Source: Achromobacter sp. Root83 (lineage in GTDB: Bacteria > Pseudomonadota > Gammaproteobacteria > Burkholderiales > Burkholderiaceae_B). From it: a stretch of DNA of 64,000 bases. The notes beneath the pieces are model-generated. The model was not told the origin of the DNA. It saw only the letters and a program-made list of their open reading frames with translations, and searched no databases. Within the stretch, counting starts at the first letter, position 1, and each line of letters opens with the position of its first letter. The stretch spans positions 5,243 through 69,242 of the forward strand of contig NZ_LMIU01000003.1 in assembly GCF_001428845.1 (NCBI RefSeq). The letters are read 5' to 3'. Positions 1-64,000 of the stretch are shown here, piece by piece. Position numbers and translations under genes: made by a program.

Positions 1-1
1 C

Positions 2-703
2 GTGGATGCGCTCGCGTGGTATCAGTGCGATCACCTGGGGACGCCGCAGGAACTGACCGACGCGGACGGTGAGATCGTCTGGAGCGCACAGTACAAGGCA
101 TGGGGCGTCGCGAAAGAGGCGATCTCAAGCGCGGCTCGGTCCGCGGGGATACGTAATCCGATCCGATTCCAGGGGCAATATCTGGACCATGAGACCGGAC
201 TGCATTACAACCGGCACCGGTACTATGATCCGGAGATCGGAAGATTTATTGCGAAGGATCCGATCGGGTTTGCGGGCGGGTTGAATGTTTATCAGTATGC
301 GGATAACCCGGTGGGGTGGGTGGATCCGTTGGGGCTTAACAAGGCTTGTTGTTCGTGCCTCTATCGTGGGGTTAGTGCTAGACATCCAGCACTTGAGGAT
401 GCGAAACGAGGAACCGTCAAACCATCGAACCCGAACGCAACAATTTCGCCGGAGCAACATGCCGCGGGAGGCATGACAGGGGATAGCCAATACGTCTCAT
501 GGACTCCGGACAAGAATTTGGCGCTAAGCCATGCAAATAAGCAGGGGCCGGGAGGGGTTCTCCTGGAAGTGTCCACAGGTGCGGCGCCTGAGGGCGGATC
601 CTGGCAGTGGGGATGGACGCATATTAATGATTGGGGAGAGCCAGAAATGCTGCAAACCGGTACTCGCACCGATGCTCGTGTTTCTAGAGAGGGGTGCAAA
701 TGA
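2..703 (+). CDS. Rhs-family polymorphic toxin, C-terminal end (5' truncated by window)
   Basis: The open frame runs in from the window edge, so the start is not visible. Residues 1-112 are the end of an Rhs/YD-repeat core: YQCDHLGTPQELTDADG, then RFQGQYLDHETGLHYNRHRYYD, and the DPLGL motif at 108-112 that in Rhs proteins precedes the variable tip. Residues 113-233 are a 121-residue tip. It holds LYRG (R122), YVSWTPDK (S166-T168) and WGEPEML (E213/E215), an order that resembles the R-S-E signature of ADP-ribosyltransferase-fold toxins. That fold call is inference. Rhs proteins deliver such tips to rival cells, often through type VI secretion. The tip is visibly AT-richer than the housekeeping genes downstream, which fits horizontal exchange. 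The stop codon overlaps the next gene. Confidence 0.85.
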   Translation: MDALAWYQCDHLGTPQELTDADGEIVWSAQYKAWGVAKEAISSAARSAGIRNPIRFQGQYLDHETGLHYNRHRYYDPEIGRFIAKDPIGFAGGLNVYQYADNPVGWVDPLGLNKACCSCLYRGVSARHPALEDAKRGTVKPSNPNATISPEQHAAGGMTGDSQYVSWTPDKNLALSHANKQGPGGVLLEVSTGAAPEGGSWQWGWTHINDWGEPEMLQTGTRTDARVSREGCK

Positions 704-1104
704 CGTCAAATTTGGAATATCTTCGTTCTCTTACCATGCAAGCAATGGCCGACGAACCTGGAGACTGGCCGCGTCGCCTGCTTGCGGTGGTTGAATCATC
801 AGACGTTGAGGAGCTACCAAACAATCCGCAGATTTACAAAGTGTCATTCGTAAGGGAGCGCGCCAAACAACGCCAAAAGACCTCATCAGACCTGGGGTTG
901 AGTACTTTTGATATTCCAATGCTGCTAACCAAGATTAAATCTATGGCTGGAAATGAAGACATCAAACTATTTTCGATCAGAAATTCCTTATACGTCGGTA
1001 CCTGCTTCGTCTACAAGAATCGACTAATTGGATGTGAATTCGTTATGCGCGGGAAGGCAGTCACCAAACCCGGTCTATGGTTGGATTTCGAAACCCCTAG
1101 TTAG
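700..1104 (+). CDS. candidate immunity protein to the Rhs tip toxin
   Basis: The product has 134 residues and no family I recognise. The ATG at 700 overlaps the toxin stop (ATGA), with a GAGAGGGG ribosome site just upstream; an in-frame GTG at 694 is less likely. Position directly after an Rhs tip, translational coupling and low GC make it the probable cognate immunity gene. It is mixed and soluble-looking, with no signal peptide. The frame stops at TAG 1102-1104 after WLDFETPS. A neighbouring frame continues as KPLVRIESWAELLHANDFLS to a stop at 1157-1159. This reads like a natural protein end, so a one-base indel in the GAAACCCC run near 1090 may have shortened the protein. Function is inferred from context only. 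Confidence 0.6.
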   Translation: MTSNLEYLRSLTMQAMADEPGDWPRRLLAVVESSDVEELPNNPQIYKVSFVRERAKQRQKTSSDLGLSTFDIPMLLTKIKSMAGNEDIKLFSIRNSLYVGTCFVYKNRLIGCEFVMRGKAVTKPGLWLDFETPS

Positions 1105-1581
1105 AATCGAGTCTTGGGCTGAACTTCTGCATGCAAATGATTTTCTGTCCTTACCGTAGTGAGGATTCAGTGGGCATTAAATATGACGTGGTTGCCGCCT
1201 ATGATGCTTGATTCGGCTACGGCGATGAGATGCATTTGCCCAAGCTGGATGATGCACGTCTCATTGGTTGTTTCTCGGAGTGCGATGCTTGCAAGGCGGA
1301 TATGGCAGATGCATGTGTCGCTAAAAAACTCATCATGCCAAATGGTTGGGGGTGGAACGGAAAGGTAAAAATGGCGCGCATCAACCCTGGAGGAAAACAG
1401 GGTCCTAAAATTGAATAAATATCTGATCAGTTTCAAAAGAGATATGAAGATCAGCACGCCGATCGCGTCGTATTAATAGAAGAGCGGGCGCGGCCACTTC
1501 GTCCGGTGGTGATGGTCGATTCAATGCCTGCGACGCCACAACCGTCCGATGCATGCCCTACGAAAGCTATGCTCTTCTGCG
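1105..1581. other. AT-richer region between the Rhs locus and gfa
   Basis: Apart from the possible frameshifted tail of the immunity gene (to 1159) and the broken ORF at 1170-1418, I see no intact gene here. Composition returns to the chromosomal high-GC style at about 1480, which marks the edge of the Rhs-linked accessory DNA. No insertion sequence ends or attachment-site repeats are visible. Confidence 0.5.
1170..1418 (+). pseudogene. decayed short ORF downstream of the Rhs pair
   Basis: A GTG at 1170 with TGAGGA five bases upstream opens the frame GIKYDVVAAYDA, which is stopped by TGA at 1209. The same frame then continues for 68 codons (FGYGDEMHLPKLDDARLIGC and on to GGKQGPKIE) to TAA at 1416-1418. 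Past that stop it reads another protein-like stretch (DQFQKRYEDQHADRVVLIEE). The segment has four cysteines in CFSECDACKADMADAC. I recognise no family. The likeliest reading is an orphan immunity or tip fragment, common downstream of rhs genes, inactivated by nonsense mutation. A short real gene starting at ATG 1230 is the alternative. Confidence 0.3.
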
Positions 1582-2037
1582 CTACTGCGCCGGCCCATTC
1601 TTCGGAAAATGCGGCACCATGCGGTCCACGTGATGCCATGAAGGCGCGGAATCCGTCCACAGGCTGGCCTTGGCGTGGAACGCTTCCGGGTCGTCCAGGG
1701 ACCCCGCGCGCACGACTTCATAGCCCATGCCTTCGGAGCCGCCGAACAGCGGCGTGCCACAGGCGACGCAGAAGCTGCGCATCACGGTGTGGCCGGAATC
1801 CCCCTTGTAGCGGTGTTCCTTGGCCTGCCCGCGCAGCAGCGTGACCGCGCCCGCCGGGAAGATCAGGGCGTGGGCGGGGGCGCCGCCGCTGGAATACTGG
1901 CAGTCCCGGCAATGACAGGTGGCGGCCGTGAGTGGTTCGTCGGTGACGGCGTAACGGATGGCGCCGCATTGGCAGCCGCCGGTCATGTGCACTTGCGCGT
2001 CGGCGTGGGACACGCGTTTGGGGGAAGCATCCTGCAT
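1582..2037 (-). CDS. GFA (glutathione-dependent formaldehyde-activating)/CENP-V domain protein
   Basis: A 151-residue protein with the zinc-binding cysteine pattern of the GFA/CENP-V fold: GGCQCGAIRY, then CHCRDCQYSSGG, then SFCVACGTPLF. The family binds structural and catalytic zinc. Some members act on S-hydroxymethylglutathione, but most bacterial paralogues have no proven substrate, so a detoxification role is only a guess. The ATG at 2037 was chosen because GGAGA lies about ten bases upstream; an internal ATG at 1986 (MTGGCQCG) has no ribosome site. It is a single gene on the opposite strand from purC. Confidence 0.85.
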   Translation of the reverse strand: MQDASPKRVSHADAQVHMTGGCQCGAIRYAVTDEPLTAATCHCRDCQYSSGGAPAHALIFPAGAVTLLRGQAKEHRYKGDSGHTVMRSFCVACGTPLFGGSEGMGYEVVRAGSLDDPEAFHAKASLWTDSAPSWHHVDRMVPHFPKNGPAQ

Positions 2038-2284
2038 ACGACTCTGTCTCCGGGCAGTGGGTCTGCGCCGTGACGCCCGGGGGCGGCCGGCGCGAATAGG
2101 GGTTGGGAAACAGAGCCTAACCCGGCCCCTCGCGCCCGGCAAGACAGACTTATTTGCAGTAATCTATGCGCTTTGCAGGGGCCGCGTTCCGGCGCCGCCC
2201 TCGCGCAGTGTCCGATTTCGTTCTACTTCCCGCCCTGGCGCCTGCCCGCGGCGGGAATCTTCATTTTTGCCATAGGCCATTCCC

Positions 2285-3166
2285 GTGACTTCTGCTTTGC
2301 ATGAATCCAGCATCAAGTCCTTGCCGCTGCTGGGCCGCGGTAAGGTGCGCGATATGTACGCGGTGGGCGACGACAAGTTGCTGATCGTCGCGTCGGATCG
2401 TATCTCCGCCTTCGACGTGATCCTTGACGACCCGATCCCCGGCAAGGGGCAGGTGCTGACCGAACTGACCGAATTCTGGTTGCAGAAGCTGGCCCACATC
2501 CTGCCGAACCACTCCACGGGCGTGAAGCCCGAAGACGTGGTGGCGCCGGACGAAGTGGACCAGGTGCGCGGCCGCGCTGTCGTGGTCAAGCGCCTGAAGC
2601 CCATCCTGGTGGAAGCGGTTGCCCGCGGCTACCTGATCGGTTCCGGCTGGAAGGACTACCAGGCCACCGGCGCCGTCTGCGGCATCCGGCTTCCCGCCGG
2701 GCTGCAGCAGGCCAGCCAGTTGCCCGAGCCCATCTTCACGCCCGCCGCCAAGGCCGAATTTGGCATGCACGACGAAAACGTGGACTTCGCGCACGTCGTC
2801 AAGGAAGTCGGCCAGGAAATGGCGGAGCGTATCCGCGACGTCACGCTCAAGCTGTACGCCGAGGCCGCCCGGTTCGCGGCCACCAAGGGCATCATCATCG
2901 CCGACACGAAGTTCGAATTCGGCCTGGACGATGCCGGCACGCTGCACCTCATGGACGAAGTGCTGACGCCGGACTCCTCGCGCTTCTGGCCCGCCGACGG
3001 CTACCGCGTGGGCATCAGCCCCCCATCGTTCGACAAGCAGTTCGTGCGGGACTGGCTGGAAACCCAGACCTGGGACAAGACCCCGCCCGCGCCCCGCCTG
3101 CCCCAGGATGTGCTGGACAAGACGGCTGCCAAATACCGCGAGGCGCTGGATCGCCTGATCGCCTGA
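2285..3166 (+). CDS. purC: phosphoribosylaminoimidazole-succinocarboxamide synthase (SAICAR synthetase)
   Basis: Joins CAIR and aspartate with ATP to make SAICAR in purine synthesis, in the cytosol. The 293 residues carry the family hallmarks [11 protein letters not shown] near the start, [20 protein letters not shown], the [12 protein letters not shown] segment and [19 protein letters not shown]. The length fits the larger single-domain PurC type. The start is GTG at 2285 ([19 protein letters not shown]), since no in-frame ATG gives a full N-terminus; its ribosome site is weak. The stop codon lies inside an 8-base tandem repeat. purE and purK lie about 1 kb downstream, separated by a terminator and the dsbB unit. 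Confidence 0.97.
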
Positions 3167-3180
3167 TCGCCTGATCGCCT
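3151..3180 (+). repeat. 8-bp tandem repeat across the purC stop codon
   Basis: TCGCCTGA is repeated three times and followed by a partial fourth copy. The first copy encodes the last residues of PurC and the second supplies its TGA (3164-3166). The unit length is not a multiple of three, so a slippage that changes copy number would alter the last one or two residues but still meet a TGA in a later copy. Confidence 0.9.
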
Positions 3181-3188
3181 TTCGCGCA

Positions 3189-3221
3189 AAAAAACCCGCT
3201 CATGCCGAGCGGGTTTTTTTT
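3189..3221 (+). terminator. rho-independent terminator after purC
   Basis: The stem ACCCGCTC/GAGCGGGT with a short ATGCC loop is followed by a run of eight T. It lies 25 bases after the purC stop and separates purC from the DUF5993-dsbB unit. Confidence 0.9.
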
Positions 3222-3338
3222 CGGCTGAGGATCCGTCCGAGAAACAAAAAGTCAGGGCTTTCGATAATAATTATTTCGGATTGTTACGTTATACTCGTCC
3301 GCTGCTTTATCCGGGACGCAAGTCGAGAGGAGATCCGC

Positions 3339-3497
3339 ATGGTAATGATGTTGCCCTTCCTGACCGGAATGGTCGCAGTGTGGTTCGGGATGCTGGGAAG
3401 GCGCCGCCCCTGCGTGACCTTCTGGCTGCTCACCCTCGCGATATTCGCCGCCTGGTGCCAACATCACATGACCAGTCCGCTGGCCCTGTCGTTGTAA
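3339..3497 (+). CDS. small membrane protein, DUF5993-like
   Basis: A 52-residue protein (MVMMLPFLTGMVAVWFGMLG, then a short RRRP turn, then a second hydrophobic helix ending SPLALSL). Two membrane segments are visible, about residues 3-18 and 25-41. A strong GAGGAGA ribosome site sits six bases before the ATG. The gene ends nine bases before dsbB, so the two are surely co-transcribed. Small proteins of this design next to dsbB match my recollection of the DUF5993 family, whose role is unknown. A helper or regulatory role for the neighbouring thiol oxidase is inference. A TATACT -10-like hexamer at 3290-3295 may mark the promoter. Confidence 0.75.
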   Translation: MVMMLPFLTGMVAVWFGMLGRRRPCVTFWLLTLAIFAAWCQHHMTSPLALSL

Positions 3498-3506
3498 AGC
3501 GCGGCG

Positions 3507-4079
3507 ATGATCTTCTCCCGCAACCCCGCGCGCGGTTCGCGCATCCTGAACGGCCTGGCCTTGCTGGGCGTCAGCATCGTCCTCTGCATGGCCTTCGTCT
3601 GGCAGTTCGCCTATGACGAACTGCCGTGCCCCTTGTGCCTGCTCCAGCGCGTCGCGTTCATCCTGGCCGGGGTGGGCTTTCTGCTGAACATGCGGCTGGG
3701 GCCGTCCCCGATGCACTATGCGATGAGCATCGCGGCCTCGCTGGGCGGCATGTTGGCGTCCGGCCGCCAGGTGCTGCTGCACATCGCGCCGGGCGATCCG
3801 GGCTACGGCGCGCCGCTGCTGGGCCTGCATTTCTATACCTGGGCGTTTATCGCCTTTTCGGCCATCATCGTGTTTTGCGTGTTGATGCTGTCGGTCGACC
3901 GCAAGTGGGGCGACAGCATGCTGAAAAAGCCGGTCTCGGCGCTGGGCGTCATGGTCATGGCCCTGTTTTTCATCGCCACGCTGGCCAATGTCGGCAGCAC
4001 CACGCTGGAATGCGGTTTCGGGCCTTGCCCGGACGACCCCGAGAGCTATCTTTTGCTTGGCGCCCCGGCCGCGCCGTAG
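3507..4079 (+). CDS. dsbB: DsbB-like disulfide bond formation protein with atypical C-terminal Cys pair
   Basis: An inner-membrane quinone-linked thiol oxidase that would re-oxidise a periplasmic DsbA-like partner. The 190 residues show a first helix at about 14-33, then CPLC (C41/C44) and [11 protein letters not shown], the DsbB-family signature. In E. coli DsbB the second cysteine pair lies in the loop between helices 3 and 4. Here that loop (about 92-108) has none; instead I count five helices and the second pair is C169/C174 in a C-terminal tail ([11 protein letters not shown]). An extra fifth helix would put that tail in the periplasm, so the layout still makes sense. It may serve a special substrate rather than general folding. 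It pairs with the small gene upstream. Confidence 0.85.
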
Positions 4080-4185
4080 CCGGTCGCCCGCGCCGGGTAA
4101 AATACCGGGTTTCGCGGCCTGGTGCCGCGGTCCTTCGACATTGCCGCGGCCCTTGCGCCGTGGTCTCAACTCTTTGACACCGGTT

Positions 4186-4707
4186 ATGACAGCCAAGACT
4201 TCCGCAGCGGCACAGGCCACCCCCGTGGTGGGCGTGATTATGGGTTCTTCCAGCGATTGGGAGGTCATGAAGCACGCGGTGGCCATGCTGGAAGACTTCG
4301 GCGTGGCGCATGAGGCGCTCGTGATCTCGGCGCACCGCATGCCGCAGGACATGGCCGAATACGGGGCGGCGGCGCACGGCCGCGGCCTGCGCGGCATCAT
4401 CGCCGGCGCCGGCGGCGCGGCGCATCTGCCGGGCATGATGGCGGCCCTGACCGAAGTGCCGGTGTTCGGCGTGCCGGTCCCCTCCAAATACCTGCGCGGC
4501 GAAGACTCGCTGCTGTCCATCGTGCAGATGCCCAAGGGCGTGCCGGTGGCCACCTTCGCCATCGGCGAAGCGGGCGCGGCCAACGCCGCCCTGCACGTCA
4601 TCGCCACCCTGGCGGGCACCGACGCCGGCCTGCACCAGAAGCTGGTGGCGTTTCGCGCGCGCCAGACGCAGGCCGCGCGCGACATGAAGGTTCCGCCCGA
4701 GGCCTGA
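4186..4707 (+). CDS. purE: 5-(carboxyamino)imidazole ribonucleotide mutase
   Basis: Converts N5-CAIR to CAIR in purine synthesis, as an octamer in the cytosol. The 173 residues carry [13 protein letters not shown] at the phosphate-binding end, [11 protein letters not shown] with the catalytic histidine, [11 protein letters not shown], and [20 protein letters not shown]. The ATG at 4186 gives the usual class I length; the open frame extends further upstream without homologous sequence. PurK follows after five bases, so purE-purK is an operon, the normal arrangement for the two-step bacterial route. Confidence 0.97.
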
Positions 4708-4712
4708 TCCGA

Positions 4713-5903
4713 ATGACACAATCCACTGCTTTCACGATTGCTCCCGGCGGCTGGCTGGGTTTGTTGGGCGGCGGCCAGTTGGGCCGCATGTTCTGCCACG
4801 CGGCGCAAAGCCTGGGGTACAGGGTCGCGGTGCTGGATCCGGCCGCGGAGTGCCCGGCTGGCGTGGTCGCGGACCTGCACATCCAGGCCGCCTATGACGA
4901 CGAGGCCGGCCTCGCCCGCCTGGCCCAGACCTGTCAGGCCGTCACCACCGAATTCGAAAACGTCCCCGCCGACAGCTTGCGTACGCTGGCGACCCGTTGC
5001 CGGGTCAGCCCCGCCGCGGACGCCGTGGCGATCGTGCAGGACCGCATCGCCGAAAAGACCTTCATCGCCTCGCAAGGCATTCCGGTCGCGCCGCACGCCG
5101 CCATCCGCAGCGAGGCCGATCTGCGCGCCGCGCCGGACGCGCTGTTCCCCGGCATCCTGAAAGTCGCCCGCCTGGGCTACGACGGCAAGGGCCAGGCCCG
5201 CATCGGCACGCGCGAAGAAGCGCTGGCCGCGTTCGCCGAGTTCGGCGGCGTGGCCTGCGTGCTCGAAGCCCTGATGCCGCTGGACTATGAAATCTCGGTG
5301 GTCATCGCGCGCGGCTTCGATGGCGCGACCGTGGTGTTCCCGGTGGCGCGCAACGTGCATCGCGACGGCATCCTGGCGGTGTCCACCGCCGCGCCCGTGC
5401 TGCAGGACGCGGCGCATGCCGAACGCCAGGCCCGCGCGACCGAGGCGGCGCAAGCCATTGCGCAGGGCCTGGGCTATCACGGCGTGCTGTGCGTGGAATT
5501 CTTCGTGCTGCAGGACGGCGGCCTGATCGTCAACGAGATCGCGCCGCGTCCGCACAACAGCGGCCACTACACGATGGACGCGTGCGTCACCAGCCAGTTC
5601 GAGCAGCAGGCGCGCGCCATGGCGGGCCTGCCCCTGGGCAGCGCGGACCTGCTGGCGCCCGCCGTCATGCTGAACATCCTGGGCGACATCTGGTACGCGT
5701 CCGATGCCGACACCACCCAGCGCGAGCCCGACTGGGCGGCCGCCCTGGCGGTGCCCACGGCCAAGCTGCATCTGTACGGCAAGCGTGAGGCGCGCCGTGG
5801 CCGCAAGATGGGCCACGTCACGATCGTGGCGTTTACCTTGCAGCAGGCCCGCGCCGATGCCGCCCGGGTGGCGGCGGCGCTGGGCATGCAGGCGCCCGAA
5901 TAA
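4713..5903 (+). CDS. purK: 5-(carboxyamino)imidazole ribonucleotide synthase
   Basis: An ATP-grasp enzyme that carboxylates AIR with bicarbonate and ATP to N5-CAIR, the substrate of PurE. The 396 residues include the N-terminal GLLGGGQLGRMFCHAA nucleotide-like loop, TTEFENVP, the ATP-grasp segments KVARLGYDGKGQ and CVLEALMPLDYEISVV, and the metal site NEIAPRPHNSGHYTMDAC. It starts five bases after purE and is followed 14 bases later by the Sua5 gene in the same direction, so the three may share a transcript. Confidence 0.97.
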   Translation: MTQSTAFTIAPGGWLGLLGGGQLGRMFCHAAQSLGYRVAVLDPAAECPAGVVADLHIQAAYDDEAGLARLAQTCQAVTTEFENVPADSLRTLATRCRVSPAADAVAIVQDRIAEKTFIASQGIPVAPHAAIRSEADLRAAPDALFPGILKVARLGYDGKGQARIGTREEALAAFAEFGGVACVLEALMPLDYEISVVIARGFDGATVVFPVARNVHRDGILAVSTAAPVLQDAAHAERQARATEAAQAIAQGLGYHGVLCVEFFVLQDGGLIVNEIAPRPHNSGHYTMDACVTSQFEQQARAMAGLPLGSADLLAPAVMLNILGDIWYASDADTTQREPDWAAALAVPTAKLHLYGKREARRGRKMGHVTIVAFTLQQARADAARVAAALGMQAPE

Positions 5904-5917
5904 CCCGCGACGATCCG

Positions 5918-6967
5918 ATGTCCCTGCCCCTGTCTGATTCCGCCAGCGCCGCGCAGATCGCCCGCGCTGCGCAGCGCATGCTGGATGGCGAACTGGCCGC
6001 GTTTCCCACCGAGACCGTCTACGGCCTGGGCGCGGACGCGGAAAACCCGCAAGCGGTGGCCAAGATCTATGCGGCCAAGGGCCGGCCTTCGAACCACCCG
6101 GTCATCGTGCACATCGCGCCGCAAGGCGACGTGTCGTACTGGGCGGCGCAAGTGCCGCCCGAGGCGCGCCTGCTGATCGACGCGTTCTGGCCCGGCCCGC
6201 TCACCTTGATCCTGAAGCGCGCGCCGCACATCGTCGATACGGTCAGCGGCGGCCAGGACAGCATCGGCATCCGCTGCCCCTCGCATCCGGTCGCGCAGGC
6301 GCTGCTGGCCGCGTTCGCGGCGGGCAAGCCGAACGGGCAGGGCGGCGTGGCCGCCCCGTCGGCCAACAAATTCGGCCAGGTGTCGCCCACGCGCGCCGAA
6401 CATGTCCGCAGCGAGTTTCCCGACGAAGTCGCGGCCGGCATGCCGGTGCTGGAAGGCGGCGCCTCGGAAGTCGGCATCGAATCCACCATTCTGGACCTGT
6501 CGCGCCTGGACCGTGGCGCGGGGCCCGTGCTGCTGCGCCCAGGCCACATCAGCGCCGCGCAGATCGAGGCCGTGCTGGGCGTGCAGGTGTTTGCGCCCGA
6601 CGCCGCCGCGCCGCGCGCCTCGGGCACGCTGAAGGCGCACTACGCGCCGCGCACGCCGCTCGAGCTTGCGTCCGACGCGCGCCTGCAAGACGTCGTGCAA
6701 GGGCGCAACCTGCCCGAGGGCAAGGTGGTGGTGGTGGCCTACGGTGTTCAGCCCGCCACGGCCGATGCCCGCGTGCAATGGCAGCCGGTGCCGGCGGATC
6801 CGGCGCGTTATGCGCAGGCCCTGTACGGCCTGCTGCGCGATCTGGACGGGCAGGGCTATGCGCGCATCATCGTGCAGGCGCCGCCCGCCACCGACGACTG
6901 GCACGCGGTCAACGACCGCATCGGCCGTGCCGCCGCGGCCTTCACGCTGGATACGACGGACCTGTAG
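5918..6967 (+). CDS. sua5: L-threonylcarbamoyladenylate synthase, Sua5 type
   Basis: Makes threonylcarbamoyl-AMP from threonine, bicarbonate and ATP, the first step of the t6A modification of ANN-decoding tRNAs. The 349 residues comprise an N-terminal YrdC domain (FPTETVYGLGADAENPQAVA, PGPLTLILKR, GIRCPSHP, APSANKFGQVSPT) and a C-terminal Sua5 domain from about residue 235 (APRASGTLKAHYAPRTPLEL). The extra domain distinguishes it from the short TsaC/YrdC type. It lies directly downstream of purK. The next gene is convergent. Confidence 0.93.
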   Translation: MSLPLSDSASAAQIARAAQRMLDGELAAFPTETVYGLGADAENPQAVAKIYAAKGRPSNHPVIVHIAPQGDVSYWAAQVPPEARLLIDAFWPGPLTLILKRAPHIVDTVSGGQDSIGIRCPSHPVAQALLAAFAAGKPNGQGGVAAPSANKFGQVSPTRAEHVRSEFPDEVAAGMPVLEGGASEVGIESTILDLSRLDRGAGPVLLRPGHISAAQIEAVLGVQVFAPDAAAPRASGTLKAHYAPRTPLELASDARLQDVVQGRNLPEGKVVVVAYGVQPATADARVQWQPVPADPARYAQALYGLLRDLDGQGYARIIVQAPPATDDWHAVNDRIGRAAAAFTLDTTDL

Positions 6968-6976
6968 CCTGGCCGT

Positions 6977-7804
6977 TCAGGCGGCCAGGAATTCCCCGAT
7001 TCTTTCCACGGCCTGCCGCAAGGGCGGCAGGAATTCGTCCGTCAGGCGATTCAGGGGCACGCGCGCGGCCTTCACGCTGACGTTCACCGCGCCGCAGGCC
7101 TTGCCGCTGGCCGAGCGCACGGGCACGGAGATCGCGCGTACGTTCAATTCCAGTTCCTGGTCGACCACCGCGTAGTCCTGTTCGCGGATGCGGATCAGCT
7201 CCGCGCGCAGCTTCGCTTCGGTGGTCAGCGTGAATTCGGTGTAGGGCTGCAGGTCCGTGGCGGCGAAGTAGCGCGCCAGCGCGGGCTCGGGCAGTTGCGC
7301 CAGCAGCACGCGGCCGATCGACGTGCAGTACGCCGGCAGCCTGCTGCCCAGTCCCATCGAGGTGGCCAGCAGGCGGTTCACTTCCGAGCGCGCCAGGTAC
7401 AGCATCTCGTGGCCTTCCATGATGGCCAGCGCGCAGGTCTCGTTCACCGTCGCGCTCAATTCTTCCAGCACGGGCTGCGCCAGGGAGACGAAGGGCGTGG
7501 AGGAAAAATACGCGTAACCCAGCCCCAGGATGCGCGGCGTCAGCACATAGAGACGGTCGTGCTGTTCGGCGATGCCCAGCAGGATCAGGGTATGCAGGCA
7601 GCGCTGCACGACGGCACGGGGCAGGCCCGCGCGCCGGCTCAGTTCCGCGGCGGTCTGCGGATGGCGGCGCGTGCCGAAGGCGCGGATCACGTGCAGGCCG
7701 CGCGCCAGTGTCAGCATGTAGTCCGGATCGCCGCGCAACTGATCGGGATGGTCTTCCGCCGCGAGCGGCGCGGCATAGCCGGGAGGAGGAAGATTGGGCG
7801 GCAT
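6977..7804 (-). CDS. IclR-family transcriptional regulator (PcaR-like)
   Basis: 275 residues with an N-terminal winged helix-turn-helix (about 30-85: DYMLTLARGLHVIRAFG, TAAELSRRAGLPRAVVQRCL) and a C-terminal IclR effector domain (LPAYCTSIGRVLLAQL; VVDQELELNVRAISVPVR; GAVNVSVKA). Its ATG shares one base with the stop of pcaJ, so it is translated as the last gene of the pcaIJ transcript. Regulators of this branch, such as PcaR/PcaU, respond to 3-oxoadipate or protocatechuate. Control of pcaIJ and the upstream Bug gene is therefore likely but inferred. Confidence 0.9.
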   Translation of the reverse strand: MPPNLPPPGYAAPLAAEDHPDQLRGDPDYMLTLARGLHVIRAFGTRRHPQTAAELSRRAGLPRAVVQRCLHTLILLGIAEQHDRLYVLTPRILGLGYAYFSSTPFVSLAQPVLEELSATVNETCALAIMEGHEMLYLARSEVNRLLATSMGLGSRLPAYCTSIGRVLLAQLPEPALARYFAATDLQPYTEFTLTTEAKLRAELIRIREQDYAVVDQELELNVRAISVPVRSASGKACGAVNVSVKAARVPLNRLTDEFLPPLRQAVERIGEFLAA

Positions 7805-8445
7805 CAGCCTGCGCGCAAGGGCGCGCCGGTGCGCGCCTGCAGTTCGTTCAGAGTCATGCCGTCGATCATATCCCGAACCACCAGCCCGTCCAGCGTGACG
7901 TCGATGACGGCCAGGTCGGTGTAGATGCGGTCCACGACGCCGGCGCCCGTGAGCGGATAGGTGCAGCGCTGGACGATCTTGGGATCGCCGTTCTTACTGT
8001 TGTGTTCCATCATGATGAACACGCTGCGCGCGCCCACCGCCAGGTCCATCGCGCCGCCCACGGCCGGCGCTTCGCCGGGTTTGTTGAGCGACCAGTTGGC
8101 CAGGTCGCCGTTGGCGGCGACCTGCATGCCGCCCATGACGCAGATGTCCAGGTGGCCGCCGCGCATCATCGCGAACGAATCGGCGTGATGGAAGTAGGAG
8201 CCGCCCTCCAGCAAGGTCACGGGCTGCTTGCCGGCGTTGATCAGGTCCAGGTTGATGTCGGCCTCGGCCGGCGGCGGGCCCATGCCGAGTATGCCGTTTT
8301 CGCTGTGCAGCACGATCTCGCGGCCAGCGGGCAGATGGGCCGCCACCAGCACGGGCATGCCGATGCCCAGGTTCACGTAGCTGCCGTCGGGAATGTCCAG
8401 GGCCAGGCGGCGCGCCATGGCCTCGCGGTTCAGGGGATGGAACAT
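7804..8445 (-). CDS. pcaJ: 3-oxoadipate CoA-transferase subunit B
   Basis: Beta subunit of a family I CoA-transferase that moves CoA from succinyl-CoA to 3-oxoadipate at the end of the 3-oxoadipate pathway. The 213 residues contain VNLGIGMP, the active-site glutamate in LHSENGILGMGP, and GGHLDICVMGGMQVAANGDLANW. The start is the ATG at 8445 (MFHPLNREAMARR), ten bases after the pcaI stop; the frame is open further upstream but unlike the family. A general 3-oxoacid:CoA-transferase role (ScoB) cannot be excluded from sequence alone. Confidence 0.88.
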   Translation of the reverse strand: MFHPLNREAMARRLALDIPDGSYVNLGIGMPVLVAAHLPAGREIVLHSENGILGMGPPPAEADINLDLINAGKQPVTLLEGGSYFHHADSFAMMRGGHLDICVMGGMQVAANGDLANWSLNKPGEAPAVGGAMDLAVGARSVFIMMEHNSKNGDPKIVQRCTYPLTGAGVVDRIYTDLAVIDVTLDGLVVRDMIDGMTLNELQARTGAPLRAG

Positions 8446-8455
8446 GCGGATTCCT

Positions 8456-9136
8456 TCAGCTTGAGAAGGCGGCGTTGGCCACCTCGGTGACGCGCTTGAC
8501 GAAGATGCCGGGGGTGACGACGGCTTCGGGCGGCAGCTCGCCCAGCGCCACCTTGGCGCGCACCTGCACGATGGCGGTCTTGGCCGCCATGCACATGATG
8601 GGACCGAAGTTGCGCGCGCTCTTGTGGTAGGTGAGGTTGCCCCAGCGGTCTCCCTGATCCGCCTTGACCAGCGCGAAGTCGCCATGCAAGGGCGTTTCGA
8701 ACACATGGCCGCGCCCCGCTATCATGCGGGTCTCCTTGCCCGCCGCGAGCTCGGTGCCGTAGGCCGTAGGGGTGTAAAAGCCGCCCAGGCCGGCGCCGGC
8801 CGCGCGCAGCCGCTCGGCGATGGTTCCCTGCGGCACGCATTCGAGTTCGATGCGGCCCTGGCGATAGAGGTCGTCGAAGACCCAGGAATGCGAGGCCTTG
8901 GGAAACGAGCAGATGACCTTGCGCACTCGCCCGGCCTTGATCAGCGCGGCAAGGCCGGTTTCCCGGTTGCCCGCGTTGTTGCTGACGACGGTCAGGTCGC
9001 GCGCGCCCTGGGCGATCAGCGCGTGGATCAGTTCGGTGGGCATGCCCGCGCCGCCGAATCCGCTGATGAGCACCGTGGCGCCGTCGTGGATGTCCGCGAC
9101 GGCGGCCTCGGGGGTGTCTATGAATTTGTCGATCAT
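8456..9136 (-). CDS. pcaI: 3-oxoadipate CoA-transferase subunit A
   Basis: Alpha subunit partner of PcaJ. The 226 residues show the CoA-transferase I alpha signature GATVLISGFGGAGMPTELIH, then LTVVSNNAG, and later FETPLHGDFALVKADQGDRWGN. The gene starts with ATG at 9136. The arrangement pcaI-pcaJ-iclR, preceded by a Bug-type receptor gene 44 bases upstream, suggests one transcript that couples sensing or uptake of an acid to activation of 3-oxoadipate. Confidence 0.88.
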   Translation of the reverse strand: MIDKFIDTPEAAVADIHDGATVLISGFGGAGMPTELIHALIAQGARDLTVVSNNAGNRETGLAALIKAGRVRKVICSFPKASHSWVFDDLYRQGRIELECVPQGTIAERLRAAGAGLGGFYTPTAYGTELAAGKETRMIAGRGHVFETPLHGDFALVKADQGDRWGNLTYHKSARNFGPIMCMAAKTAIVQVRAKVALGELPPEAVVTPGIFVKRVTEVANAAFSS

Positions 9137-9180
9137 GAAAGGCTCCGTTCGGCGCGGGCGCGCGCGGCGCCCGGCCGCGT

Positions 9181-10200
9181 TCAGTCCACGGTGATGCGTG
9201 CCTGCTTGATGATTTCGGCGTAGCGCGCCGAATCTTTCTTCATCAGGTCCGCGAACTGCGCGGGGGTGCCGCCGACGGGCAGGAAGCCCGCGTCCACGAA
9301 CTTCTGCTTCACGTCCGGTTCCTTGACGATTTCACTGATCTCGCGCGCCATGCGTTCGATGATCGGCTTGGGCGTATTGGCCGGGGCCATCAGCCCGGCC
9401 CAGGAGCCGGTGACGAAACCGGGCAGGCCGGCTTCTTCCATGGTGGGAATGTTGGGTTCGGTCGGCCAGCGCTCTTTGCCGGTGAACGCCAGCGCCTTCA
9501 GGCGGTTCTGCTTCACGTACTGCATCGGCACCAGGATGGGATCGAACACCATGGACACGCGGTTGCCCAGCAGGTCGGTGAGGATGGGCGCGCTGCCCTT
9601 GTAGGCCACGTGCGTCATGGTGATCTTGCTTTGAAGCGCGAAGTCGGCGCCCGTCAGGTGCGCGCTGGACCCGTTGCCGCTGGAGGCGTAGGTGAGCTTG
9701 TCGGGATTCTTGCGGCCGTAGGCGACCAGGTCCGCCACCGTCTTGACCGGCAACTCTTCCGACACGAACAGGAACAGCGGCAGGTCCGCCATCTGGACCA
9801 CCGGCGTCAGGTCGGCCGGCGTGTAGTTGAGCTTGTACAGATGGAAGTTGATGATGAAAGCGGGCAGCATCGACAGGAACGTATAGCCGTCGGGCTCGGC
9901 CTTCGCGGCCATGGCCGAGCCGACGCTGCTGTTGGCCCCCGGCCGGTTCTCCACGATGATGGTCTGCTTCAGGCGCGGCCCCAGCTTTTCCATCACGATG
10001 CGGGTGACGATGTCGGTGGAGCCGCCGGGCGTGTACGGCACGATGATCTTGATGGGCTTGCTGGGCCAGTCGTCCGCCGCGTGGGCGGGGCCTGCGGCCA
10101 GGCCCGCCGCCGCCAGGGCGGCGAACAACAGGGTCCTGCAGGCGTGGCGGCGATCGGTTGTTGCGGTGCGGCGGGGCTGCGACTTGCTTGCTTGTGCCAT
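9181..10200 (-). CDS. Bug-family (TctC-type) periplasmic substrate-binding protein
   Basis: 339 residues starting at ATG 10200 with an AGGAGACAAG ribosome site. An unusually long charged N-terminus precedes the hydrophobic signal segment (about 23-42, LLFAALAAAGLAAGPAHA) and a likely cleavage before ADDWPSKPIKIIVPYTPGGS, the Bug-family start. The GGSTDIVTR loop and GANSSVGSAMAAKAEPDGYT segment bind the carboxylate ligand in known members. No TctA/TctB membrane genes are nearby, as is usual for the expanded Bug family in Bordetella relatives. The position upstream of pcaIJ suggests an aromatic or dicarboxylic ligand (inference). Confidence 0.92.
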   Translation of the reverse strand: MAQASKSQPRRTATTDRRHACRTLLFAALAAAGLAAGPAHAADDWPSKPIKIIVPYTPGGSTDIVTRIVMEKLGPRLKQTIIVENRPGANSSVGSAMAAKAEPDGYTFLSMLPAFIINFHLYKLNYTPADLTPVVQMADLPLFLFVSEELPVKTVADLVAYGRKNPDKLTYASSGNGSSAHLTGADFALQSKITMTHVAYKGSAPILTDLLGNRVSMVFDPILVPMQYVKQNRLKALAFTGKERWPTEPNIPTMEEAGLPGFVTGSWAGLMAPANTPKPIIERMAREISEIVKEPDVKQKFVDAGFLPVGGTPAQFADLMKKDSARYAEIIKQARITVD

Positions 10201-10557
10201 GGACTTGTCTCCTCCATGAATCGGCCGAATTTCGATGCGCGTCTGGTTTTTTATTGACGCGACCGGCTTTTTTAAAGGGCTGCGGCTTTGCTGGCTATCG
10301 GACAAAGGCGCAAAAAAAGTATGGCACGCACCGGCGGGGCCGGCGGGCTGCGACGGACTCGATAAAGTTCGATCACCGGACAAAGGGGGAAACCCCGTTC
10401 CAGGGCACCGTTCCTCGGGTTTTCACTAGGAAGCACTGCATGGTTCACGCTGTGGACATCGCTTAATCTGGCGGCCCGGGCCCCGTAAAGCAGAGCCTGT
10501 TTCCCGCCGTGGGACGGCCACAAGCCGCGCACGGACACCCATCTCAGGAGAGCCAAA
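10201..10557. other. divergent intergenic region between Bug and AapJ-like genes
   Basis: Holds the upstream regions of two divergent genes. I see no RNA gene and no convincing -35/-10 pair. A weak TTCACG...TAATCT candidate lies at 10443-10468 for the plus gene, but its spacer is too short. No coding ORF is supported. Confidence 0.4.
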
Positions 10558-11580
10558 ATGAAGCGGACTATCATGGTTGCAGCCGGCGCGATCGCCCTGG
10601 CGTGCGCGTCCCAGGCGGCGCTGGCGGGCCCCACGCTGGATGCGGTGAAAAAGAAGGGTTTCGTGCAGTGCGGCCTGACCGACGGCGTGTCCGGTTTCTC
10701 CGCGACCAATAGCAAGGGCGAATGGGAAGGCATGGACGTGGACATCTGCCGCGCCGTCGCGGCGGCCGTGTTCGGCGACCCGACCAAATTCAAGGGCACG
10801 GCGCTTTCCACGCAGCAGCGCTTCACCGCGCTGCAATCGGGCGAGGTCGATGTGCTGCTGCGCACCGTCACCCTGACCCAGACGCGAGACACCTCGCTGG
10901 GCCTGGCGGCCGTGGCGGCCAGTTTCTACGACGGCCAGGGCATCCTGGTGAGCAAGAAGCTGGGCGTCAAGAGCGCCAAGGAACTCAACGGCGCCACGGT
11001 CTGCGTGCAGCCCGGCACCACCACCGAGCTGAACCTGGCCGACTGGTTCCGCGCGAACAACATCGAGTTCAAGCCCGTCGTGATCGACAAGGTCACGGAA
11101 GTCGTGCGGGCCTTCGAATCCGGCCGTTGCGACGCCTTCACGGATGACTCCTCGCAATTGGCCGCCGTGCGCGCGACGCAAGTGGCCAATCCGAACGACT
11201 ACGAGATCCTGCCGGAACGCTTCTCCAAGGAACCGCTGGGGCCGATGGTCCGGCAGGGCGACGAGAACTGGCTGGGCATCGTGCGGTGGACCTTGTTCGC
11301 GCTGATGGAGGCCGAGGAATACGGCATCACGCAGAAGAACGTGGACGAGATGCTCAAGAGCAAGAACCCCAACATCCTGCGCATCCTGGGCGTCACGCCC
11401 GGCGCCGGCAAGAATATGGGCGTGGACGAGAAGTGGGCCTACAACGCCATCAAGGCCGTGGGCAACTACAGCGAAGTATTCGAGCGCAACGTCGGCAAGG
11501 ACAGCAAGTTGGGCCTGCAGCGCGGCACGAATGCCCTGTGGAACCAGGGCGGCGCCATGTATCCGTGGCCGATCCGCTGA
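10558..11580 (+). CDS. AapJ-like amino acid ABC transporter substrate-binding protein
   Basis: A 340-residue periplasmic binding protein. Residues 1-23 are a signal peptide ending AALA/GPTLD. The rest matches the general L-amino-acid receptor AapJ: TLDAVKKKGFVQCGLTDGVS, GEWEGMDVDICRAVAAAVFG, LRTVTLTQTRDTSLGL and the C-terminal FERNVGKDS...LWNQGGAMYPWPIR. The ribosome site CAGGAG is eight bases before the ATG. No AapQ, AapM or AapP gene follows; a terminator does. It is therefore an orphan receptor that must use permeases encoded elsewhere. Confidence 0.92.
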   Translation: MKRTIMVAAGAIALACASQAALAGPTLDAVKKKGFVQCGLTDGVSGFSATNSKGEWEGMDVDICRAVAAAVFGDPTKFKGTALSTQQRFTALQSGEVDVLLRTVTLTQTRDTSLGLAAVAASFYDGQGILVSKKLGVKSAKELNGATVCVQPGTTTELNLADWFRANNIEFKPVVIDKVTEVVRAFESGRCDAFTDDSSQLAAVRATQVANPNDYEILPERFSKEPLGPMVRQGDENWLGIVRWTLFALMEAEEYGITQKNVDEMLKSKNPNILRILGVTPGAGKNMGVDEKWAYNAIKAVGNYSEVFERNVGKDSKLGLQRGTNALWNQGGAMYPWPIR

Positions 11581-11597
11581 CGCGGGCAGGCTGACGC

Positions 11598-11630
11598 AAG
11601 GCGGCCCGCGATGCGGGCCGCCTTCTTTCT
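11598..11630 (+). terminator. terminator after the AapJ-like gene
   Basis: A perfect 12-bp stem (AAGGCGGCCCGC/GCGGGCCGCCTT) with a GAT loop is followed by CTTTCT. It begins 18 bases after the stop codon and isolates the orphan receptor gene from the IclR gene. Confidence 0.85.
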
Positions 11631-11715
11631 GTCTTGCATACTGGTAATCGCAGAGCGATATATGTGAACCGTTCTGCGGTACGCTATGCGCTTTTCCTCA
11701 GCACCGTCAGGCGCC

Positions 11716-12582
11716 ATGACCCAGACTCCAAATCCCGAGGACTCCCCGTTGTTCATCGCCGCGCTGGCGCGCGGCGTTTCCGTGTTGCGGGCGTTCAGCG
11801 AAGGGCAACCCGCGATGACCCTGCCCGAACTGGCCGAGGTCACGGGCCTGAGCAAGAGTTCGGTGCAGCGCTTTACCCATACCCTCTGGACGCTGGGCTA
11901 TCTGCGCAAGGATCCGGCCAGCAAGAAATTCTCGCTGGCGCCCTGGTCGCTGGAACTGGGCATGAAGTATGTGCAGACCAGTCCGCTGGTGCTGGGCGGC
12001 AACCCCTTCCTGCACACCTTGAACCGCAACAGCCAGGAAACCTGCAGCCTGGCCGAACCCGACGGGCTGGACATGGTCTATGTGGCGCGCTTCGCCACGC
12101 ACAAGGAAATGTTCGTGAACATGCCGGTAGGCATGCGCCTGCCCCTGTATTGCACGGCCGCCGGCCGGGCGGTGCTGGCCAAGCTGGACCCCGCCGTGGC
12201 GCGTGGCCTGCTGGAACGCTGCGACCGCAAGCCGTACACCGGCGACACCATCACGGATATCGACGCCTTGCTGGCCGAACTGGATTTCGCGCGCCGGCAC
12301 GGCTATGCGCGCTCCAACGGCGAGTTCTACCCCGGCGACATCACGGTCAGCGCGGCGGTGCTGGATGCCGGTGGCACGCCGCTGGGCGCGGTGAACGTCT
12401 CGGTGCCGTCCAGCCGCTGGACCTTTGAACAGGCCCAGGCGGTGTTCGGCCCGCAGGTGGTGGAAACCGCGCATGCCATCAGCGCATCGCGCACGTTGGG
12501 GCGTTCGCATCCCTTCTACGACATGGAACCGCCCGGCGGCGCCTTGCGCGGCGCCATGCCCCTGGCCGGCGACGAGGCCTGA
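11716..12582 (+). CDS. IclR-family transcriptional regulator
   Basis: 288 residues from ATG 11716 (MTQTPNPEDSPLF); an in-frame ATG at 11686 would add ten residues, and neither has a clear ribosome site. The winged helix-turn-helix occupies about residues 15-75 (ALARGVSVLRAFSEGQPAMT, ELAEVTGLSKSSVQRFTHTL). The effector domain follows (RLPLYCTAAGRAVLAKLD, ARSNGEFYPGDITVSAAVLD, GAVNVSVPSSRW). It lies 242 bases upstream of, and in the same direction as, the arginase-family operon, whose leader contains a dyad. It is the natural candidate regulator of that operon (inference). Confidence 0.9.
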   Translation: MTQTPNPEDSPLFIAALARGVSVLRAFSEGQPAMTLPELAEVTGLSKSSVQRFTHTLWTLGYLRKDPASKKFSLAPWSLELGMKYVQTSPLVLGGNPFLHTLNRNSQETCSLAEPDGLDMVYVARFATHKEMFVNMPVGMRLPLYCTAAGRAVLAKLDPAVARGLLERCDRKPYTGDTITDIDALLAELDFARRHGYARSNGEFYPGDITVSAAVLDAGGTPLGAVNVSVPSSRWTFEQAQAVFGPQVVETAHAISASRTLGRSHPFYDMEPPGGALRGAMPLAGDEA

Positions 12583-12743
12583 TGCGCTTTTGCTGCATGC
12601 CGGTGCGCCGCCGGTGCACCGCGATGGCGCGCGCACGGCGGAATTCCATACTTAATTAGTCGGATATAAAAATCGCCTCTAGGGGGAACTCCCTAATTGG
12701 CTGCATGGCTGCTTGCTTGCTAATCTATTTATGACACGATCGT

Positions 12744-12756
12744 ATCGCATAGCGAT
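12744..12756. promoter_or_regulatory. dyad upstream of the arginase-family operon
   Basis: ATCGC-ATA-GCGAT is a perfect inverted repeat in an AT-rich leader 69 bases before the GTG start at 12825. An imperfect dyad TAGGGGGAACTCCCTA lies further upstream at about 12680. Either could be the site of the IclR protein encoded just upstream. No footprint or conservation evidence is available. Confidence 0.35.
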
Positions 12757-12824
12757 TTGACCAAATCTAAATTGAGGTTCCGGCGCAGCCCTTGCGCACG
12801 GAGCCTGACCCCAGGAGCCGCGTT

Positions 12825-13778
12825 GTGCCGCAGTCAGCCGAAGTCTGTTTCCATCCCGTAGCGGGATTCATGGGCCTGCCGTCGATCCGTGACGCAAGCG
12901 CGGGCCAAGCCCGCGCCTGCGTGGTGGGCATCCCGTTCGATTGCGGCACGCATCCGTTCCGCGTGGGATCGCGCCAGGGGCCGGACGCCATCCGCGAGCA
13001 ATCCCGATTGCTGCGTCCCGTCGACATCTTCCGCCGCAACGGCATCGACAATCCGCCCGATTTTCTGCGTGCGATCGACGTGGGCAACGTTGCCTGCCAT
13101 CCCGGCGATCCGGATGCGTCCTATCCGCTGATCGAGGCCGGCATCGGCGCCATCCTGGAAGCGGGCGCGATCCCGATCTCGATGGGCGGCGACGGCGCGG
13201 TAACGCTGCCGCAATTGCGCGCGGTGGCGCGGCGCCATCCGGATTTCGTGGTGCTGCATTTCGACTCGCACACCGACACCTATCCCATCCCCGGCTACAA
13301 CACCGCCACAACCTTCACGCGCGCCGCGGAAGAAGGCCTGCTGGACGTGGCCTCCAGTTTCCACGTGGGAACGCGGGGCAGTTCCTTCATGCCGGGGGTG
13401 CTGGAATTCGGGCGCGAGGTCGGCTACACGATCGTGCCCTACGACGACTTCGACCGGGATCAGCAGGCCGCGCTCGCGGACATCAAGCGCCGCATCGGCG
13501 AGCGTCCTGTCTACCTGTGCTTTGACATGGACATCTTCGATCCGTCCTGCGCGCCGGGCGTATGCACGCCGGAATGGGGCGGGCTGTCGGCCAAGGAAGG
13601 GCTGGCGCTGCTGCGCCAGTTGGCCGGCCTGAACTTCGTGGCGTTCGACGTCAACACCGTGTCGCCGCCGCAAGACGTGCAGGGTGCGACCGCCTTTTTG
13701 GCCGCCACCGTCATGCAGGAGTTCTTCGCATTGGCGGCGGTGGCGGTGCAGCAGTACCCGCAAGGGCGTCCGGCCTGA
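12825..13778 (+). CDS. arginase/agmatinase-family ureohydrolase lacking one metal-site histidine
   Basis: 317 residues. The GTG at 12825 is chosen because AGGAG lies seven bases upstream; a TTG at 12792 lacks a ribosome site. The family normally hydrolyses guanidino compounds to urea plus an amine through a di-manganese centre. Two of three metal motifs are intact: FDSHTD (D147, H149, D151) and CFDMDIFDP (D234, D236). The first motif, usually GGDHS, reads GGDGA (G124 in place of the histidine). The protein could have a one-metal or altered site, or a different substrate. It heads an operon with a polar amino acid ABC transporter, so a cationic or guanidino substrate is likely but not proven. 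Confidence 0.88.
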   Translation: MPQSAEVCFHPVAGFMGLPSIRDASAGQARACVVGIPFDCGTHPFRVGSRQGPDAIREQSRLLRPVDIFRRNGIDNPPDFLRAIDVGNVACHPGDPDASYPLIEAGIGAILEAGAIPISMGGDGAVTLPQLRAVARRHPDFVVLHFDSHTDTYPIPGYNTATTFTRAAEEGLLDVASSFHVGTRGSSFMPGVLEFGREVGYTIVPYDDFDRDQQAALADIKRRIGERPVYLCFDMDIFDPSCAPGVCTPEWGGLSAKEGLALLRQLAGLNFVAFDVNTVSPPQDVQGATAFLAATVMQEFFALAAVAVQQYPQGRPA

Positions 13779-13831
13779 GCCGCGGGTCCGGGGCGTACGC
13801 CACGGTCATTCATTCATCCAAGGGGAAAACG

Positions 13832-14620
13832 ATGAAACTCAACTCCATCCTGATGGGCGTGGCCGTGGCCAGCCTGCTTATCCATTCCGGCGCGCATGCG
13901 CGCAAGCTGGACGAGGTGCGCGCCGATAAGAGCCTGGCCATCGTCACCACCGCGTCCGCGCCGCCGCACGGGTTCAAGAATCCGAAGTCGAACCGGTTGG
14001 AGGGCATCATGGTGGATGTGGCCGCGGGCGTGGCCAAGCATCTGCAGGTGTCCGACAAGCTTTCCGACGTGCCGTTTTCCGGCCTGATCCCCACGCTGAC
14101 ATCCGGCCGCGCCGATGTCATGTCTGCGCCGCTCTTCATCACCGAGGAACGCGCGAAGGCCATCGACTTTTCCGCGCCCGTCTACGAATGGGGCGAGGGC
14201 ATCGTGGTCAGCGACAAGGCGACCCGCAAGTACGCCAAGTTCGAAGACATGCAGGGGCAGCGCGTCGGCGTGCTGGTGGACTCCGTCCAGTTCAACATGA
14301 TCAAGGACATGCCCGGCACCAAGGTCACCACCTACCAGGACTACTCGACCTTGCTGGCGGACGTGCGCGCCGGCCGCATCGATCTGGGCATTGTGGATCC
14401 GCCCAGCATCATCTACCAGATCCAGACCAAGAACATTCCGGGCGTGAAGCTGGACACGGGCTATCAGCCGCAGCGCAAGTGGCAGGTGGGCATGGCCGTG
14501 CAGAAGGGCAACGCCGCGCTGCTGGAAGCCGTCAACGGCGCATTGGCCGAGATGAGAAAGAGCGGCGAAATGGCCGCCATCGGCCAGAAGTGGGGCGTGT
14601 CCGACCTCATCAGCAAGTAA
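13832..14620 (+). CDS. polar amino acid ABC transporter, substrate-binding protein
   Basis: 262 residues with a signal peptide ending at about residue 23 (LLIHSGAHA/RKLDEV). The SBP family 3 fold follows: FKNPKSNRLEGIMVDVAAGV, DVPFSGLIPTLTSGRADVMS, ITEERAKAIDFSAPVYEWGE and the C-terminal NGALAEMRKSGEMAAIGQKWG. The ribosome site AAGGGG is six bases before ATG 13832. It lies 53 bases after the hydrolase and 30 before the permease gene, so it delivers the presumed hydrolase substrate or product to the same transporter. Confidence 0.92.
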   Translation: MKLNSILMGVAVASLLIHSGAHARKLDEVRADKSLAIVTTASAPPHGFKNPKSNRLEGIMVDVAAGVAKHLQVSDKLSDVPFSGLIPTLTSGRADVMSAPLFITEERAKAIDFSAPVYEWGEGIVVSDKATRKYAKFEDMQGQRVGVLVDSVQFNMIKDMPGTKVTTYQDYSTLLADVRAGRIDLGIVDPPSIIYQIQTKNIPGVKLDTGYQPQRKWQVGMAVQKGNAALLEAVNGALAEMRKSGEMAAIGQKWGVSDLISK

Positions 14621-14650
14621 AGCCGCACCGGCACGGATAAGGAGCACGAC

Positions 14651-15343
14651 TTGGATTTCGCTACCCTGCGCATGTACCTGGCCCCTCTGGCCGAGGGCAC
14701 GGTCTGGACCCTGGCCCTGTTTTTCTGTTCGGCATTCCTGGCGGTGGCGCTGGGCCTGGTCGTCTGCCTGTGCCGCCTGTCGCCCTCGCGGCTGCTGAGC
14801 CGCGGCGCGCGCTTCTACATCGAGGTGATACGGGGCACGCCGCTGCTCCTGCAACTGTTCTACATCTATTACGGCCTGCCCGAGATGGGCGTGGTGATCA
14901 ACGGCTTCGTCGCTGGCGTGCTGGGCCTGACGCTGAACTTCGGCGCCTACCTTGCCGAGCTGTTCAGAAGCGGCATCCAGTCCGTGGACACCGGGCAGTA
15001 CGAGGCCGCGCGCGCGCTGGGCCTGGGCAAGGTCCAGCGGCTGCGCCGCATCGTGCTGCCGCAGGCGTTGCGCACGGTGTTCCCGGCGCTGGGCAACTAT
15101 GCGCTGGTGCTGATCAAGGAGACGTCGCTGGTCGCCGTCATCAGCGTGTACGAGCTGATGCGGGCGGGCGAGATGCTGGCGGGCGCCACCTTCCAGGCGC
15201 TGACCGTCTACACGATGGTGGGCGTCATCTATTTCGCCATGTGCAGCGTGCTGTCGTATGCGTTCCGGCGTTCCGAAAAACGCCTGACCGTGCCGGGCTA
15301 CTGGAGCGGCGCCGGCGAAAACCATGACATTTCCAAGGCCTGA
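14651..15343 (+). CDS. polar amino acid ABC transporter, permease
   Basis: 230 residues with about five hydrophobic segments and the HisM/GlnP-type EAA loop [21 protein letters not shown] at about 117-137. The N-terminal region has [20 protein letters not shown], typical of the family. TTG at 14651 is the start, supported by AAGGAG eight bases upstream. The membrane channel is presumably a homodimer because only one permease gene is present. Confidence 0.92.
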
Positions 15344-15346
15344 ACG

Positions 15347-16099
15347 ATGGACGCACTGAACGACTCCGCCCCGATCATCACCATGCAGGGCGTATCCAAG
15401 TGGTATGGCGAATTCCAGGTGCTGGACGATCTGGCGCTGGAGGTGTCGCCCGGGGAAAAGCTGATCCTCTGCGGTCCGTCCGGTTCGGGCAAGTCCACGA
15501 CGATACGGTTGCTGAACCGGCTGGAGGAACACCAGAAGGGCCGTATCGTGGTCGACGGCATCGAACTCAATGAAGACGTGAAGAACATCGAGCGCATCCG
15601 TGCCGAGGTGGGCATGGTGTTCCAGCACTTCAACCTGTTCCCGCACCTGACCGTGCTGGAGAACTGCACGCTGGCGCCCATGCTGGTCAAGGGCGTGCCG
15701 CCCGGCGAAGCCCGGTCGCGCGCGATGGAATACCTGGAGCGCGTGCGGATCCCGCAGCATGCGGACAAGTATCCCGGCCAGTTGTCCGGCGGCCAGAAGC
15801 AGCGCGTGGCGATCGCGCGCGCGCTGTGCATGCAGCCCAAGATCATGCTGTTCGACGAACCCACCTCGGCACTGGACCCCGAGATGGTCAAGGAAGTGCT
15901 GGACACCATGGTCGCGCTGGCCAGGGACGGCATGACCATGGTCTGCGTGACGCATGAAATGGGCTTTGCGCGAGAGGTGGGCGACCGCGTCGTGTTCATG
16001 GACCAGGGGGCCATCGTCGAGGCCGACACGCCGGACAATTTCTTTTCGGCGCCCCGTTCGGAGCGCGCGCGGGCCTTTCTGGGGCAGATACTGGGCTGA
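15347..16099 (+). CDS. polar amino acid ABC transporter, ATP-binding protein (GlnQ type)
   Basis: 250-residue cytosolic ATPase. Walker A is GPSGSGKST, the Q-loop is in [17 protein letters not shown], the signature is [15 protein letters not shown], Walker B is [14 protein letters not shown], and the switch histidine is in [15 protein letters not shown]. It starts three bases after the permease stop and ends the four-gene operon with the ureohydrolase. Confidence 0.95.
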
Positions 16100-16268
16100 G
16101 GCGCCCCGGGGCGGTTATGCTAATTCCGGTTGGCGGAACACTGTGGGAATGGTTCCATGCGCACAAGCTGAAATGGCTCTATGCCGTTGCTCCCGCGCTC
16201 CCTATCATGTCCGTCAGCCGGGCGCGGATGCGCCCCTCGATGCCATTGATAACGATTAGGGAAACACG

Positions 16269-17828
16269 ATGAACGGCGCTGACAGCCTTTGCGATACCTT
16301 GCTTGCCAATGATGTGGATGTTTGCTTTGCAAACCCCGGCACCTCGGAAATGCACTTTGTCGCGGCACTGGATCGCAAGCCGAAGATGCGCTGCGTGCTG
16401 GGCCTGTTCGAAGGCGTGGTGACGGGCGCGGCCGACGGCTACGCGCGCATGGCCGACAAACCCGCGGCGACCCTGCTGCACCTGGGACCGGGCCTGGGCA
16501 ACGGCCTGGCCAACCTGCACAACGCCAAGCGCGCGCGCACCCCGATGGTCAACATCGTCGGCGACCACGCCACCTATCATGTCCAGTACGACGCGCCGCT
16601 GACCAGCGACGTCGAAGGCGTGGCGCGGCCCATGTCGCACTGGGTCAAGCGCACCATGACGGCGGCGGGCCTGTCCGCGGACGCCGCCGAAGCCATCGGC
16701 GTGGCGCGCCGCGCGCCGGGCAATATCGCCACCCTGATCCTTCCCGCCGACACCGCCTGGACCGAACTGCCGGACAATTCCCCCGCGCCCGTGCAGGTCA
16801 AGGACGCGGCCCTGGCCCAGACCTCCGCAGAGGCCGTGCGCGCAGCGGCTGCCGCCATCCGCTCCGGCGAAACGACCGTACTGATGCTGGGCGGCGCCGC
16901 GCTACGCGAGCGCGCGCTGAACGCCGCCGGCCGCATTGCGCGCGCTACCGGCGTGCGCCTGGTCTCGGAAACGTCGAACCGCCGCATCGAACGCGGCGGC
17001 TCGCGCACGCCGGTCGACCGCCTGCCGTATCCGATCGACCTGGCCGTGGCCAAGCTGAAGGACGTGAAACACCTGGTGCTGGCCGGCGCCAAGTCGCCCG
17101 TCGGCTTTTTCGCCTATCCCGGCAAACCCAGCCTGCTGGCCCCGCCGGACAGCAATCAGGTGGTGTTGGGCACTGCCGAACAGGATCTGGCCCACGCGCT
17201 GGAATGGCTGGCCGACGAACTGGGCATCGCCGCCGACGCGCCGCGCCTGGCCGCGCCCGCCGCCAGTTACGAAGTGCCCCAGTCGGGCAAGCTGACGGGC
17301 GCCGCCGTGAACATCCTGGTCGCGCACACCTTGCCCGAACAGGCCATCGTGTGCGATGAGTCCATCACGCAAGGCCGCGAATTCCCGATCTACAGCGCCA
17401 GCAGCGCGCCGCACGACTGGCTCATGCTGACGGGGGGCGCCATCGGCATCGGCCTGCCGATGGCGACGGGCGCCGCCGTGGCCTGCCCGGACCGCAAGGT
17501 CATCACGCTGCAGGCCGACGGCAGCGGCATGTACACCTTGCAGGCGCTGTGGACGCAGGCGCGCGAGAATCTGAACTGCCTGACCGTGATCCTGGCAAAC
17601 CGCTCCTACGCCACGCTGCACGGCGAGATGAAGAACGTGGGCGTGCAGGAACCGGGCCGCAACGCCCGCCGCATGCTGGACCTGGAAGAGCCCTATCTGG
17701 ACTGGACGCACCTGGCCCGCGGCATGGGCGTGGAAGCGGTCAGCGTGGATACGGTGGAAGGCTTCGCGCGTGCCCTGGCCGACGGCCTGAAGCGCCGCGG
17801 CCCCTTCCTGATCGAAGCGGTTATCTAA
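16269..17828 (+). CDS. thiamine pyrophosphate-dependent enzyme, acetolactate synthase-like
   Basis: 519 residues with the three TPP-enzyme domains. The N-terminal Pyr domain has the activating glutamate in GLFEGVVTGAADGYAR and the LHLGPGLGNGLANLHNAKRA loop. The C-terminal domain has LTGGAIGIGLPMATGAAVAC and the magnesium-TPP motif ADGSGMYTLQ...ILANRSY. The central FAD-like domain looks degenerate. It resembles the solitary proteins often annotated as acetolactate synthase large subunit or benzoylformate decarboxylase; no small subunit lies beside it. The substrate is unknown. It is convergent with the livF-type gene, 33 bases apart, and close to the benzoate genes. Confidence 0.85.
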   Translation: MNGADSLCDTLLANDVDVCFANPGTSEMHFVAALDRKPKMRCVLGLFEGVVTGAADGYARMADKPAATLLHLGPGLGNGLANLHNAKRARTPMVNIVGDHATYHVQYDAPLTSDVEGVARPMSHWVKRTMTAAGLSADAAEAIGVARRAPGNIATLILPADTAWTELPDNSPAPVQVKDAALAQTSAEAVRAAAAAIRSGETTVLMLGGAALRERALNAAGRIARATGVRLVSETSNRRIERGGSRTPVDRLPYPIDLAVAKLKDVKHLVLAGAKSPVGFFAYPGKPSLLAPPDSNQVVLGTAEQDLAHALEWLADELGIAADAPRLAAPAASYEVPQSGKLTGAAVNILVAHTLPEQAIVCDESITQGREFPIYSASSAPHDWLMLTGGAIGIGLPMATGAAVACPDRKVITLQADGSGMYTLQALWTQARENLNCLTVILANRSYATLHGEMKNVGVQEPGRNARRMLDLEEPYLDWTHLARGMGVEAVSVDTVEGFARALADGLKRRGPFLIEAVI

Positions 17829-17861
17829 GGCGCGCGGCGCTGCTATTGGCGTCCGCCCGCC

Positions 17862-18572
17862 CTACACCCCCAGATAGCGCGTCAGTTGCTCGGGTTGCCG
17901 GGCCAGCGACGCGCTGTCGCCGTCCTGCACGATCAGCCCCTTTTCCATGACCAGGCAGCGGTCGGTGTGTTCCAGCACCGCCCGGTAGTTGCGGTCCACG
18001 ATCAGCGTGGACATGCCGGTGGCGCGGATCTGGCGGATGATCTTCCAGATTTCCGCGACGATCAGCGGCGCCAGGCCCTCGGTGGCTTCGTCCAGGATCA
18101 GCAGGTCGGGATTGGTCATCAGGGCACGGCCGATGGCCAGCATCTGCTGTTCGCCGCCGGACAGTTGCTGCCCGCCATGCGCCAGGCGTTCGCGCAGGCG
18201 CGGGAAGGTGTCCAGCACCCGCGAGTAGGTCCAGTCCTGGCCGGCGCGTTTGCCGGGGCGAGCGGCCACCTGCAGGTTTTCGCGCACGTTCAGGTTGGGG
18301 AAGATGCCGCGTCCCTCGGGCACGTAGGCCACGCCCATCCGCGCGATGGCGTGCGGCTGGGCGTGCGTGCAGTCGCTGCCTCGCACCCGCACATTGCCCT
18401 GCGCGCTTTTCACATGGCCCATCAGGCTGCGGATCAACGTGGTCTTGCCCATGCCGTTGCGGCCCACCAGGCCCACGGATTCACCCGGCGCGATGTGCAT
18501 GTCCACGCCGCGCAGCACATGGCTGGCGCCGTAGTAGACGTGCAGGCCGCCCGCTTCGATCAGCGCGCTCAT
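17862..18572 (-). CDS. branched-chain/aromatic acid ABC transporter ATPase (LivF type)
   Basis: 236 residues starting at ATG 18572. Walker A is GRNGMGKTT, the signature is LSGGEQQMLAIGRAL and Walker B is LLILDEATEGLAP. The switch position, usually histidine in this family, is replaced in LIVDRNYRAV, a common feature of LivF proteins. Its ATG overlaps the stop of the LivG-type gene (ATGA). It is the last gene of the operon that begins with the DUF4863 gene and benzoate-CoA ligase, so the transporter probably imports benzoate or a related aromatic acid. Confidence 0.92.
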   Translation of the reverse strand: MSALIEAGGLHVYYGASHVLRGVDMHIAPGESVGLVGRNGMGKTTLIRSLMGHVKSAQGNVRVRGSDCTHAQPHAIARMGVAYVPEGRGIFPNLNVRENLQVAARPGKRAGQDWTYSRVLDTFPRLRERLAHGGQQLSGGEQQMLAIGRALMTNPDLLILDEATEGLAPLIVAEIWKIIRQIRATGMSTLIVDRNYRAVLEHTDRCLVMEKGLIVQDGDSASLARQPEQLTRYLGV

Positions 18573-19333
18573 TGGCGGCCTCCGGGTTCGTCTTCGCCCA
18601 GGTAGGCCGTGCGGACCTCGGGATTCGCGCGGATGTCCGCGGGCGTGCCGCTGGCGATGGCGGCGCCGTTGACCATGACGGTGATGGTTTCGGCGATGCG
18701 GAAGACGGCGTCCATGTCGTGTTCGACCAGCAGGATCGCGTGGCCCGCCTTCAGCGACTGCAGCAGGTCCAGGATGCGGTCCGTTTCTTCCGCGCCCATG
18801 CCGGCGAGCGGTTCGTCGAGCAACAGCACCTGCGGTTCGCCCGCCAGGCACATGGCGATTTCAAGCTGGCGCTTGCGGCCGTGCGGCAGCAGGCCCGCCG
18901 CGCGCGCGGCATCGCCCGCCAGACCGGTGCGGTCCAGCGCGTCGCCGGCCAGTTCAGCGCTGCGGCGGCAGGCCGATGCGTCGCGCCACCAGTGCCAGAA
19001 GCGCTGACGGCCCGCCTGCGCGGCCAGGCGGCAGTTTTCGAATACGCTCAGTTCGGGAAAGATGGTGGACCGCTGATAGCTGCGGCCCAGCCCGGCGCGG
19101 GCCCGCTCGGGCTGGCGCCACGCGGTGATGTCGCGGCCGTCCAGCATGACCTGGCCGCTGCTGGGCGCAAGCTCGCCCGACAGGATGTTGATCAGCGTGG
19201 ATTTCCCCGCGCCATTGGTGCCGATCACGGCGTGAACCTGTCCGCGGCGCAGTTGCAGCGACACGCCGTTGACCGCGGTCAGGCCGCCGAAGCGGCGGGT
19301 GACCGCGGTGGCGGCCAGCAAGAGATCAGACAT
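18569..19333 (-). CDS. branched-chain/aromatic acid ABC transporter ATPase (LivG type)
   Basis: 254 residues from ATG 19333 (MSDLLLAATAVTRRFGG). Walker A is GTNGAGKST, Walker B LLLDEPLAGMG, the switch histidine is in LLVEHDMDAVF, and a LivG-typical C-terminus follows (EVRTAYLGEDE). The signature loop is short and unusual: LLPHGRKRQLEIAMCL replaces the normal LSGGQQR-type sequence, as in many LivG proteins. It overlaps the LivM-type gene by eight bases and the LivF-type gene by four. Confidence 0.93.
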   Translation of the reverse strand: MSDLLLAATAVTRRFGGLTAVNGVSLQLRRGQVHAVIGTNGAGKSTLINILSGELAPSSGQVMLDGRDITAWRQPERARAGLGRSYQRSTIFPELSVFENCRLAAQAGRQRFWHWWRDASACRRSAELAGDALDRTGLAGDAARAAGLLPHGRKRQLEIAMCLAGEPQVLLLDEPLAGMGAEETDRILDLLQSLKAGHAILLVEHDMDAVFRIAETITVMVNGAAIASGTPADIRANPEVRTAYLGEDEPGGRQ

Positions 19334-20384
19334 GGGGTTCCCCCTGAATGGGCAGCCGCGCCGGCGTGCCCGCGCCATCCTTGCGGACCGGCGTGCTGGC
19401 ATCGTTTCTTGTGGCCGCGGCTCGCGCCTCGCGGCGCGCGCGCCATTGGGCCGGCAGCCCGGCAAGCCCGTTGGGCAACAGCGCCACCAGCGCGATGATG
19501 GCGATGCCCAGGGGCAGATGCCAGTGGCGGGCATAGTCGCCAAACAATTCCTGCGACTGGAACAGCTCTTGCAGCAGCACCAGCGCCACGGTGCCCAGCA
19601 CGGCGCCGCCCAGGCTGCCCATGCCGCCCAGGATCACCATCAGCAGCACCATGCCCGATTGTTCCCAGGCCAGCAGCTCCGGCGTGACGAAGCCGTCCTT
19701 CAGGGCGAACAGAAATCCCGCCAGGCTGGCCAGCGTGGCGCCGACGACGTAGGCGGCAAGCTTGTAGGGATAGGTTGAATAGCCCGCCGCCCGCATGCGC
19801 TGTTCGTTGATGCGGATGCCGGTGAGCGCCGCGCCGAATGGCGAGCGCCGCAGCAGCGCCAGGAAACCCCAGCTCAGCGCCAGGCAGGCCAGCACGAAGA
19901 AGTAGAACGTGGACGCGTTGCCCAGGTCGAAGGGCATCCAGCCGCCCAGGGACAGCTCGGGCCGGAAGTACAGGTAGATGCCGTCGCTGCCGCCGCCTAT
20001 CTTGGTGTCATGGAATACGTAATAGGCCATCTGCGAAAACGCCAGTGTGACCATGATGAAGTACACGCCGCGCGTGCGCAGCGCCAGCGCGCCGGTCACG
20101 GCGGCATACGCGGCGGCGGCCAGCAGGGCCGCGGGCAGCAGCCACCACAGGCTGGCCGCTTCCGACTCGGGCGACAGCAAGGCCGCCACATACGCCCCGA
20201 TGCCGAAGAAGGCGGCATGCCCCAGGCTGACCATCCCCGCGCCGCCCACCAGCAACTGCAGGCTGAGCGCGAAGATCGCGTAGATCATGATCTTGACCGC
20301 AAGGCCGGTGTAGTAGTCGCTGCCGCTCCAGGAAAAGGCGGCCAGCGCCAGCAGCGCCACGATGGGCAGGAATCGGTTCAACAT
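19326..20384 (-). CDS. branched-chain/aromatic acid ABC transporter permease (LivM type)
   Basis: 352 residues with multiple hydrophobic helices and the LivM landmarks LVGGAGMVSLGHAAFFGIGAY, LRTRGVYFIMVTLAFSQM and ILGGMGSLGGAVLGTVAL. The ATG at 20384 is two bases after the LivH stop; the frame extends twelve codons further upstream but into that gene. The C-terminal 40 residues are an arginine/alanine-rich cytosolic tail. Confidence 0.93.
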   Translation of the reverse strand: MLNRFLPIVALLALAAFSWSGSDYYTGLAVKIMIYAIFALSLQLLVGGAGMVSLGHAAFFGIGAYVAALLSPESEAASLWWLLPAALLAAAAYAAVTGALALRTRGVYFIMVTLAFSQMAYYVFHDTKIGGGSDGIYLYFRPELSLGGWMPFDLGNASTFYFFVLACLALSWGFLALLRRSPFGAALTGIRINEQRMRAAGYSTYPYKLAAYVVGATLASLAGFLFALKDGFVTPELLAWEQSGMVLLMVILGGMGSLGGAVLGTVALVLLQELFQSQELFGDYARHWHLPLGIAIIALVALLPNGLAGLPAQWRARREARAAATRNDASTPVRKDGAGTPARLPIQGEPHV

Positions 20385-20386
20385 CG

Positions 20387-21268
20387 CTAGCCCTGTTTGA
20401 ACAGCCCTTCGGGCTTGCAAAGCAGAATGAAGGCCATCAGCAGGTACACCAGCACGCCCGCCGCGGAAGGAAACAGCACTTGGCCGAAGGTTTCGGCAAA
20501 TCCCACCAGCATCGCGGCCAGAAAGGCGCCGCGGATCGACCCGATGCCGCCGATCACGACCACCACGAAGCAGATGATGAGCACGCCGTTGCCCATGCCG
20601 GGGTACACGGACGACACGGGCGCCGCGATGCTGCCGGCCAGCGCCGCCAGCGCCACGCCCGCCGCGAACACCAGCCGGTAGAGCTTGTTGATGTCGATGC
20701 CGAGCGAGCCGATCATTTCGCGATTGCTGGCGCCAGCGCGCAGCATCATGCCCAGCCGCGTGCGCGAGATGACCCAGTACAGCAGCAGGGCGACCGCGAT
20801 GCCCACCGCCGAGATGAACAGCCGATAGACGGGGTACGTCATGATGCCGCCCAGCGGGATGCTGCCTTGCAGCCAGGCGGGCAAGGGCACACCATGCACG
20901 TCATTGCCCACCAGGATGCTGCGCAGTTCCTCGAACACCAGGATCAGGCCATAGGTCATCAGCACCTGCTGCAGGTGGTTGCGCTTGTACAGATAGCTGA
21001 AGAACGCGGCTTCCAGCAGATAGCCCAGCACGCCGGCCGCCAGCACGCAGACCGCCAGCGTCATCAGGAACCCGCCGCCCAGCCACCGGTCGACCAGCGG
21101 GCCCAGCGCGAACGCCATGTAGGCGCCGATCATGTAAAAACTGCCGTGGGCAAGATTGATGATGCCCATGATGCCGAAGATCAGCGTGAGTCCGCTGGCC
21201 ACCAGGAACAGCAGCAAGCCATACTGGAAAGCGTTCAGGCTCTGGATGAGCAGGATGCCGATGTCCAT
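20387..21268 (-). CDS. branched-chain/aromatic acid ABC transporter permease (LivH type)
   Basis: 293 residues, strongly hydrophobic, with the LivH motifs LTLIFGIMGIINLAHGSFYMIGAY near the N-terminus, LRAGASNREMIGSLGIDINKLY in the cytosolic coupling loop, and VVVIGGIGSIRGAFLAAMLVG near the C-terminus. It lies 36 bases after the receptor gene and two bases before the LivM-type gene. Confidence 0.93.
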   Translation of the reverse strand: MDIGILLIQSLNAFQYGLLLFLVASGLTLIFGIMGIINLAHGSFYMIGAYMAFALGPLVDRWLGGGFLMTLAVCVLAAGVLGYLLEAAFFSYLYKRNHLQQVLMTYGLILVFEELRSILVGNDVHGVPLPAWLQGSIPLGGIMTYPVYRLFISAVGIAVALLLYWVISRTRLGMMLRAGASNREMIGSLGIDINKLYRLVFAAGVALAALAGSIAAPVSSVYPGMGNGVLIICFVVVVIGGIGSIRGAFLAAMLVGFAETFGQVLFPSAAGVLVYLLMAFILLCKPEGLFKQG

Positions 21269-21304
21269 GGGGCCTCCCGTGGTGGACGCGGTTAGGGGCG
21301 GGGC

Positions 21305-22465
21305 CTAGAGCTTGCAGCCGCGGGCGGGGTCGGCCAGCTTCTTCACGGCGACCTCGACGACCTTGTTCTCCAGGCCGTCCACCTGGCGCAGGTAGATGTC
21401 CTGCACCGGGTTGCCCGCCGCGGACAGCGTGAACGGTCCGCGCGGGCTGTCCACCGTGGTGCCGCGCATCGCGCGGCGGAAGTCTTCCTTCTTGGCGAAG
21501 TCGCCCTTCACGGCGGTCAGGCCCGACTGCATCAGTTGCGCGGCGTCGTAGCCCTGCACCGCGTACACGTCCGGCTGCGCCTTGTAGGCCTTGGCGTAAT
21601 CGGCGCGGAAGGCGTTGTCGCGCGGGGTGTTCAGGCCGTCGGCATAGTGCAGCGTGGTCAGCAGGCCTTGCGCCGATGCGCCCTGGGCTTGCAGGGTGCC
21701 GTCGGTCAGGAAGCCGGAGCCGTACAGCGGTATCGTCTTGTCCAGCCCGGCCGCGTGGTAGTCCTGCACGAACTTCACCGCGCCGCCGCCGGCGAAGAAC
21801 GTGAAGACCATGTCGGGCTTGAGCGCCGCGATCTCGGTCAGCAGCGATTGGAATTCCACATTGGGAAACGGCAGGCTCAATTCGCGCACGACCTTGCCGC
21901 CGGCCTTCTCGAAGCCTTCCTTGAAGCCGCCGATGGCCTCGTCGCCCGCCGCGTACTTCCAGGTGATGGTGACGGCCGTCTGATGGCCCTTGGCGCGCGC
22001 CACCGGGCCCATCGCGTACGCGGGCTGCCAGTTGGTGAACGACGTGCGGAAGATGCCGGGTCCGCACAGCGGACCGGTGATCGCGTTGGCGCCCGCATTG
22101 GTCACGATCAGAGTGGTGTCGGCATCCTTGGCGGCCTTGGCCAGCGCCATCGCCACGCCCGAATGCACCGTGCCGATCAGCACGTCGACCTGGTCGCGCT
22201 TGATCAGGCGATTGGCGTTTTCCGCGGCCTTGGCCGGATTGGACTCGTCGTCCACCTTGAAGTATTCGATCTCGCGGCCGCCCAGCTTGCCGCCCTGTTC
22301 GGCGACATACAGCTTGAAGCCATTCTCGATGGCGTTGCCTAGCGCCGCGAAGGTGCCGCTGTAAGGCAGCATGAAACCGACTTTGAGCTTGTCGGCGGCC
22401 TGTGCGCCACCGGCGGCGAGCGTCAGGGCTGCGGCCAGCGCAGCCCGGGTCAGGACGTGGTTCAT
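21305..22465 (-). CDS. ABC transporter substrate-binding protein (LivK type, aromatic acid)
   Basis: 386 residues. A signal peptide occupies 1-23 (LAAALTLAAGGAQA/ADKLKVG). The receptor-ligand (peripla_BP_6) fold follows, with KVGFMLPYSGTFAALGNAIENG and DQVDVLIGTVHSGVAMALAK. It sits between an alpha/beta hydrolase and the permease genes in the benzoate-CoA ligase operon. This matches the receptors for benzoate-type ligands found beside box genes; ligand identity is inferred. Confidence 0.92.
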   Translation of the reverse strand: MNHVLTRAALAAALTLAAGGAQAADKLKVGFMLPYSGTFAALGNAIENGFKLYVAEQGGKLGGREIEYFKVDDESNPAKAAENANRLIKRDQVDVLIGTVHSGVAMALAKAAKDADTTLIVTNAGANAITGPLCGPGIFRTSFTNWQPAYAMGPVARAKGHQTAVTITWKYAAGDEAIGGFKEGFEKAGGKVVRELSLPFPNVEFQSLLTEIAALKPDMVFTFFAGGGAVKFVQDYHAAGLDKTIPLYGSGFLTDGTLQAQGASAQGLLTTLHYADGLNTPRDNAFRADYAKAYKAQPDVYAVQGYDAAQLMQSGLTAVKGDFAKKEDFRRAMRGTTVDSPRGPFTLSAAGNPVQDIYLRQVDGLENKVVEVAVKKLADPARGCKL

Positions 22466-22496
22466 GGTATGTCTCCGTACTTGTTATGGGCTTGGA

Positions 22497-23317
22497 TCAG
22501 CCGGGTTTGCCCTGCGCGCCGACAAAGTTGGCGACGGCCTGGATAACGGTGGCGGATTGGTCCTTGTGCGGCGAATGGCCACAGTCCGGAATCTCCAGCA
22601 GTTCGGTTTGGGGCGCGCGCCGCCGGATGCCGCGCACCTGCTCCAGCGTGCCGTATTCATCGTCCACGCCCTGGATGGCAAGCACGGGGCAGGCGATGCG
22701 GGGCAGATATTCCTCGATGTTCCAGCGGCGGAATTCCGGCGTGAGCCAGATGTCGTTCCAGCCCCAGAAGGCCGAATCCGCGTCCTGGTGATGGCGGCTC
22801 AGCCTGGCGCGCAGGTCCGCTTCCAGATAGGCGCGCCGCGCCAGCGCGATGTTCGACACGGAGACATCCTCGACGAAGATATGGGGCGCGGCCACCACGA
22901 TCCCGGCCACCGCGTCCGGATGCATCGCCGCGTAGAGCAGCGCGATGGAGCCGCCGTCGCTATGGCCGAATAGCACCGGCTTGTCCCTGGCGGGGTCGAT
23001 GCCCAGCGCGGTGAACAACGCGGGCAGCACCTCGCGCGCCTCTTGGTGCATGAAATCCACGGGCCATTTTTCCTGCGGCGGGCGCGCCGTCGACTGCCCG
23101 TACCCATAACGGGAATACACCAGTCCGCGGCAGGCTGCCGCGTCGCATACGCGCCGGGGCCAGTCTTTCCACATGGACACCGATCCCAACCCTTCATGCA
23201 GGAACACCAGCAGCGGTGCCTGGCGCCGGCCGGGTTCGATCCACTGGCATTCCAGCCGCATGTCGCGTCCGCGCGCATGGATGCCGGCAAAGACGGTGTC
23301 GGCCACGGCGGTCGCGG

Positions 23318-23321
<4 letters not shown>
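22497..23321 (-). CDS. alpha/beta hydrolase
   Basis: 274 residues with the hydrolase fold: LLVFLHEGLGSVSMWKDWP (oxyanion region), the nucleophile elbow GHSDGGS, and a late histidine in CGHSPHKDQSA. Its ATG overlaps the stop of the CoA ligase gene (ATGA), so the two are translationally coupled. Hydrolases in this place in box clusters have been proposed to act on pathway lactones, esters or stalled thioesters. No substrate can be assigned from sequence. Confidence 0.88.
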
Positions 23322-24877
<1,556 letters not shown>

Positions 24878-24956
24878 GGTTGTCTCCTGATGTCCTGGCG
24901 GGCGATGCGTTGCCGATGCTTGTTTTTTTGACGGCAACGCGGGGCGGGCGTGGGCG

Positions 24957-25433
24957 CTAGCTGTCCGGGCGCGTGAATTCGATGGCGCCGCCGGGCAGCA
25001 GATACAGCACCAGGGCGCGGCCCCGCGTGACGGTGGGACTATGGCTGCTGCCCGGGCCGTAGACCAGCCAGCCGGCGCCATGGCCGTCGAAGCGGGCATC
25101 CTCGGTCAGGGGCATGATCATGTCGATCTCGCCATTGGGATGCGCGTGGTGGGGGCCGGCCAGATCGTCCATGTCGACGACGTCGACGGAACAGTCCTGC
25201 AGGTCGGCCGCCGGCCTGATGACGCGGCCATACCGGATGCCGCCGCCTTCGCGGCCGCACATCCAGCCGTCCGCCACACCCTGCCTGCAGGTGGCGAAGA
25301 TGTCCTGGAACAGGGCGCTTTGGGGGCCGGCCTGGCGGTTCAGCCGCGCTTGCAGCGCGCCGTCCAGTGGCTGGCCGGCCATCAGGCGCGTCACGTCGCG
25401 CATCAGGGCATGGAACTGGTCTGGCGTGCTCAC
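24957..25433 (-). CDS. DUF4863-family protein of the box cluster
   Basis: 158 residues with a cupin-like C-terminal half (HHAHPNGEIDMIMPL, GAGWLVYGPGSSHSPTV) that could bind a metal through its histidines. Proteins of this type recur in aerobic benzoyl-CoA gene clusters and their function is not established. It is the first gene of the minus-strand operon, divergent from boxR across 177 bases. The family name is from memory of its fixed genomic context. Confidence 0.75.
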   Translation of the reverse strand: MSTPDQFHALMRDVTRLMAGQPLDGALQARLNRQAGPQSALFQDIFATCRQGVADGWMCGREGGGIRYGRVIRPAADLQDCSVDVVDMDDLAGPHHAHPNGEIDMIMPLTEDARFDGHGAGWLVYGPGSSHSPTVTRGRALVLYLLPGGAIEFTRPDS

Positions 25434-25555
25434 GGGGCTACTCCTTTACACTGTCGGCGCTTCAGAAGTCAGTGAATTCGACTGCTGTTTTTTTGCACCT
25501 GAACAGCTTTGAACTCGTTGGATGGAAAAATAGTGCTTCCTTTGATTTGGGTCAA

Positions 25556-25568
25556 GCACTATAGTGCA
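25556..25568. promoter_or_regulatory. palindrome in the boxR/DUF4863 divergent promoter region
   Basis: GCACTATAGTGC is a perfect 12-bp palindrome ending in TGCA. It overlaps a -10-like TATAGT (25560-25565), 43 bases before the boxR ATG. A half-site AGTGC lies at 25532-25536 and another TGCA at 25494-25497. BzdR/BoxR-type repressors recognise TGCA-containing boxes, so autoregulation and control of the divergent operon from here is likely (inference). Confidence 0.5.
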
Positions 25569-25610
25569 TAAAAAAGCGGTAATCAGGGTATTTGCGGAGT
25601 CAGTCCAAAC

Positions 25611-26519
25611 ATGAATCAAGCGCTAGACGCGGCGCCAGCCGAACCCCGGCGGGAAGTCTTCCTGGTGGCATTGGGCGAGCGCGTGCGCCGCCTGCGCGCC
25701 ATCCGGGGCATGACGCGCAAGGGGCTGGCGCAGGTGACCGGCGTGTCGGAACGCCATCTCGCCAATCTTGAACACGGCGTGGGCAACGCTTCGATTCTCG
25801 TGCTGCTGCAGATCGCCCGCGCGTTCAACTGCGCCCTGGCCGAACTTGTCGGCGACGTGACCACCGAATCGCCCGACTGGCTGCTGATCCGCGAATTGCT
25901 CAGCGGCCGCACGGAATCCGACCTGCAGCGCGCGCGCGAGGCGTTGAGCCAGCTCTTCGGCGTCGGGGCGGGCGCGCAACGCCCCAACCGCACCCAGCGC
26001 GTCGCGCTCATCGGCCTGCGCGGGGCGGGCAAATCCACGCTGGGCCAGATGCTGGCCGACGACCTGGGCTACCCCTTCGTGGAGCTGAACCGCGAGATCG
26101 AACGCGTGGCGGGCTGCGGCATCCTGGAAATCCACAACCTTTACGGCCCCAACGCCTACCGCCGCTACGAACGGCGCGCGCTGGAAGAGGCCGTGCAGAT
26201 CTATCCGGAAATGGTGCTGGCCACGCCCGGCGGGCTGGTGTCGGAACCGGCCACCCTGAACCTGCTATTGACCCATTGCTATACGGTCTGGCTGCGCGCC
26301 ACGCCGGAAGAGCACATGGGGCGCGTCATGGCGCAGGGGGACTTCCGGCCCATGTCGGGCAACAATGAAGCAATGGCCGACCTCAAGCGCATCCTGGCCG
26401 GGCGCGAAGCCTTCTACGCCAAGGCCGACCTGACCTGGGTCACCAGCAACCTGGAAGTCTCCGAAAGCTTCGCGGGCTTGCGCACGCAGGTGCGCAAGGC
26501 TTGCGGCCTGCCGTTGTAG
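25611..26519 (+). CDS. boxR: BoxR transcriptional regulator (HTH + shikimate kinase-like domain)
   Basis: 302 residues with the BzdR/BoxR architecture. An XRE-type helix-turn-helix spans about residues 20-80 (ERVRRLRAIRGMTRKGLAQV, SERHLANLEHG). A shikimate-kinase-like domain spans about 128-300 with Walker A GLRGAGKST (135-143). In this family the kinase-like domain binds benzoyl-CoA and relieves repression rather than phosphorylating shikimate. The ATG at 25611 has no strong ribosome site. The gene is divergent from the ligase/transporter operon and lies upstream of boxC behind its own terminator. Confidence 0.93.
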   Translation: MNQALDAAPAEPRREVFLVALGERVRRLRAIRGMTRKGLAQVTGVSERHLANLEHGVGNASILVLLQIARAFNCALAELVGDVTTESPDWLLIRELLSGRTESDLQRAREALSQLFGVGAGAQRPNRTQRVALIGLRGAGKSTLGQMLADDLGYPFVELNREIERVAGCGILEIHNLYGPNAYRRYERRALEEAVQIYPEMVLATPGGLVSEPATLNLLLTHCYTVWLRATPEEHMGRVMAQGDFRPMSGNNEAMADLKRILAGREAFYAKADLTWVTSNLEVSESFAGLRTQVRKACGLPL

Positions 26520-26542
26520 ACCCGCTTTCCCGCCGTCTCCGC

Positions 26543-26567
26543 AAGCCGCCCGTAGGGCGGCTTTTTT
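26543..26567 (+). terminator. terminator after boxR
   Basis: A nine-bp stem AAGCCGCCC/GGGCGGCTT with a GTA loop is followed by TTTT. It separates boxR from the boxCBA promoter. Confidence 0.88.
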
Positions 26568-26594
26568 GCGTGTCCCTCTGGGCAAGCGTAGACC

Positions 26595-26667
26595 TGCACT
26601 TTTATGCATATCTTGCTTGACGCGGTATTTCGCCTGCATTAATCTGCACAATAATTCATGTGGTGCA
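26595..26667 (+). promoter_or_regulatory. boxCBA promoter with five TGCA boxes
   Basis: TTGACG (26617-26622) and TAATCT (26640-26645) are 17 bases apart and form a plausible sigma-70 promoter. TGCA occurs at 26595, 26605, 26635, 26645 and 26664. Four of the five spacings are near multiples of one helical turn, and two boxes flank the -10. This is the arrangement expected for a BoxR operator region; binding is inferred from the known TGCA preference of BzdR/BoxR proteins. Confidence 0.6.
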
Positions 26668-26708
26668 ATATTTTTCCTGTCACAGCAGGGCGTCAGAGGA
26701 GACACACT

Positions 26709-28367
26709 ATGAGCAGCACCATCAGCCGGGTCGATTTCAGGACCGAGCCCGCCCAGTACCGCCACTGGCGCCTGTCGTTCGACGGTCCGGTCGCCACGCT
26801 GGCCATGGACGTGGCCGAGGATGGCGGCTTGCGCCCCGGCTACAAGCTGAAGCTGAACTCCTACGACCTGGGCGTGGACATCGAACTGCAAGACGCCTTG
26901 CAGCGCATCCGTTTCGAGCACCCGGAAGTGCGCAGCGTGGTCGTGACCAGCATGAAGGACCGCATCTTCTGTTCGGGCGCCAATATCTTCATGCTGGGGC
27001 TGTCCACCCACGCCTGGAAGGTCAACTTCTGCAAGTTCACCAATGAAACCCGCAACGGCATCGAAGACTCCAGCCGCCATGGCGGGCTGAAATTCATCGC
27101 CGCCCTGAATGGCGCCTGCGCGGGGGGCGGCTACGAACTGGCGCTGGCCTGCGACGAGATCATACTGATCGACGACCGGTCGTCGGCGGTGGCCTTGCCC
27201 GAGGTTCCCTTGCTGGGCGTGTTGCCGGGCACGGGGGGGCTGACCCGCGTGACCGACAAGCGCCGCGTGCGCCACGACCACGCCGACATCTTCTGCACCC
27301 TGGTCGAAGGGGTGCGCGGCCAACGGGCCAAGGACTGGCGGCTGGTGGACGACGTGGTCAAGCCCGCCCGCTTCGAGGCCGCGGTGCGCGAACGCGCGCT
27401 GGCGCTGGCGCAGGGCAGCGACCGCCCCGCGGGCGAGCCGGGCGTCGCCCTGACCCCGCTGGCGCGCACCGAAACCGCCGACCGCCTGTCCTACCAATAT
27501 GTGGATATTCAACTTGACCGCGAAAAGCGCCAGGCCACCTGGACCGTGCGCGCGCCGCAGGGGCCGGTCGAGTCCGAGTTGAACGACATTCTTGCGGCGG
27601 GCGCCGGCTGGTGGCCCTTGCGGATGGCGCGCGAACTGGACGACGCCATCCTGACCATGCGCACGAACGAACTCGACATCGGCACCTGGGTCCTGAAGAC
27701 GGAGGGCGATCCGCAGGCGGTGCTGGCGGCGGACGCCGCGTTGCAACGGCATGCGGACCATTGGTTCGTGCGCGAGACCGCCGGCATGCTGCGCCGCACG
27801 CTGGCGCGCCTGGACGTCACGTCGCGCAGTCTGTTCGCGCTGATCGAACCGGGCTCGTGCTTCGTCGGCACCCTGCTGGAACTGGCGCTGGCGGCCGATC
27901 GCAGCTACATGCTGGACAACGAGGACGCCGCCGCGCCCGCGCGCATCGTGGTCGGCGAACGCAATTTCGGCGCCTATCCGCTGGTCAACGGCCAAAGCCG
28001 TCTGCAACGCCGCTTCTATGAAGAGACAGAGCCGCTGGAAGCGGTGCGCGCGCGCGCCGGGCAGCCCCTTGCCGCAGCCGACGCGCTGGCGCTGGGACTG
28101 GTGACCTACGCGCCGGACAGCATCGATTGGGACGACGAGGTGCGGATGGTGCTGGAAGAGCGCCGCGCGCTGTCGCCCGACGCGCTGACGGGCCTGGAGG
28201 CCAATCTGCGCTTCGGCGGCCAGGAAACCATGGAGACCCGCATCTTCGGCCGGCTGACCGCCTGGCAGAACTGGATCTTCAATCGCCCCAACGCGGCGGG
28301 CGACAAGGGCGCGCTCAAGCTGTATGGCAAGGGCGAGCAGGCCACGTTCGACTGGAACCGCGTCTGA
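26709..28367 (+). CDS. boxC: 2,3-epoxybenzoyl-CoA dihydrolase (benzoyl-CoA-dihydrodiol lyase)
   Basis: 552 residues, the usual BoxC length, of the crotonase superfamily. It hydrolytically opens the ring of 2,3-epoxybenzoyl-CoA to 3,4-dehydroadipyl-CoA semialdehyde and formate. Crotonase-like segments are visible at CSGANIFMLGLSTHAWKVNF and GACAGGGYELALACDEIILI, with PEVPLLGVLPGTGGLTRV following. The ATG at 26709 has GAGGAGA upstream. It is the first gene of boxC-boxB-boxA. Confidence 0.95.
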   Translation: MSSTISRVDFRTEPAQYRHWRLSFDGPVATLAMDVAEDGGLRPGYKLKLNSYDLGVDIELQDALQRIRFEHPEVRSVVVTSMKDRIFCSGANIFMLGLSTHAWKVNFCKFTNETRNGIEDSSRHGGLKFIAALNGACAGGGYELALACDEIILIDDRSSAVALPEVPLLGVLPGTGGLTRVTDKRRVRHDHADIFCTLVEGVRGQRAKDWRLVDDVVKPARFEAAVRERALALAQGSDRPAGEPGVALTPLARTETADRLSYQYVDIQLDREKRQATWTVRAPQGPVESELNDILAAGAGWWPLRMARELDDAILTMRTNELDIGTWVLKTEGDPQAVLAADAALQRHADHWFVRETAGMLRRTLARLDVTSRSLFALIEPGSCFVGTLLELALAADRSYMLDNEDAAAPARIVVGERNFGAYPLVNGQSRLQRRFYEETEPLEAVRARAGQPLAAADALALGLVTYAPDSIDWDDEVRMVLEERRALSPDALTGLEANLRFGGQETMETRIFGRLTAWQNWIFNRPNAAGDKGALKLYGKGEQATFDWNRV

Positions 28368-28478
28368 GCGGCCAGGCTTTCACCGATCAAGGCCACGGCG
28401 GGCGCAAGGCGGGCCCGTTCCACAGGCCCCACGACCATGCGCCGTGCCGTAAGCGGCCCCATCCCAGGAGCAGAGACA

Positions 28479-29906
28479 ATGTCCGGCATCAACTACACCG
28501 ACAAGATCCCCAATAACGTCAATCTGTCCGGCGACCGCGCCTTGCAGCGCGCGCTGGAGCATTGGCAGCCCAACTATCTGCAGTGGTGGCAGGACATGGG
28601 GCCGGACGGCTCTCACGGTTTCGACGTATACCTGCGCACGGCGGTCAGCGTGGAACCGGACGGCTGGGCGCATTTCAACCACGTCAAAATGCCCGATTAC
28701 CGCTGGGGCATCTTTCTGGCGCCGCAGGACGGCCAGCGCAAGATCCACTTCGGCGAAAACATGGGGCGGGACGCGTGGCAGGACGTGCCCGGCGAACACC
28801 GCGCCAATCTGCGCCGCATCATCGTCACGCAGGGCGACACCGAACCCGCCTCGATCGAGCAGCAGCGCCATCTGGGCCTGACCGCGCCGTCCCAGTACGA
28901 CCTGCGCAACCTGTTCCAGATCAACGTGGAAGAAGGCCGCCACCTGTGGGCCATGGTGTACCTGCTGCATCGCTATTTCGGCCGCGACGGCCGCGAGGAA
29001 GCCGACGCGCTGCTGCAGCGCAGCTCCGGCGATTCGGACAATCCGCGCATCCTGGGGGCCTTCAACGAAAAGACGCCCGACTGGCTGGCGTTCTACATGT
29101 TCACCTACTTCACCGACCGCGACGGCAAGTTCCAGCTTTGCGCGCTGGCCGAGTCCAGCTTCGATCCGTTGGCCCGCACCACCAAGTTCATGCTGACCGA
29201 AGAAGCCCACCACATGTTCGTGGGCGAATCCGGTATTTCGCGCACCATCCAGCGTACCTGCGAAGTGATGAACCAGCTCAAGACCGACGACCCCGAAAGC
29301 GTGCGCGCCGCCGGTGTGATCGACCTGCCCACCATCCAGCGTTACCTGAACTTCCACTACAGCGTCACCATCGACCTGTTCGGCGCGGACCAATCGTCCA
29401 ACGCCGCCATCTTCTACGGCTCGGGCCTGAAGGGTCGTTACGAAGAAAGCAAGCGCACCGACGACCATCAGCTCAAGAACGACACGTATCGCGTGCTGAG
29501 CGTGAACAACGGCAAGCTGAACGAGATCGAGGTGCCGATGCTCAACGCCCTGAACGAAGTGCTGCGCGACGACTTCATCCGCGATTCCGTGGCCGGCATC
29601 GGCCGCTGGAACAAGGTCATCGAGAAGAGCGGCATCCCGTTCCGCCTTCAGGTGCCCCACAAGGCATTCAACCGGCAGATCGGCACGCTGGCCGGCATCC
29701 GCATGTCGCCCGAAGGCGAGATCCTGTCCGACTCGCAATGGCAGGCCAACCAGCACAAGTGGCTGCCCACGCCGGAAGACCGCGCCTTTGTCGCCTCGCT
29801 GATGGGGCGTGTGACAGAGCCCGGCAAGTTCGCCAACTGGATCGCGCCGCCCGTCATGGGCGTCAACCGCCAGCCGGTGAATTTCGACTACGTCCGTTTC
29901 AACTGA
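28479..29906 (+). CDS. boxB: benzoyl-CoA 2,3-epoxidase subunit BoxB
   Basis: 475 residues, a ferritin-like di-iron oxygenase that epoxidises benzoyl-CoA with O2 and electrons from BoxA. Di-iron ligand candidates are in [20 protein letters not shown] and [14 protein letters not shown]. The start ATG 28479 is preceded by CAGGAG. It lies between boxC and boxA, and the reading frame is intact. Confidence 0.95.
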
Positions 29907-29962
29907 AAGCGGAAAGGGCGGCGCGCGCGTCCGCGCCCCGCCCGCGCATTGGGAAGACCGCG

Positions 29963-31210
29963 ATGAATGCCCCTTTACCCGTAGATGTCCTGAAGCAGCA
30001 TCTGATCGATCCCGAGATCTGCATCCGCTGCAACACCTGCGAAGAAACCTGCCCCGTCGACGCGATCACCCACGATTCCGCCAACTACGTGGTGGATCCG
30101 GATATCTGCAATGGGTGCATGGCCTGTGTGCCGCCGTGCCCGACGGGGTCCATCGACAATTGGCGGCTGGTGGTGCGGGCCGAGGCCTATTCCGTGCAGG
30201 AGCAACTGGGCTGGGAGGAACTGCCTGGGGAAAAGTCCCTGCCGGCGCAAGCCGCGCCGGAATCCACGCAAGCAGAATCCGCCGCCCCGGACCCGGCCGC
30301 GTTCGCCGAACCGCCAGCGGCGGCCATGCCTGCCGGGGCCTCCGTCCCGCCCTGGTCCGCGGCGCATCCCTACGTGAATTTGTACACGCACAAGACGCCC
30401 ATGACGGCAACGGTGGTGGGCAACTACCGCGTCACGGGCACGGACACGGAAAGCGATATCCATCACATCGTGCTGGACTTCGGCGAGCTGCCGTTCCCGG
30501 TGCTGGAAGGGCAGTCCATCGGCATCCTGCCGCCTGGCGAGGACGCGCAGGGCAGGCCGCATCACGCCCGCCAGTACTCGCTGGCCAGCCCGCGCGACGG
30601 CGAGCGGGCGGGCTACAACAACCTGTCGCTGACCGTGAAGCGCGTTACCCAGGACTACGGCGGCGCCGCCGCCCACGGCGTCTGCTCGAACTATTTGTGC
30701 GACCTGGCCAAGAACGATACCGTGCGGGTGATCGGCCCCTTCGGCCACACCTTCCTGATGCCCAACCATCCGCGCGCCAATCTGATCATGATTTGCACGG
30801 GGACGGGATCCGCGCCCATGCGCGCCATGACCGAGCGCAGCCGGCGCCGGATCGGCACCGGTGAAGTCGGCAGGCTCATGCTGTTCTTCGGCGCCCGCAC
30901 CGAACGCGAACTTCCTTATTTCGGCCCCTTGATGAAGCTGCCGCGCGACTTCATCGACATCAACCTGGCGCTATCGCGCGAGGCCGGCCAGCCCAAGCGC
31001 TATGTTCAGGACCTGATCCGCGAACGCGCGCCCGCTGTCCGCGAACTGCTTGCCGACCGGAACACCTGCATCTACGTCTGCGGCCTGAAAGGCATGGAAG
31101 TCGGCGTGCTGGACGCGTTGCGCGAGGTCATGGTGCAGGCGGGCGAGGATTGGTCTATCCTGCATGATGTGCTGCGCCGCGAAGGCCGGCTGCATTTCGA
31201 GACGTACTGA
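29963..31210 (+). CDS. boxA: benzoyl-CoA 2,3-epoxidase reductase subunit BoxA
   Basis: 415-residue iron-sulfur flavoprotein that passes electrons from NADPH to BoxB. The N-terminal two-[4Fe-4S] ferredoxin domain has [12 protein letters not shown] and [13 protein letters not shown] proline/alanine-rich linker (about 90-130) leads to a ferredoxin-NADP reductase module with the FAD motif [25 protein letters not shown] for NADP, and the terminal [13 protein letters not shown] hairpin terminator follows, ending the boxCBA unit; boxD is not adjacent. Confidence 0.95.
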
Positions 31211-31234
31211 GTCCAACACAACAGATGCGTGACG

Positions 31235-31266
31235 ATCGGCGCGCCTGGGCGCGCCGATTTCGTTTG
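31235..31266 (+). terminator. hairpin terminator after boxA
   Basis: An eleven-bp GC-rich stem ATCGGCGCGCC/GGCGCGCCGAT with a two-base loop is followed by TTCGTTT. It lies 24 bases after the boxA stop and before the MaoC gene. Confidence 0.75.
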
Positions 31267-31283
31267 CACGGGGAAAGCCAAAC

Positions 31284-31727
31284 ATGAAGTTCGCGGAATT
31301 CAAGGACGGCATGCTGATCAAGGCCGGGCCGATCAGCGTGACGGAAGCGGAGATCCTGGAGTTTGCCCGGAAGTTCGACCCCCAATGGTTTCACACCGAT
31401 CCCCAGCGTGCCGCCGAGGGGCGCTGGGGCGGGCTGATCGCCAGCGGCTGGCACACCTGCGCGTTGGCCATGCGCATGGCGGTGGACGCCGCCCTGCATG
31501 ACTCCGAATCCTTCGGCTCGCCCGGACTGGGCGAAGTGCGCTGGCGCACGCCGGTGCGGCCCGGCGACACCCTGCGCCTGGAAGCGCGCGTGCAAGGCGC
31601 GCGCACCTCGTCGTCGCGCCCGGACCTGGGCATCATCACCTGGGCCTGGACGGTCCTGAACCAGCACGACGAAGGCGTGCTGGAAATGGAAGCGACCAGT
31701 CTGTTCGACCTGTCGGGCAATAACTGA
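31284..31727 (+). CDS. MaoC-family hydratase/dehydratase
   Basis: 147 residues with a single hot-dog domain and the hydratase-2 catalytic motif FARKFDPQWFHTDP (Asp and His). RWGGLIASGWHTCALAMR and VRWRTPVRPGDTLRLE follow, as in R-specific enoyl-CoA hydratases. The substrate would be an acyl-CoA. It is downstream of boxA but beyond a hairpin terminator, so co-expression with box genes depends on read-through. It ends five bases from the convergent DctP gene. Confidence 0.9.
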   Translation: MKFAEFKDGMLIKAGPISVTEAEILEFARKFDPQWFHTDPQRAAEGRWGGLIASGWHTCALAMRMAVDAALHDSESFGSPGLGEVRWRTPVRPGDTLRLEARVQGARTSSSRPDLGIITWAWTVLNQHDEGVLEMEATSLFDLSGNN

Positions 31728-31732
31728 GGCGG

Positions 31733-32719
31733 CTACCGCTTGCCTGCCTGCTTCAGGATGGCGGCGGCTTCCGGCCCGGCCGCCGCCTTCCAGGCATTCA
31801 CGGATTCCGCCGCGGCGTCCTTCAGCGCCTTGCGCACCGGCAATGGCACGGACGTGTTGATCGCCACGCCGTTCTTGCGCATGCTGGCGTAGTTCTGCTG
31901 CAAGCGGCCTTCAATGCGTTTCCACTGTTCGGCCTCGGTCTGCGCGGCCGCCTGGTCGATCGCCTTGCGCGTGCGCGCATCCAGCGCCTGATAGGCCTTC
32001 AGATTCATCGTGGCCACCGAGATCGGCATCGCGTAGTTGATCTCGGCGAAGTTGGGCAGGTGTTCCCACAGCTTGCGGCCCGCGCCGCCGTCGCCTGAAG
32101 ACAGCACGGCGTTCATCTCGCCGGACGCGATGCGCGGCATGGCGTCCGCGAACGAAATGTTCTGCGCGCGGGCGCCCGCCCTCTGCATGACGTCCTGGGA
32201 GGTCGCGTCGTAGGTACGGATGTTCAGGCCCTTGAACGCGGCCATGCCGTCGATCTTTTCTTTGGACCAGATGCCCGAGGCCGGCCAGGGCGTGGTGTAG
32301 AGCAGCTTCTGGCCGTGCGCAGCCAACAGTTTCTCGTACGCCGGACGCGCCGCCTTGTTGAGGTTGCGGGCCTTGGACAGCGAGTCCGCCAGGAAGGGCA
32401 GGGAGGACACGCCGAACAAGGGGTACTTCGTGGCCAGCGCGCCGGCGAAGGCGTCTCCCGCATCCACCTTGCGCGCCTCGACCGCGTCTATCATGTCGCC
32501 CGATTTGATGCCCTTGGCCGCATCGAAACTGGCGTCGATGACCACATTGCCGGCCGTCTTGGCGCGCACAAGTTCCGCAAACGTGGACACGCCTTGCCCG
32601 GGCATGGAGGTGGCCGGATATTCGGTAGCCATGGTGAGCGTGGTGACGGCATAGGCGCCATGGCCAATGAAAGCCATGGCGATGCCCGCCATCAGGCGTA
32701 GGGATGGGATGCCTTGCAT
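31733..32719 (-). CDS. TRAP transporter substrate-binding protein (DctP type)
   Basis: 328 residues from ATG 32719 with CCAGGAGT upstream. A signal peptide is visible in residues 1-24 (MAGIAMAFIGHGAYA). The DctP fold follows: FAELVRAKTAGNVVIDASFD, LPFLADSLSKARNL and GIWSKEKIDGMAAFKGLNIR. Members bind carboxylates. No DctQ or DctM membrane gene is in the window, so it is an orphan receptor or works with distant partners. Confidence 0.88.
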   Translation of the reverse strand: MQGIPSLRLMAGIAMAFIGHGAYAVTTLTMATEYPATSMPGQGVSTFAELVRAKTAGNVVIDASFDAAKGIKSGDMIDAVEARKVDAGDAFAGALATKYPLFGVSSLPFLADSLSKARNLNKAARPAYEKLLAAHGQKLLYTTPWPASGIWSKEKIDGMAAFKGLNIRTYDATSQDVMQRAGARAQNISFADAMPRIASGEMNAVLSSGDGGAGRKLWEHLPNFAEINYAMPISVATMNLKAYQALDARTRKAIDQAAAQTEAEQWKRIEGRLQQNYASMRKNGVAINTSVPLPVRKALKDAAAESVNAWKAAAGPEAAAILKQAGKR

Positions 32720-32848
32720 GCGCGACTCCTGGTCGGGGGGTAGCCGCAAAGCGTACGGCGTGTGCAAGCCCGCGCCTATACGGGCTTTCGGCAATGCGCC
32801 AAGGACGTAGCCTGGCGATCGGGCGCATGGCCCATTGCGCCGGCCCAG

Positions 32849-32876
32849 AAAAAAGCCGCCCCATCGGGGCGGCTTT
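32849..32876 (-). terminator. terminator after gcdH
   Basis: On the minus strand the stem AAAGCCGCCCC/GGGGCGGCTTT with a GAT loop runs into TTT, 23 bases past the gcdH stop. Confidence 0.88.
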
Positions 32877-32898
32877 GTCGGCTATGCCGGGCAGGCGA

Positions 32899-34092
32899 TC
32901 AATAGAACGCCTGGATGCCCGTTTGCGCGCGGCCCAGGATCAGGGCGTGCACGTCGTGGGTGCCTTCGTAGGTGTTGACCACTTCCAGGTTGACCAGGTG
33001 GCGGGCCACGCCGAATTCATCGGAAATACCGTTGCCGCCCAGCATGTCGCGGGCCAGGCGGGCGATGTCCAGCGCCTTGCCGCAAGAGTTGCGCTTCATG
33101 ATGGAGGTGATCTCGACGGCGGCGGTGCCTTCGTCCTTCATGCGGCCCAGGCGCAGGCAGCCGGCAAGCGCCAGCGTGATCTCGGTCTGCATGTCGGCCA
33201 GCTTCTTCTGGATGAGCTGGTTGGCGGCCAGGGGGCGGCCGAATTGCTTGCGGTCCAGCGTGTACTGGCGGGCGGTGTGCCAGCAGGCCTCGGCGGCGCC
33301 GATGGCGCCCCAGGCGATGCCGTAGCGGGCGGAGTTCAGGCAGGTGAACGGACCCTTCAGGCCGGACACGCCGGGCATCATCTGATCGGCCGACACTTCC
33401 ACTTCGTCCATGACGATTTCGCCGGTGATCGACGCGCGCAGGCCGACCTTGCCGTGGATGGCGGGAGCCGACAGGCCCTTCATGCCCTTGTCCAGGATGA
33501 AGCCGCGGATCTTGCCGTCGAAGTCGCCGCCGACGCACTTGGCCCAGATCACGAACACGTCCGCGATAGGCGAGTTGGTGATCCACATCTTGTTGCCGGA
33601 AATCTTGTAGCCGTCGGACGTCTTGACGGCGCGCGTTTCCATGTTGCCGGGGTCGGAGCCGTGGTTGGGTTCGGTCAGGCCGAAGCAGCCGATCCATTCG
33701 CCGCGAGCCAGCTTGGGCAGGTATTTCTTCTTTTGCTCTTCGCTGCCGAATTCGTTGATCGGCACCATCACCAGCGACGACTGCACGCTCATCATCGAGC
33801 GGTAGCCGGAGTCGATGCGTTCGACTTCACGGGCGATCAGGCCGTAGCTGACGTAGTTCAGTTCCGCACCGCCGTATTCGGCGGGGATGGTGGCGCCCAG
33901 CAGACCGAGCTCGCCCATTTCGGAGAAGATCTCGGGGTCGGTCTTCTCGTTGCGGAAGGCGTTCAGGACGCGCGGAGCCAGCTTGTCTTGCGAATAGGCA
34001 TAGGCGGCGTCGCGCACCATGCGTTCTTCTTCGGTCAGTTGCTGGTCCAGCAACAGGGGGTCTTGCCAATGGAAAGAGGGATTCGAGGACAT
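32899..34092 (-). CDS. gcdH: glutaryl-CoA dehydrogenase
   Basis: 397-residue FAD acyl-CoA dehydrogenase that oxidatively decarboxylates glutaryl-CoA to crotonyl-CoA. Family features are [11 protein letters not shown]-type N-terminus ([20 protein letters not shown]), [20 protein letters not shown] for FAD/substrate binding, [20 protein letters not shown], and the catalytic glutamate in [20 protein letters not shown]. It is close to GcdH in style throughout. Its TPP-enzyme neighbour is upstream on the same strand but 133 bases away. Confidence 0.93.
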
Positions 34093-34225
34093 GCTGGGTC
34101 TCCGTTATGGATTTCCGTAACCGGAATCTGGAAAGTAGTTTAAACCTAAAATAATTCGGGCGGCAAGTCGGGGTTTGCACGGCGCCGCGCCTGGGCGCGC
34201 CGCCGGGTCCGGTGCCGCCCGGGTA

Positions 34226-35908
34226 TCAGTGCTGGGCCTTCAATGCCGCGTCGCGGATCTTTTCCAGGGTCGTGGACGGGGTGATGGTTTCCGGATCGAT
34301 GAAGCAGTGCAGGATCGCCGGTTTGCCGCTGGCCAGTGCCCGTTCGAAGGCCGGACCGAACTGTTCGGTGGTCTCGACGCGTTCGCCGTGGCCGCCAAAG
34401 GCGCGCGCGTAGTCGGCGAAGTCCGGGTTCTTGAGTTCGGTCGCGGACACGCGGCCCGGGTAGTGCTTTTCCTGGTGCATGCGGATCGTGCCGTACATGC
34501 CGTTGTCCACCAGCACCACGATGATGGGCAGGTCGTACTGCACCGCCGTGGCGAATTCCTGGCCGTGCATCAGGAAGCAGCCGTCTCCCGCGAAGCAGAC
34601 GACGGTCTTGTCGGGCCAGACGCGCTTGGCGCCTACGGCGGCGGGCAGGCCATAGCCCATGGAACCCGAGGTGGGCGCCAGTTGCGTGCCAAAACGGGTA
34701 AAGCGGTGGAAGCGGTGCAGCCACGTGGCGTAGTTGCCCGCGCCATTGGTCATGATGGCATCCGCCGGCAGGGTCTTTTCCAGATAGGCCATGACCTGGC
34801 CCATCTGCAGCGCGCCCGGCGTCGTGATGGATTCGGGGTCGCTCCACTTCAGGAACGACTCGCGCATGGCCTGGGTGCCTTCGGCCCAGACGGGCTTGGC
34901 GGGCGCCTTCAGGCCGGCCAGCGACGCGGCGAAGGCGGCGGGCGAGGTATTGATGGCGAGCGTGGGGCGGTACACCCGGCCCAGTTCGGCGGTGTCGGGA
35001 TGCACGTGCACCAGCTTCTGCTTCGGGACCGGAATATCCAGCAGCGTGTAGGCCTGGCTGGGGTTCTCGGACATGCGGCCGCCGACCAGCAGGATCAGGT
35101 CCGCGTCGGCCACGCGCTTCTGCAGCGCGGGGTTGATGCCCAGGCCCACGTCGCCGATGAAGCATGGATGGTCGGCCGGGAACAGCATCTGGCGGCGGAA
35201 CGACACCGCGGTAGGCAGGGCATGCCGCTGCGCGAAATCGGCGAATTGCTGCACGGCGCGGGCATCCCAGCGCGTGCCGCCCAGGATGGCGACCGGGTTC
35301 TTGGCGCCGGCCAGCAGTTTTTCCAGGTCGGCGAGCTGGCCGGCCGTGGGGGCGGAGTCGATCAGTTCGTAGCGCGGGGCGTCGGCCACCTTGGCGGCTT
35401 CGACGAGCATGTCTTCGGGCAGGGCGATCACGACCGGGCCGGGGCGGCCGGACGTGGCGATGTGGAATGCGCGCGAGATCAGTTCGGGAATGCGTTCGAC
35501 CTGATCGATCTCGGTGACCCATTTGGCCTGCGTGCCGAACACGGCGCGGTAGTCCATTTCCTGGAAGGCTTCGCGTTCGCGCATGCCGCGTTCGATCTGG
35601 CCGACGAACAGGATCATGGGCGAGGAGTCCTGCTTGGAAATATGCACCCCGGCCAGCGCGTTGGACGCGCCCGGGCCACGGGTCACCATGCAGATGCCGG
35701 GCTCGCCGGTGAGTTTGCCGTGGGCGTCGGCCATCATGGCCGCGCCGCCTTCCTGGCGGCATACCGTAACCTTGATGTCCGCGTCGTGCAGGCCATCCAG
35801 CACCGCCAGATAGCTTTCGCCGGGAACGCAGAACACATGTTTGACGCCCTGGGCGACCAGTTGGTCGACCAGAATGTGACCGCCAAGGCGGGAATCTTGC
35901 TGAGGCAT
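34226..35908 (-). CDS. thiamine pyrophosphate-binding enzyme, acetolactate synthase-like
   Basis: 560 residues with all three TPP-enzyme domains. The activating glutamate is in CRQEGGAAMMADAHGKLTGE, a GPGASNALAGVH loop follows, the middle domain has LLVGGRMSENPSQAYTLLD, and the C-terminal magnesium-TPP motif is FAGDGCFLMHGQEF...VLVDNGMYGTIR. No regulatory subunit gene is adjacent, so acetolactate synthesis is not assured; related solo proteins are decarboxylases or carboligases. It is divergent from a LysR gene that likely controls it. Confidence 0.85.
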   Translation of the reverse strand: MPQQDSRLGGHILVDQLVAQGVKHVFCVPGESYLAVLDGLHDADIKVTVCRQEGGAAMMADAHGKLTGEPGICMVTRGPGASNALAGVHISKQDSSPMILFVGQIERGMREREAFQEMDYRAVFGTQAKWVTEIDQVERIPELISRAFHIATSGRPGPVVIALPEDMLVEAAKVADAPRYELIDSAPTAGQLADLEKLLAGAKNPVAILGGTRWDARAVQQFADFAQRHALPTAVSFRRQMLFPADHPCFIGDVGLGINPALQKRVADADLILLVGGRMSENPSQAYTLLDIPVPKQKLVHVHPDTAELGRVYRPTLAINTSPAAFAASLAGLKAPAKPVWAEGTQAMRESFLKWSDPESITTPGALQMGQVMAYLEKTLPADAIMTNGAGNYATWLHRFHRFTRFGTQLAPTSGSMGYGLPAAVGAKRVWPDKTVVCFAGDGCFLMHGQEFATAVQYDLPIIVVLVDNGMYGTIRMHQEKHYPGRVSATELKNPDFADYARAFGGHGERVETTEQFGPAFERALASGKPAILHCFIDPETITPSTTLEKIRDAALKAQH

Positions 35909-35968
35909 GGTGATGTCGTGGTTAGCCTAGGTTAGGACTCCCGAGCATATGTTCCCTGAGCGCACAAC

Positions 35969-35985
35969 GCAATTGATAAAATTGC
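35969..35985. promoter_or_regulatory. LysR-type dyad between the TPP-enzyme and lysR genes
   Basis: GCAATT-GATAA-AATTGC is a perfect inverted repeat and contains a T-N11-A core, the usual LysR-type binding design. It sits in the 167-base divergent intergenic region, 61 bases before the TPP-enzyme start and 91 before the lysR ATG. Confidence 0.6.
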
Positions 35986-36075
35986 ACAATCTATTGATCC
36001 TCCGGCACGTAGTGCCTGTTGCGCCGCCGCGTGCGGCGCGCCCGGCCCCGGCCGGTTCCTGGCGGTATCCGCTCC

Positions 36076-36981
36076 ATGAGAAACGGCATTCCCAATCTGA
36101 GCGCCCTGCAGGCGTTCGAAGCATCGGCCCGCCTGGGCAGTTTTTCGCGCGCGGCCGAGGAACTGTCCCTGACGCATAGCGCCGTCTACCGGCAGGTGGC
36201 CAGCCTGGAGTCGCGCCTGGGCGTGCAGCTTTTCACGCGGGTGCGGCGCCGCATCGTGCTGACGGACCATGGGGCGGAATATGCGGGCCGCATCCGCCAC
36301 CACCTGGACCAGATCGAAAAAGACACGTTCGGCCTGGTCAGCCGGACCGGCATGGGCCGCAGCATCCATATCGCCGTGGTGCCCACGCTGGCCACGACCT
36401 GGCTCATCCCGCGCCTGGCGGATTTTCAGCGCGAGCACGGCGACATCACCGTCAGCCTGTCCGTGCGCACGCTCCCGTTCCAGTTCAAGGACCAGCCCTT
36501 TGATGGCGCGCTCTATCACGGGGACGGGTTGTGGCCGGGCACCCAGGGCGTGCTGCTGTTCCCGGAACGCGAGCTGGTGCCCGTCTGCGCGCCGGAACTG
36601 GCGGCCCGCGCGGCGGAAACGGGCGCAAGCGCCTTGTCCGGCATGACCCATCTGCACCTGGCGTCCCGGCCGGACGCCTGGCGGCAGTGGTACGGCGCCA
36701 ATGGCCACCTGTACGGTCCGCAGGCGGCGGGCGGGCCGCGATACGAACTTTTCACGATGGTGATGGCGGCGGTGCAGGCCGGACTGGGGGTTGGGCTGAT
36801 GCCCCGCTTCCTGGCCCAACCGGCGCTGGATCAGGGGGCGTTGGCCATGCCGGTGCCGCAATCGCTTGCGGTCAGCCAGGGTTATTACTTCGGCTATCCG
36901 CAACGTAGCGAACGTTCCGAAGCTCTCAAACTGTTCGAGAACTGGTTGAAGTCGGCCGCCGCCGGCGTGGGCGAACGCTGA
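36076..36981 (+). CDS. LysR-family transcriptional regulator (GcvA-like)
   Basis: 301 residues from ATG 36076. The N-terminal winged helix-turn-helix is NLSALQAFEASARLGSFSRA, EELSLTHSAVYRQVASLESR and LGVQLFTRVRRRIVLTDHG. The C-terminal co-inducer domain resembles GcvA (VVPTLATTWLIPRLADFQRE; MTHLHLASRPDAWRQWYGA). It is divergent from the TPP-enzyme gene and the dyad between them fits mutual control. Confidence 0.9.
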   Translation: MRNGIPNLSALQAFEASARLGSFSRAAEELSLTHSAVYRQVASLESRLGVQLFTRVRRRIVLTDHGAEYAGRIRHHLDQIEKDTFGLVSRTGMGRSIHIAVVPTLATTWLIPRLADFQREHGDITVSLSVRTLPFQFKDQPFDGALYHGDGLWPGTQGVLLFPERELVPVCAPELAARAAETGASALSGMTHLHLASRPDAWRQWYGANGHLYGPQAAGGPRYELFTMVMAAVQAGLGVGLMPRFLAQPALDQGALAMPVPQSLAVSQGYYFGYPQRSERSEALKLFENWLKSAAAGVGER

Positions 36982-37010
36982 GCCGCCCCGCCCGGCCGTA
37001 GAATCGCGCC

Positions 37011-37994
37011 ATGCCCATCGCCCGCCCGCCGCTCGCCTCCCAGGCCGATATCGACGCCTTCATTGACGCCGTCTGGCTGGAGGACGGCCTGTCCGCCAAC
37101 ACGCTGGCCGCCTACCGCCGAGACCTGACCGGCTTCGCGCGCTGGCTGGAGGACCCGGACGCCTACGCCCGCGAACTGGCCGACCGCCATGGCGATGCCG
37201 CCAGCGCCCACGTCATGCCCGCCGGCCCCGCCAAACCCCTGTGCGACGCGCACAAGGCCGACATCGAGGCCTGGTTCGCCTTCCGCCATGAGGAAACGCG
37301 AGCCACCACCGCCAACCGGCGGCTGGCCGCGCTGCGCCGTTTCTACGCCTGGGCGCTGCGCGAACACCGTTCCGAGCGCGATCCCTGCCTGACGCTGATC
37401 GCCGCCAAGCAGCCGCCCCGCATGCCCAAGACCTTGTCCGAGCAGCAGGTGGACGCCTTGCTGCGCGCGCCCGACCTGGGCCAGGCCAGGGGCCTGCGCG
37501 ACCGCGCCATGCTGGAAACGCTGTACGCCACGGGCCTGCGCGTGTCCGAACTGGTCGGCGTGCGCGCCCTGGACGTGAGCCTGAACGAAGGCGTGGTGCG
37601 GGTGGTGCTGGGCAAGGGCGGCAAGGACCGGCTGGTGCCGCTGGGCGCCGAGGCCGCGCACTGGATCGACCAGTATCTGAAGACCGCCCGCCCTGAACTG
37701 GCGGCGGGACGCGTCAGCGATGCGCTCTTCATCACCGGCCGCGCCGAAGCGATGTCCAGGCAGGCGTTCTGGCAACTGGTCAAGAAATATGCCGTGCTTG
37801 CGGACGTGCATGCGCCCTTGTCGCCCCACGTATTGCGGCATGCCTTCGCCACGCACTTGCTGAACCACGGCGCGGACCTGCGCGTGGTGCAGATGCTGCT
37901 GGGCCACGCGGACATTTCCACCACGCAGATCTATACGCACGTGGCGCGCGAACGCCTGAAGGCGCTGCACGCGGCGCATCATCCGCGCGGCTAG
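37011..37994 (+). CDS. xerD: tyrosine recombinase XerD
   Basis: 327-residue site-specific recombinase that with XerC resolves chromosome dimers at dif. The N-terminal SAM-like domain covers about 1-110, with an insertion of roughly 25 residues (about 50-75) compared with E. coli XerD. The catalytic residues are visible: Arg in TGLRVSELVGV, Lys in GKGGKDRLVPLG, HVLRHAFATHLL (His and Arg), His in LLGHADISTTQIYTH, and the tyrosine nucleophile in that same segment. It is the housekeeping enzyme, not an island integrase. Confidence 0.92.
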   Translation: MPIARPPLASQADIDAFIDAVWLEDGLSANTLAAYRRDLTGFARWLEDPDAYARELADRHGDAASAHVMPAGPAKPLCDAHKADIEAWFAFRHEETRATTANRRLAALRRFYAWALREHRSERDPCLTLIAAKQPPRMPKTLSEQQVDALLRAPDLGQARGLRDRAMLETLYATGLRVSELVGVRALDVSLNEGVVRVVLGKGGKDRLVPLGAEAAHWIDQYLKTARPELAAGRVSDALFITGRAEAMSRQAFWQLVKKYAVLADVHAPLSPHVLRHAFATHLLNHGADLRVVQMLLGHADISTTQIYTHVARERLKALHAAHHPRG

Positions 37995-38012
37995 CGGCCC
38001 GCATCCCCGTTG

Positions 38013-38062
38013 CACTATCCTTTTCGCACTATCCTTTTCGCACTATCCTTTTCGCACTTTCC
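38013..38062 (+). repeat. 14-bp tandem repeat between xerD and ybaK
   Basis: CACTATCCTTTTCG is repeated three times exactly and followed by a degenerate fourth copy (CACTTTCC). It starts 18 bases after the xerD stop and ends about 35 bases before the ybaK ATG, so copy number would alter the ybaK leader or its promoter spacing. Confidence 0.92.
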
Positions 38063-38097
38063 CTTACGCATTTTCCATTCTCCCACCCGGCATTCCC

Positions 38098-38586
38098 ATG
38101 AGCAAAGCCCGCCACGTTTCCGAAACGCCCACCACCCAGTTCCTCAAGCAGAACAAGGTGGCCTACACAGAGCACACCTACGACTACGTGGACCATGGCG
38201 GCGCGGGCGAGGCGGCGCGCCAGCTCGGCCTGGATCCGCATGCCGTGGTGAAGACGCTGGTGATGGAAGACGAATCGGCCAAGCCGCTGATCGTCGTCAT
38301 GCACGGCGACCGCGAGGTCTCGACCAAGAATCTGGCGCGCCAGGCGGGCCTGAAGAAGGTCGAGCCCTGCAAGCCCGACGTCGCGCAGCGCCATTCGGGC
38401 TACCAGGTGGGCGGCACGTCGCCGTTCGGTACGCGCAAGAAGATGCCGGTGTGGGTCGAGGCCGAGGTGTTGACGTATCCGGTGGTCTACATCAACGGCG
38501 GGCGGCGCGGCTACCTGGTGGGGATAGATCCCCAGGTGCTGGTCAGCGTGCTGGGCGCAAAGCCGGTCTCCGTGGCACTGGAGTAA
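38098..38586 (+). CDS. ybaK: YbaK/EbsC-family aminoacyl-tRNA deacylase
   Basis: 162 residues of the YbaK/ProX fold that hydrolyses Cys-tRNA(Pro) in trans. The conserved lysine and surrounding segments are visible in DPHAVVKTLVME, HGDREVSTKNLARQ and the GYQVGGTSPFGTRKKMPVW loop. The start ATG has no strong ribosome site; the upstream 50 bases are the tandem repeat. Confidence 0.92.
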   Translation: MSKARHVSETPTTQFLKQNKVAYTEHTYDYVDHGGAGEAARQLGLDPHAVVKTLVMEDESAKPLIVVMHGDREVSTKNLARQAGLKKVEPCKPDVAQRHSGYQVGGTSPFGTRKKMPVWVEAEVLTYPVVYINGGRRGYLVGIDPQVLVSVLGAKPVSVALE

Positions 38587-38757
38587 GACGGGCCAGCCGA
38601 GTCCCGGCCCCGATCGCGGGGCATCCGGCCGGCCCGTGGTATCCCGCTACCACCTTGTGCGGGCCTTGCGCAGGCACAATGGACCGAGAACATCAAGAAC
38701 CGGAGCCCGGACCCCCCGGCGCGCAACCGGCGGCCATCCTCATCCAAGGAGACAATC

Positions 38758-39336
38758 ATGAGCAAAAGACTGTTGATGCTGGTCGGCGACTACGCCGAAG
38801 ACTACGAGACCATGGTGCCGTTCCAGACGCTGCTGACGGTGGGGCACACGGTGCACGCGGTCTGCCCGGACAAGAAGGCCGGCGACACCGTCGCAACCGC
38901 CATCCATGACTTCGAAGGCGCGCAGACCTATACCGAAAAACGCGGCCACAATTTTGCGCTGAACTACGATTTCGACCGCGTCGAGCCTTCTTCCTACGAC
39001 GGGCTGGTGATACCGGGCGGACGCGCGCCCGAGTATCTGCGCCTGAACGAGAAAGTGCTGGATATCGTGCGTGCGTTCGACCAGGCCGGCAAGCCGATCG
39101 CGGCCGTGTGCCACGGCGCGCAATTGCTGGCGGCGGCGGGCATCCTGAAGGGCCGCACCTGCTCGGCCTATCCCGCGTGCGCGCCGGAAGTCCGGCTGGC
39201 GGGCGGCACCTTCGCCGAGATCGGGATCGACCAGGCCTATACCGACGGCAACCTGGTCACCGCGCCGGCGTGGCCCGCCCATCCGGCATGGATGTCGCAG
39301 TTCCTGGCCGTGCTGGGGACGAAGATCTCGCTGTGA
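38758..39336 (+). CDS. DJ-1/PfpI family protein
   Basis: 192 residues with the class I glutamine-amidotransferase-like fold. The nucleophile elbow is [18 protein letters not shown], with an acidic partner near GDYAEDYE, and [14 protein letters not shown] precedes it. Family members act as deglycases, chaperones or proteases; the precise activity is not readable from sequence. An AAGGAG ribosome site precedes the ATG. Confidence 0.9.
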
Positions 39337-39356
39337 TCGCCGACGGCTGAATGAAT

Positions 39357-39400
39357 AAGGCGCCTGGGGCGGCTTGCGCGGCCCCAGGCGCCTTTTCCTT
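39357..39400 (+). terminator. terminator after the DJ-1/PfpI gene (possibly bidirectional)
   Basis: A 14-bp stem AAGGCGCCTGGGGC/GCCCCAGGCGCCTT encloses ten bases and is followed by TTCCTT. It lies between convergent genes and may also stop transcription of adhP from the other side. Confidence 0.8.
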
Positions 39401-39411
39401 GCCTGCCGGTA

Positions 39412-40437
39412 TCAGGCGAAGTCGAGCACGATGCGGCCTTCGATCTGGCCCTTCTTCATGCGGTCAAATACGTCGTTGATGTTCTCCAGGCTTTCGGTGG
39501 CCACGGTGGCGTGCACCTTGCCTTCTTCGGCGAACTGCAGCGATTCCTGCAGATCCAGCCGCGACCCGACGATCGAGCCGCGCACGGTCACCCCATTGAG
39601 CACCATGTCGAAGATCGACAGCGGGAAGTCGCCGGGCGGCAGACCGTTCAGCGCCACCGTTCCGCCGCGGCGCACCATGCCCAGCGCCTGCTCGAAGGCC
39701 TTGGGCGACACGGCCGTGATCAGCGCGCCGTGCGCGCCGCCGATTTCGCGTTTCAGATAGGCGGCCGGATCCGTGGTCTTGGCGTTGACCGTGACTTCCG
39801 CGCCCAGGCGGCGGGCGAAGTCCAGCTTGGCGTCATCGATGTCGACGGCGGCCACGTTCAGGCCCATGGCCTTCGCGTATTGCACCGCCATATGGCCCAA
39901 CCCGCCTATGCCCGAGATCACCACCCAGTTGCCCGGGCGGGTGTCGGTCATCTTCAGGCCTTTGTATACGGTGACGCCCGCGCACAGCACGGGGGCGATG
40001 TCGACGAAACCCACATTCTTGGGCAGCAGGCCCACGTAATCGGCCGCGGCCAGCGCGTACTCGGCAAAGCCGCCGTTGACGGAATAGCCGGCGTTCTGCT
40101 GCTGCTCGCACAGCGTTTCCCAGCCGCCCAGGCAGTGCTCGCAATGCCCGCAGGCGGAATACAGCCAGGGGATGCCGACGCGGTCGCCTTCCTTCACATG
40201 GGTGACGCCGGCGCCCACGGCCACGACGTGCCCGACGCCTTCGTGGCCCGGGATGAAGGGCGGGTTGGGCTTGACGGGCCAATCGCCTTCGACGGCGTGC
40301 AGGTCCGTGTGGCAGACGCCGCAGGCCTCGATCTTCACCAGCAGTTCGCCCGGACCCGGGCGCGGCACTGCGACTTCTTCGATCACCAGGGGCTTGCCGA
40401 ACGCCCGCGCCACTGCGGCCTTCATGGTCTTGTCCAT
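39412..40437 (-). CDS. adhP: zinc-dependent alcohol dehydrogenase
   Basis: 341 residues from the second of two adjacent ATGs (40437), which has GGAGG at the better distance; the frame extends about 20 codons further. Catalytic zinc ligands are in GVCHTDLH and PGHEGVGHV. The structural zinc lobe is [15 protein letters not shown]. The NAD site is [19 protein letters not shown] with an acidic residue after the second strand (AVDIDD), indicating NAD. The style is that of the propanol-preferring AdhP class. Confidence 0.93.
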
Positions 40438-40635
40438 CATTACCTCCGAAGTCTGGTCAGTCTCAGTATCGTCGAACTTGCAGGCTTTGGGGACCATGAT
40501 TTATGTCAACCTGCGCCGGATCCGCCTCGTGCTTCAGGACGGGGCCGCATGCCCGGCGGGTGATCTTGCCGGCGGAGCGCCGGACGTCGTACAGTCGATC
40601 GCAGGCGCACCCGCCCGGTGTCCCCAGGAGCACTC

Positions 40636-41022
40636 ATGTGTGAAATTTTCATCCGCGCCAGCGAGCAATCGTATGCCCCCGAAACCCGTTCCCTGCGCCT
40701 GCACGGCGTGGCGACCAGCCTGCGGCTCGAGCGCCTGTTCTGGCAGGTCCTTGAAGAGATCGCCGGGCGCGACGGCATGCGGGTCACGCAACTGATCGAA
40801 CGCCTGTACGACGAGCTGGTCGAGTATCGCGGCGAGGCCGCGAATTTCACCTCCTTCCTGCGGGTGTGCTGCCTGCGCTATCAGCTGCTGCAAGCCGACG
40901 GCCGGATTCCGCTGGATGCCGGCGTGCCTATCGGCTCCCTCGACCCGCGTGCCGTGCTGGAAGGATTGCCGCCTTCGCTGTACGACGCCCAGCCGCTGCC
41001 CCCGAAGCGGCGCGCCGCGTAG
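40636..41022 (+). CDS. ribbon-helix-helix domain protein
   Basis: 128 residues starting at ATG 40636 with CAGGAG eight bases upstream. The N-terminal segment TRSLRLHGVATSLRLERLFW followed by MRVTQLIERLYDEL is a ribbon-helix-helix pattern of the kind found in small DNA-binding proteins (RHH_4-like). The target is unknown. It is divergent from adhP and convergent with the PbpG-type gene. Confidence 0.8.
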   Translation: MCEIFIRASEQSYAPETRSLRLHGVATSLRLERLFWQVLEEIAGRDGMRVTQLIERLYDELVEYRGEAANFTSFLRVCCLRYQLLQADGRIPLDAGVPIGSLDPRAVLEGLPPSLYDAQPLPPKRRAA

Positions 41023-41040
41023 CGTTCCACGCGCGCATGA

Positions 41041-41067
41041 AAAAAGGGCCCGATTCGATCGGGCCCT
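41041..41067 (-). terminator. terminator after the PbpG-type gene
   Basis: On the minus strand the stem AGGGCCCGAT/ATCGGGCCCT with a CGA loop is followed by TTTTT, about 35 bases past the stop codon. Confidence 0.85.
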
Positions 41068-41101
41068 CTGCATACGGCGCGGCGCGGCGTTCAAGTCCGC
41101 A

Positions 41102-42280
41102 TCAGCCGCCCGGCTGGATGGACGCCAGCGCCACTTCGCTCTGCACGATGCGGCGGATGCGCACGGCGTCGCCGATGCGGGACAGCTTGCCCTGGGAATC
41201 CAGCAGCACGATGGCCAGATCGCGGCCGTTGATGCGGGCCAGCATCACCAGGCATTCGCCGGCTTCGTTGATGTAGCCGGTCTTGGACACCTTGATGTCC
41301 CAGTCGGGCTTGCGCACCAGCAGATTGGTGTTACGGAACGTCTGCGTGCGGTTGTTGATCTCGACCTCGTACTCCGTGTCGGTGGAATAGCGGTGGATCA
41401 GCGGACGCTGCGAGGCCGCGCGCAGCAAGCGCGCCAGGTCGTGCGGCGACGACACGTTGTTGCTGGACAGGCCGGTGGGCTCGATGAAGCGGGTGCTGCC
41501 CATGCCCAGCGCCTGCGCCTTGGCGTTCATGGCGGCCACGAAGGCCGGCAGGCCGCCCGGATAGTGGCGGCCCAGCGCGTTGGCGGCGCGGTTTTCGGAA
41601 GACATCAGCGCCAGATGCAGCATGTCGCCGCGCGACAGCTTGGTGCCCACGCGCAGGCGCGAGGTGGTGTGCTTGAGTTCGTCGACGTCGTCGTCGGTGA
41701 TCTCAAGCATTTCATCCATGGGCAGGTTGGCGTCCACGACCACCACGGCGGTCATCAGCTTCGAAATGGAAGCGATGGGACGCACGACGTTTTCGTTCTT
41801 GGCGAAGATGACCGTGGAGGTTTCCAGGTCTTGCACATAGGCGGTGCTGGAGCGCAGCGCGGCCGCTTCGGCCCGCGCCGAGGCGGCGGGCGGGGGCATG
41901 GCGGCGCTGCTGGCGGCCGCCGCCACGCGACGGCCGCGTGCTGGCTTGTCCGCTTTGCCGCCCTTGCCGTTCTTGCCGGTGGCACCTGCCTTCTTGGGCG
42001 GAGTGCCCTTCGCGGCGACTTGCTTGCCGCCCTTGGGCGGCGCTTTCTTGGCGGAAGAGGATTTGGGGGCCGCCTGCTTGGCGGCGGCGTTCTTGCCGGA
42101 CCCGGCCTTGGGCGCGGGGGCTTTCTTTGCTTGCTGCGCCTTGCAGGCCGCCGATTTGGCGTTGGTCTTGCAAGGGTCGGAATTCTTGGCGGCTTGTGCT
42201 GCGGAGGGCAGGATCGCGTACACCGCCAGCGCGGCAGTCGCTAGCGCGTTCGCAATTGCACGTTTCCAGGGAAAGGCCAT
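41102..42280 (-). CDS. pbpG: D-alanyl-D-alanine endopeptidase (PbpG/PBP7-type, peptidase S11)
   Basis: 392 residues. A signal peptide occupies 1-30 (ending PSAAQA/AKNSD). Residues 31-125 are a lysine/alanine/proline-rich, low-complexity linker of about 95 residues, much longer than in E. coli PBP7. The catalytic domain then shows SISK (171-174), SEN (228-230) and KTG (333-335). It acts in the periplasm on peptidoglycan cross-links. The basic linker may bind wall or nucleic acid-like polymers; that is inference. Confidence 0.92.
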   Translation of the reverse strand: MAFPWKRAIANALATAALAVYAILPSAAQAAKNSDPCKTNAKSAACKAQQAKKAPAPKAGSGKNAAAKQAAPKSSSAKKAPPKGGKQVAAKGTPPKKAGATGKNGKGGKADKPARGRRVAAAASSAAMPPPAASARAEAAALRSSTAYVQDLETSTVIFAKNENVVRPIASISKLMTAVVVVDANLPMDEMLEITDDDVDELKHTTSRLRVGTKLSRGDMLHLALMSSENRAANALGRHYPGGLPAFVAAMNAKAQALGMGSTRFIEPTGLSSNNVSSPHDLARLLRAASQRPLIHRYSTDTEYEVEINNRTQTFRNTNLLVRKPDWDIKVSKTGYINEAGECLVMLARINGRDLAIVLLDSQGKLSRIGDAVRIRRIVQSEVALASIQPGG

Positions 42281-42593
42281 GGTTTGAGCAGGCTTGTCGG
42301 TCTGTGAACAAATATTTCTTAAGCCGGCGTAATGTCGGTTCAGGAAAAGTCCAGATGAATTAGGGGCTTACGCGTCGAATTTAAACAGCAATTTCAAGTT
42401 GCACGCAAGGCGATTCGCTATCATCACCGAAAAAAATAAAAGTGACGGATTGACGCGGCAGCAATTCGTCACAAGACGCGTCACGAGAAGCTAACGGCAC
42501 GGCGCGCGTGAGCGTAGCCCGGATTAACCCTCATCTGGCTGAACGTGCGGTATCGCGGGGGATGGTGCGGCGTCGAAAGCCGAGGCCGGGGGG
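42281..42593. other. intergenic region between pbpG and tRNA-Arg
   Basis: Carries the pbpG promoter region and sequence 3' of the tRNA. It has an A-rich patch at 42428-42441. I see no protein gene or stable structured RNA. Confidence 0.4.
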
Positions 42594-42668
42594 TGGCCTC
42601 GCCGGGTGGAATCGAACCACCAATTGACCCTTAGGAGGGGCCGGTTATATCCATTTAACTACGGCGAG
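42594..42668 (-). tRNA. tRNA-Arg (anticodon CCT)
   Basis: Folded by eye: the acceptor stem CTCGCCG/CGGCGAG pairs perfectly; a D-arm with GTTAAATGGATATAAC follows; the anticodon stem GGCCC/GGGTC has one G-T pair and its loop CTCCTAA gives anticodon CCT; the T-arm is GGTGG-TTCGATT-CCACC. The discriminator is G, and the 3' CCA is encoded. The total is 75 nt, close in sequence to E. coli argW. It decodes the rare AGG codon. No integrated element abuts it. Confidence 0.95.
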
Positions 42669-42964
42669 ACGGGCAAAACAGAGTGTGTAGTGCCTTGATA
42701 TTGCAGGAAAACGCTCGGCCGGGAGTGTATCACTAATCAAGCTGGCTACAGGCCGTGGACAGGGGGCAGTCTAGCAGGCCCGCCGAACACGCCCAAATCG
42801 GCCAACAGCCGGACCGGGCGCGTGGAAGCGGTCCGTCCGGGCAATCCAGTCAACTAAAAATAGTGGATTTAATCAACTACATATCCTATAGTCGGTTTCA
42901 AGGCCGGATGCGTCGGGCAGGCGCTGGTCCCGGGCCCTTATACCTAGAATATTCAGGAGCAGGC
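42669..42964. other. intergenic region upstream of the catabolic cluster
   Basis: Contains the tRNA-Arg promoter region (minus strand) and the leader of the enoyl-CoA hydratase operon with the MarR-type dyad at 42861. No additional gene is supported. Confidence 0.5.
42861..42879. promoter_or_regulatory. MarR-type operator, site 1
   Basis: A 19-bp dyad, TAGTGGATTTAATCAACTA, with eight of nine pairs matching, about 85 bases before the enoyl-CoA hydratase ATG. Near-identical dyads occur at 46971-46989 and 51035-51053. The shared core is GTTGAT-N3-ATCAAC (here GTGGAT on one side). Confidence 0.7.
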
Positions 42965-43735
42965 ATGACCCCGACTTTTCACACGATCTTGCTGGATGTA
43001 CAGGACCGTGTCGCCAAGGTGACGCTCAATCGTCCCGACAGCCGCAATGCGCTGAACTCGCTCATGTGCGCCGAACTGGTGCAGGCCATGACGGCGCTGG
43101 CCGCGGATCCTGCCGTGCACGTGGTGCTGATCACCGGCGCCGGGCCGGCCTTCTGCGCGGGCGCCGACCTGAAAGAGCGCAAGACCATGTCCACGCCCGA
43201 GATGACCGCGCGCCGCGTGCAGGGGTTCGCCGCTTACGGCGCGATCGAACGTATGCCGCAGCCGGTGATCGCGGTGGTGCATGGACCGGCGTTCGGATCG
43301 GGCTGCGAAATCGCGTCCGCCAGCGATTTCGTGCTGGCCTCGTCCGAGGCGGTTTTCTGCTATCCGGAGGTCGGCTGGGGAACGGTCGGCGCCACGCAGC
43401 GCCTGCCGCGCATTGCCGGCGCGCGCAAGGCCAAGGAATTGCTGTTCACCGGCCGTCGCTTCGGGGCGGCGGAAGCCCGCGAGATCGGCCTGGTGAATCA
43501 TATCTACGAGCCGGGCGCTCTGGCTGATGAGGCGCTTGCGATGGCGCGCCAAATCGCCGGCGCGGCGCCCCTTACCGTCAGGCTGACCAAGCGCAGCATT
43601 GATCAGGGCCTGGCCACCACGCGCGAAGGCGCGATGGCGATCGAACTGCTGGCGATTGAAGAGAACCTGCGCGGTACGAACTGGCAGCAGGCGATAGCGG
43701 GCTTTGGCGTGGCGGACTCGGGAGAGCGCGCATGA
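42965..43735 (+). CDS. enoyl-CoA hydratase/isomerase family protein
   Basis: 256-residue crotonase. VTLNRPDSRNALNSLMCAEL and CAGADLKERKTM form the oxyanion-hole segments with VHGPAFGSGCEIASASDFVL. The position of the first catalytic glutamate of hydratases is not obviously conserved (GSGCEI carries one). The ATG at 42965 follows CAGGAG. Its stop overlaps the ligase ATG, so it is the first gene of a tightly coupled operon (hydratase-ligase-lyase). Confidence 0.92.
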   Translation: MTPTFHTILLDVQDRVAKVTLNRPDSRNALNSLMCAELVQAMTALAADPAVHVVLITGAGPAFCAGADLKERKTMSTPEMTARRVQGFAAYGAIERMPQPVIAVVHGPAFGSGCEIASASDFVLASSEAVFCYPEVGWGTVGATQRLPRIAGARKAKELLFTGRRFGAAEAREIGLVNHIYEPGALADEALAMARQIAGAAPLTVRLTKRSIDQGLATTREGAMAIELLAIEENLRGTNWQQAIAGFGVADSGERA

Positions 43736-45357
43736 TCGCCGCGCCGACCACGCTATCCCGGGTCCTGGACCGCAGCGTCCAGGCACATCCGCAGGCCGAG
43801 GCGTTCGTGGCGCCGGGCGAGCGCCATGCGTGGCACGGCATGCGCGACGAGGCGCATCGCATTGCCCGCGCGTTGCATGCCGCGGGCGTGCGCCATGGCG
43901 ATCATGTCGGCGTGCTCCTGGGCAATAGCGGCGTGTGGGTGCAGATCTTCTACGCGTGCGCCATGCTGGGCGCGGTCACCGTCCCGGTCAATACGCGCTT
44001 CAAGACAGAAGAGCTGGAGTTTTGCCTGAAGCAGGCGGATGTCTCCCTGCTGCTGACGGCCGATACGTTTCTGGGCATCGACTTTCTGGACTTGTTGACG
44101 CAAGTGGAGCCGGCGCTTGCCACCCGCCTGCCGGGCGAACGGCTGCCGGCCCTGCGTCAGGTGGTGGTGCTGGGCGAACGCTGTCCAGCGGGCGCGCAGG
44201 CATGGCAAGCCTTTCTGGAAGCGGGCAGCGCGGTGGACGATGCGGTGCTGCGGGCGCGCGAGCAGGCGGTGCAACCCGACGATGTGCTGCTGATCCAGTA
44301 CACGTCGGGCACGACCTCGTTCCCCAAGGGCGTGATGCTGACGCATGCCAACATGCTGACCAATGCCTGGGCCGCTGCCCAGCGCATCGGCGTGCGGGCG
44401 GATGACCGCTACTTCAGTATCCGTCCGTACTTCCACGTGGCGGGCACGACATTGTCGATTCTGGTCAGCCTGGTGACGGGCTGCTGCCTGCTGACGCTGC
44501 CGAAGTTCGACGTCGCCGACGCCCTGCGCATGCTGGATACCGAACGCTGCACCCTGACTTCCGGCAACGACACGATCTTTCTGATGCTGATGGGCCATCC
44601 CGATTTTGACCGTGCACGCATCCATCTGCGGGGCGGCTGGGCGGCCGCGGGTCCGCAAGTGATGCAGAAAATCCGCGATGTCATGGGCGTGCCGGGCATC
44701 TGCAATGCCTACGGCCAATCCGAAGCCTCGCCCAACATCACGCTGTCCTCCCACGACGATCCCTTTGCCTTGCGCGCGGCGGGCTGGGCATTGCCGCATC
44801 CCGGCATGGAGGTCCGCGTGGTGGACCCGGCGACCGGTCTGCCGGTCGCCATCGGCGAGGCGGGTGAAATCCAGGCGCGCGGCTGGAGCGTCATGAAGGG
44901 CTACTACAACATGCCCGAGGCGACCGCCCGCGCGCTTGCCGCGGATGGCTGGCTCAGCACGGGAGACCTGGGGGAAATGGATGCCGATGGCCGTTTGCGC
45001 ATGGTCGGCCGATTGAAGGACATGTTCCGCGTCGGCGGCGAAAACGTCGCGCCGGCCGAGGTAGAGGAGGTGCTGCACAGCCATCCCGCCGTGCGCATGG
45101 CCCAGGTCGTGGGCGTGCCCGACGCGCGTCTGGGCGAAGTGCCCGCCGCGTTCGTCCTGCTGAAAGATGGGCACGCCTGCGCGGCGGACACATTGACGGC
45201 ATGGTGCAAGGCGCGCTGCGCCAACTACAAGGTGCCGCGCTATGTCGAGATCGTGGACAGCTTTGAGCACATCGGCATGACCGGCAGCTCCAAAGTACAA
45301 AAGAACAAATTGCGCGCGCACGCGATTGCGCTGTTCGGATTGGAGCAAACGGCATGA
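43732..45357 (+). CDS. acyl-CoA synthetase (AMP-forming, FadD3/CaiC-like)
   Basis: 541 residues of the ANL family. The P-loop-like motif is IQYTSGTTSFPKGVMLTHAN, then YGQSEASPNITLSSHDDPF, the adenylation aspartate is in STGDLGEMDADGRLRMVGRL, and KDMFRVGGENVAPAEVEEVL and the C-terminal SSKVQKNKLR lysine region follow. It would activate an organic acid to its CoA thioester. It overlaps the genes on both sides by four bases (ATGA), so it is translated with them. The substrate is unknown. Confidence 0.92.
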   Translation: MIAAPTTLSRVLDRSVQAHPQAEAFVAPGERHAWHGMRDEAHRIARALHAAGVRHGDHVGVLLGNSGVWVQIFYACAMLGAVTVPVNTRFKTEELEFCLKQADVSLLLTADTFLGIDFLDLLTQVEPALATRLPGERLPALRQVVVLGERCPAGAQAWQAFLEAGSAVDDAVLRAREQAVQPDDVLLIQYTSGTTSFPKGVMLTHANMLTNAWAAAQRIGVRADDRYFSIRPYFHVAGTTLSILVSLVTGCCLLTLPKFDVADALRMLDTERCTLTSGNDTIFLMLMGHPDFDRARIHLRGGWAAAGPQVMQKIRDVMGVPGICNAYGQSEASPNITLSSHDDPFALRAAGWALPHPGMEVRVVDPATGLPVAIGEAGEIQARGWSVMKGYYNMPEATARALAADGWLSTGDLGEMDADGRLRMVGRLKDMFRVGGENVAPAEVEEVLHSHPAVRMAQVVGVPDARLGEVPAAFVLLKDGHACAADTLTAWCKARCANYKVPRYVEIVDSFEHIGMTGSSKVQKNKLRAHAIALFGLEQTA

Positions 45358-46310
45358 GCGCGCGCGATGTGGTGTTGTGCGAGTGTTTCGCCCGCGACGG
45401 CTTGCAGCACGAGCCCGATTTCATCGGCACCGCGGTCAAGGCGGACCTGATCGACCGCTTTGCCTCGCTGGGCTTCGAACGGGTGGAGGCCACGTCCTAT
45501 TCCAATCCCAAGGTGGTGCCGCAGTTTGCCGACGCCAGCGAACTGCTGGCGATGCTGCCGCGCCGCGAGGGGGTCTGGTACAAGGCGACCTGCGCCAATG
45601 CCCGCGCGGTGCAGCGCGCCTTGGCGGATCTGGATGCCGGTATCGGTGCCAACGAAATCAGCCTGCTGGTGTCGGCCAGCAGTTCGCATTCGCTGCGCAA
45701 TCTGAAGCGCGAACGCGCGGATCAATGGAACAACGTTGCGGACATGGCGCGGCTGGCCGCCGGCCGCTTGCGCATGGTCGGCACGATCTCGGTGGCCTTC
45801 GGATGCCCGTTCGAAGGGGCCGTGGATCCCGACTCGGTGATGGCCGACGTGCAGCGCTTTGCCGAACTGGGCGTGGGCATCGTGACGCTGGGCGACACCA
45901 CGGGAATGGCCGCGCCCGCCGCGGTACGGGATCTGTATTCGCGCATGGCGCTTGAATTCCCGCAGCTCACGCCGGTGGCGCATTTTCACGACACACGGGG
46001 CACGGGCCTGGTGAACTATGTGGCGGCGCTGGATGCCGGCGTGCGCCATTTCGACTGCGCGTTCGGCGGCGTGGGCGGGCATCCCGCCAAGGTGCGCTAC
46101 GGCGGCGGACACACGGGCAATGTGGCGACCGAAGATCTGGTCAGCCTGCTCGAGTCCATGGGACTGCGCACGGGCCTGGATCTGGATGCGCTGGATGCGG
46201 TGTCGCAGCTTTGCCAGCAGACGTTGGGACGGCAGTTGCACAGCCGTGTCGCGCAAAGCGGCCTGAATCCGCTGATTGCGGGCGCACGGCCAGCGCAGGA
46301 CGCCTCATGA
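45354..46310 (+). CDS. HMG-CoA lyase-like aldolase with Cys-to-His change at the active site
   Basis: 318 residues of the DRE-TIM metallolyase family. The catalytic arginine and aspartate (RDG, 14-16) and the metal histidines (AHFHDTRG, H210/H212) are intact. The signature GGLGGCP of true HMG-CoA lyases, whose cysteine is the catalytic acid, reads GGVGGHP here (H243). TGNVATEDL follows. It may cleave a different 3-hydroxy-3-substituted acyl-CoA. It is the last gene of the hydratase-ligase-lyase operon. Confidence 0.88.
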   Translation: MSARDVVLCECFARDGLQHEPDFIGTAVKADLIDRFASLGFERVEATSYSNPKVVPQFADASELLAMLPRREGVWYKATCANARAVQRALADLDAGIGANEISLLVSASSSHSLRNLKRERADQWNNVADMARLAAGRLRMVGTISVAFGCPFEGAVDPDSVMADVQRFAELGVGIVTLGDTTGMAAPAAVRDLYSRMALEFPQLTPVAHFHDTRGTGLVNYVAALDAGVRHFDCAFGGVGGHPAKVRYGGGHTGNVATEDLVSLLESMGLRTGLDLDALDAVSQLCQQTLGRQLHSRVAQSGLNPLIAGARPAQDAS

Positions 46311-46325
46311 CGGCGGTGCGCGGCA

Positions 46326-46338
46326 TTTGTATATCATG
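46326..46338 (+). promoter_or_regulatory. TTTGTATATCATG element upstream of marR
   Basis: This 13-mer, 62 bases before the marR ATG, recurs with one change (TTTGTATATGATG) at 51182-51194, 74 bases before the MFS transporter ATG. It contains a TATAT -10-like core. It is either a shared promoter core or a second operator. Confidence 0.35.
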
Positions 46339-46399
46339 CGGCCAAGTGGGCGCCTGGCGCGCCCGGCCGCATTTTTCCCTATTTATGTAGAGCCCAGTC

Positions 46400-46933
46400 A
46401 TGGCATTCCCGACCGAACACAAGAACGTCCCCAAGCGCGCCAAACCGGCGGCTCTCAAGGAACTGTTCTCTTACCGGCTGAACCGGCTGGCCTACGTGTC
46501 CAGTCGCATCGCCGCGGGCTTGAACGAAAGCCGCTACGGCGTCGGGCCGCGCGAATGGCGGTTCATCGCGCTGCTTGGGGCGACGCCGGACATGTCGCTG
46601 AATGCGGTGGCGCGCGAGGCCAACATCGACAAAAGCCAGGCCAGCAGGACCGTGTCCGAGCTGATCGAGCGCGGGCTGATCTGCCGCAGCGCCGACAGCC
46701 AGGATGGCCGGGGCGTCAGCCTGGCCCTGACGCAAGCAGGACGCGCGCTGTATGAAGACATGTTCCCTGCCGCCGTGCAGCGCAACGACGCCATGCTGTC
46801 GGTGCTGTCCGACGCAGAGCGAGAGCAGATGGAACGCATGCTGGACAAGCTGACCGAGCATGCGCTGGACATGCTGAACGAGTTCAAGGCCGAAGTGCCC
46901 GTGCGCCGTGGCCGCGGCGTCCAGCCGCGCTAG
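46400..46933 (+). CDS. MarR-family transcriptional regulator
   Basis: 177 residues with the MarR winged helix: EWRFIALLGATPDMSLNAVA, REANIDKSQASRTVSELIER, GLICRSADSQDGRGVSLALT. It sits in the centre of the CoA catabolic cluster between two plus-strand operons. Three nearly identical palindromes in the promoters around it are its likely operators, and a CoA thioester is a likely effector because MarR repressors of such clusters often sense one (inference). A strong terminator follows. Confidence 0.92.
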   Translation: MAFPTEHKNVPKRAKPAALKELFSYRLNRLAYVSSRIAAGLNESRYGVGPREWRFIALLGATPDMSLNAVAREANIDKSQASRTVSELIERGLICRSADSQDGRGVSLALTQAGRALYEDMFPAAVQRNDAMLSVLSDAEREQMERMLDKLTEHALDMLNEFKAEVPVRRGRGVQPR

Positions 46934-46964
46934 GCGCCAGGCGCCTGTCTGGCGCCTTTTTTTG
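46932..46964 (+). terminator. terminator after marR
   Basis: A nine-bp inverted repeat (AGGCGCCAG with CTGGCGCCT) encloses eight bases and runs into seven T. It directly follows the marR stop and precedes operator site 2, so the next operon must have its own promoter. Confidence 0.88.
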
Positions 46965-46970
46965 ACCTAA

Positions 46971-46989
46971 TTGTTGATTAAATCAATCA
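46971..46989. promoter_or_regulatory. MarR-type operator, site 2
   Basis: TTGTTGATTAAATCAATCA, with a perfect TTGATT-A-AATCAA core, lies 32 bases before the second enoyl-CoA hydratase ATG and just after the marR terminator. It matches sites 1 and 3. Confidence 0.7.
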
Positions 46990-47020
46990 GTTGCCCCAAC
47001 TTTTGAGAAGGACGCGTGCC

Positions 47021-47755
47021 ATGTCGGAACTTATCGTTGAAAACCAGGGTGCCGTGCGCCTGCTGCGGCTGAATCGCCCGGAAAAGCACAACGCGCTCAA
47101 CACTGCGCTGACCACCGGTTTGCTGGAAGCGCTGCAGCAGTCGGATCGCGACGCGTCGGTGCGCGCCGTGGTGTTGACCGGGAACGGCAAGTCATTCTGC
47201 GCGGGTGCGGACACGAGCGAATTTTCGGGGCTGACAATGGAGCAGCCCCAGGCCGTCCTGAGCCGTGCGGATCTGACCACTGATCTGCATCTGGTGTTCT
47301 CGCGCATGGCCAAGCCCGTCGTCGCGGCTGTGCATGGCAATGCGCTGGGCGGCGGCGCCGGGCTGGCGCTGGCTTGCGACCTGGCGGTCATGGCCGACGA
47401 CGTGCGCTTCGGCTATCCCGAACTGCGGCATGGCATCGTGGCCGCGGTGGTCATGGCGAATCTGGTGCGGCAGGTGGGCCGAAAGCATGCCTTCGAGCTG
47501 GTGGCGATGGCCGAGCCGATCGATGGCGCCCGGGCGCTGGAACTGGGCATCGCCAATCGCACGCTGCCTGCCGGGCAGGTGCTGGACGCCGCCATGAGCA
47601 TGGCCACGCGGCTGGCGGGCTGGGAGCCCGCCGCCATGGGGCTGACCAAGCGCGCCTTTCACCGTGCGGCGGATCTGGGCCTGGCCGAGGCGCTGGGCGT
47701 CGGCCGCGATGCCAATGTGATCATGCGGGGCTTTCGCCAGGGGGCTGCGCGATGA
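47021..47755 (+). CDS. enoyl-CoA hydratase/isomerase family protein
   Basis: 244-residue crotonase. RLNRPEKHNALNTALTTGLL, CAGADTSEFSGL and VHGNALGGGAGLALACDLAV are the family segments, and YPELRHGIVAAVVMANLVRQ follows. ATG 47021 is the start with AAGGA upstream; the frame opens 30 bases earlier at TTG. It overlaps the CoA-transferase gene by four bases. Confidence 0.92.
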   Translation: MSELIVENQGAVRLLRLNRPEKHNALNTALTTGLLEALQQSDRDASVRAVVLTGNGKSFCAGADTSEFSGLTMEQPQAVLSRADLTTDLHLVFSRMAKPVVAAVHGNALGGGAGLALACDLAVMADDVRFGYPELRHGIVAAVVMANLVRQVGRKHAFELVAMAEPIDGARALELGIANRTLPAGQVLDAAMSMATRLAGWEPAAMGLTKRAFHRAADLGLAEALGVGRDANVIMRGFRQGAAR

Positions 47756-48948
47756 GGCCGCTGGATGGCGTGACCATTCTGGATTTGTCCCGTGTGCTGG
47801 CGTGCCCGTTCGCGTCGATGATCCTGGCCGAGCTGGGGGCGACAGTCATCAAGGTCGAGCAGCCTGGCACGGGCGATGAAACCCGCGGCTTCGAGCCGCG
47901 GGTACAAGGAGAGGGCGGCACGGAATCCGCCTACTACCTGGCGTTCAATCGCAGCAAGCAGTCGATCACCGTGAACTTCCGCCAGCCGGCCGGGCAGGCC
48001 TTGATCCGCCGGCTGGCCGAGAAGAGCGATGTCGTGGTGGAGAATTTTCCGGTCGGCACGTTGGCCAAGTACGGGCTGGACCGGGAGACGATCGCGCCCG
48101 GCAATCCCGGACTGATCTATTTTTCGTGCACGGGCTTTGGCATGACGGGGCCCTATGCGCCGCGCAAGGGTTATGACACGGTGTTCCAGGCGATGGGCGG
48201 CATCATGAGCCTGACCGGCGAGCGGGGCGGCGGCCCGGTCAAGCCAGGCCTGCCTATCGGTGACCTGACCTCGGGGCTCTGGGCTGCCATCGGCATCCTG
48301 TCGGCCCTGGTGGGGCGGGCGCGGTCGGGGCAGGGCTGCCACATCGATTTTTCGATGCTGGATGGGCAGGTCGGCTTGCTGTCGCTGGCGGCGGCCCGTT
48401 ATTTCGCACTGGGCGAAGTGCCACCGCGTCTGGGGACCGAACACCCGGGACGGGTGCCGTCGGCCGCGTTCGAATGCAGCGACGGACGCTGGGTGCAGAT
48501 CACCGGCAGCGACCAGCATTGGAAACCCCTGTGCGAGGCACTCGGCCTGCCGCAATGGGCGGCCGACCCGGATCTGGCGCGCAATGCCGTGCGGGTGGCG
48601 CGCCGCGACGAGGTCATGGCTGGCCTGGCCGCCGCGGCGGCCAGCTTGACGCGTGACGAACTATGCCGCCGCTGCGATGCCGCGGGCGTGCCGGCGGGTC
48701 CCATCCTGGATGTGGAAGAGATCCTGCACAACGAGCATGTGCTGGCGCGCGGCATGGTGTCCAGCTACGAGCATCCATCCATCGGCCGCTTCGGTGCGGT
48801 ACCCGTGCCGTTCAAGTTCCAGGGGTATGAAGACCCGAGCCTGGAACGCCCCCCTTTGCTTGGAGAACACACCGACCAGGTGCTGACGTCACAGTTGGGC
48901 CTGACGGCAGCCGAGATCCAGGCATTGCGCGCCGAGGGCGCCATCTAG
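47752..48948 (+). CDS. CaiB/BaiF family CoA-transferase
   Basis: 398 residues of the family III CoA-transferases. It has LDLSRVLACPFASMILAELG, the GATVIKVEQPGTGDETRG segment, DVVVENFPVGTLAKYGLD and the catalytic-loop region SMLDGQVGLLS, whose aspartate is the expected nucleophile. It would move CoA between a donor thioester and the pathway acid, an alternative activation to the ligase upstream. ATGA overlap with the hydratase shows translational coupling. Confidence 0.9.
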   Translation: MRPLDGVTILDLSRVLACPFASMILAELGATVIKVEQPGTGDETRGFEPRVQGEGGTESAYYLAFNRSKQSITVNFRQPAGQALIRRLAEKSDVVVENFPVGTLAKYGLDRETIAPGNPGLIYFSCTGFGMTGPYAPRKGYDTVFQAMGGIMSLTGERGGGPVKPGLPIGDLTSGLWAAIGILSALVGRARSGQGCHIDFSMLDGQVGLLSLAAARYFALGEVPPRLGTEHPGRVPSAAFECSDGRWVQITGSDQHWKPLCEALGLPQWAADPDLARNAVRVARRDEVMAGLAAAAASLTRDELCRRCDAAGVPAGPILDVEEILHNEHVLARGMVSSYEHPSIGRFGAVPVPFKFQGYEDPSLERPPLLGEHTDQVLTSQLGLTAAEIQALRAEGAI

Positions 48949-48997
48949 CAACACTTCACCCCCTCATACAAAAAACCAAGATTCAGGAGACAAGACT

Positions 48998-49966
48998 ATG
49001 AAGATCATCAAGCGTCTGTACTGCGGCTTGGCCGTCGCTGCGCTAAGCACGGCGGCGGGTGCCGTCGAGCCCTATCCGTCCCAGCCGATCACGCTGGTCA
49101 ATCCGTACGCCGCGGGCGGCCCCGCCGATGTGCTGGGACGCGCTTTGGCGCGCGAACTGGAAAAGCAATTGGGCAAGCCCGTGATCGTGGAGAACAAGGC
49201 GGGTGGCGGCGCGGCGATCGGCGCCAACGTCGTGGCGCGCGCCAAGCCCGATGGCTACACCTTGCTGCTCGGCACGTCGGCCGCGCACGTGGTGACGCCA
49301 CTCATGCAGCGCACGCCCTACGACGGCATCAAGGATTTCGCCTTTGTGTCCATCGTCGCCAACCAGCCAAACATGCTGGTGGCGCGGCCCACGCTGAACG
49401 TCGGCAGCGTGAGCGACCTGATTGCGAAGGCGCGCAAGGAGCCCGGCAAGATCAACTACGCGTCCGCGGGACCGGGCAGCTCCCCGCATTTGGGCGGCGA
49501 GCTGTTCCGGCAGCGGGCGGGCGTGGAAATCGAGCACATCCCGTATGGCGGCGCGGCGCCGGCCATCAACGATCTGGTGGGCGGACAGGTGGATATTGCC
49601 GTGCTGAACCTGGCGGCGAGCCTGCAATTCATCCGCAGCGGACGGCTGAAGGCGCTGGCCTACGCCAACGACAAACGGTCGCCGCTGATGCCCGACGTGC
49701 CGACGCTGGCCGAGTCGGGGGTTACGGGCGCGGAGTCCGCGTCCTGGTACAGCCTGGCCGCGCCGAAAGGCACGCCCGCGGATGTGCTGCAGCGGCTGAA
49801 CGAGGCCGTGGGCCGGGTCAATGGCGATCCGGAATACCGCAAGCTGATGCAGGCGCAGGGTGTGGACCTGTGGAGCATGACGTCGCAGCAAGCGACCGAG
49901 TTCGTGGAAAAGGATCAGGCGGCGATGCGCAAGCTGGTGGAATCGGCGGGTTTGACGAAGAAGTAG
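48998..49966 (+). CDS. Bug-family (TctC-type) periplasmic substrate-binding protein
   Basis: 322 residues with a signal peptide (1-23, CGLAVAALSTAAGA/VEPYPSQ). The Bug start YPSQPITLVNPYAAGGPADVL and KAGGGAAIGANVVARAKPDGY follow. An AGGAGACAAG ribosome site precedes the ATG. It is the third gene of the operator-site-2 operon, so its ligand is probably the acid the cluster degrades. No membrane partners are present. Confidence 0.92.
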   Translation: MKIIKRLYCGLAVAALSTAAGAVEPYPSQPITLVNPYAAGGPADVLGRALARELEKQLGKPVIVENKAGGGAAIGANVVARAKPDGYTLLLGTSAAHVVTPLMQRTPYDGIKDFAFVSIVANQPNMLVARPTLNVGSVSDLIAKARKEPGKINYASAGPGSSPHLGGELFRQRAGVEIEHIPYGGAAPAINDLVGGQVDIAVLNLAASLQFIRSGRLKALAYANDKRSPLMPDVPTLAESGVTGAESASWYSLAAPKGTPADVLQRLNEAVGRVNGDPEYRKLMQAQGVDLWSMTSQQATEFVEKDQAAMRKLVESAGLTKK

Positions 49967-49984
49967 GGCGTGAAACAGATCACG

Positions 49985-50037
49985 CCCGCCCGCCAACAAC
50001 AAGCCGCCCATCGGGCGGCTTGTTGTTGGCGGGCGGG
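49985..50037. terminator. 25-bp perfect hairpin between convergent genes
   Basis: Two perfectly complementary 25-base arms are separated by ATC. The inner part is CAACAACAAGCCGCCC and the reverse complement. There is no T run on either side. It sits 18 bases after the Bug stop and overlaps nothing coding, so a bidirectional terminator or transcript 3'-end stabiliser is the simplest reading. Confidence 0.7.
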
Positions 50038-50042
50038 GCGCC

Positions 50043-50996
50043 TCAGCCCGCCAGCGCGGCGGCGCGCGTCAGGGCCTCGCGGGTTTCGTCCACAAGCTGC
50101 TGCACCACCGCGCCGGCGGGTTGCAGGCTGTCGATCAGCCCGGCACTTTGGCCAGCCTCGACCTTGCCGCCTTCGATGTCGCCGTCCAGCGCGGCCTGCT
50201 TGAGCGAACTGCCCGCGAAGAGCGCGTCAAGCGCGGTATCGTCGACGGCGTGTTCCGCGGTCAGGTATTGGCGGGCAAATGTATTGCGCAGCATGCGCAC
50301 GGGCGATCGGCCGCGGCCCACCAGGGTGGTGTCGGCCACGCCGGCTGCCAGCACGGCGGCCTTGTAAGCGGCGTGGACGCCCGCCTCGGGCGTCAGCAAA
50401 AAGCGCGTGCCCAGCTGCGCGCCGGCCGCGCCCAGGCACAGGGCGGCGGCGATGCCAGCGCCGTCGGCGATGCCGCCGGCCGCCACGACGGGCAGCGTCA
50501 CACGGCGCACGGTGGCGCGCAGCAGCACTTGCAGGCCGATTTCGTCAGGGCCGGGGTGTCCGCCGGCTTCCAGGCCCACGGCGATCACGGCGTCCACGCC
50601 CGCCGCCTGCGCTTTTTCCGCGTGCACCGGACTGGCCACGACTTGCAGCCATTTGATGCCGGCGTCGCGCGCGCGGCCGATATGCTTTTGCGGGCCACCC
50701 TGGGAGGCGATGATCACTGGCACGCCCTCCGCGATGGCGATATCCATGTGTTCCTGGGCGCGCTTGTTGTAGAGGGGGATATTGACGGCGAAGGGCGCGT
50801 CGGTGCCGCGCCGCACTTCGCGCACCGCGGCGAGCAGGGCTTCCGGATACATGGGGCCCGCGGCGATCACACCCAGGCCGCCCGCGCGGGACACGGCCAG
50901 CGCCAGCGCTGCGTTGGACGATGCCCAGCTCATGCCACCTTGGATGATGGGATAGCGGGTACCCAGCAGCCGGGTCAGCGGAGTTTGCAGAGTCAT
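50043..50996 (-). CDS. nitronate monooxygenase-like NAD(P)H:flavin oxidoreductase
   Basis: 317 residues from ATG 50996 (MTLQTPLTRLLGTRYPIIQG); an in-frame ATG at 51023 would add nine residues with no ribosome site. It has a TIM-barrel with the 2-nitropropane dioxygenase fold: QGGMSWASSNAALALAVSRA, VGLEAGGHPGPDEIG and AAGGIADGAGIAAALCLGA bind FMN. Such enzymes also act as enoyl reductases or on aromatic substrates. Operator site 3 lies directly upstream, so it belongs to the MarR regulon although it is on the other strand. Confidence 0.9.
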   Translation of the reverse strand: MTLQTPLTRLLGTRYPIIQGGMSWASSNAALALAVSRAGGLGVIAAGPMYPEALLAAVREVRRGTDAPFAVNIPLYNKRAQEHMDIAIAEGVPVIIASQGGPQKHIGRARDAGIKWLQVVASPVHAEKAQAAGVDAVIAVGLEAGGHPGPDEIGLQVLLRATVRRVTLPVVAAGGIADGAGIAAALCLGAAGAQLGTRFLLTPEAGVHAAYKAAVLAAGVADTTLVGRGRSPVRMLRNTFARQYLTAEHAVDDTALDALFAGSSLKQAALDGDIEGGKVEAGQSAGLIDSLQPAGAVVQQLVDETREALTRAAALAG

Positions 50997-51034
50997 GGCC
51001 TTGCCTGTCTTGGAAAACGCCATTTTCTATTAAC

Positions 51035-51053
51035 TGGTTGATAATATCAACTA
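51035..51053. promoter_or_regulatory. MarR-type operator, site 3
   Basis: TGGTTGATAATATCAACTA with a perfect GTTGAT-AAT-ATCAAC core lies about 40 bases upstream of the nitronate-monooxygenase-like start, between it and the divergent MFS gene. Confidence 0.72.
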
Positions 51054-51181
51054 TATTCGGGCGCCCCGAGCGGGCGGAATGGCCGTGACGGCATTACGGC
51101 GACGGACGGGACGAAAAGCGGTCGCGGCGGAGGCTCAAATAGCGATGCGCCAGCAGGGATACTCCGGATGCGACGACGCGC

Positions 51182-51194
51182 TTTGTATATGATG
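51182..51194 (+). promoter_or_regulatory. TTTGTATATGATG element upstream of the MFS gene
   Basis: One mismatch from the element upstream of marR (46326-46338), at a similar distance from its gene. It may be the -10 region of the MFS promoter. Confidence 0.35.
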
Positions 51195-51267
51195 TCCGTG
51201 CCTGGCCACCGCGCCGGGCCGCCCCGAGGAGGGGGCGCAAACCCAAAAACAACGAGACACGGGTTTC

Positions 51268-52473
51268 ATGTCCAGTCAAACCGATACGATTTCCGCACGC
51301 ACCATAGTCTTGGGCACCCTGGTCGTGCTGCTTGCCATGGGCGTGCGCGCCACCTTTGGCCTGTTCATGCAGCCCATGGGCCTGGCGCACGGGTGGGGCC
51401 GCGAAGTGTTCTCCATGGCGTTCGCCTTGCAGAACCTGGTGTGGGGCGTGGCGTGCATCTTCATGGGCATCCTGGCCGACCGCTACGGATCGGGCCGCAC
51501 GATCGCGTTGGGCGCGGTGCTGTACATGCTGGGCATGATCGGCACGCGTTTCGCCACCGACGAGGCCACGCTCTACCTGAGCGCCGGGGTGCTGGTCGGG
51601 CTGGGGCAGGCGGGCACCACGTTTCCCGTGATTCTGCCGGTCGTGGCGCGCGCCGTGCCGCCCGCCTACCGCAGCACGGCGATGGGCATCGCCAGCGCGG
51701 GCGGGTCGCTGGGCCAGTTCGCCGTCGTGCCTACCGGCCAGTTGCTGATCAGCGGGCTGGACTGGTCGGGCGCGCTGTGGGTGCTGTCGCTCTTCGTGGC
51801 TTGCGCGGCGCCGCTGGCGTATTTTCTGCGCGGCCGTCCGCAGGCGCATTCCGGGCCGCAGCAATCGCTGGCCTCGGCCGTCAAGCAGGCCGTGCGCCAC
51901 CCCTCGTTCCACTTTTTGTTCTGGAGCTATTTTGTCTGTGGCTTCCATACGGCATTCATCACGCTGCACTTGCCGGCCTACGTGACCGACGGCGGTTTGA
52001 CGGCCGGGCAGGGCGCCACCGCGATCGCGCTGATCGGCTTGTTCAACGTCGTGGGTTCGTTCTACGCGGGCAAGCTGGGCGGCAAGTACAGCAAGAAGCG
52101 CCTGCTGGCCGTGGTCTATTTCATGCGGGCGTTCGGCATCCTGCTGCTGCTGTCGATGCCGCTGTCACCATGGGTGCTGTATGCGTTCGCGGCATGGATG
52201 GGGCTGTTCTGGCTGGGCACCGTGCCGCTGACGCAGGGGCTCATCGGCCAGATCTACGGCTTGCGCTATGCCGCCACCTTGTCCGGCATCGTTTTCCTGG
52301 GCCACCAGTTGGGCAGCTTTATCGGCGTCTGGCTGGGCGGCTACGCCTACGCCAAGACGGGCAACTACGATCTGGTCTGGTGGCTGGGTGTGATATTGGC
52401 CGTCGTCGCGGCATTGCTGTGCCTGCCCGTGCGCGAACAGCCGGTGACTCCGGCCCAGCCGGCCGCGGCCTGA
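51268..52473 (+). CDS. MFS transporter
   Basis: 401 residues with twelve hydrophobic segments and the MFS loop GILADRYGSGRTIALGAVLY between helices 2 and 3. Its style is that of the OFA-like/monocarboxylate carriers of proteobacterial catabolic clusters (FGLFMQPMGLAHGWGREVFS). It is divergent from the nitronate-monooxygenase-like gene across operator site 3. It is probably the uptake carrier or exporter of the cluster, an inference from position. Confidence 0.9.
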   Translation: MSSQTDTISARTIVLGTLVVLLAMGVRATFGLFMQPMGLAHGWGREVFSMAFALQNLVWGVACIFMGILADRYGSGRTIALGAVLYMLGMIGTRFATDEATLYLSAGVLVGLGQAGTTFPVILPVVARAVPPAYRSTAMGIASAGGSLGQFAVVPTGQLLISGLDWSGALWVLSLFVACAAPLAYFLRGRPQAHSGPQQSLASAVKQAVRHPSFHFLFWSYFVCGFHTAFITLHLPAYVTDGGLTAGQGATAIALIGLFNVVGSFYAGKLGGKYSKKRLLAVVYFMRAFGILLLLSMPLSPWVLYAFAAWMGLFWLGTVPLTQGLIGQIYGLRYAATLSGIVFLGHQLGSFIGVWLGGYAYAKTGNYDLVWWLGVILAVVAALLCLPVREQPVTPAQPAAA

Positions 52474-52503
52474 GCCCGGCCCGTGTTCACCAAGGAACCC
52501 GCC

Positions 52504-52674
52504 ATGACGCCCGCGCCGCATCTCGCCCCGCCACCCGCCACCCGCCGCCATCGCGGCTGGCGCGCGGCTGGCGTGCTGGCGCTGGCGGCCGTGCTTGGCC
52601 TGGCGTTCTGGGGCTATACCACGCCCGAAATGCAGATCCACTGGGAAAACCTGGCTGCCCTCTGCGGTTTCTAG
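52504..52674 (+). CDS. small single-pass membrane protein, unknown function
   Basis: 56 residues: a basic proline-rich N-terminus, one hydrophobic helix (WRAAGVLALAAVLGLAFWGY) and a short polar tail TTPEMQIHWENLAALCGF. An AAGGAA ribosome site precedes ATG 52504, and a strong terminator follows the gene. It is likely real; I recognise no family. It lies 30 bases after the MFS gene and may be part of its transcript. Confidence 0.65.
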   Translation: MTPAPHLAPPPATRRHRGWRAAGVLALAAVLGLAFWGYTTPEMQIHWENLAALCGF

Positions 52675-52707
52675 CCTTATTTCTCCGCACGGCTCGCGGT
52701 ATCCTAC

Positions 52708-52735
52708 GGCGGAGAAAATCTCCGCCTTTTTTTTT
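52708..52735 (+). terminator. terminator before the addB-like gene
   Basis: An eight-bp stem GGCGGAGA/TCTCCGCC with an AAA loop is followed by nine T. It ends the MFS-small protein unit, 15 bases before the addB-like start. Confidence 0.92.
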
Positions 52736-52750
52736 GCCGCTCAGGTGCCC

Positions 52751-55414
52751 ATGCAGGACGAATCGTCTTCCTATTCCGATCTATCGCTGCCGGACATCGC
52801 CGGCCTGCCCGCCGCCGATACGCTGGTGCTGACGGTCAACAACCGCTTGTCGCGCCGGCTCACGCTTGAATTGGCCGGGCTGTTGCGCCAGGAGCGCCAG
52901 GTCAGCGAACTGCCGCGCATCCTGCCGCTGTCCGCCTGGCTCGCCGAATCCGCCAACGAACTTGCGTTCGAGGCGGACGACGACGTGCCCGCCTACCGCC
53001 TCGACAGTTTTGCCACGCAGCTGGTGTGGACGGAAGCGATCCGCGCCGAAGAGGCCGAACGCGTGCTGCTGGACGCCAGCCAGGCCGCGCGGCTGTCGAT
53101 GGACGCCGACCTGCTGATGGACGAATGGGAACTGCAGGTGCCTTCGGGCGCGGATACCGACGAATATCGCGGTTTTGCAAAGTGGCGCGTGCGTTATCGC
53201 CAGACGCTGGCCGGTATCGATGCCGAAGACGCGAACCAAGGCTACGCGCGCGTACTCAGGGCGCTGGAAGGCGGCCGGCTGGCCACGCCCCGGCAACTGG
53301 TGCTGGCCGGATTCACGGACATCTCGCCGCGCTTTCAGCGCCTGCTGCGCGCATTCGAGGCACAGGGCACGGACGTGGCGCAATGGCGCGACGCCCAGCG
53401 CGTGGAAACCGTCGCCACACGCTATGAAGCCGCCGATCAGGGCGCGGAGTGGCGCGCCGCGGCCGCCTGGGCCGCCGGCCAGATGAAGGCGCATCCCGCT
53501 GGCCGCTACGCCATCGTATCGCCCCAACTGGAGGCGGAATCGCCCTTTGCGCGGCGCGTGCTCAGCCAGGCCCTGGCCGGACGCGACGGCGCGCCCGCCC
53601 TCGCGTTCAACGTCGCCGTGGGGCGGCCGCTGGATGAATGGCCGATGGCGCGCGCCGCGCTGGCATGGCTGCGCGCCTTGGCCGAATGCGCGCCGGGCAA
53701 GGGATGCGGCGTCGACGTGTTGGGCGCCGCCTTGCTGGCGGGGCATTGCGCCGGCGATGTGCGGCACCGGGCGGGACTGGCGGCGATCGATGCGCGCTGG
53801 CGCCGTCAGGCCAGGCTGCACGTGAGCGCCCAGGACTGGCGCAGACTGCTGGCCGATCTTCCCTCGCTGGCGCAGGCCTGGAACCAGGCCACCGAAATCT
53901 GGACGCAAGGCGGCCGCCAGGCCACGTGCGATGTCTGGATGCTGCGCATGAAGGCCGCGCTGATGGCGCTGGGCTTCCCCGGCGAAGCCGCGCTGGACAG
54001 CGTGGGCTATCAGGTGATGGGCGCGCTGGGCGACGCCCTGGGCAGCTTTTCGGCGCTGGCGCCGGCCGCCGGCCGTCTGGGCGGCGTGGCCGCCGTGAAC
54101 CTGCTGGAAAGCGTGGCGCGTTCGTCCTCGTTCCAGCCGCAGCGCGATCCCCTGGCGCGCCTGGACGTGCTGGGCCTGCTGGAAGCCGAAGGCGGCTCCT
54201 GGGACGGCGTGTGGATGCTGGGCCTGACGGACGACGTGCTGCCCGCTTCGCCCAAGCCCAACCCGTTGCTGCCGCTGGTGGTGTTGCGCCAGGCCAGGGC
54301 GCCACGGGCCACGCCCGAACGCGAACGCGAATGGGCCGAAGGCATGTACGCGGCGCTGTGCCGATGCGCGCCCGAAATCATCGTCAGCCACTCCCACATG
54401 GATGGCGAACGCGAGTTGCGCCCGTCGCCCCTGATTGCCGCGACGGCCTTGTCGAACTGGACGCCGGCCCGAGCCGACGATCAGGCGAGCTTGCCGCAGG
54501 AAGCGCTGGACGACACCCGCGGGCCGCCGCTGGCCGCGGGCAACCGGGGCGGCGGCGGCCTGGACGTGCTGGACACGCAGGCGCGCAATCCGCTGTGGGC
54601 CTTCGTGCGCCACCGCCTGGGCGGACGCGAGCTGGCTCCCTACGCGGACGCGGCCACCGTGAACGTGCGCGGCCAGTTCCTGCACAAGGCGCTGGAACTG
54701 GTGTGGGGCATGATGCCCGACCAGGAAACGCTGCATGAGTTGCTCGCCACCGGCCGTCTGTCCGCCTTGCTGGAACAGGCCGTGGCGCAGGCCGCGGATG
54801 AAGAGCTCAAGGACTATTCGCCAGCCTTGCGCGCACTGGAATGCCAGCGCGCCCAGGCCGTGCTGTCGTCCTGGCTGGACATGGAAGCGCAGCGCCTGCC
54901 GTTCGCGGTGGCGCAAGTGGAAAAAAACCATCAATGGCAGCGGGGCGCGCTCAGCCTGAAGCTGCGGCTGGACCGTATCGACAGCCTGGCCGACGGCCGC
55001 AGCGTCATCGTCGACTACAAGACCGGCGTGGCCGCCGCCAAGCCCGAACCGGACTGGTCGCGCAGCCGGCCCGTGAATGTCCAGCTACCGTTCTACGCAT
55101 CCGTGCTGGCCGATGCCGCCGGCGGCGAAGCCGCGGGCCTGGTGCTGGCGCAGATCCATGCGCGGCAGGTCGCCGCGCAAGGCCTGGCCGACGAAGACCT
55201 GGGCATGCCGGGCGTGACCCTGGCCAGTGAAAGCAAGTACTTCGACGGGCTGTCGTGGCCAGAGATCCGCCAGCGCTGGCGCGTGGCGATCGAGGCGCTT
55301 GCCGATGAATATGTCGCGGGGTATGCGGCCAATGTGGCCTACCGCCGGGATGACCTGAAATACTGCGATGCATTGCCGTTCCTGCGTCTGCATCTGGACG
55401 ACGAGGACGCATAA
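52751..55414 (+). CDS. AddB-like nuclease (PD-(D/E)XK family)
   Basis: 887 residues. The C-terminus holds a PD-(D/E)XK nuclease domain, LKLRLDRIDSLADGRSVIVD then YKTG, followed by a QLPFYASVLA segment. The N-terminal Walker A position is degenerate (LVLTVNNRLSRRLTLELAG), as expected of an inactive-helicase AddB subunit. The family cysteines that hold an iron-sulfur cluster in Bacillus AddB are not evident. The ATG at 52751 is favoured; the frame is open upstream through the terminator. It is followed three bases later by the AddA-like gene. Confidence 0.85.
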   Translation: MQDESSSYSDLSLPDIAGLPAADTLVLTVNNRLSRRLTLELAGLLRQERQVSELPRILPLSAWLAESANELAFEADDDVPAYRLDSFATQLVWTEAIRAEEAERVLLDASQAARLSMDADLLMDEWELQVPSGADTDEYRGFAKWRVRYRQTLAGIDAEDANQGYARVLRALEGGRLATPRQLVLAGFTDISPRFQRLLRAFEAQGTDVAQWRDAQRVETVATRYEAADQGAEWRAAAAWAAGQMKAHPAGRYAIVSPQLEAESPFARRVLSQALAGRDGAPALAFNVAVGRPLDEWPMARAALAWLRALAECAPGKGCGVDVLGAALLAGHCAGDVRHRAGLAAIDARWRRQARLHVSAQDWRRLLADLPSLAQAWNQATEIWTQGGRQATCDVWMLRMKAALMALGFPGEAALDSVGYQVMGALGDALGSFSALAPAAGRLGGVAAVNLLESVARSSSFQPQRDPLARLDVLGLLEAEGGSWDGVWMLGLTDDVLPASPKPNPLLPLVVLRQARAPRATPEREREWAEGMYAALCRCAPEIIVSHSHMDGERELRPSPLIAATALSNWTPARADDQASLPQEALDDTRGPPLAAGNRGGGGLDVLDTQARNPLWAFVRHRLGGRELAPYADAATVNVRGQFLHKALELVWGMMPDQETLHELLATGRLSALLEQAVAQAADEELKDYSPALRALECQRAQAVLSSWLDMEAQRLPFAVAQVEKNHQWQRGALSLKLRLDRIDSLADGRSVIVDYKTGVAAAKPEPDWSRSRPVNVQLPFYASVLADAAGGEAAGLVLAQIHARQVAAQGLADEDLGMPGVTLASESKYFDGLSWPEIRQRWRVAIEALADEYVAGYAANVAYRRDDLKYCDALPFLRLHLDDEDA

Positions 55415-55417
55415 GCC

Positions 55418-58400
55418 ATGGCTGACACAGAACGCTTGCCGCAGGACCACGCCGCCCGCGCCGATGCGCTGGACCCGGCGCGCTCATTCCTGGTCCAGGC
55501 CCCCGCGGGTTCGGGCAAGACCGAGCTGCTGACCGACCGCATCCTGGCCTTGCTGGCCACGGTGAACCGTCCCGAAGAAATCGTCGCGATCACGTTCACG
55601 CGCAAGGCCGCCTCCGAGATGCATGCGCGCGTGCTCAGCAAACTGCGGCGCGGCCTGGATGCGCCGCCGCAGGCCCGGCACGAACGCCGAAGCTGGGAAT
55701 TGGCCCGTGCGGCGCTGGCGCGCAATGCGGAGCTGGGCTGGCATCTGCTGGACCACCCGGCGCGCCTGGCCATCCGCACCATCGATTCCTTCTGCGCGGG
55801 GCTGGTGCGCAGCATGCCCTGGCTGTCGGAACTGGGCGGCATGCCGGACATCACCGACGATGCCCGCTCGCACTACGAGGCCGCCGCCCGCGCCACGCTG
55901 GACCTGGCCGACGATTACGAGGCCGTGCGCATTCTGCTCAAGCACCTGGACGTGGACGTGCAGGCGGCCAAGGACGCCATCGCGGACATGCTGGGACAGC
56001 GCGACCAATGGCTGCCGTTGCTGCGCCACGGTTCCGACCGCGAAGCGATGGAGGCCACGCTGGCCGAAGCCATCGGCGAAGACCTGGACGCGCTGAGCGC
56101 CGCCATGCCTTACGGGTGGGCCGAAGCGCTGTGCGGTCCGGCGCGCCTGGCGGCCGCCCATCTGCAGGACGGCGCCGACGACAACAAGCTGCTGGCGCTG
56201 CTGGACTGGACGGAAGAATTGCCGCCCGACGCCGAACTGCTGGACGCATGGCGCGCCGTGGCGCATCTGCTGCTGACCGGCACGGGCACCTTGCGCAAGA
56301 CAGTCACCAAGACCCTCGGGTTTCCCGCCAAGTGCGCGCACAAAGAGCCATTCGTGGCCTGGCTGGAAGGCGCCGACGGACAGGCAGCCTGGGTGCGCAG
56401 GCTGCATTCGGTCCGCGATATCCCCGCGCCGCATTTCACGGATGCGCAATGGGAAGTGCTGGGCGCCCAACTGATGACCCTGGCGCTCGCCGTGGCGCAG
56501 TTGCGCCTGCGCTTCGCCGACAAGGGCGAGGTGGATTTCATCGAGATCTCGCAACGCGCCGCTTCCGCGCTGGGCAGCGCCGACGACCCGGGCGAACTGC
56601 TGCTCAAGCTGGATGCGTCCATCCGCCATCTGCTCATCGACGAATTCCAGGACACCAGCCAGACGCAACTGGACCTGCTGCGCACGCTGACTTCCGGCTG
56701 GCAGGCGGGCGACGGCCGCAGCCTGTTCCTGGTCGGGGATCCGATGCAGTCGATCTACCGCTTCCGCAAGGCGGAGGTGGGCCTGTTCCTTGAAGTGGCC
56801 GACATCGGCGTGGGGGAATTGCAGCCGAATTTCCTGAACCTGACGGACAACTTCCGTTCGCAGGCCGGCATCGTGGATTGGGTGAACCGCTCGTTCGTGG
56901 AATTGCTGCCCAAGCGCAGCGATGCCAGCGCGGGCGCGATCGCCTACAGCCCGTCCACCGCATTCCACCCGCTCCTGCCCGATCCGGCGGTGTGCTTCCA
57001 TCCGGCCTGGTCGCGTGAAGGCGCGGTCTCGCCCGAGACGCAGGCCGAGGACATCGCGGTGGGACTGGTGCGCCAGGCGCTGACTGAATACAAGGGCGCG
57101 AAGCACCCCGTGGCGGTGCTGGTGCGCGCGCGCAGCCATCTTGGCAACCTGACCCGGCGGCTCGCGCAGGAAGGCATCCGCTGCCGCGCCGTGGATCTGG
57201 TGCCGCTGGCCTTGCGGCCCGTGGTCGCGGACCTGGTGCAGCTTGTGCGGGCGCTGTCGCACCCCGGCGACCGCCTGGCCTGGCTGTCGGTGCTGCGCGC
57301 GCCGTATTGCGGCCTGACGCTGACATCCCTGCAGCGCCTGTTCGGCGACGATCACGTCACGCCGGTGCCGGTCTTGCTGGAACGCGCGCTGCGCATTGTT
57401 CCGCGAGTCGCGGCGGTGACGGCGGACGCGGCGCCGCAGGGCTCGCTGTTCGACGCCGCGCCGGCGGAACCCGAATCGCCTTCCGCGCAGGCCTTGCTTG
57501 GCGCCGATGAGTTCGCGCGCTTGCGCCAGGTGGCGGCTGTCCTGCTCGACAAGCGCAACGCCTCCGGCGCGATGCCGTTCGCCGCGTGGGTCGAGTCGCT
57601 GTGGCGCCGCCTGGGCGGGCCGGGCCTGTATGCGGGCCTGTCCGTCGCCAACGACGCGGAAAGCCTGTTCCAGCTTGTCGAGCGGCTGGCGCCGCACGGC
57701 AGCATCGATGTCGCCGCGCTGGACGCGGGGATCTCTCGCCTGTTCGCCGCGCCGGATGCCGCGGACGAAGAGGACGGCGCGGTCGAGATCATGACCATGC
57801 ACAAGTCCAAGGGCCTGCAGTTCGAAACGGTGATCCTGTATGGCCTGCACCGCGCGCCGCGCGGAGATCAGGCGCCGCTGGTGCGTTTCGAGCAGAGCGG
57901 GGGGCGCGTGCTGTTCGGCCCCGTCAAGCCGCGGGCGGAAACCGAGGCCGATCCGGTGTCGCGCTATCTGGGCGCGCGCGAGGCGCGGCGCGCCTCGTAT
58001 GAAATCGACCGGTTGCTGTATGTGGCCGCGACGCGGGCGCGCAAGCGCCTGCACCTGGTGGGCCATGTGTCGGTGGACGAGGCCAGCGGCCAGCCCAAGA
58101 CGCCGCCCTCCGCCAGCCTGTTGGGGCGCCTTTGGCCGTGCCTGTCCGTGCCGGTGCCGCCGTCGCTGAATGGGGAAACCCTGCCCGAAACCTCCGACGC
58201 GCCCGAATGGCAGGGCGAACCCTTGCGCCGCGTGGACGGCGCGGGCCTAGCGCAGCTGTCGCGCCTGGCCGACGTGACGGTCAGCCCCGGCTTCGGCACC
58301 GCGACCCGGGGAGCCTGGGGCGACAGCGGCGAGCATCCCGCCTGGCAATTGGAGGCGGGCTACGACGCCGCCATCGGCACGCTGGCCCACGCATGGCTGG

Positions 58401-58867
58401 CGCGCATCGGACACGACGGCGTGCACGCCTGGCCGGCCGATGCGCTGGCGCGGCGCCTGCCCGCCATGCGCCGCCAACTGACACGCGCCGGCATCCCGGC
58501 AAGCCAGGCGGACGCCGCATCGGAAGCAGTGCTTGAAACCCTGCAGGCAACCCTCGCGGACAAACAGGGCCTGTGGCTGCTATCGCAATCCGGCGCCCGC
58601 CGCGAGTGGCCCCTGATCGACGCCGCGGGCAAGGTGTCCGTGATCGACCTGGCCCTCAGCACCGAAGACGGCTGGCTGATCGTCGACTACAAAACGGGCC
58701 GCCCCCACCCCGGCGAATCCCCCACCGCCTTCGCAACCCGCATGCGCCAGCGCCACGGCGAGCAACTGCTGCGTTACTGCACGCAAGTCACGGCCCTGGA
58801 CGGCCGCTCCGCCCGCGCAGCCCTCTACTTCCCCCGCGCCCGAGCCTGGATCGACCTGACAATGTAG
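55418..58867 (+). CDS. AddA-like UvrD-family helicase-nuclease
   Basis: 1149 residues. The helicase motifs are QAPAGSGKTELLTDRIL (Walker A), the DEFQDTSQTQ motif II, GDPMQSIYRFRKAEV, FRSQ..., MTMHKSKGLQFETVILYG (motif V) and LLYVAATRARKRLHLV (motif VI). The C-terminus has a nuclease domain, SVIDLALSTEDGWLIVDYKT. It processes double-strand breaks with the gene upstream; this pair would be the cell's RecBCD equivalent. The call of AddA over RecB rests on the two-nuclease, one-helicase arrangement. Confidence 0.88.
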   Translation: MADTERLPQDHAARADALDPARSFLVQAPAGSGKTELLTDRILALLATVNRPEEIVAITFTRKAASEMHARVLSKLRRGLDAPPQARHERRSWELARAALARNAELGWHLLDHPARLAIRTIDSFCAGLVRSMPWLSELGGMPDITDDARSHYEAAARATLDLADDYEAVRILLKHLDVDVQAAKDAIADMLGQRDQWLPLLRHGSDREAMEATLAEAIGEDLDALSAAMPYGWAEALCGPARLAAAHLQDGADDNKLLALLDWTEELPPDAELLDAWRAVAHLLLTGTGTLRKTVTKTLGFPAKCAHKEPFVAWLEGADGQAAWVRRLHSVRDIPAPHFTDAQWEVLGAQLMTLALAVAQLRLRFADKGEVDFIEISQRAASALGSADDPGELLLKLDASIRHLLIDEFQDTSQTQLDLLRTLTSGWQAGDGRSLFLVGDPMQSIYRFRKAEVGLFLEVADIGVGELQPNFLNLTDNFRSQAGIVDWVNRSFVELLPKRSDASAGAIAYSPSTAFHPLLPDPAVCFHPAWSREGAVSPETQAEDIAVGLVRQALTEYKGAKHPVAVLVRARSHLGNLTRRLAQEGIRCRAVDLVPLALRPVVADLVQLVRALSHPGDRLAWLSVLRAPYCGLTLTSLQRLFGDDHVTPVPVLLERALRIVPRVAAVTADAAPQGSLFDAAPAEPESPSAQALLGADEFARLRQVAAVLLDKRNASGAMPFAAWVESLWRRLGGPGLYAGLSVANDAESLFQLVERLAPHGSIDVAALDAGISRLFAAPDAADEEDGAVEIMTMHKSKGLQFETVILYGLHRAPRGDQAPLVRFEQSGGRVLFGPVKPRAETEADPVSRYLGAREARRASYEIDRLLYVAATRARKRLHLVGHVSVDEASGQPKTPPSASLLGRLWPCLSVPVPPSLNGETLPETSDAPEWQGEPLRRVDGAGLAQLSRLADVTVSPGFGTATRGAWGDSGEHPAWQLEAGYDAAIGTLAHAWLARIGHDGVHAWPADALARRLPAMRRQLTRAGIPASQADAASEAVLETLQATLADKQGLWLLSQSGARREWPLIDAAGKVSVIDLALSTEDGWLIVDYKTGRPHPGESPTAFATRMRQRHGEQLLRYCTQVTALDGRSARAALYFPRARAWIDLTM

Positions 58868-59130
58868 ATACCCGGCAAAAAAAGCAGTCCACCCAGCGAA
58901 GCGCGATAAACCGAAGCAAGCCCCCCGTACAACGCAGCGACGCCCCCGCAAGCCCCAAGCAGATCTAGCAAAAGCAAGGCAAAGCGAAGCGAGCCGCCCG
59001 GGCCAGCGAAGCGAAGCCCGCCTCCCTCCCCCTCGGGGGGAGGGCCGGGGAGGGGGCCCACATACCGCCCCTCGGGGCCCGCCAGCCGAGATTCGAGCAA
59101 GCGCGCGAAGCGCAGCTCTGCTAGAATCTC
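58868..59130. other. repeat-rich region between the addA-like gene and 4.5S RNA
   Basis: No gene is supported. It has repeated GCGAAGCG-type words (CCAGCGAAGCG occurs twice, near 58895 and 59005) and a C-run/G-run hairpin at about 59022-59042 that could end the helicase transcript. The left arm of a 21-bp inverted repeat (59074-59094) matches the 4.5S RNA 5' end. Confidence 0.6.
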
Positions 59131-59144
59131 GGCTGGCGGGCCCC
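59074..59144. repeat. 21-bp perfect inverted repeat covering the 4.5S RNA start
   Basis: The left arm is 59074-59094 and the right arm 59124-59144, separated by 29 bases. Arms begin GGGGCCCGCCAGCCG and end CGGCTGGCGGGCCCC. The right arm contains most of the -10 box and the first bases of the SRP RNA. Confidence 0.92.
59122..59127 (+). promoter_or_regulatory. -10 box of the 4.5S RNA gene
   Basis: TAGAAT (five of six matches to TATAAT) lies four bases before the predicted RNA start; a clear -35 is not seen at the usual distance. Confidence 0.55.
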
Positions 59145-59233
59145 TTCGCATGGTTCGACGGTGAACCTGGTCAGGTCGGGAACGAAGCAGCCATAGTCGT
59201 TTAGGGTCAGTGCCGGAGTAAGGCTCGCCAACC
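59131..59233 (+). ncRNA. ffs: 4.5S signal recognition particle RNA
   Basis: About 103 nt. The conserved domain IV apical segment GGTCAGGTCGGGAACGAAGC with AGCAGCCA is unmistakable. The 5' GGCTGGCGGGCC pairs with the 3' GGCTCGCCAACC, closing the long hairpin with a few wobble pairs. It binds Ffh for co-translational membrane targeting. The exact ends are inferred from pairing. Its 5' end is part of the 21-bp inverted repeat. Confidence 0.95.
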
Positions 59234-59242
59234 GGATTCTTC

Positions 59243-59283
59243 AAAGCAAAGGCGTCATGATTAAACCCATGGCGCTTTGCTTT
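59243..59283 (+). terminator. putative hairpin after 4.5S RNA
   Basis: AAAGCAAAG pairs with CTTTGCTTT, with CATG/CATG pairing further in. It lies ten bases after the RNA 3' end; no T run follows, so it may be a processing or termination structure. Confidence 0.45.
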
Positions 59284-59395
59284 CAGGGGGGACGGGGTTA
59301 TTTTCCAAGGATTCGTTCCACGGGAATAAGCCCGTCCCCTTTGCATTTCAGCCCGCCGGTCAACGGGTTCAACAATCAGGCTCTACAATCCAGCC

Positions 59396-61762
59396 ATGAC
59401 TTATCTGGTATTGGCCCGCAAGTGGCGGCCGCGATCGTTCGATACCCTCGTGGGGCAGGATCACGTGGTGCGCGCGCTTACCCACGCGCTCGACACGCAA
59501 CGCCTGCATCACGCCTGGCTGTTCACCGGAACCCGCGGCGTGGGCAAGACCACGCTCTCGCGCATTCTGGCGAAATCGCTCAATTGCGAAACAGGCATCA
59601 CGTCCAAGCCTTGCGGCGTCTGTCGCGCCTGCACCGAGATCGATGCGGGGCGCTTCGTCGACTACCTCGAGCTCGATGCGGCGTCGAACCGCGGCGTCGA
59701 AGAAATGACCCAGCTGCTGGAGCAGGCGGTGTACGCGCCGGGCGCCGGACGCTTCAAGGTCTACATGATCGACGAAGTCCACATGCTGACCGGGCACGCG
59801 TTCAATGCGATGCTCAAGACGCTCGAAGAGCCTCCGCCCCACGTCAAATTCATCCTGGCCACCACCGATCCTCAGAAGATTCCGGTGACGGTGTTGTCGC
59901 GCTGCCTGCAGTTCAACCTGAAGCAGATGCCCGCCGACTCCATCGTCGGCCATTTGCAAGCCGTGCTGGGGCAGGAAGACGTGGGATTCGAGGTGCCCGC
60001 GCTGCGCCTGATCGGGCAAGCGGCTTCGGGATCCATGCGCGACGCGCTGTCGCTGACAGACCAGGCCATTGCCTACAGCGCCGGCAATCTGACCGAGGAC
60101 GCCGTGCGCGGCATGCTCGGCACCATCGACCAACGCCATCTTGTCCGCCTGCTGGACGCGCTGTCCACGGGCGACGCCAAGGGCGTGCTGGCGGTGGCGG
60201 ATGAACTTGCGATCCGCGGCCTGTCCTATGCCGGCGCGCTGGCTGACCTGGCCGTGCTGCTCTCGCGCGTGGCCATCGAACAGCGCGTGACGGGCGTCAC
60301 GCCTGCCGAAGACCCGCTGGCGGGCGATATCGCGCGTCTGGCGCAGGTTCTGCACCCGGACGCGGTGCAATTGTTCTATTCCGTGGCCGTGCACAGCCGC
60401 AGTGAGCTGACCCTGGCGCCCGACGAATACGCGGGCTTCATCATGGCTTGCCTGCGCATGCTGGCGCTCAATGGCGACGCCGGCCCGCAAACCGTGCTGG
60501 AAGCGCCTGCCGCGCCCGCTCGCCAAACGGCGGAACCGGCGCTGGCCACGGCGGCGCCCGCGGCCGCACCGGCCCCTGCCGCCTCGGCACCCGCCGCAAC
60601 CGCCACCGTCGTTTCGGCGCCTGCGGCAACAGCCGCCGTCGCGCCGCCGCCTGCCTCAGCGCCTGCCGCAATGGCTCCCGCAGCCACGGTTCCTACGTCC
60701 ACGGTTCCTGCGGCCACGACCGCCGCGGCCCCGGCCTCCGGTGCCGAAGCCGTCGCAGTCGCGCCTGTCCCGGCCACCCCGCCGGTTGCCGCCCAGCCAT
60801 CCGCTGTCCCCGCCTCCGTCCCTGTAGAAGCGCTCGCGCCTTCGGGGACCGCTGTCGCGGCGTCGGCGCCTTCGGCTCCCGCTTCCGCGCCCGAGCCTGC
60901 GCAAGCGGCGGCGCCGGCCGAACCCATCCCTGCTCCCGTGATGGCGGCATCCGCCGCGCCGGTGGCACCCGAGCCCGCCGCAGCCCCTCCCGTGCCGCAA
61001 GCCGCCGATAGCGGCAGCGTGCCGCCCTGGGAAGATCTGCCGGCCAGCGCTTCCGCCGCGCCGGCGTCCGGCAAGCTGGCAGGCTCGGCTGCGCTGGCGG
61101 TGACGCCCGCCGTGGCTGCCGTGGCGGCGGCTCCGGCGGCGGACGATGCCGACGGCCCCCCGTCCTGGGTCGACGAAGAGATTCCCTTCGAAGCCGAAGG
61201 CGGCTTTGCGCCGGAAAGCGGCTTCACCTCCGACCCCGACGACGATTTCGAAACCCTGGCCACGACGCCATCCACCGCGCCGTCCGCGGCATCGCAGCCG
61301 GCCTCCGCACCCGCGCGGCGCGACGGCCCGGCGCCCGCGCGCAAGCGTTCGTCGCGCGCCCGCATGGCGGACATGACCTCGGCTTTGTGGCCGGAACTGG
61401 CAGGGCGGCTGCCCGTCACCGGCCTGGCCGCGGAACTGGCGCGCCAGAGCGAATGGGCCGGCGTGCAGGGCGATGCAATCATTCTGCGCGTGGCCGTCAA
61501 GACGCTTGCCGAAAGCGAAAGCCGTGTCCGTCTGCAAACCGTGCTGTGCGAACATTTCGGGCAGGGCATACGTCTGGACGTGGAAGTCGGCGTCACGGGC
61601 GACGCCACGGCGCATGCCGTGGCGCAGGCCGAGCGCGCGGCACGCCAACTGGCGGCCGAAGACGCGGTGGCCGTCGATCCTTTTGTTCAAGCGCTGGTGG
61701 CCGATTTTGGCGGCATGGTCGTGCCCGGCTCGATCCGCCACGTTGATCTCCCCGCCGCCTGA
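59396..61762 (+). CDS. dnaX: DNA polymerase III subunit tau/gamma
   Basis: 788 residues. The clamp-loader ATPase has Walker A GTRGVGKTTLSR, a four-cysteine zinc site (CETGITSKPCGVCRAC), DEVHMLTGHAFNAMLK and the SRC motif (VLSRCLQF). Residues about 360-580 are a very alanine/proline-rich low-complexity linker. The C-terminal tau domain ends with QALVADFGGMVVPGSIRHVD. I see no slippery A-rich heptamer for a gamma frameshift. It starts 160 bases after the SRP RNA. Confidence 0.95.
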   Translation: MTYLVLARKWRPRSFDTLVGQDHVVRALTHALDTQRLHHAWLFTGTRGVGKTTLSRILAKSLNCETGITSKPCGVCRACTEIDAGRFVDYLELDAASNRGVEEMTQLLEQAVYAPGAGRFKVYMIDEVHMLTGHAFNAMLKTLEEPPPHVKFILATTDPQKIPVTVLSRCLQFNLKQMPADSIVGHLQAVLGQEDVGFEVPALRLIGQAASGSMRDALSLTDQAIAYSAGNLTEDAVRGMLGTIDQRHLVRLLDALSTGDAKGVLAVADELAIRGLSYAGALADLAVLLSRVAIEQRVTGVTPAEDPLAGDIARLAQVLHPDAVQLFYSVAVHSRSELTLAPDEYAGFIMACLRMLALNGDAGPQTVLEAPAAPARQTAEPALATAAPAAAPAPAASAPAATATVVSAPAATAAVAPPPASAPAAMAPAATVPTSTVPAATTAAAPASGAEAVAVAPVPATPPVAAQPSAVPASVPVEALAPSGTAVAASAPSAPASAPEPAQAAAPAEPIPAPVMAASAAPVAPEPAAAPPVPQAADSGSVPPWEDLPASASAAPASGKLAGSAALAVTPAVAAVAAAPAADDADGPPSWVDEEIPFEAEGGFAPESGFTSDPDDDFETLATTPSTAPSAASQPASAPARRDGPAPARKRSSRARMADMTSALWPELAGRLPVTGLAAELARQSEWAGVQGDAIILRVAVKTLAESESRVRLQTVLCEHFGQGIRLDVEVGVTGDATAHAVAQAERAARQLAAEDAVAVDPFVQALVADFGGMVVPGSIRHVDLPAA

Positions 61763-61807
61763 TTGGGCGGCAATCTCTCATTCCCCTCGTTCAAGGAAGC
61801 ATCCATC

Positions 61808-62134
61808 ATGATGAAAGGACAACTGGCCGGCCTGATGCGCCAGGCGCAGCAAATGCAGGAAAACATGAAGAAGGCGCAAGACGCGCTGGCCGACATCCAG
61901 GTCGAAGGCGCCTCCGGCGGCGGCTTGGTGAAGGTCACCATGACCTGCCGCCACGACGTCAAGCGCGTCGTGATCGACCCGTCGCTGCTGGGCGACGACA
62001 AGGACATGCTGGAAGACCTGGTTGCCGCCGCGTTCAACGACGCGCTGCGCAAGGCCGAGGCGACTTCCCAGGAAAAGATGGCATCGGTGACCGCCGGCAT
62101 GCCGCTGCCCCCGGGCATGAAGCTGCCGTTCTGA
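61808..62134 (+). CDS. ybaB: YbaB/EbfC nucleoid-associated protein
   Basis: 108 residues. It has the [20 protein letters not shown] helix and [20 protein letters not shown]. The protein binds DNA as a dimer. The ATG at 61808 has AAGGAA about ten bases upstream; a second ATG is next to it. It is 45 bases after dnaX and 21 before recR, the conserved dnaX-ybaB-recR operon. Confidence 0.95.
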
Positions 62135-62155
62135 TCGCCGCAGTCCTAGGCCGCC

Positions 62156-62764
62156 ATGGATCCGTTACTGCCTGAACCCGAGCCGCTGGTATCGCTGATC
62201 GAGGCGCTGCGGCGGCTGCCCGGCGTGGGCGTGCGTTCGGCCCGGCGCATGGCCTATCACCTGTTGCAGCATGACCCGCAAGGCGCGGACATGCTGGGCC
62301 GGGCGCTGGCGGGCGCGGTGCGCGATCTGAAGCACTGCGCGCGCTGCAACAGCTTCGCGGAAGAAGAGGTCTGCGGCACCTGCTCCAATCCCAAGCGCGA
62401 TCCCTCCTTGCTGTGCATCGTGGAAACGCCGGCCGACCAGAACATGATCGAGTCCAGCCACGGCTACCGTGGCCTGTACTACGTGCTGATGGGCCGGGTG
62501 GCGCCGCTGGAAGGCATCGGTCCGCGCGAACTCGATTTCGACCGCGTGATCAAGCGGGCCACCGACGGCGTGGTGCAAGAGGTCATCCTGGCGACCAACT
62601 TCACCGCGGAAGGCGAGACCACCGCCCACTTCCTGGGCGAAGCCCTGGGCGAGCGCGGCCTGCGGGTCACGCGCCTGGCGCGCGGCGTGCCGGCCGGCAG
62701 CGAACTGGAATACGTCGACGCGGGCACCATCGCCTGGGCGCTGATGGAGCGCAAGACCACCTGA
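62156..62764 (+). CDS. recR: recombination mediator protein RecR
   Basis: 202 residues. An N-terminal helix-hairpin-helix ([20 protein letters not shown]) is followed by a four-cysteine zinc finger ([18 protein letters not shown]), a Toprim domain ([14 protein letters not shown]) and the C-terminal [20 protein letters not shown]. It works with RecO and RecF to load RecA at gaps. Confidence 0.96.
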
Positions 62765-62833
62765 CGTCCGCGGTATCGGAACGTCTTGCCGGCAACGTAC
62801 CGGCAAGGCAAGAGAACGAGAGGAAGACAAACC

Positions 62834-64000
62834 ATGTCAGCGCTGACCGGACTGAAGGTCCTGGAACTCGGCACGCTCATCGCCGGCCCCTTCGCCGCGC
62901 GCATCTTCGGCGAATTCGGCGCCGACGTCATCAAGGTGGAAACGCCGCACGGGCCGGACGGCACCGGCGGCGGCGATCCCATCCGCAGTTGGCGCCATCT
63001 GCACGAGGGCAATTCCCTGTGGTGGACGGTGCAGGCCCGCAACAAGCAATCCATCGCGCTCAATCTGAAAGACCCGCGCGCGCAGGAGATCGCCCGCAAG
63101 CTGGCGCTGGACGCCGACGTCGTGGTCGAGAACTACCGCCCCGGCGTGCTCGAGAAGTGGGGCTTGGGCTATGAGGCGCTGCGCGCCGTCAATCCCGCGC
63201 TCATCATGGTGCGCCTGTCGGGCTATGGACAGACCGGTCCGATGAAGGACCAGCCCGGCTTCGGCGCCATCGGCGAATCCATGGGCGGGCTGCGCTACGT
63301 GTCGGGCCACCCCGACCGTCCGCCGCTGCGGGTCGGCATATCGATCGGCGATTCCATCGCGGCGCTGCACGGCGTGATGGGCGCCATGATGGCGCTGCGC
63401 CATCGCGACGCCACCGGCGGACGCTGGAATGGCAAGGCCGGCGAGGAATCCCGGGCGGGGCAGGGCCAGATGGTGGACGTGGCGCTCTACGAAGCCGTGT
63501 TCAACATGATGGAAAGCCTGGTCCCCGAGTACGACGTGGCCGGCGTGGTGCGCGAACGCACCGGCGGCGCGCTGCCCGGCATCGTGCCCTCCAACACCTA
63601 CACCACCCGCGATGGGCAGAACATCGTGATCGCCGGCAACGGCGACGCGATCTTCCATCGCCTGATGCGCGCGATCGGCCGCGACGACCTCGCCGAAGAT
63701 CCGGATCTGGTGCGCAACGATGGCCGCGCGCGCCGCGTCGACGAGATCGACGGCGCCATCCAGCAATGGTGCGCGGGGCGCGGTATTGAAGCGGCGCTGG
63801 ACGTGCTCAAGAGCGCCGATGTGCCCGTGGGCAAGATCTACAGCGTGGCCGACATGTTCAGCGATCCGCAGTTCCTGGCGCGAGGCATGATCGAGCAGCA
63901 TCGCCTGGCCGACGGCAGTCCGGTCAAGCTGCCCGCGGTGGTTCCCAAGCTGTCGGAAACCCCTGGCCAGACGCGCTGGGTGGGCCCGAAATTAGGGGAA
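62834..64000 (+). CDS. CaiB/BaiF family CoA-transferase (3' end cut by window)
   Basis: 389 residues are visible from ATG 62834 (ribosome site GAGAGGAAG) to the window end. It has LKVLELGTLIAGPFAARIFG, GADVIKVETPHGPDGTG, DVVVENYRPGVLEKWGLG and QMVDVALYEAVFNMM with the candidate nucleophile aspartate. Compared with the family it carries an insertion of about a dozen residues (RWNGKAGEESRAGQ) before that motif. It lies 69 bases after recR but is unlikely to belong functionally. The C-terminus is outside the window. Confidence 0.88.
   Translation, partial: MSALTGLKVLELGTLIAGPFAARIFGEFGADVIKVETPHGPDGTGGGDPIRSWRHLHEGNSLWWTVQARNKQSIALNLKDPRAQEIARKLALDADVVVENYRPGVLEKWGLGYEALRAVNPALIMVRLSGYGQTGPMKDQPGFGAIGESMGGLRYVSGHPDRPPLRVGISIGDSIAALHGVMGAMMALRHRDATGGRWNGKAGEESRAGQGQMVDVALYEAVFNMMESLVPEYDVAGVVRERTGGALPGIVPSNTYTTRDGQNIVIAGNGDAIFHRLMRAIGRDDLAEDPDLVRNDGRARRVDEIDGAIQQWCAGRGIEAALDVLKSADVPVGKIYSVADMFSDPQFLARGMIEQHRLADGSPVKLPAVVPKLSETPGQTRWVGPKLGE

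Follow-up and report, generated by a model that had tools for sequence, protein, structure and literature searches.

The question raised by this locus is why the promoter of ffs, the gene for the 4.5S/SRP RNA, is preceded by an inverted copy of itself and of the RNA 5′ end, and what keeps the two copies alike. The window, i.e., the whole 64,000-nucleotide stretch of Achromobacter sp. Root83 that was analyzed, places ffs among the following neighbors.

55418 to 58867, forward strand: AddA/RecB-like helicase-nuclease gene upstream of ffs, with UvrD helicase and PDDEXK domains (its scores lie under the NCBIfam cut-offs for addA)
59135 to 59232, forward strand: ffs, 4.5S/SRP RNA (Rfam Bacteria_small_SRP RF00169, 75.6 bits, E 4.4e-15)
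59288 to 59339, forward strand: inverted repeat 3′ of ffs from the inverted-repeat search, probably the ffs terminator
59396 to 61762, forward strand: dnaX, DNA polymerase III gamma/tau, downstream of ffs (above the NCBIfam cut-off)

The covariance-model score of 75.6 bits, set against a gathering score of 40, assigns the RNA to the bacterial small SRP RNAs, and in its best segment dnaX is 89–98% identical to named Achromobacter contigs and 62–94% identical to Bordetella contigs. The inverted copy lies between the upstream gene and ffs, and its parts, together with those of the promoter, are as follows.

59074 to 59099, forward strand: left arm, an inverted copy of ffs –16 to +10 with one mismatch, present in 42 of 42 Achromobacter
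59084 to 59090, forward strand: variable portion of the left arm, co-varying with 59128–59134 when the arms are compared
59091 to 59096, reverse strand: mirror of the –10 element, disabled on comparison of loci, reading TCGAAT on the minus strand
59100 to 59118, unstranded: spacer that can form a short inner hairpin, which is weak over the whole set
59119 to 59144, forward strand: right arm, –16 to +10 counted from the RNA 5′ end, with the extended –10, the discriminator and the first ten SRP RNA bases
59119 to 59127, forward strand: putative extended –10 of the ffs promoter, TGCTAGAAT, from its conservation and a similar element in repeat-free Alcaligenaceae
59128 to 59134, forward strand: discriminator of seven bases, co-varying with 59084–59090 when the arms are compared

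The extended –10 shows 0 changes at its nine sites across 42 Achromobacter, and most repeat-free Alcaligenaceae relatives have, as judged by eye, a similar –10 at an equal distance from the RNA. From the spacing of the –10 and this similar layout in the relatives, transcription of ffs would start at about 59135; a search of the literature by title for measured ffs start sites in Bordetella gave nothing usable.

The repeat itself is 26 nt long, with arms at 59074–59099 and 59119–59144 that are complementary at 25 of 26 positions (96%) and separated by 19 nt. Within it the 21-bp perfect core that had been described earlier as covering the –10 and the RNA start, with its left arm 29 bp upstream, was recovered at the same place (59074–59094 and 59124–59144, 29 nt between). 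It is thus an imperfect inverted repeat with a short spacer, as expected of a quasipalindrome. Folded as single-stranded DNA, 59060–59150 reaches –42.7 kcal/mol (z –10.25 against 200 shuffles), and plus-strand RNA from 58990 to 59250 also folds better than its shuffles (z –5.74), with the full hairpin included. A search of the window with the 21-mer, allowing up to three mismatches, found no place beyond the two arms (chance expectation 0.01), which together with the folding z of –10.25 rules out a chance origin. In the 6.2-Mb genome the best match besides the two arms has an E value of 0.25; with no further copy of the arm in genome or window, a dispersed repeat element is rejected as well. 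The inner hairpin of the spacer is clearer in Bordetella-type genomes, e.g., GCGGGC-TTTC-GCCCGC; over the whole set its helix is paired in only 67.8% of cells with weak covariation, and the RNAalifold consensus recovered the outer stem and not the inner hairpin. Elsewhere in the window, just past a gene end (49985–50037), two perfect 25-bp inverted arms enclose a 3-base loop and resemble an ordinary terminator-type hairpin.

The repeat was scored as present at a cut-off of 16 of 18 complementary bases. In a comparison of 168 loci and the window, seven sequences in which a simple pattern found no SRP core were left unread. In Achromobacter every one of the 42 genomes with a recognized ffs has the repeat (the set numbers 43, made up of our own genome, 36 others of the genus and six more, and the fragmentary G029 gave no SRP match). 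The earlier note had named absence of the left arm from close relatives as grounds for dropping its proposal, and within the genus no such absence occurs. In two further genera the repeat is found in 10 of 14 g31 genomes (15 in all, G114 having no SRP match) and in 6 of 9 g32 genomes, i.e., 16 of 23 together, the left arm being absent from the other seven. We call these genera Bordetella-type because some g31 and g32 loci have exactly the sequence of named Bordetella loci in this region. The repeat is carried by the named contigs of Bordetella hinzii, pseudohinzii, petrii MY10, ansorpii, genomosp. 2 and genomosp. 5. The two neighboring genera lack it (0 of 6 g33 and 0 of 2 g35 genomes, 0 of 8 together). 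Nine of 141 further ffs loci reach the cut-off, all on named Achromobacter contigs that are probably repeats of counted genomes; the remaining 132, some of which represent the same genome twice, reach at most 15 of 18, and only L006 exceeds 14. On the dnaX tree, in which several forks are weakly supported, the simplest history by eye would be that the repeat arose once, before g1, g31 and g32 separated, and was lost in places later. The repeat is carried by 42 of 42 Achromobacter and by separately deposited named genomes, and we give next to no credence to the idea that it is a recent private scar, a chance event or an assembly artefact of this genome.

A wider search of 399 order-level genomes for independent origins, with a 6-base pattern from the left-arm core, found it in 16, against 11 for the backwards control. 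Six of the matches lie, by eye, at an ffs gene; two of these are Achromobacter with long arms, and the other four (G360, G472, G536 and G578) show little agreement past the 6-base core. Three loci outside the main pattern may be recorded here. At 1459–1505 of L006, which belongs to a different Burkholderiales lineage (G051), –42..–30 and –8..+4 of ffs form an inverted repeat of 13 bp, in the one genome of that genus that was covered. L185, counted as repeat-free, is complementary at 12 of 18 bases at the usual place, about –61, perhaps a decaying remnant of the left arm. In L181 the center of the repeat is shifted, so that part of the –10 falls at the hairpin tip, and a further strong inverted repeat lies just upstream; with this shifted center the locus was excluded from alignment A1.

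In two loci ffs has different neighbors. L080 carries it between an Lrp-type regulator gene and an upstream KDPG aldolase gene directed away from ffs, and L088 between an Lrp-type regulator gene and a co-directional upstream transaldolase gene. The repeat is intact in both, and thus it goes with ffs and not with the addA-like gene. In both loci the RNA 5′ end itself has become GGTGGGTCC, matched by ACCCACC in the left arm. Next to the left arm L080 (1590–1675) has in addition a nine-base third copy of the RNA 5′ end, in the changed form found in its lineage and in the place taken elsewhere by GCCCC; this extra copy would fit continuing inverted copying.

The two arms change together. In Achromobacter the –10 and RNA positions +1 to +10 are unchanged; the seven bases between them vary frequently, with the left arm varying in step. 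Positions –8..–1 of the right arm occur in 26 distinct versions among 65 repeat-bearing loci, and for 23 of the 26 an exact left-arm complement occurs in at least one locus. Joining the 26 versions in a minimum spanning network takes 38 changes, with 25 as the firm lower bound. Over 47 distinct sequences, pairing at –8..–1 is 97.9%, against 70.6% when arms are shuffled and 22–40% when they are slid. Across the 56 repeat-bearing tips of the dnaX tree, 380 of 392 cells at –7..–1 are Watson-Crick pairs and 12 are not, with up to four pair types per position. L080 and L088, where ffs is not beside dnaX, were pruned from this tree; the named duplicates L100, L101, L106, L109 and L140 were left out of it, and L107 and L135 were placed in it and pruned before counting.

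On this tree 58 right-arm changes were counted at –7..–1, and about 47 of them (mean of 200 equally parsimonious histories) fall on the same branch as a left-arm change, where about 7 are expected if left-arm changes are placed at random by branch length. With all 18 columns the figures are 47.8 of 60, with 7.5 expected. A hand count over 19 sister pairs that share no branch gives a matching difference at the left-arm partner for 13 of 15 right-arm differences; in columns without a right-arm difference the left arm differs in 7 of 118 (Fisher p 2e-11). The joint changes include mirrored changes of several bases, as a quasipalindrome should produce: L174 and L176 differ at five adjacent right-arm bases, four of which are matched in the left arm, and L170/L171 and L013/L051 differ at two adjacent bases each, all of them matched. 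Exceptions occur; position –1 of the left arm often departs alone, and the sister pair L046/L050 is mismatched.

The rate of these changes was compared with fourfold-degenerate sites. At 77 dnaX fourfold sites the 42 Achromobacter show 3.62 changes per site, against 4.29 in the right arm and 5.71 in the left; for all 56 tips the values are 5.51 in dnaX against 8.29 and 9.71. Because recombination between species can inflate counts made on the dnaX tree, addA fourfold sites served as a further control, covering 42 of the 56 tips (47 had a recognizable gene end, 42 enough sequence). With 6.20 changes per site at 20 addA fourfold sites, the right arm here shows 6.57 and the left arm 7.71; for the 30 Achromobacter tips alone the addA sites show 4.31, the right arm 3.29 and the left arm 4.43. 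The right-arm rate is therefore 0.76–1.5 times that of fourfold sites over the four comparisons and slower in one (0.76), so that, this comparison apart, coupled change is not below the neutral-site rate. The outer ten bases of the left arm (59074–59083) stand at the other extreme, with 0.2 changes per site in Achromobacter against 3.62 at dnaX fourfold sites, a slowness that copying from a partner fixed by RNA function would explain. The upstream DNA at –150..–115, with 2.43 changes per site in Achromobacter, and the G-rich element described below, with 1.61, are also below the fourfold sites. This slow flank and the 42 of 42 retention of the repeat in Achromobacter suggest some selection on the region. 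Since fourfold sites are imperfectly neutral, the flank is slow and recombination adds noise, the argument from rate is a strong one short of proof.

One part of the left arm does not follow its partner. Read on the minus strand, an intact left arm would carry a second TGCTAGAAT, and in the window the two –10s would stand about 30 bp apart. Among the 65 repeat-bearing loci, the mirror TAGAAT is intact in one (L035) and broken in 64, where it is either deleted or damaged (TCGAAT, TGGAAT, TAGCCT and others). Among 47 distinct sequences, 20 are mispaired only opposite the second base of the –10 and 19 only opposite its two adjacent A's; two (L034 and L035) are mispaired at none of these, and six otherwise. 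Folded as RNA, all 48 distinct repeat sequences give one long hairpin, most of them mispaired at the –10, and the folds of L034 and L035 are paired through it. When the two main mirror forms and a class for the rest are placed on the tree, nine changes are needed. Correction thus does not extend over the whole arm, the mirror –10 differing from its partner in 64 of 65 loci. This counts against arm-to-arm copying, unless copying seldom crosses the mirror –10 or, on an assumption made here, selection undoes it. With the failure read as selection or as limits on tract length, the locus would work like a quasipalindrome maintained by template switching in which correction fails in part of one arm. 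A backward promoter at the mirror position would probably be harmful.

On balance we consider it probable that template switching makes the arms evolve in concert while the promoter and the RNA end stay fixed. The left arm would have arisen long ago, in a common ancestor of Achromobacter and the Bordetella-type genera, as an inverted copy of the ffs core promoter and the 5′ end of the RNA. Of the scar of an inverted duplication that the earlier note had considered, the inverted copy of –16..+10 is therefore borne out and a recent date is not, the arm being old and kept alike. The arms would be kept alike mainly by mutation, when a nascent strand folds back on the quasipalindrome and copies one arm from the other. 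Where the RNA bases +1 to +10 are constrained, the left arm would be pulled back to match the right. In the seven bases between the –10 and +1 neither arm would be constrained, and a mutation would be either erased or spread to both arms, so that the unconstrained pair would drift jointly at about the neutral rate. The rate was derived here as follows: if mismatches are soon resolved by copying and half of them are spread to both arms, the pair changes at the neutral rate. Copies that rebuild the mirror –10 would be removed, probably since a mirror promoter would fire backwards or compete. Independent mutation followed by selection would instead lead us to expect either pair turnover below neutral or common unpaired intermediates. 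Coupled change near the neutral rate is thus predicted by arm-to-arm copying and not readily explained by selection on independent mutations. A further point against copying is that over all genera the arms outpace the dnaX sites (8.29 and 9.71 against 5.51), which a purely neutral account does not predict. The support for template switching is comparative, each mutation event being reconstructed from genomes.

The same observations bear on other readings. The repeat could be a selected DNA switch, in line with the cruciform control of ffs raised in the earlier note. A cruciform extruded by negative supercoiling would hold the –10 and the start site and lower ffs expression, selection would keep the arms complementary, and the mirror –10 would be broken to keep the extruded arm from firing backward. 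The single long hairpin formed by all 48 distinct sequences, the small-loop inner hairpin that could nucleate extrusion in many Bordetella-type genomes, the company that the repeat keeps with ffs where neighbors differ, and its retention in 42 of 42 Achromobacter, which hints at some use, all speak for such a switch. However, it predicts either pair turnover well under neutral or frequent mismatches, neither of which was found, and single mismatches should do little harm to a stem of about 20 pairs. Moreover, seven of 23 Bordetella-type genomes have no left arm, and the repeat must therefore be dispensable in the long term. We regard a selected switch, the main rival of copying or an addition to it, as possible but doubtful. 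That both hold at once, i.e., that a promoter in concerted evolution with its own inverted copy also forms a cruciform that hides the ffs –10 at high supercoiling, with the mirror –10 disabled, we would call unlikely.

The hairpin might instead act in RNA, as the earlier note had proposed for an upstream transcript masking the RNA 5′ end: read-through RNA from upstream would sequester the 5′ end of 4.5S RNA, and either only RNA from the ffs promoter would mature or RNase III would cut the junction. Primary RNA from the ffs promoter should be without the left arm, which upstream read-through transcripts could hold. The fold of plus-strand RNA 58990–59250 with its full hairpin (z –5.74) and the co-directional upstream gene in the window agree with this reading, and G:U exceeds A:C among the mismatches (8 and 4 of 22, over 31 distinct arm pairs), but that difference is not significant (p = 0.39). 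Masking by read-through RNA is disfavored because in L080 the upstream gene diverges and the repeat remains. A consensus scan found no upstream sigma-70 promoter, a weak point since it also misses the ffs promoter, and the argument from the neutral rate applies as it does to the DNA switch. An RNA-level hairpin is accordingly quite unlikely in our estimate. We think it very improbable that the repeat is a terminator that stops upstream transcription or a bidirectional promoter that drives two divergent transcripts. Its strong GC-rich stem and its symmetry around the extended –10 would suit these roles, but neither arm is followed by the T-run that an intrinsic terminator combines with a GC hairpin, and that candidate was rejected. 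A terminator scan found 0 terminator-like sites, allowing loops of 3–8 only; it did not score the likely ffs terminator at 59288–59339 either and is of little weight. A bidirectional promoter would have an intact –10 on both strands, which is found in 1 of 65 loci.

When the two sides of a stem change in compensating ways, this is usually taken as strong evidence of a selected RNA structure. The ffs repeat shows strong covariation in DNA, one side of which the primary transcript should not contain, at a near-neutral rate, and it warns that covariation is by itself no proof of RNA. Promoters within imperfect hairpins are known from the single-strand hairpin promoters of conjugative plasmids and phages (Frpo, the M13 origin and N4). 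The ffs repeat differs from these in belonging to a chromosomal gene with a normal duplex promoter. A search of the open-access literature by title or abstract opening gave nothing on the ffs repeat.

Quasipalindrome template switching has been described for E. coli (PMC7202029). That system shares with our case an imperfect inverted repeat whose arms become more alike when the nascent strand is copied; there a single hotspot is corrected, whereas here copying would have acted over long times at a natural promoter, as judged from 58 genomes, with joint drift of both arms. Template switching has also been proposed to create and maintain RNA hairpins (PMC8794818), and the Discussion of that paper calls the evidence for maintenance circumstantial. 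Coupled changes of several bases on both stem sides, with one side copied from the other, are common to both cases. The passages available from that paper cover rRNA and microRNA genes, whereas the ffs hairpin straddles a promoter, its primary RNA should be without the left arm, and ffs gives one match per repeat-bearing genome. With one match per genome, 58 genomes (one per species), natural losses and a repeat that can be moved into E. coli reporters, maintenance by template switching is directly testable here. The arms of yeast inverted repeats are likewise homogenized by template switching, in coding sequences of the yeast lineage (PMC8604942). Bidirectional promoters with symmetrical sequences (PMC12825309) share with the ffs locus inverted promoter copies on opposite strands; here, in contrast, the mirror –10 is disabled in 64 of 65 loci, with the –10s about 30 bp apart in the window.

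Two elements lie upstream of the left arm.

59025 to 59056, forward strand: G-rich hairpin with four G-runs, conserved upstream of ffs in Achromobacter
59067 to 59071, forward strand: conserved GCCCC able to pair with the five outermost left-arm bases (1 change in five sites)

The GCCCC may be a partial third copy of the RNA 5′ end. The two positions between it and the left arm, 59072 and 59073, show 9 and 10 changes on the Achromobacter tree and are among the fastest sites of the region. The G-rich element changes more slowly than fourfold sites (1.61 changes per site in Achromobacter) and is present in one copy in the window; in the genome search, low-complexity filtering may hide G-rich copies. 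It is visible in many repeat-bearing Bordetella-type loci, and its four G-runs could form a G-quadruplex.
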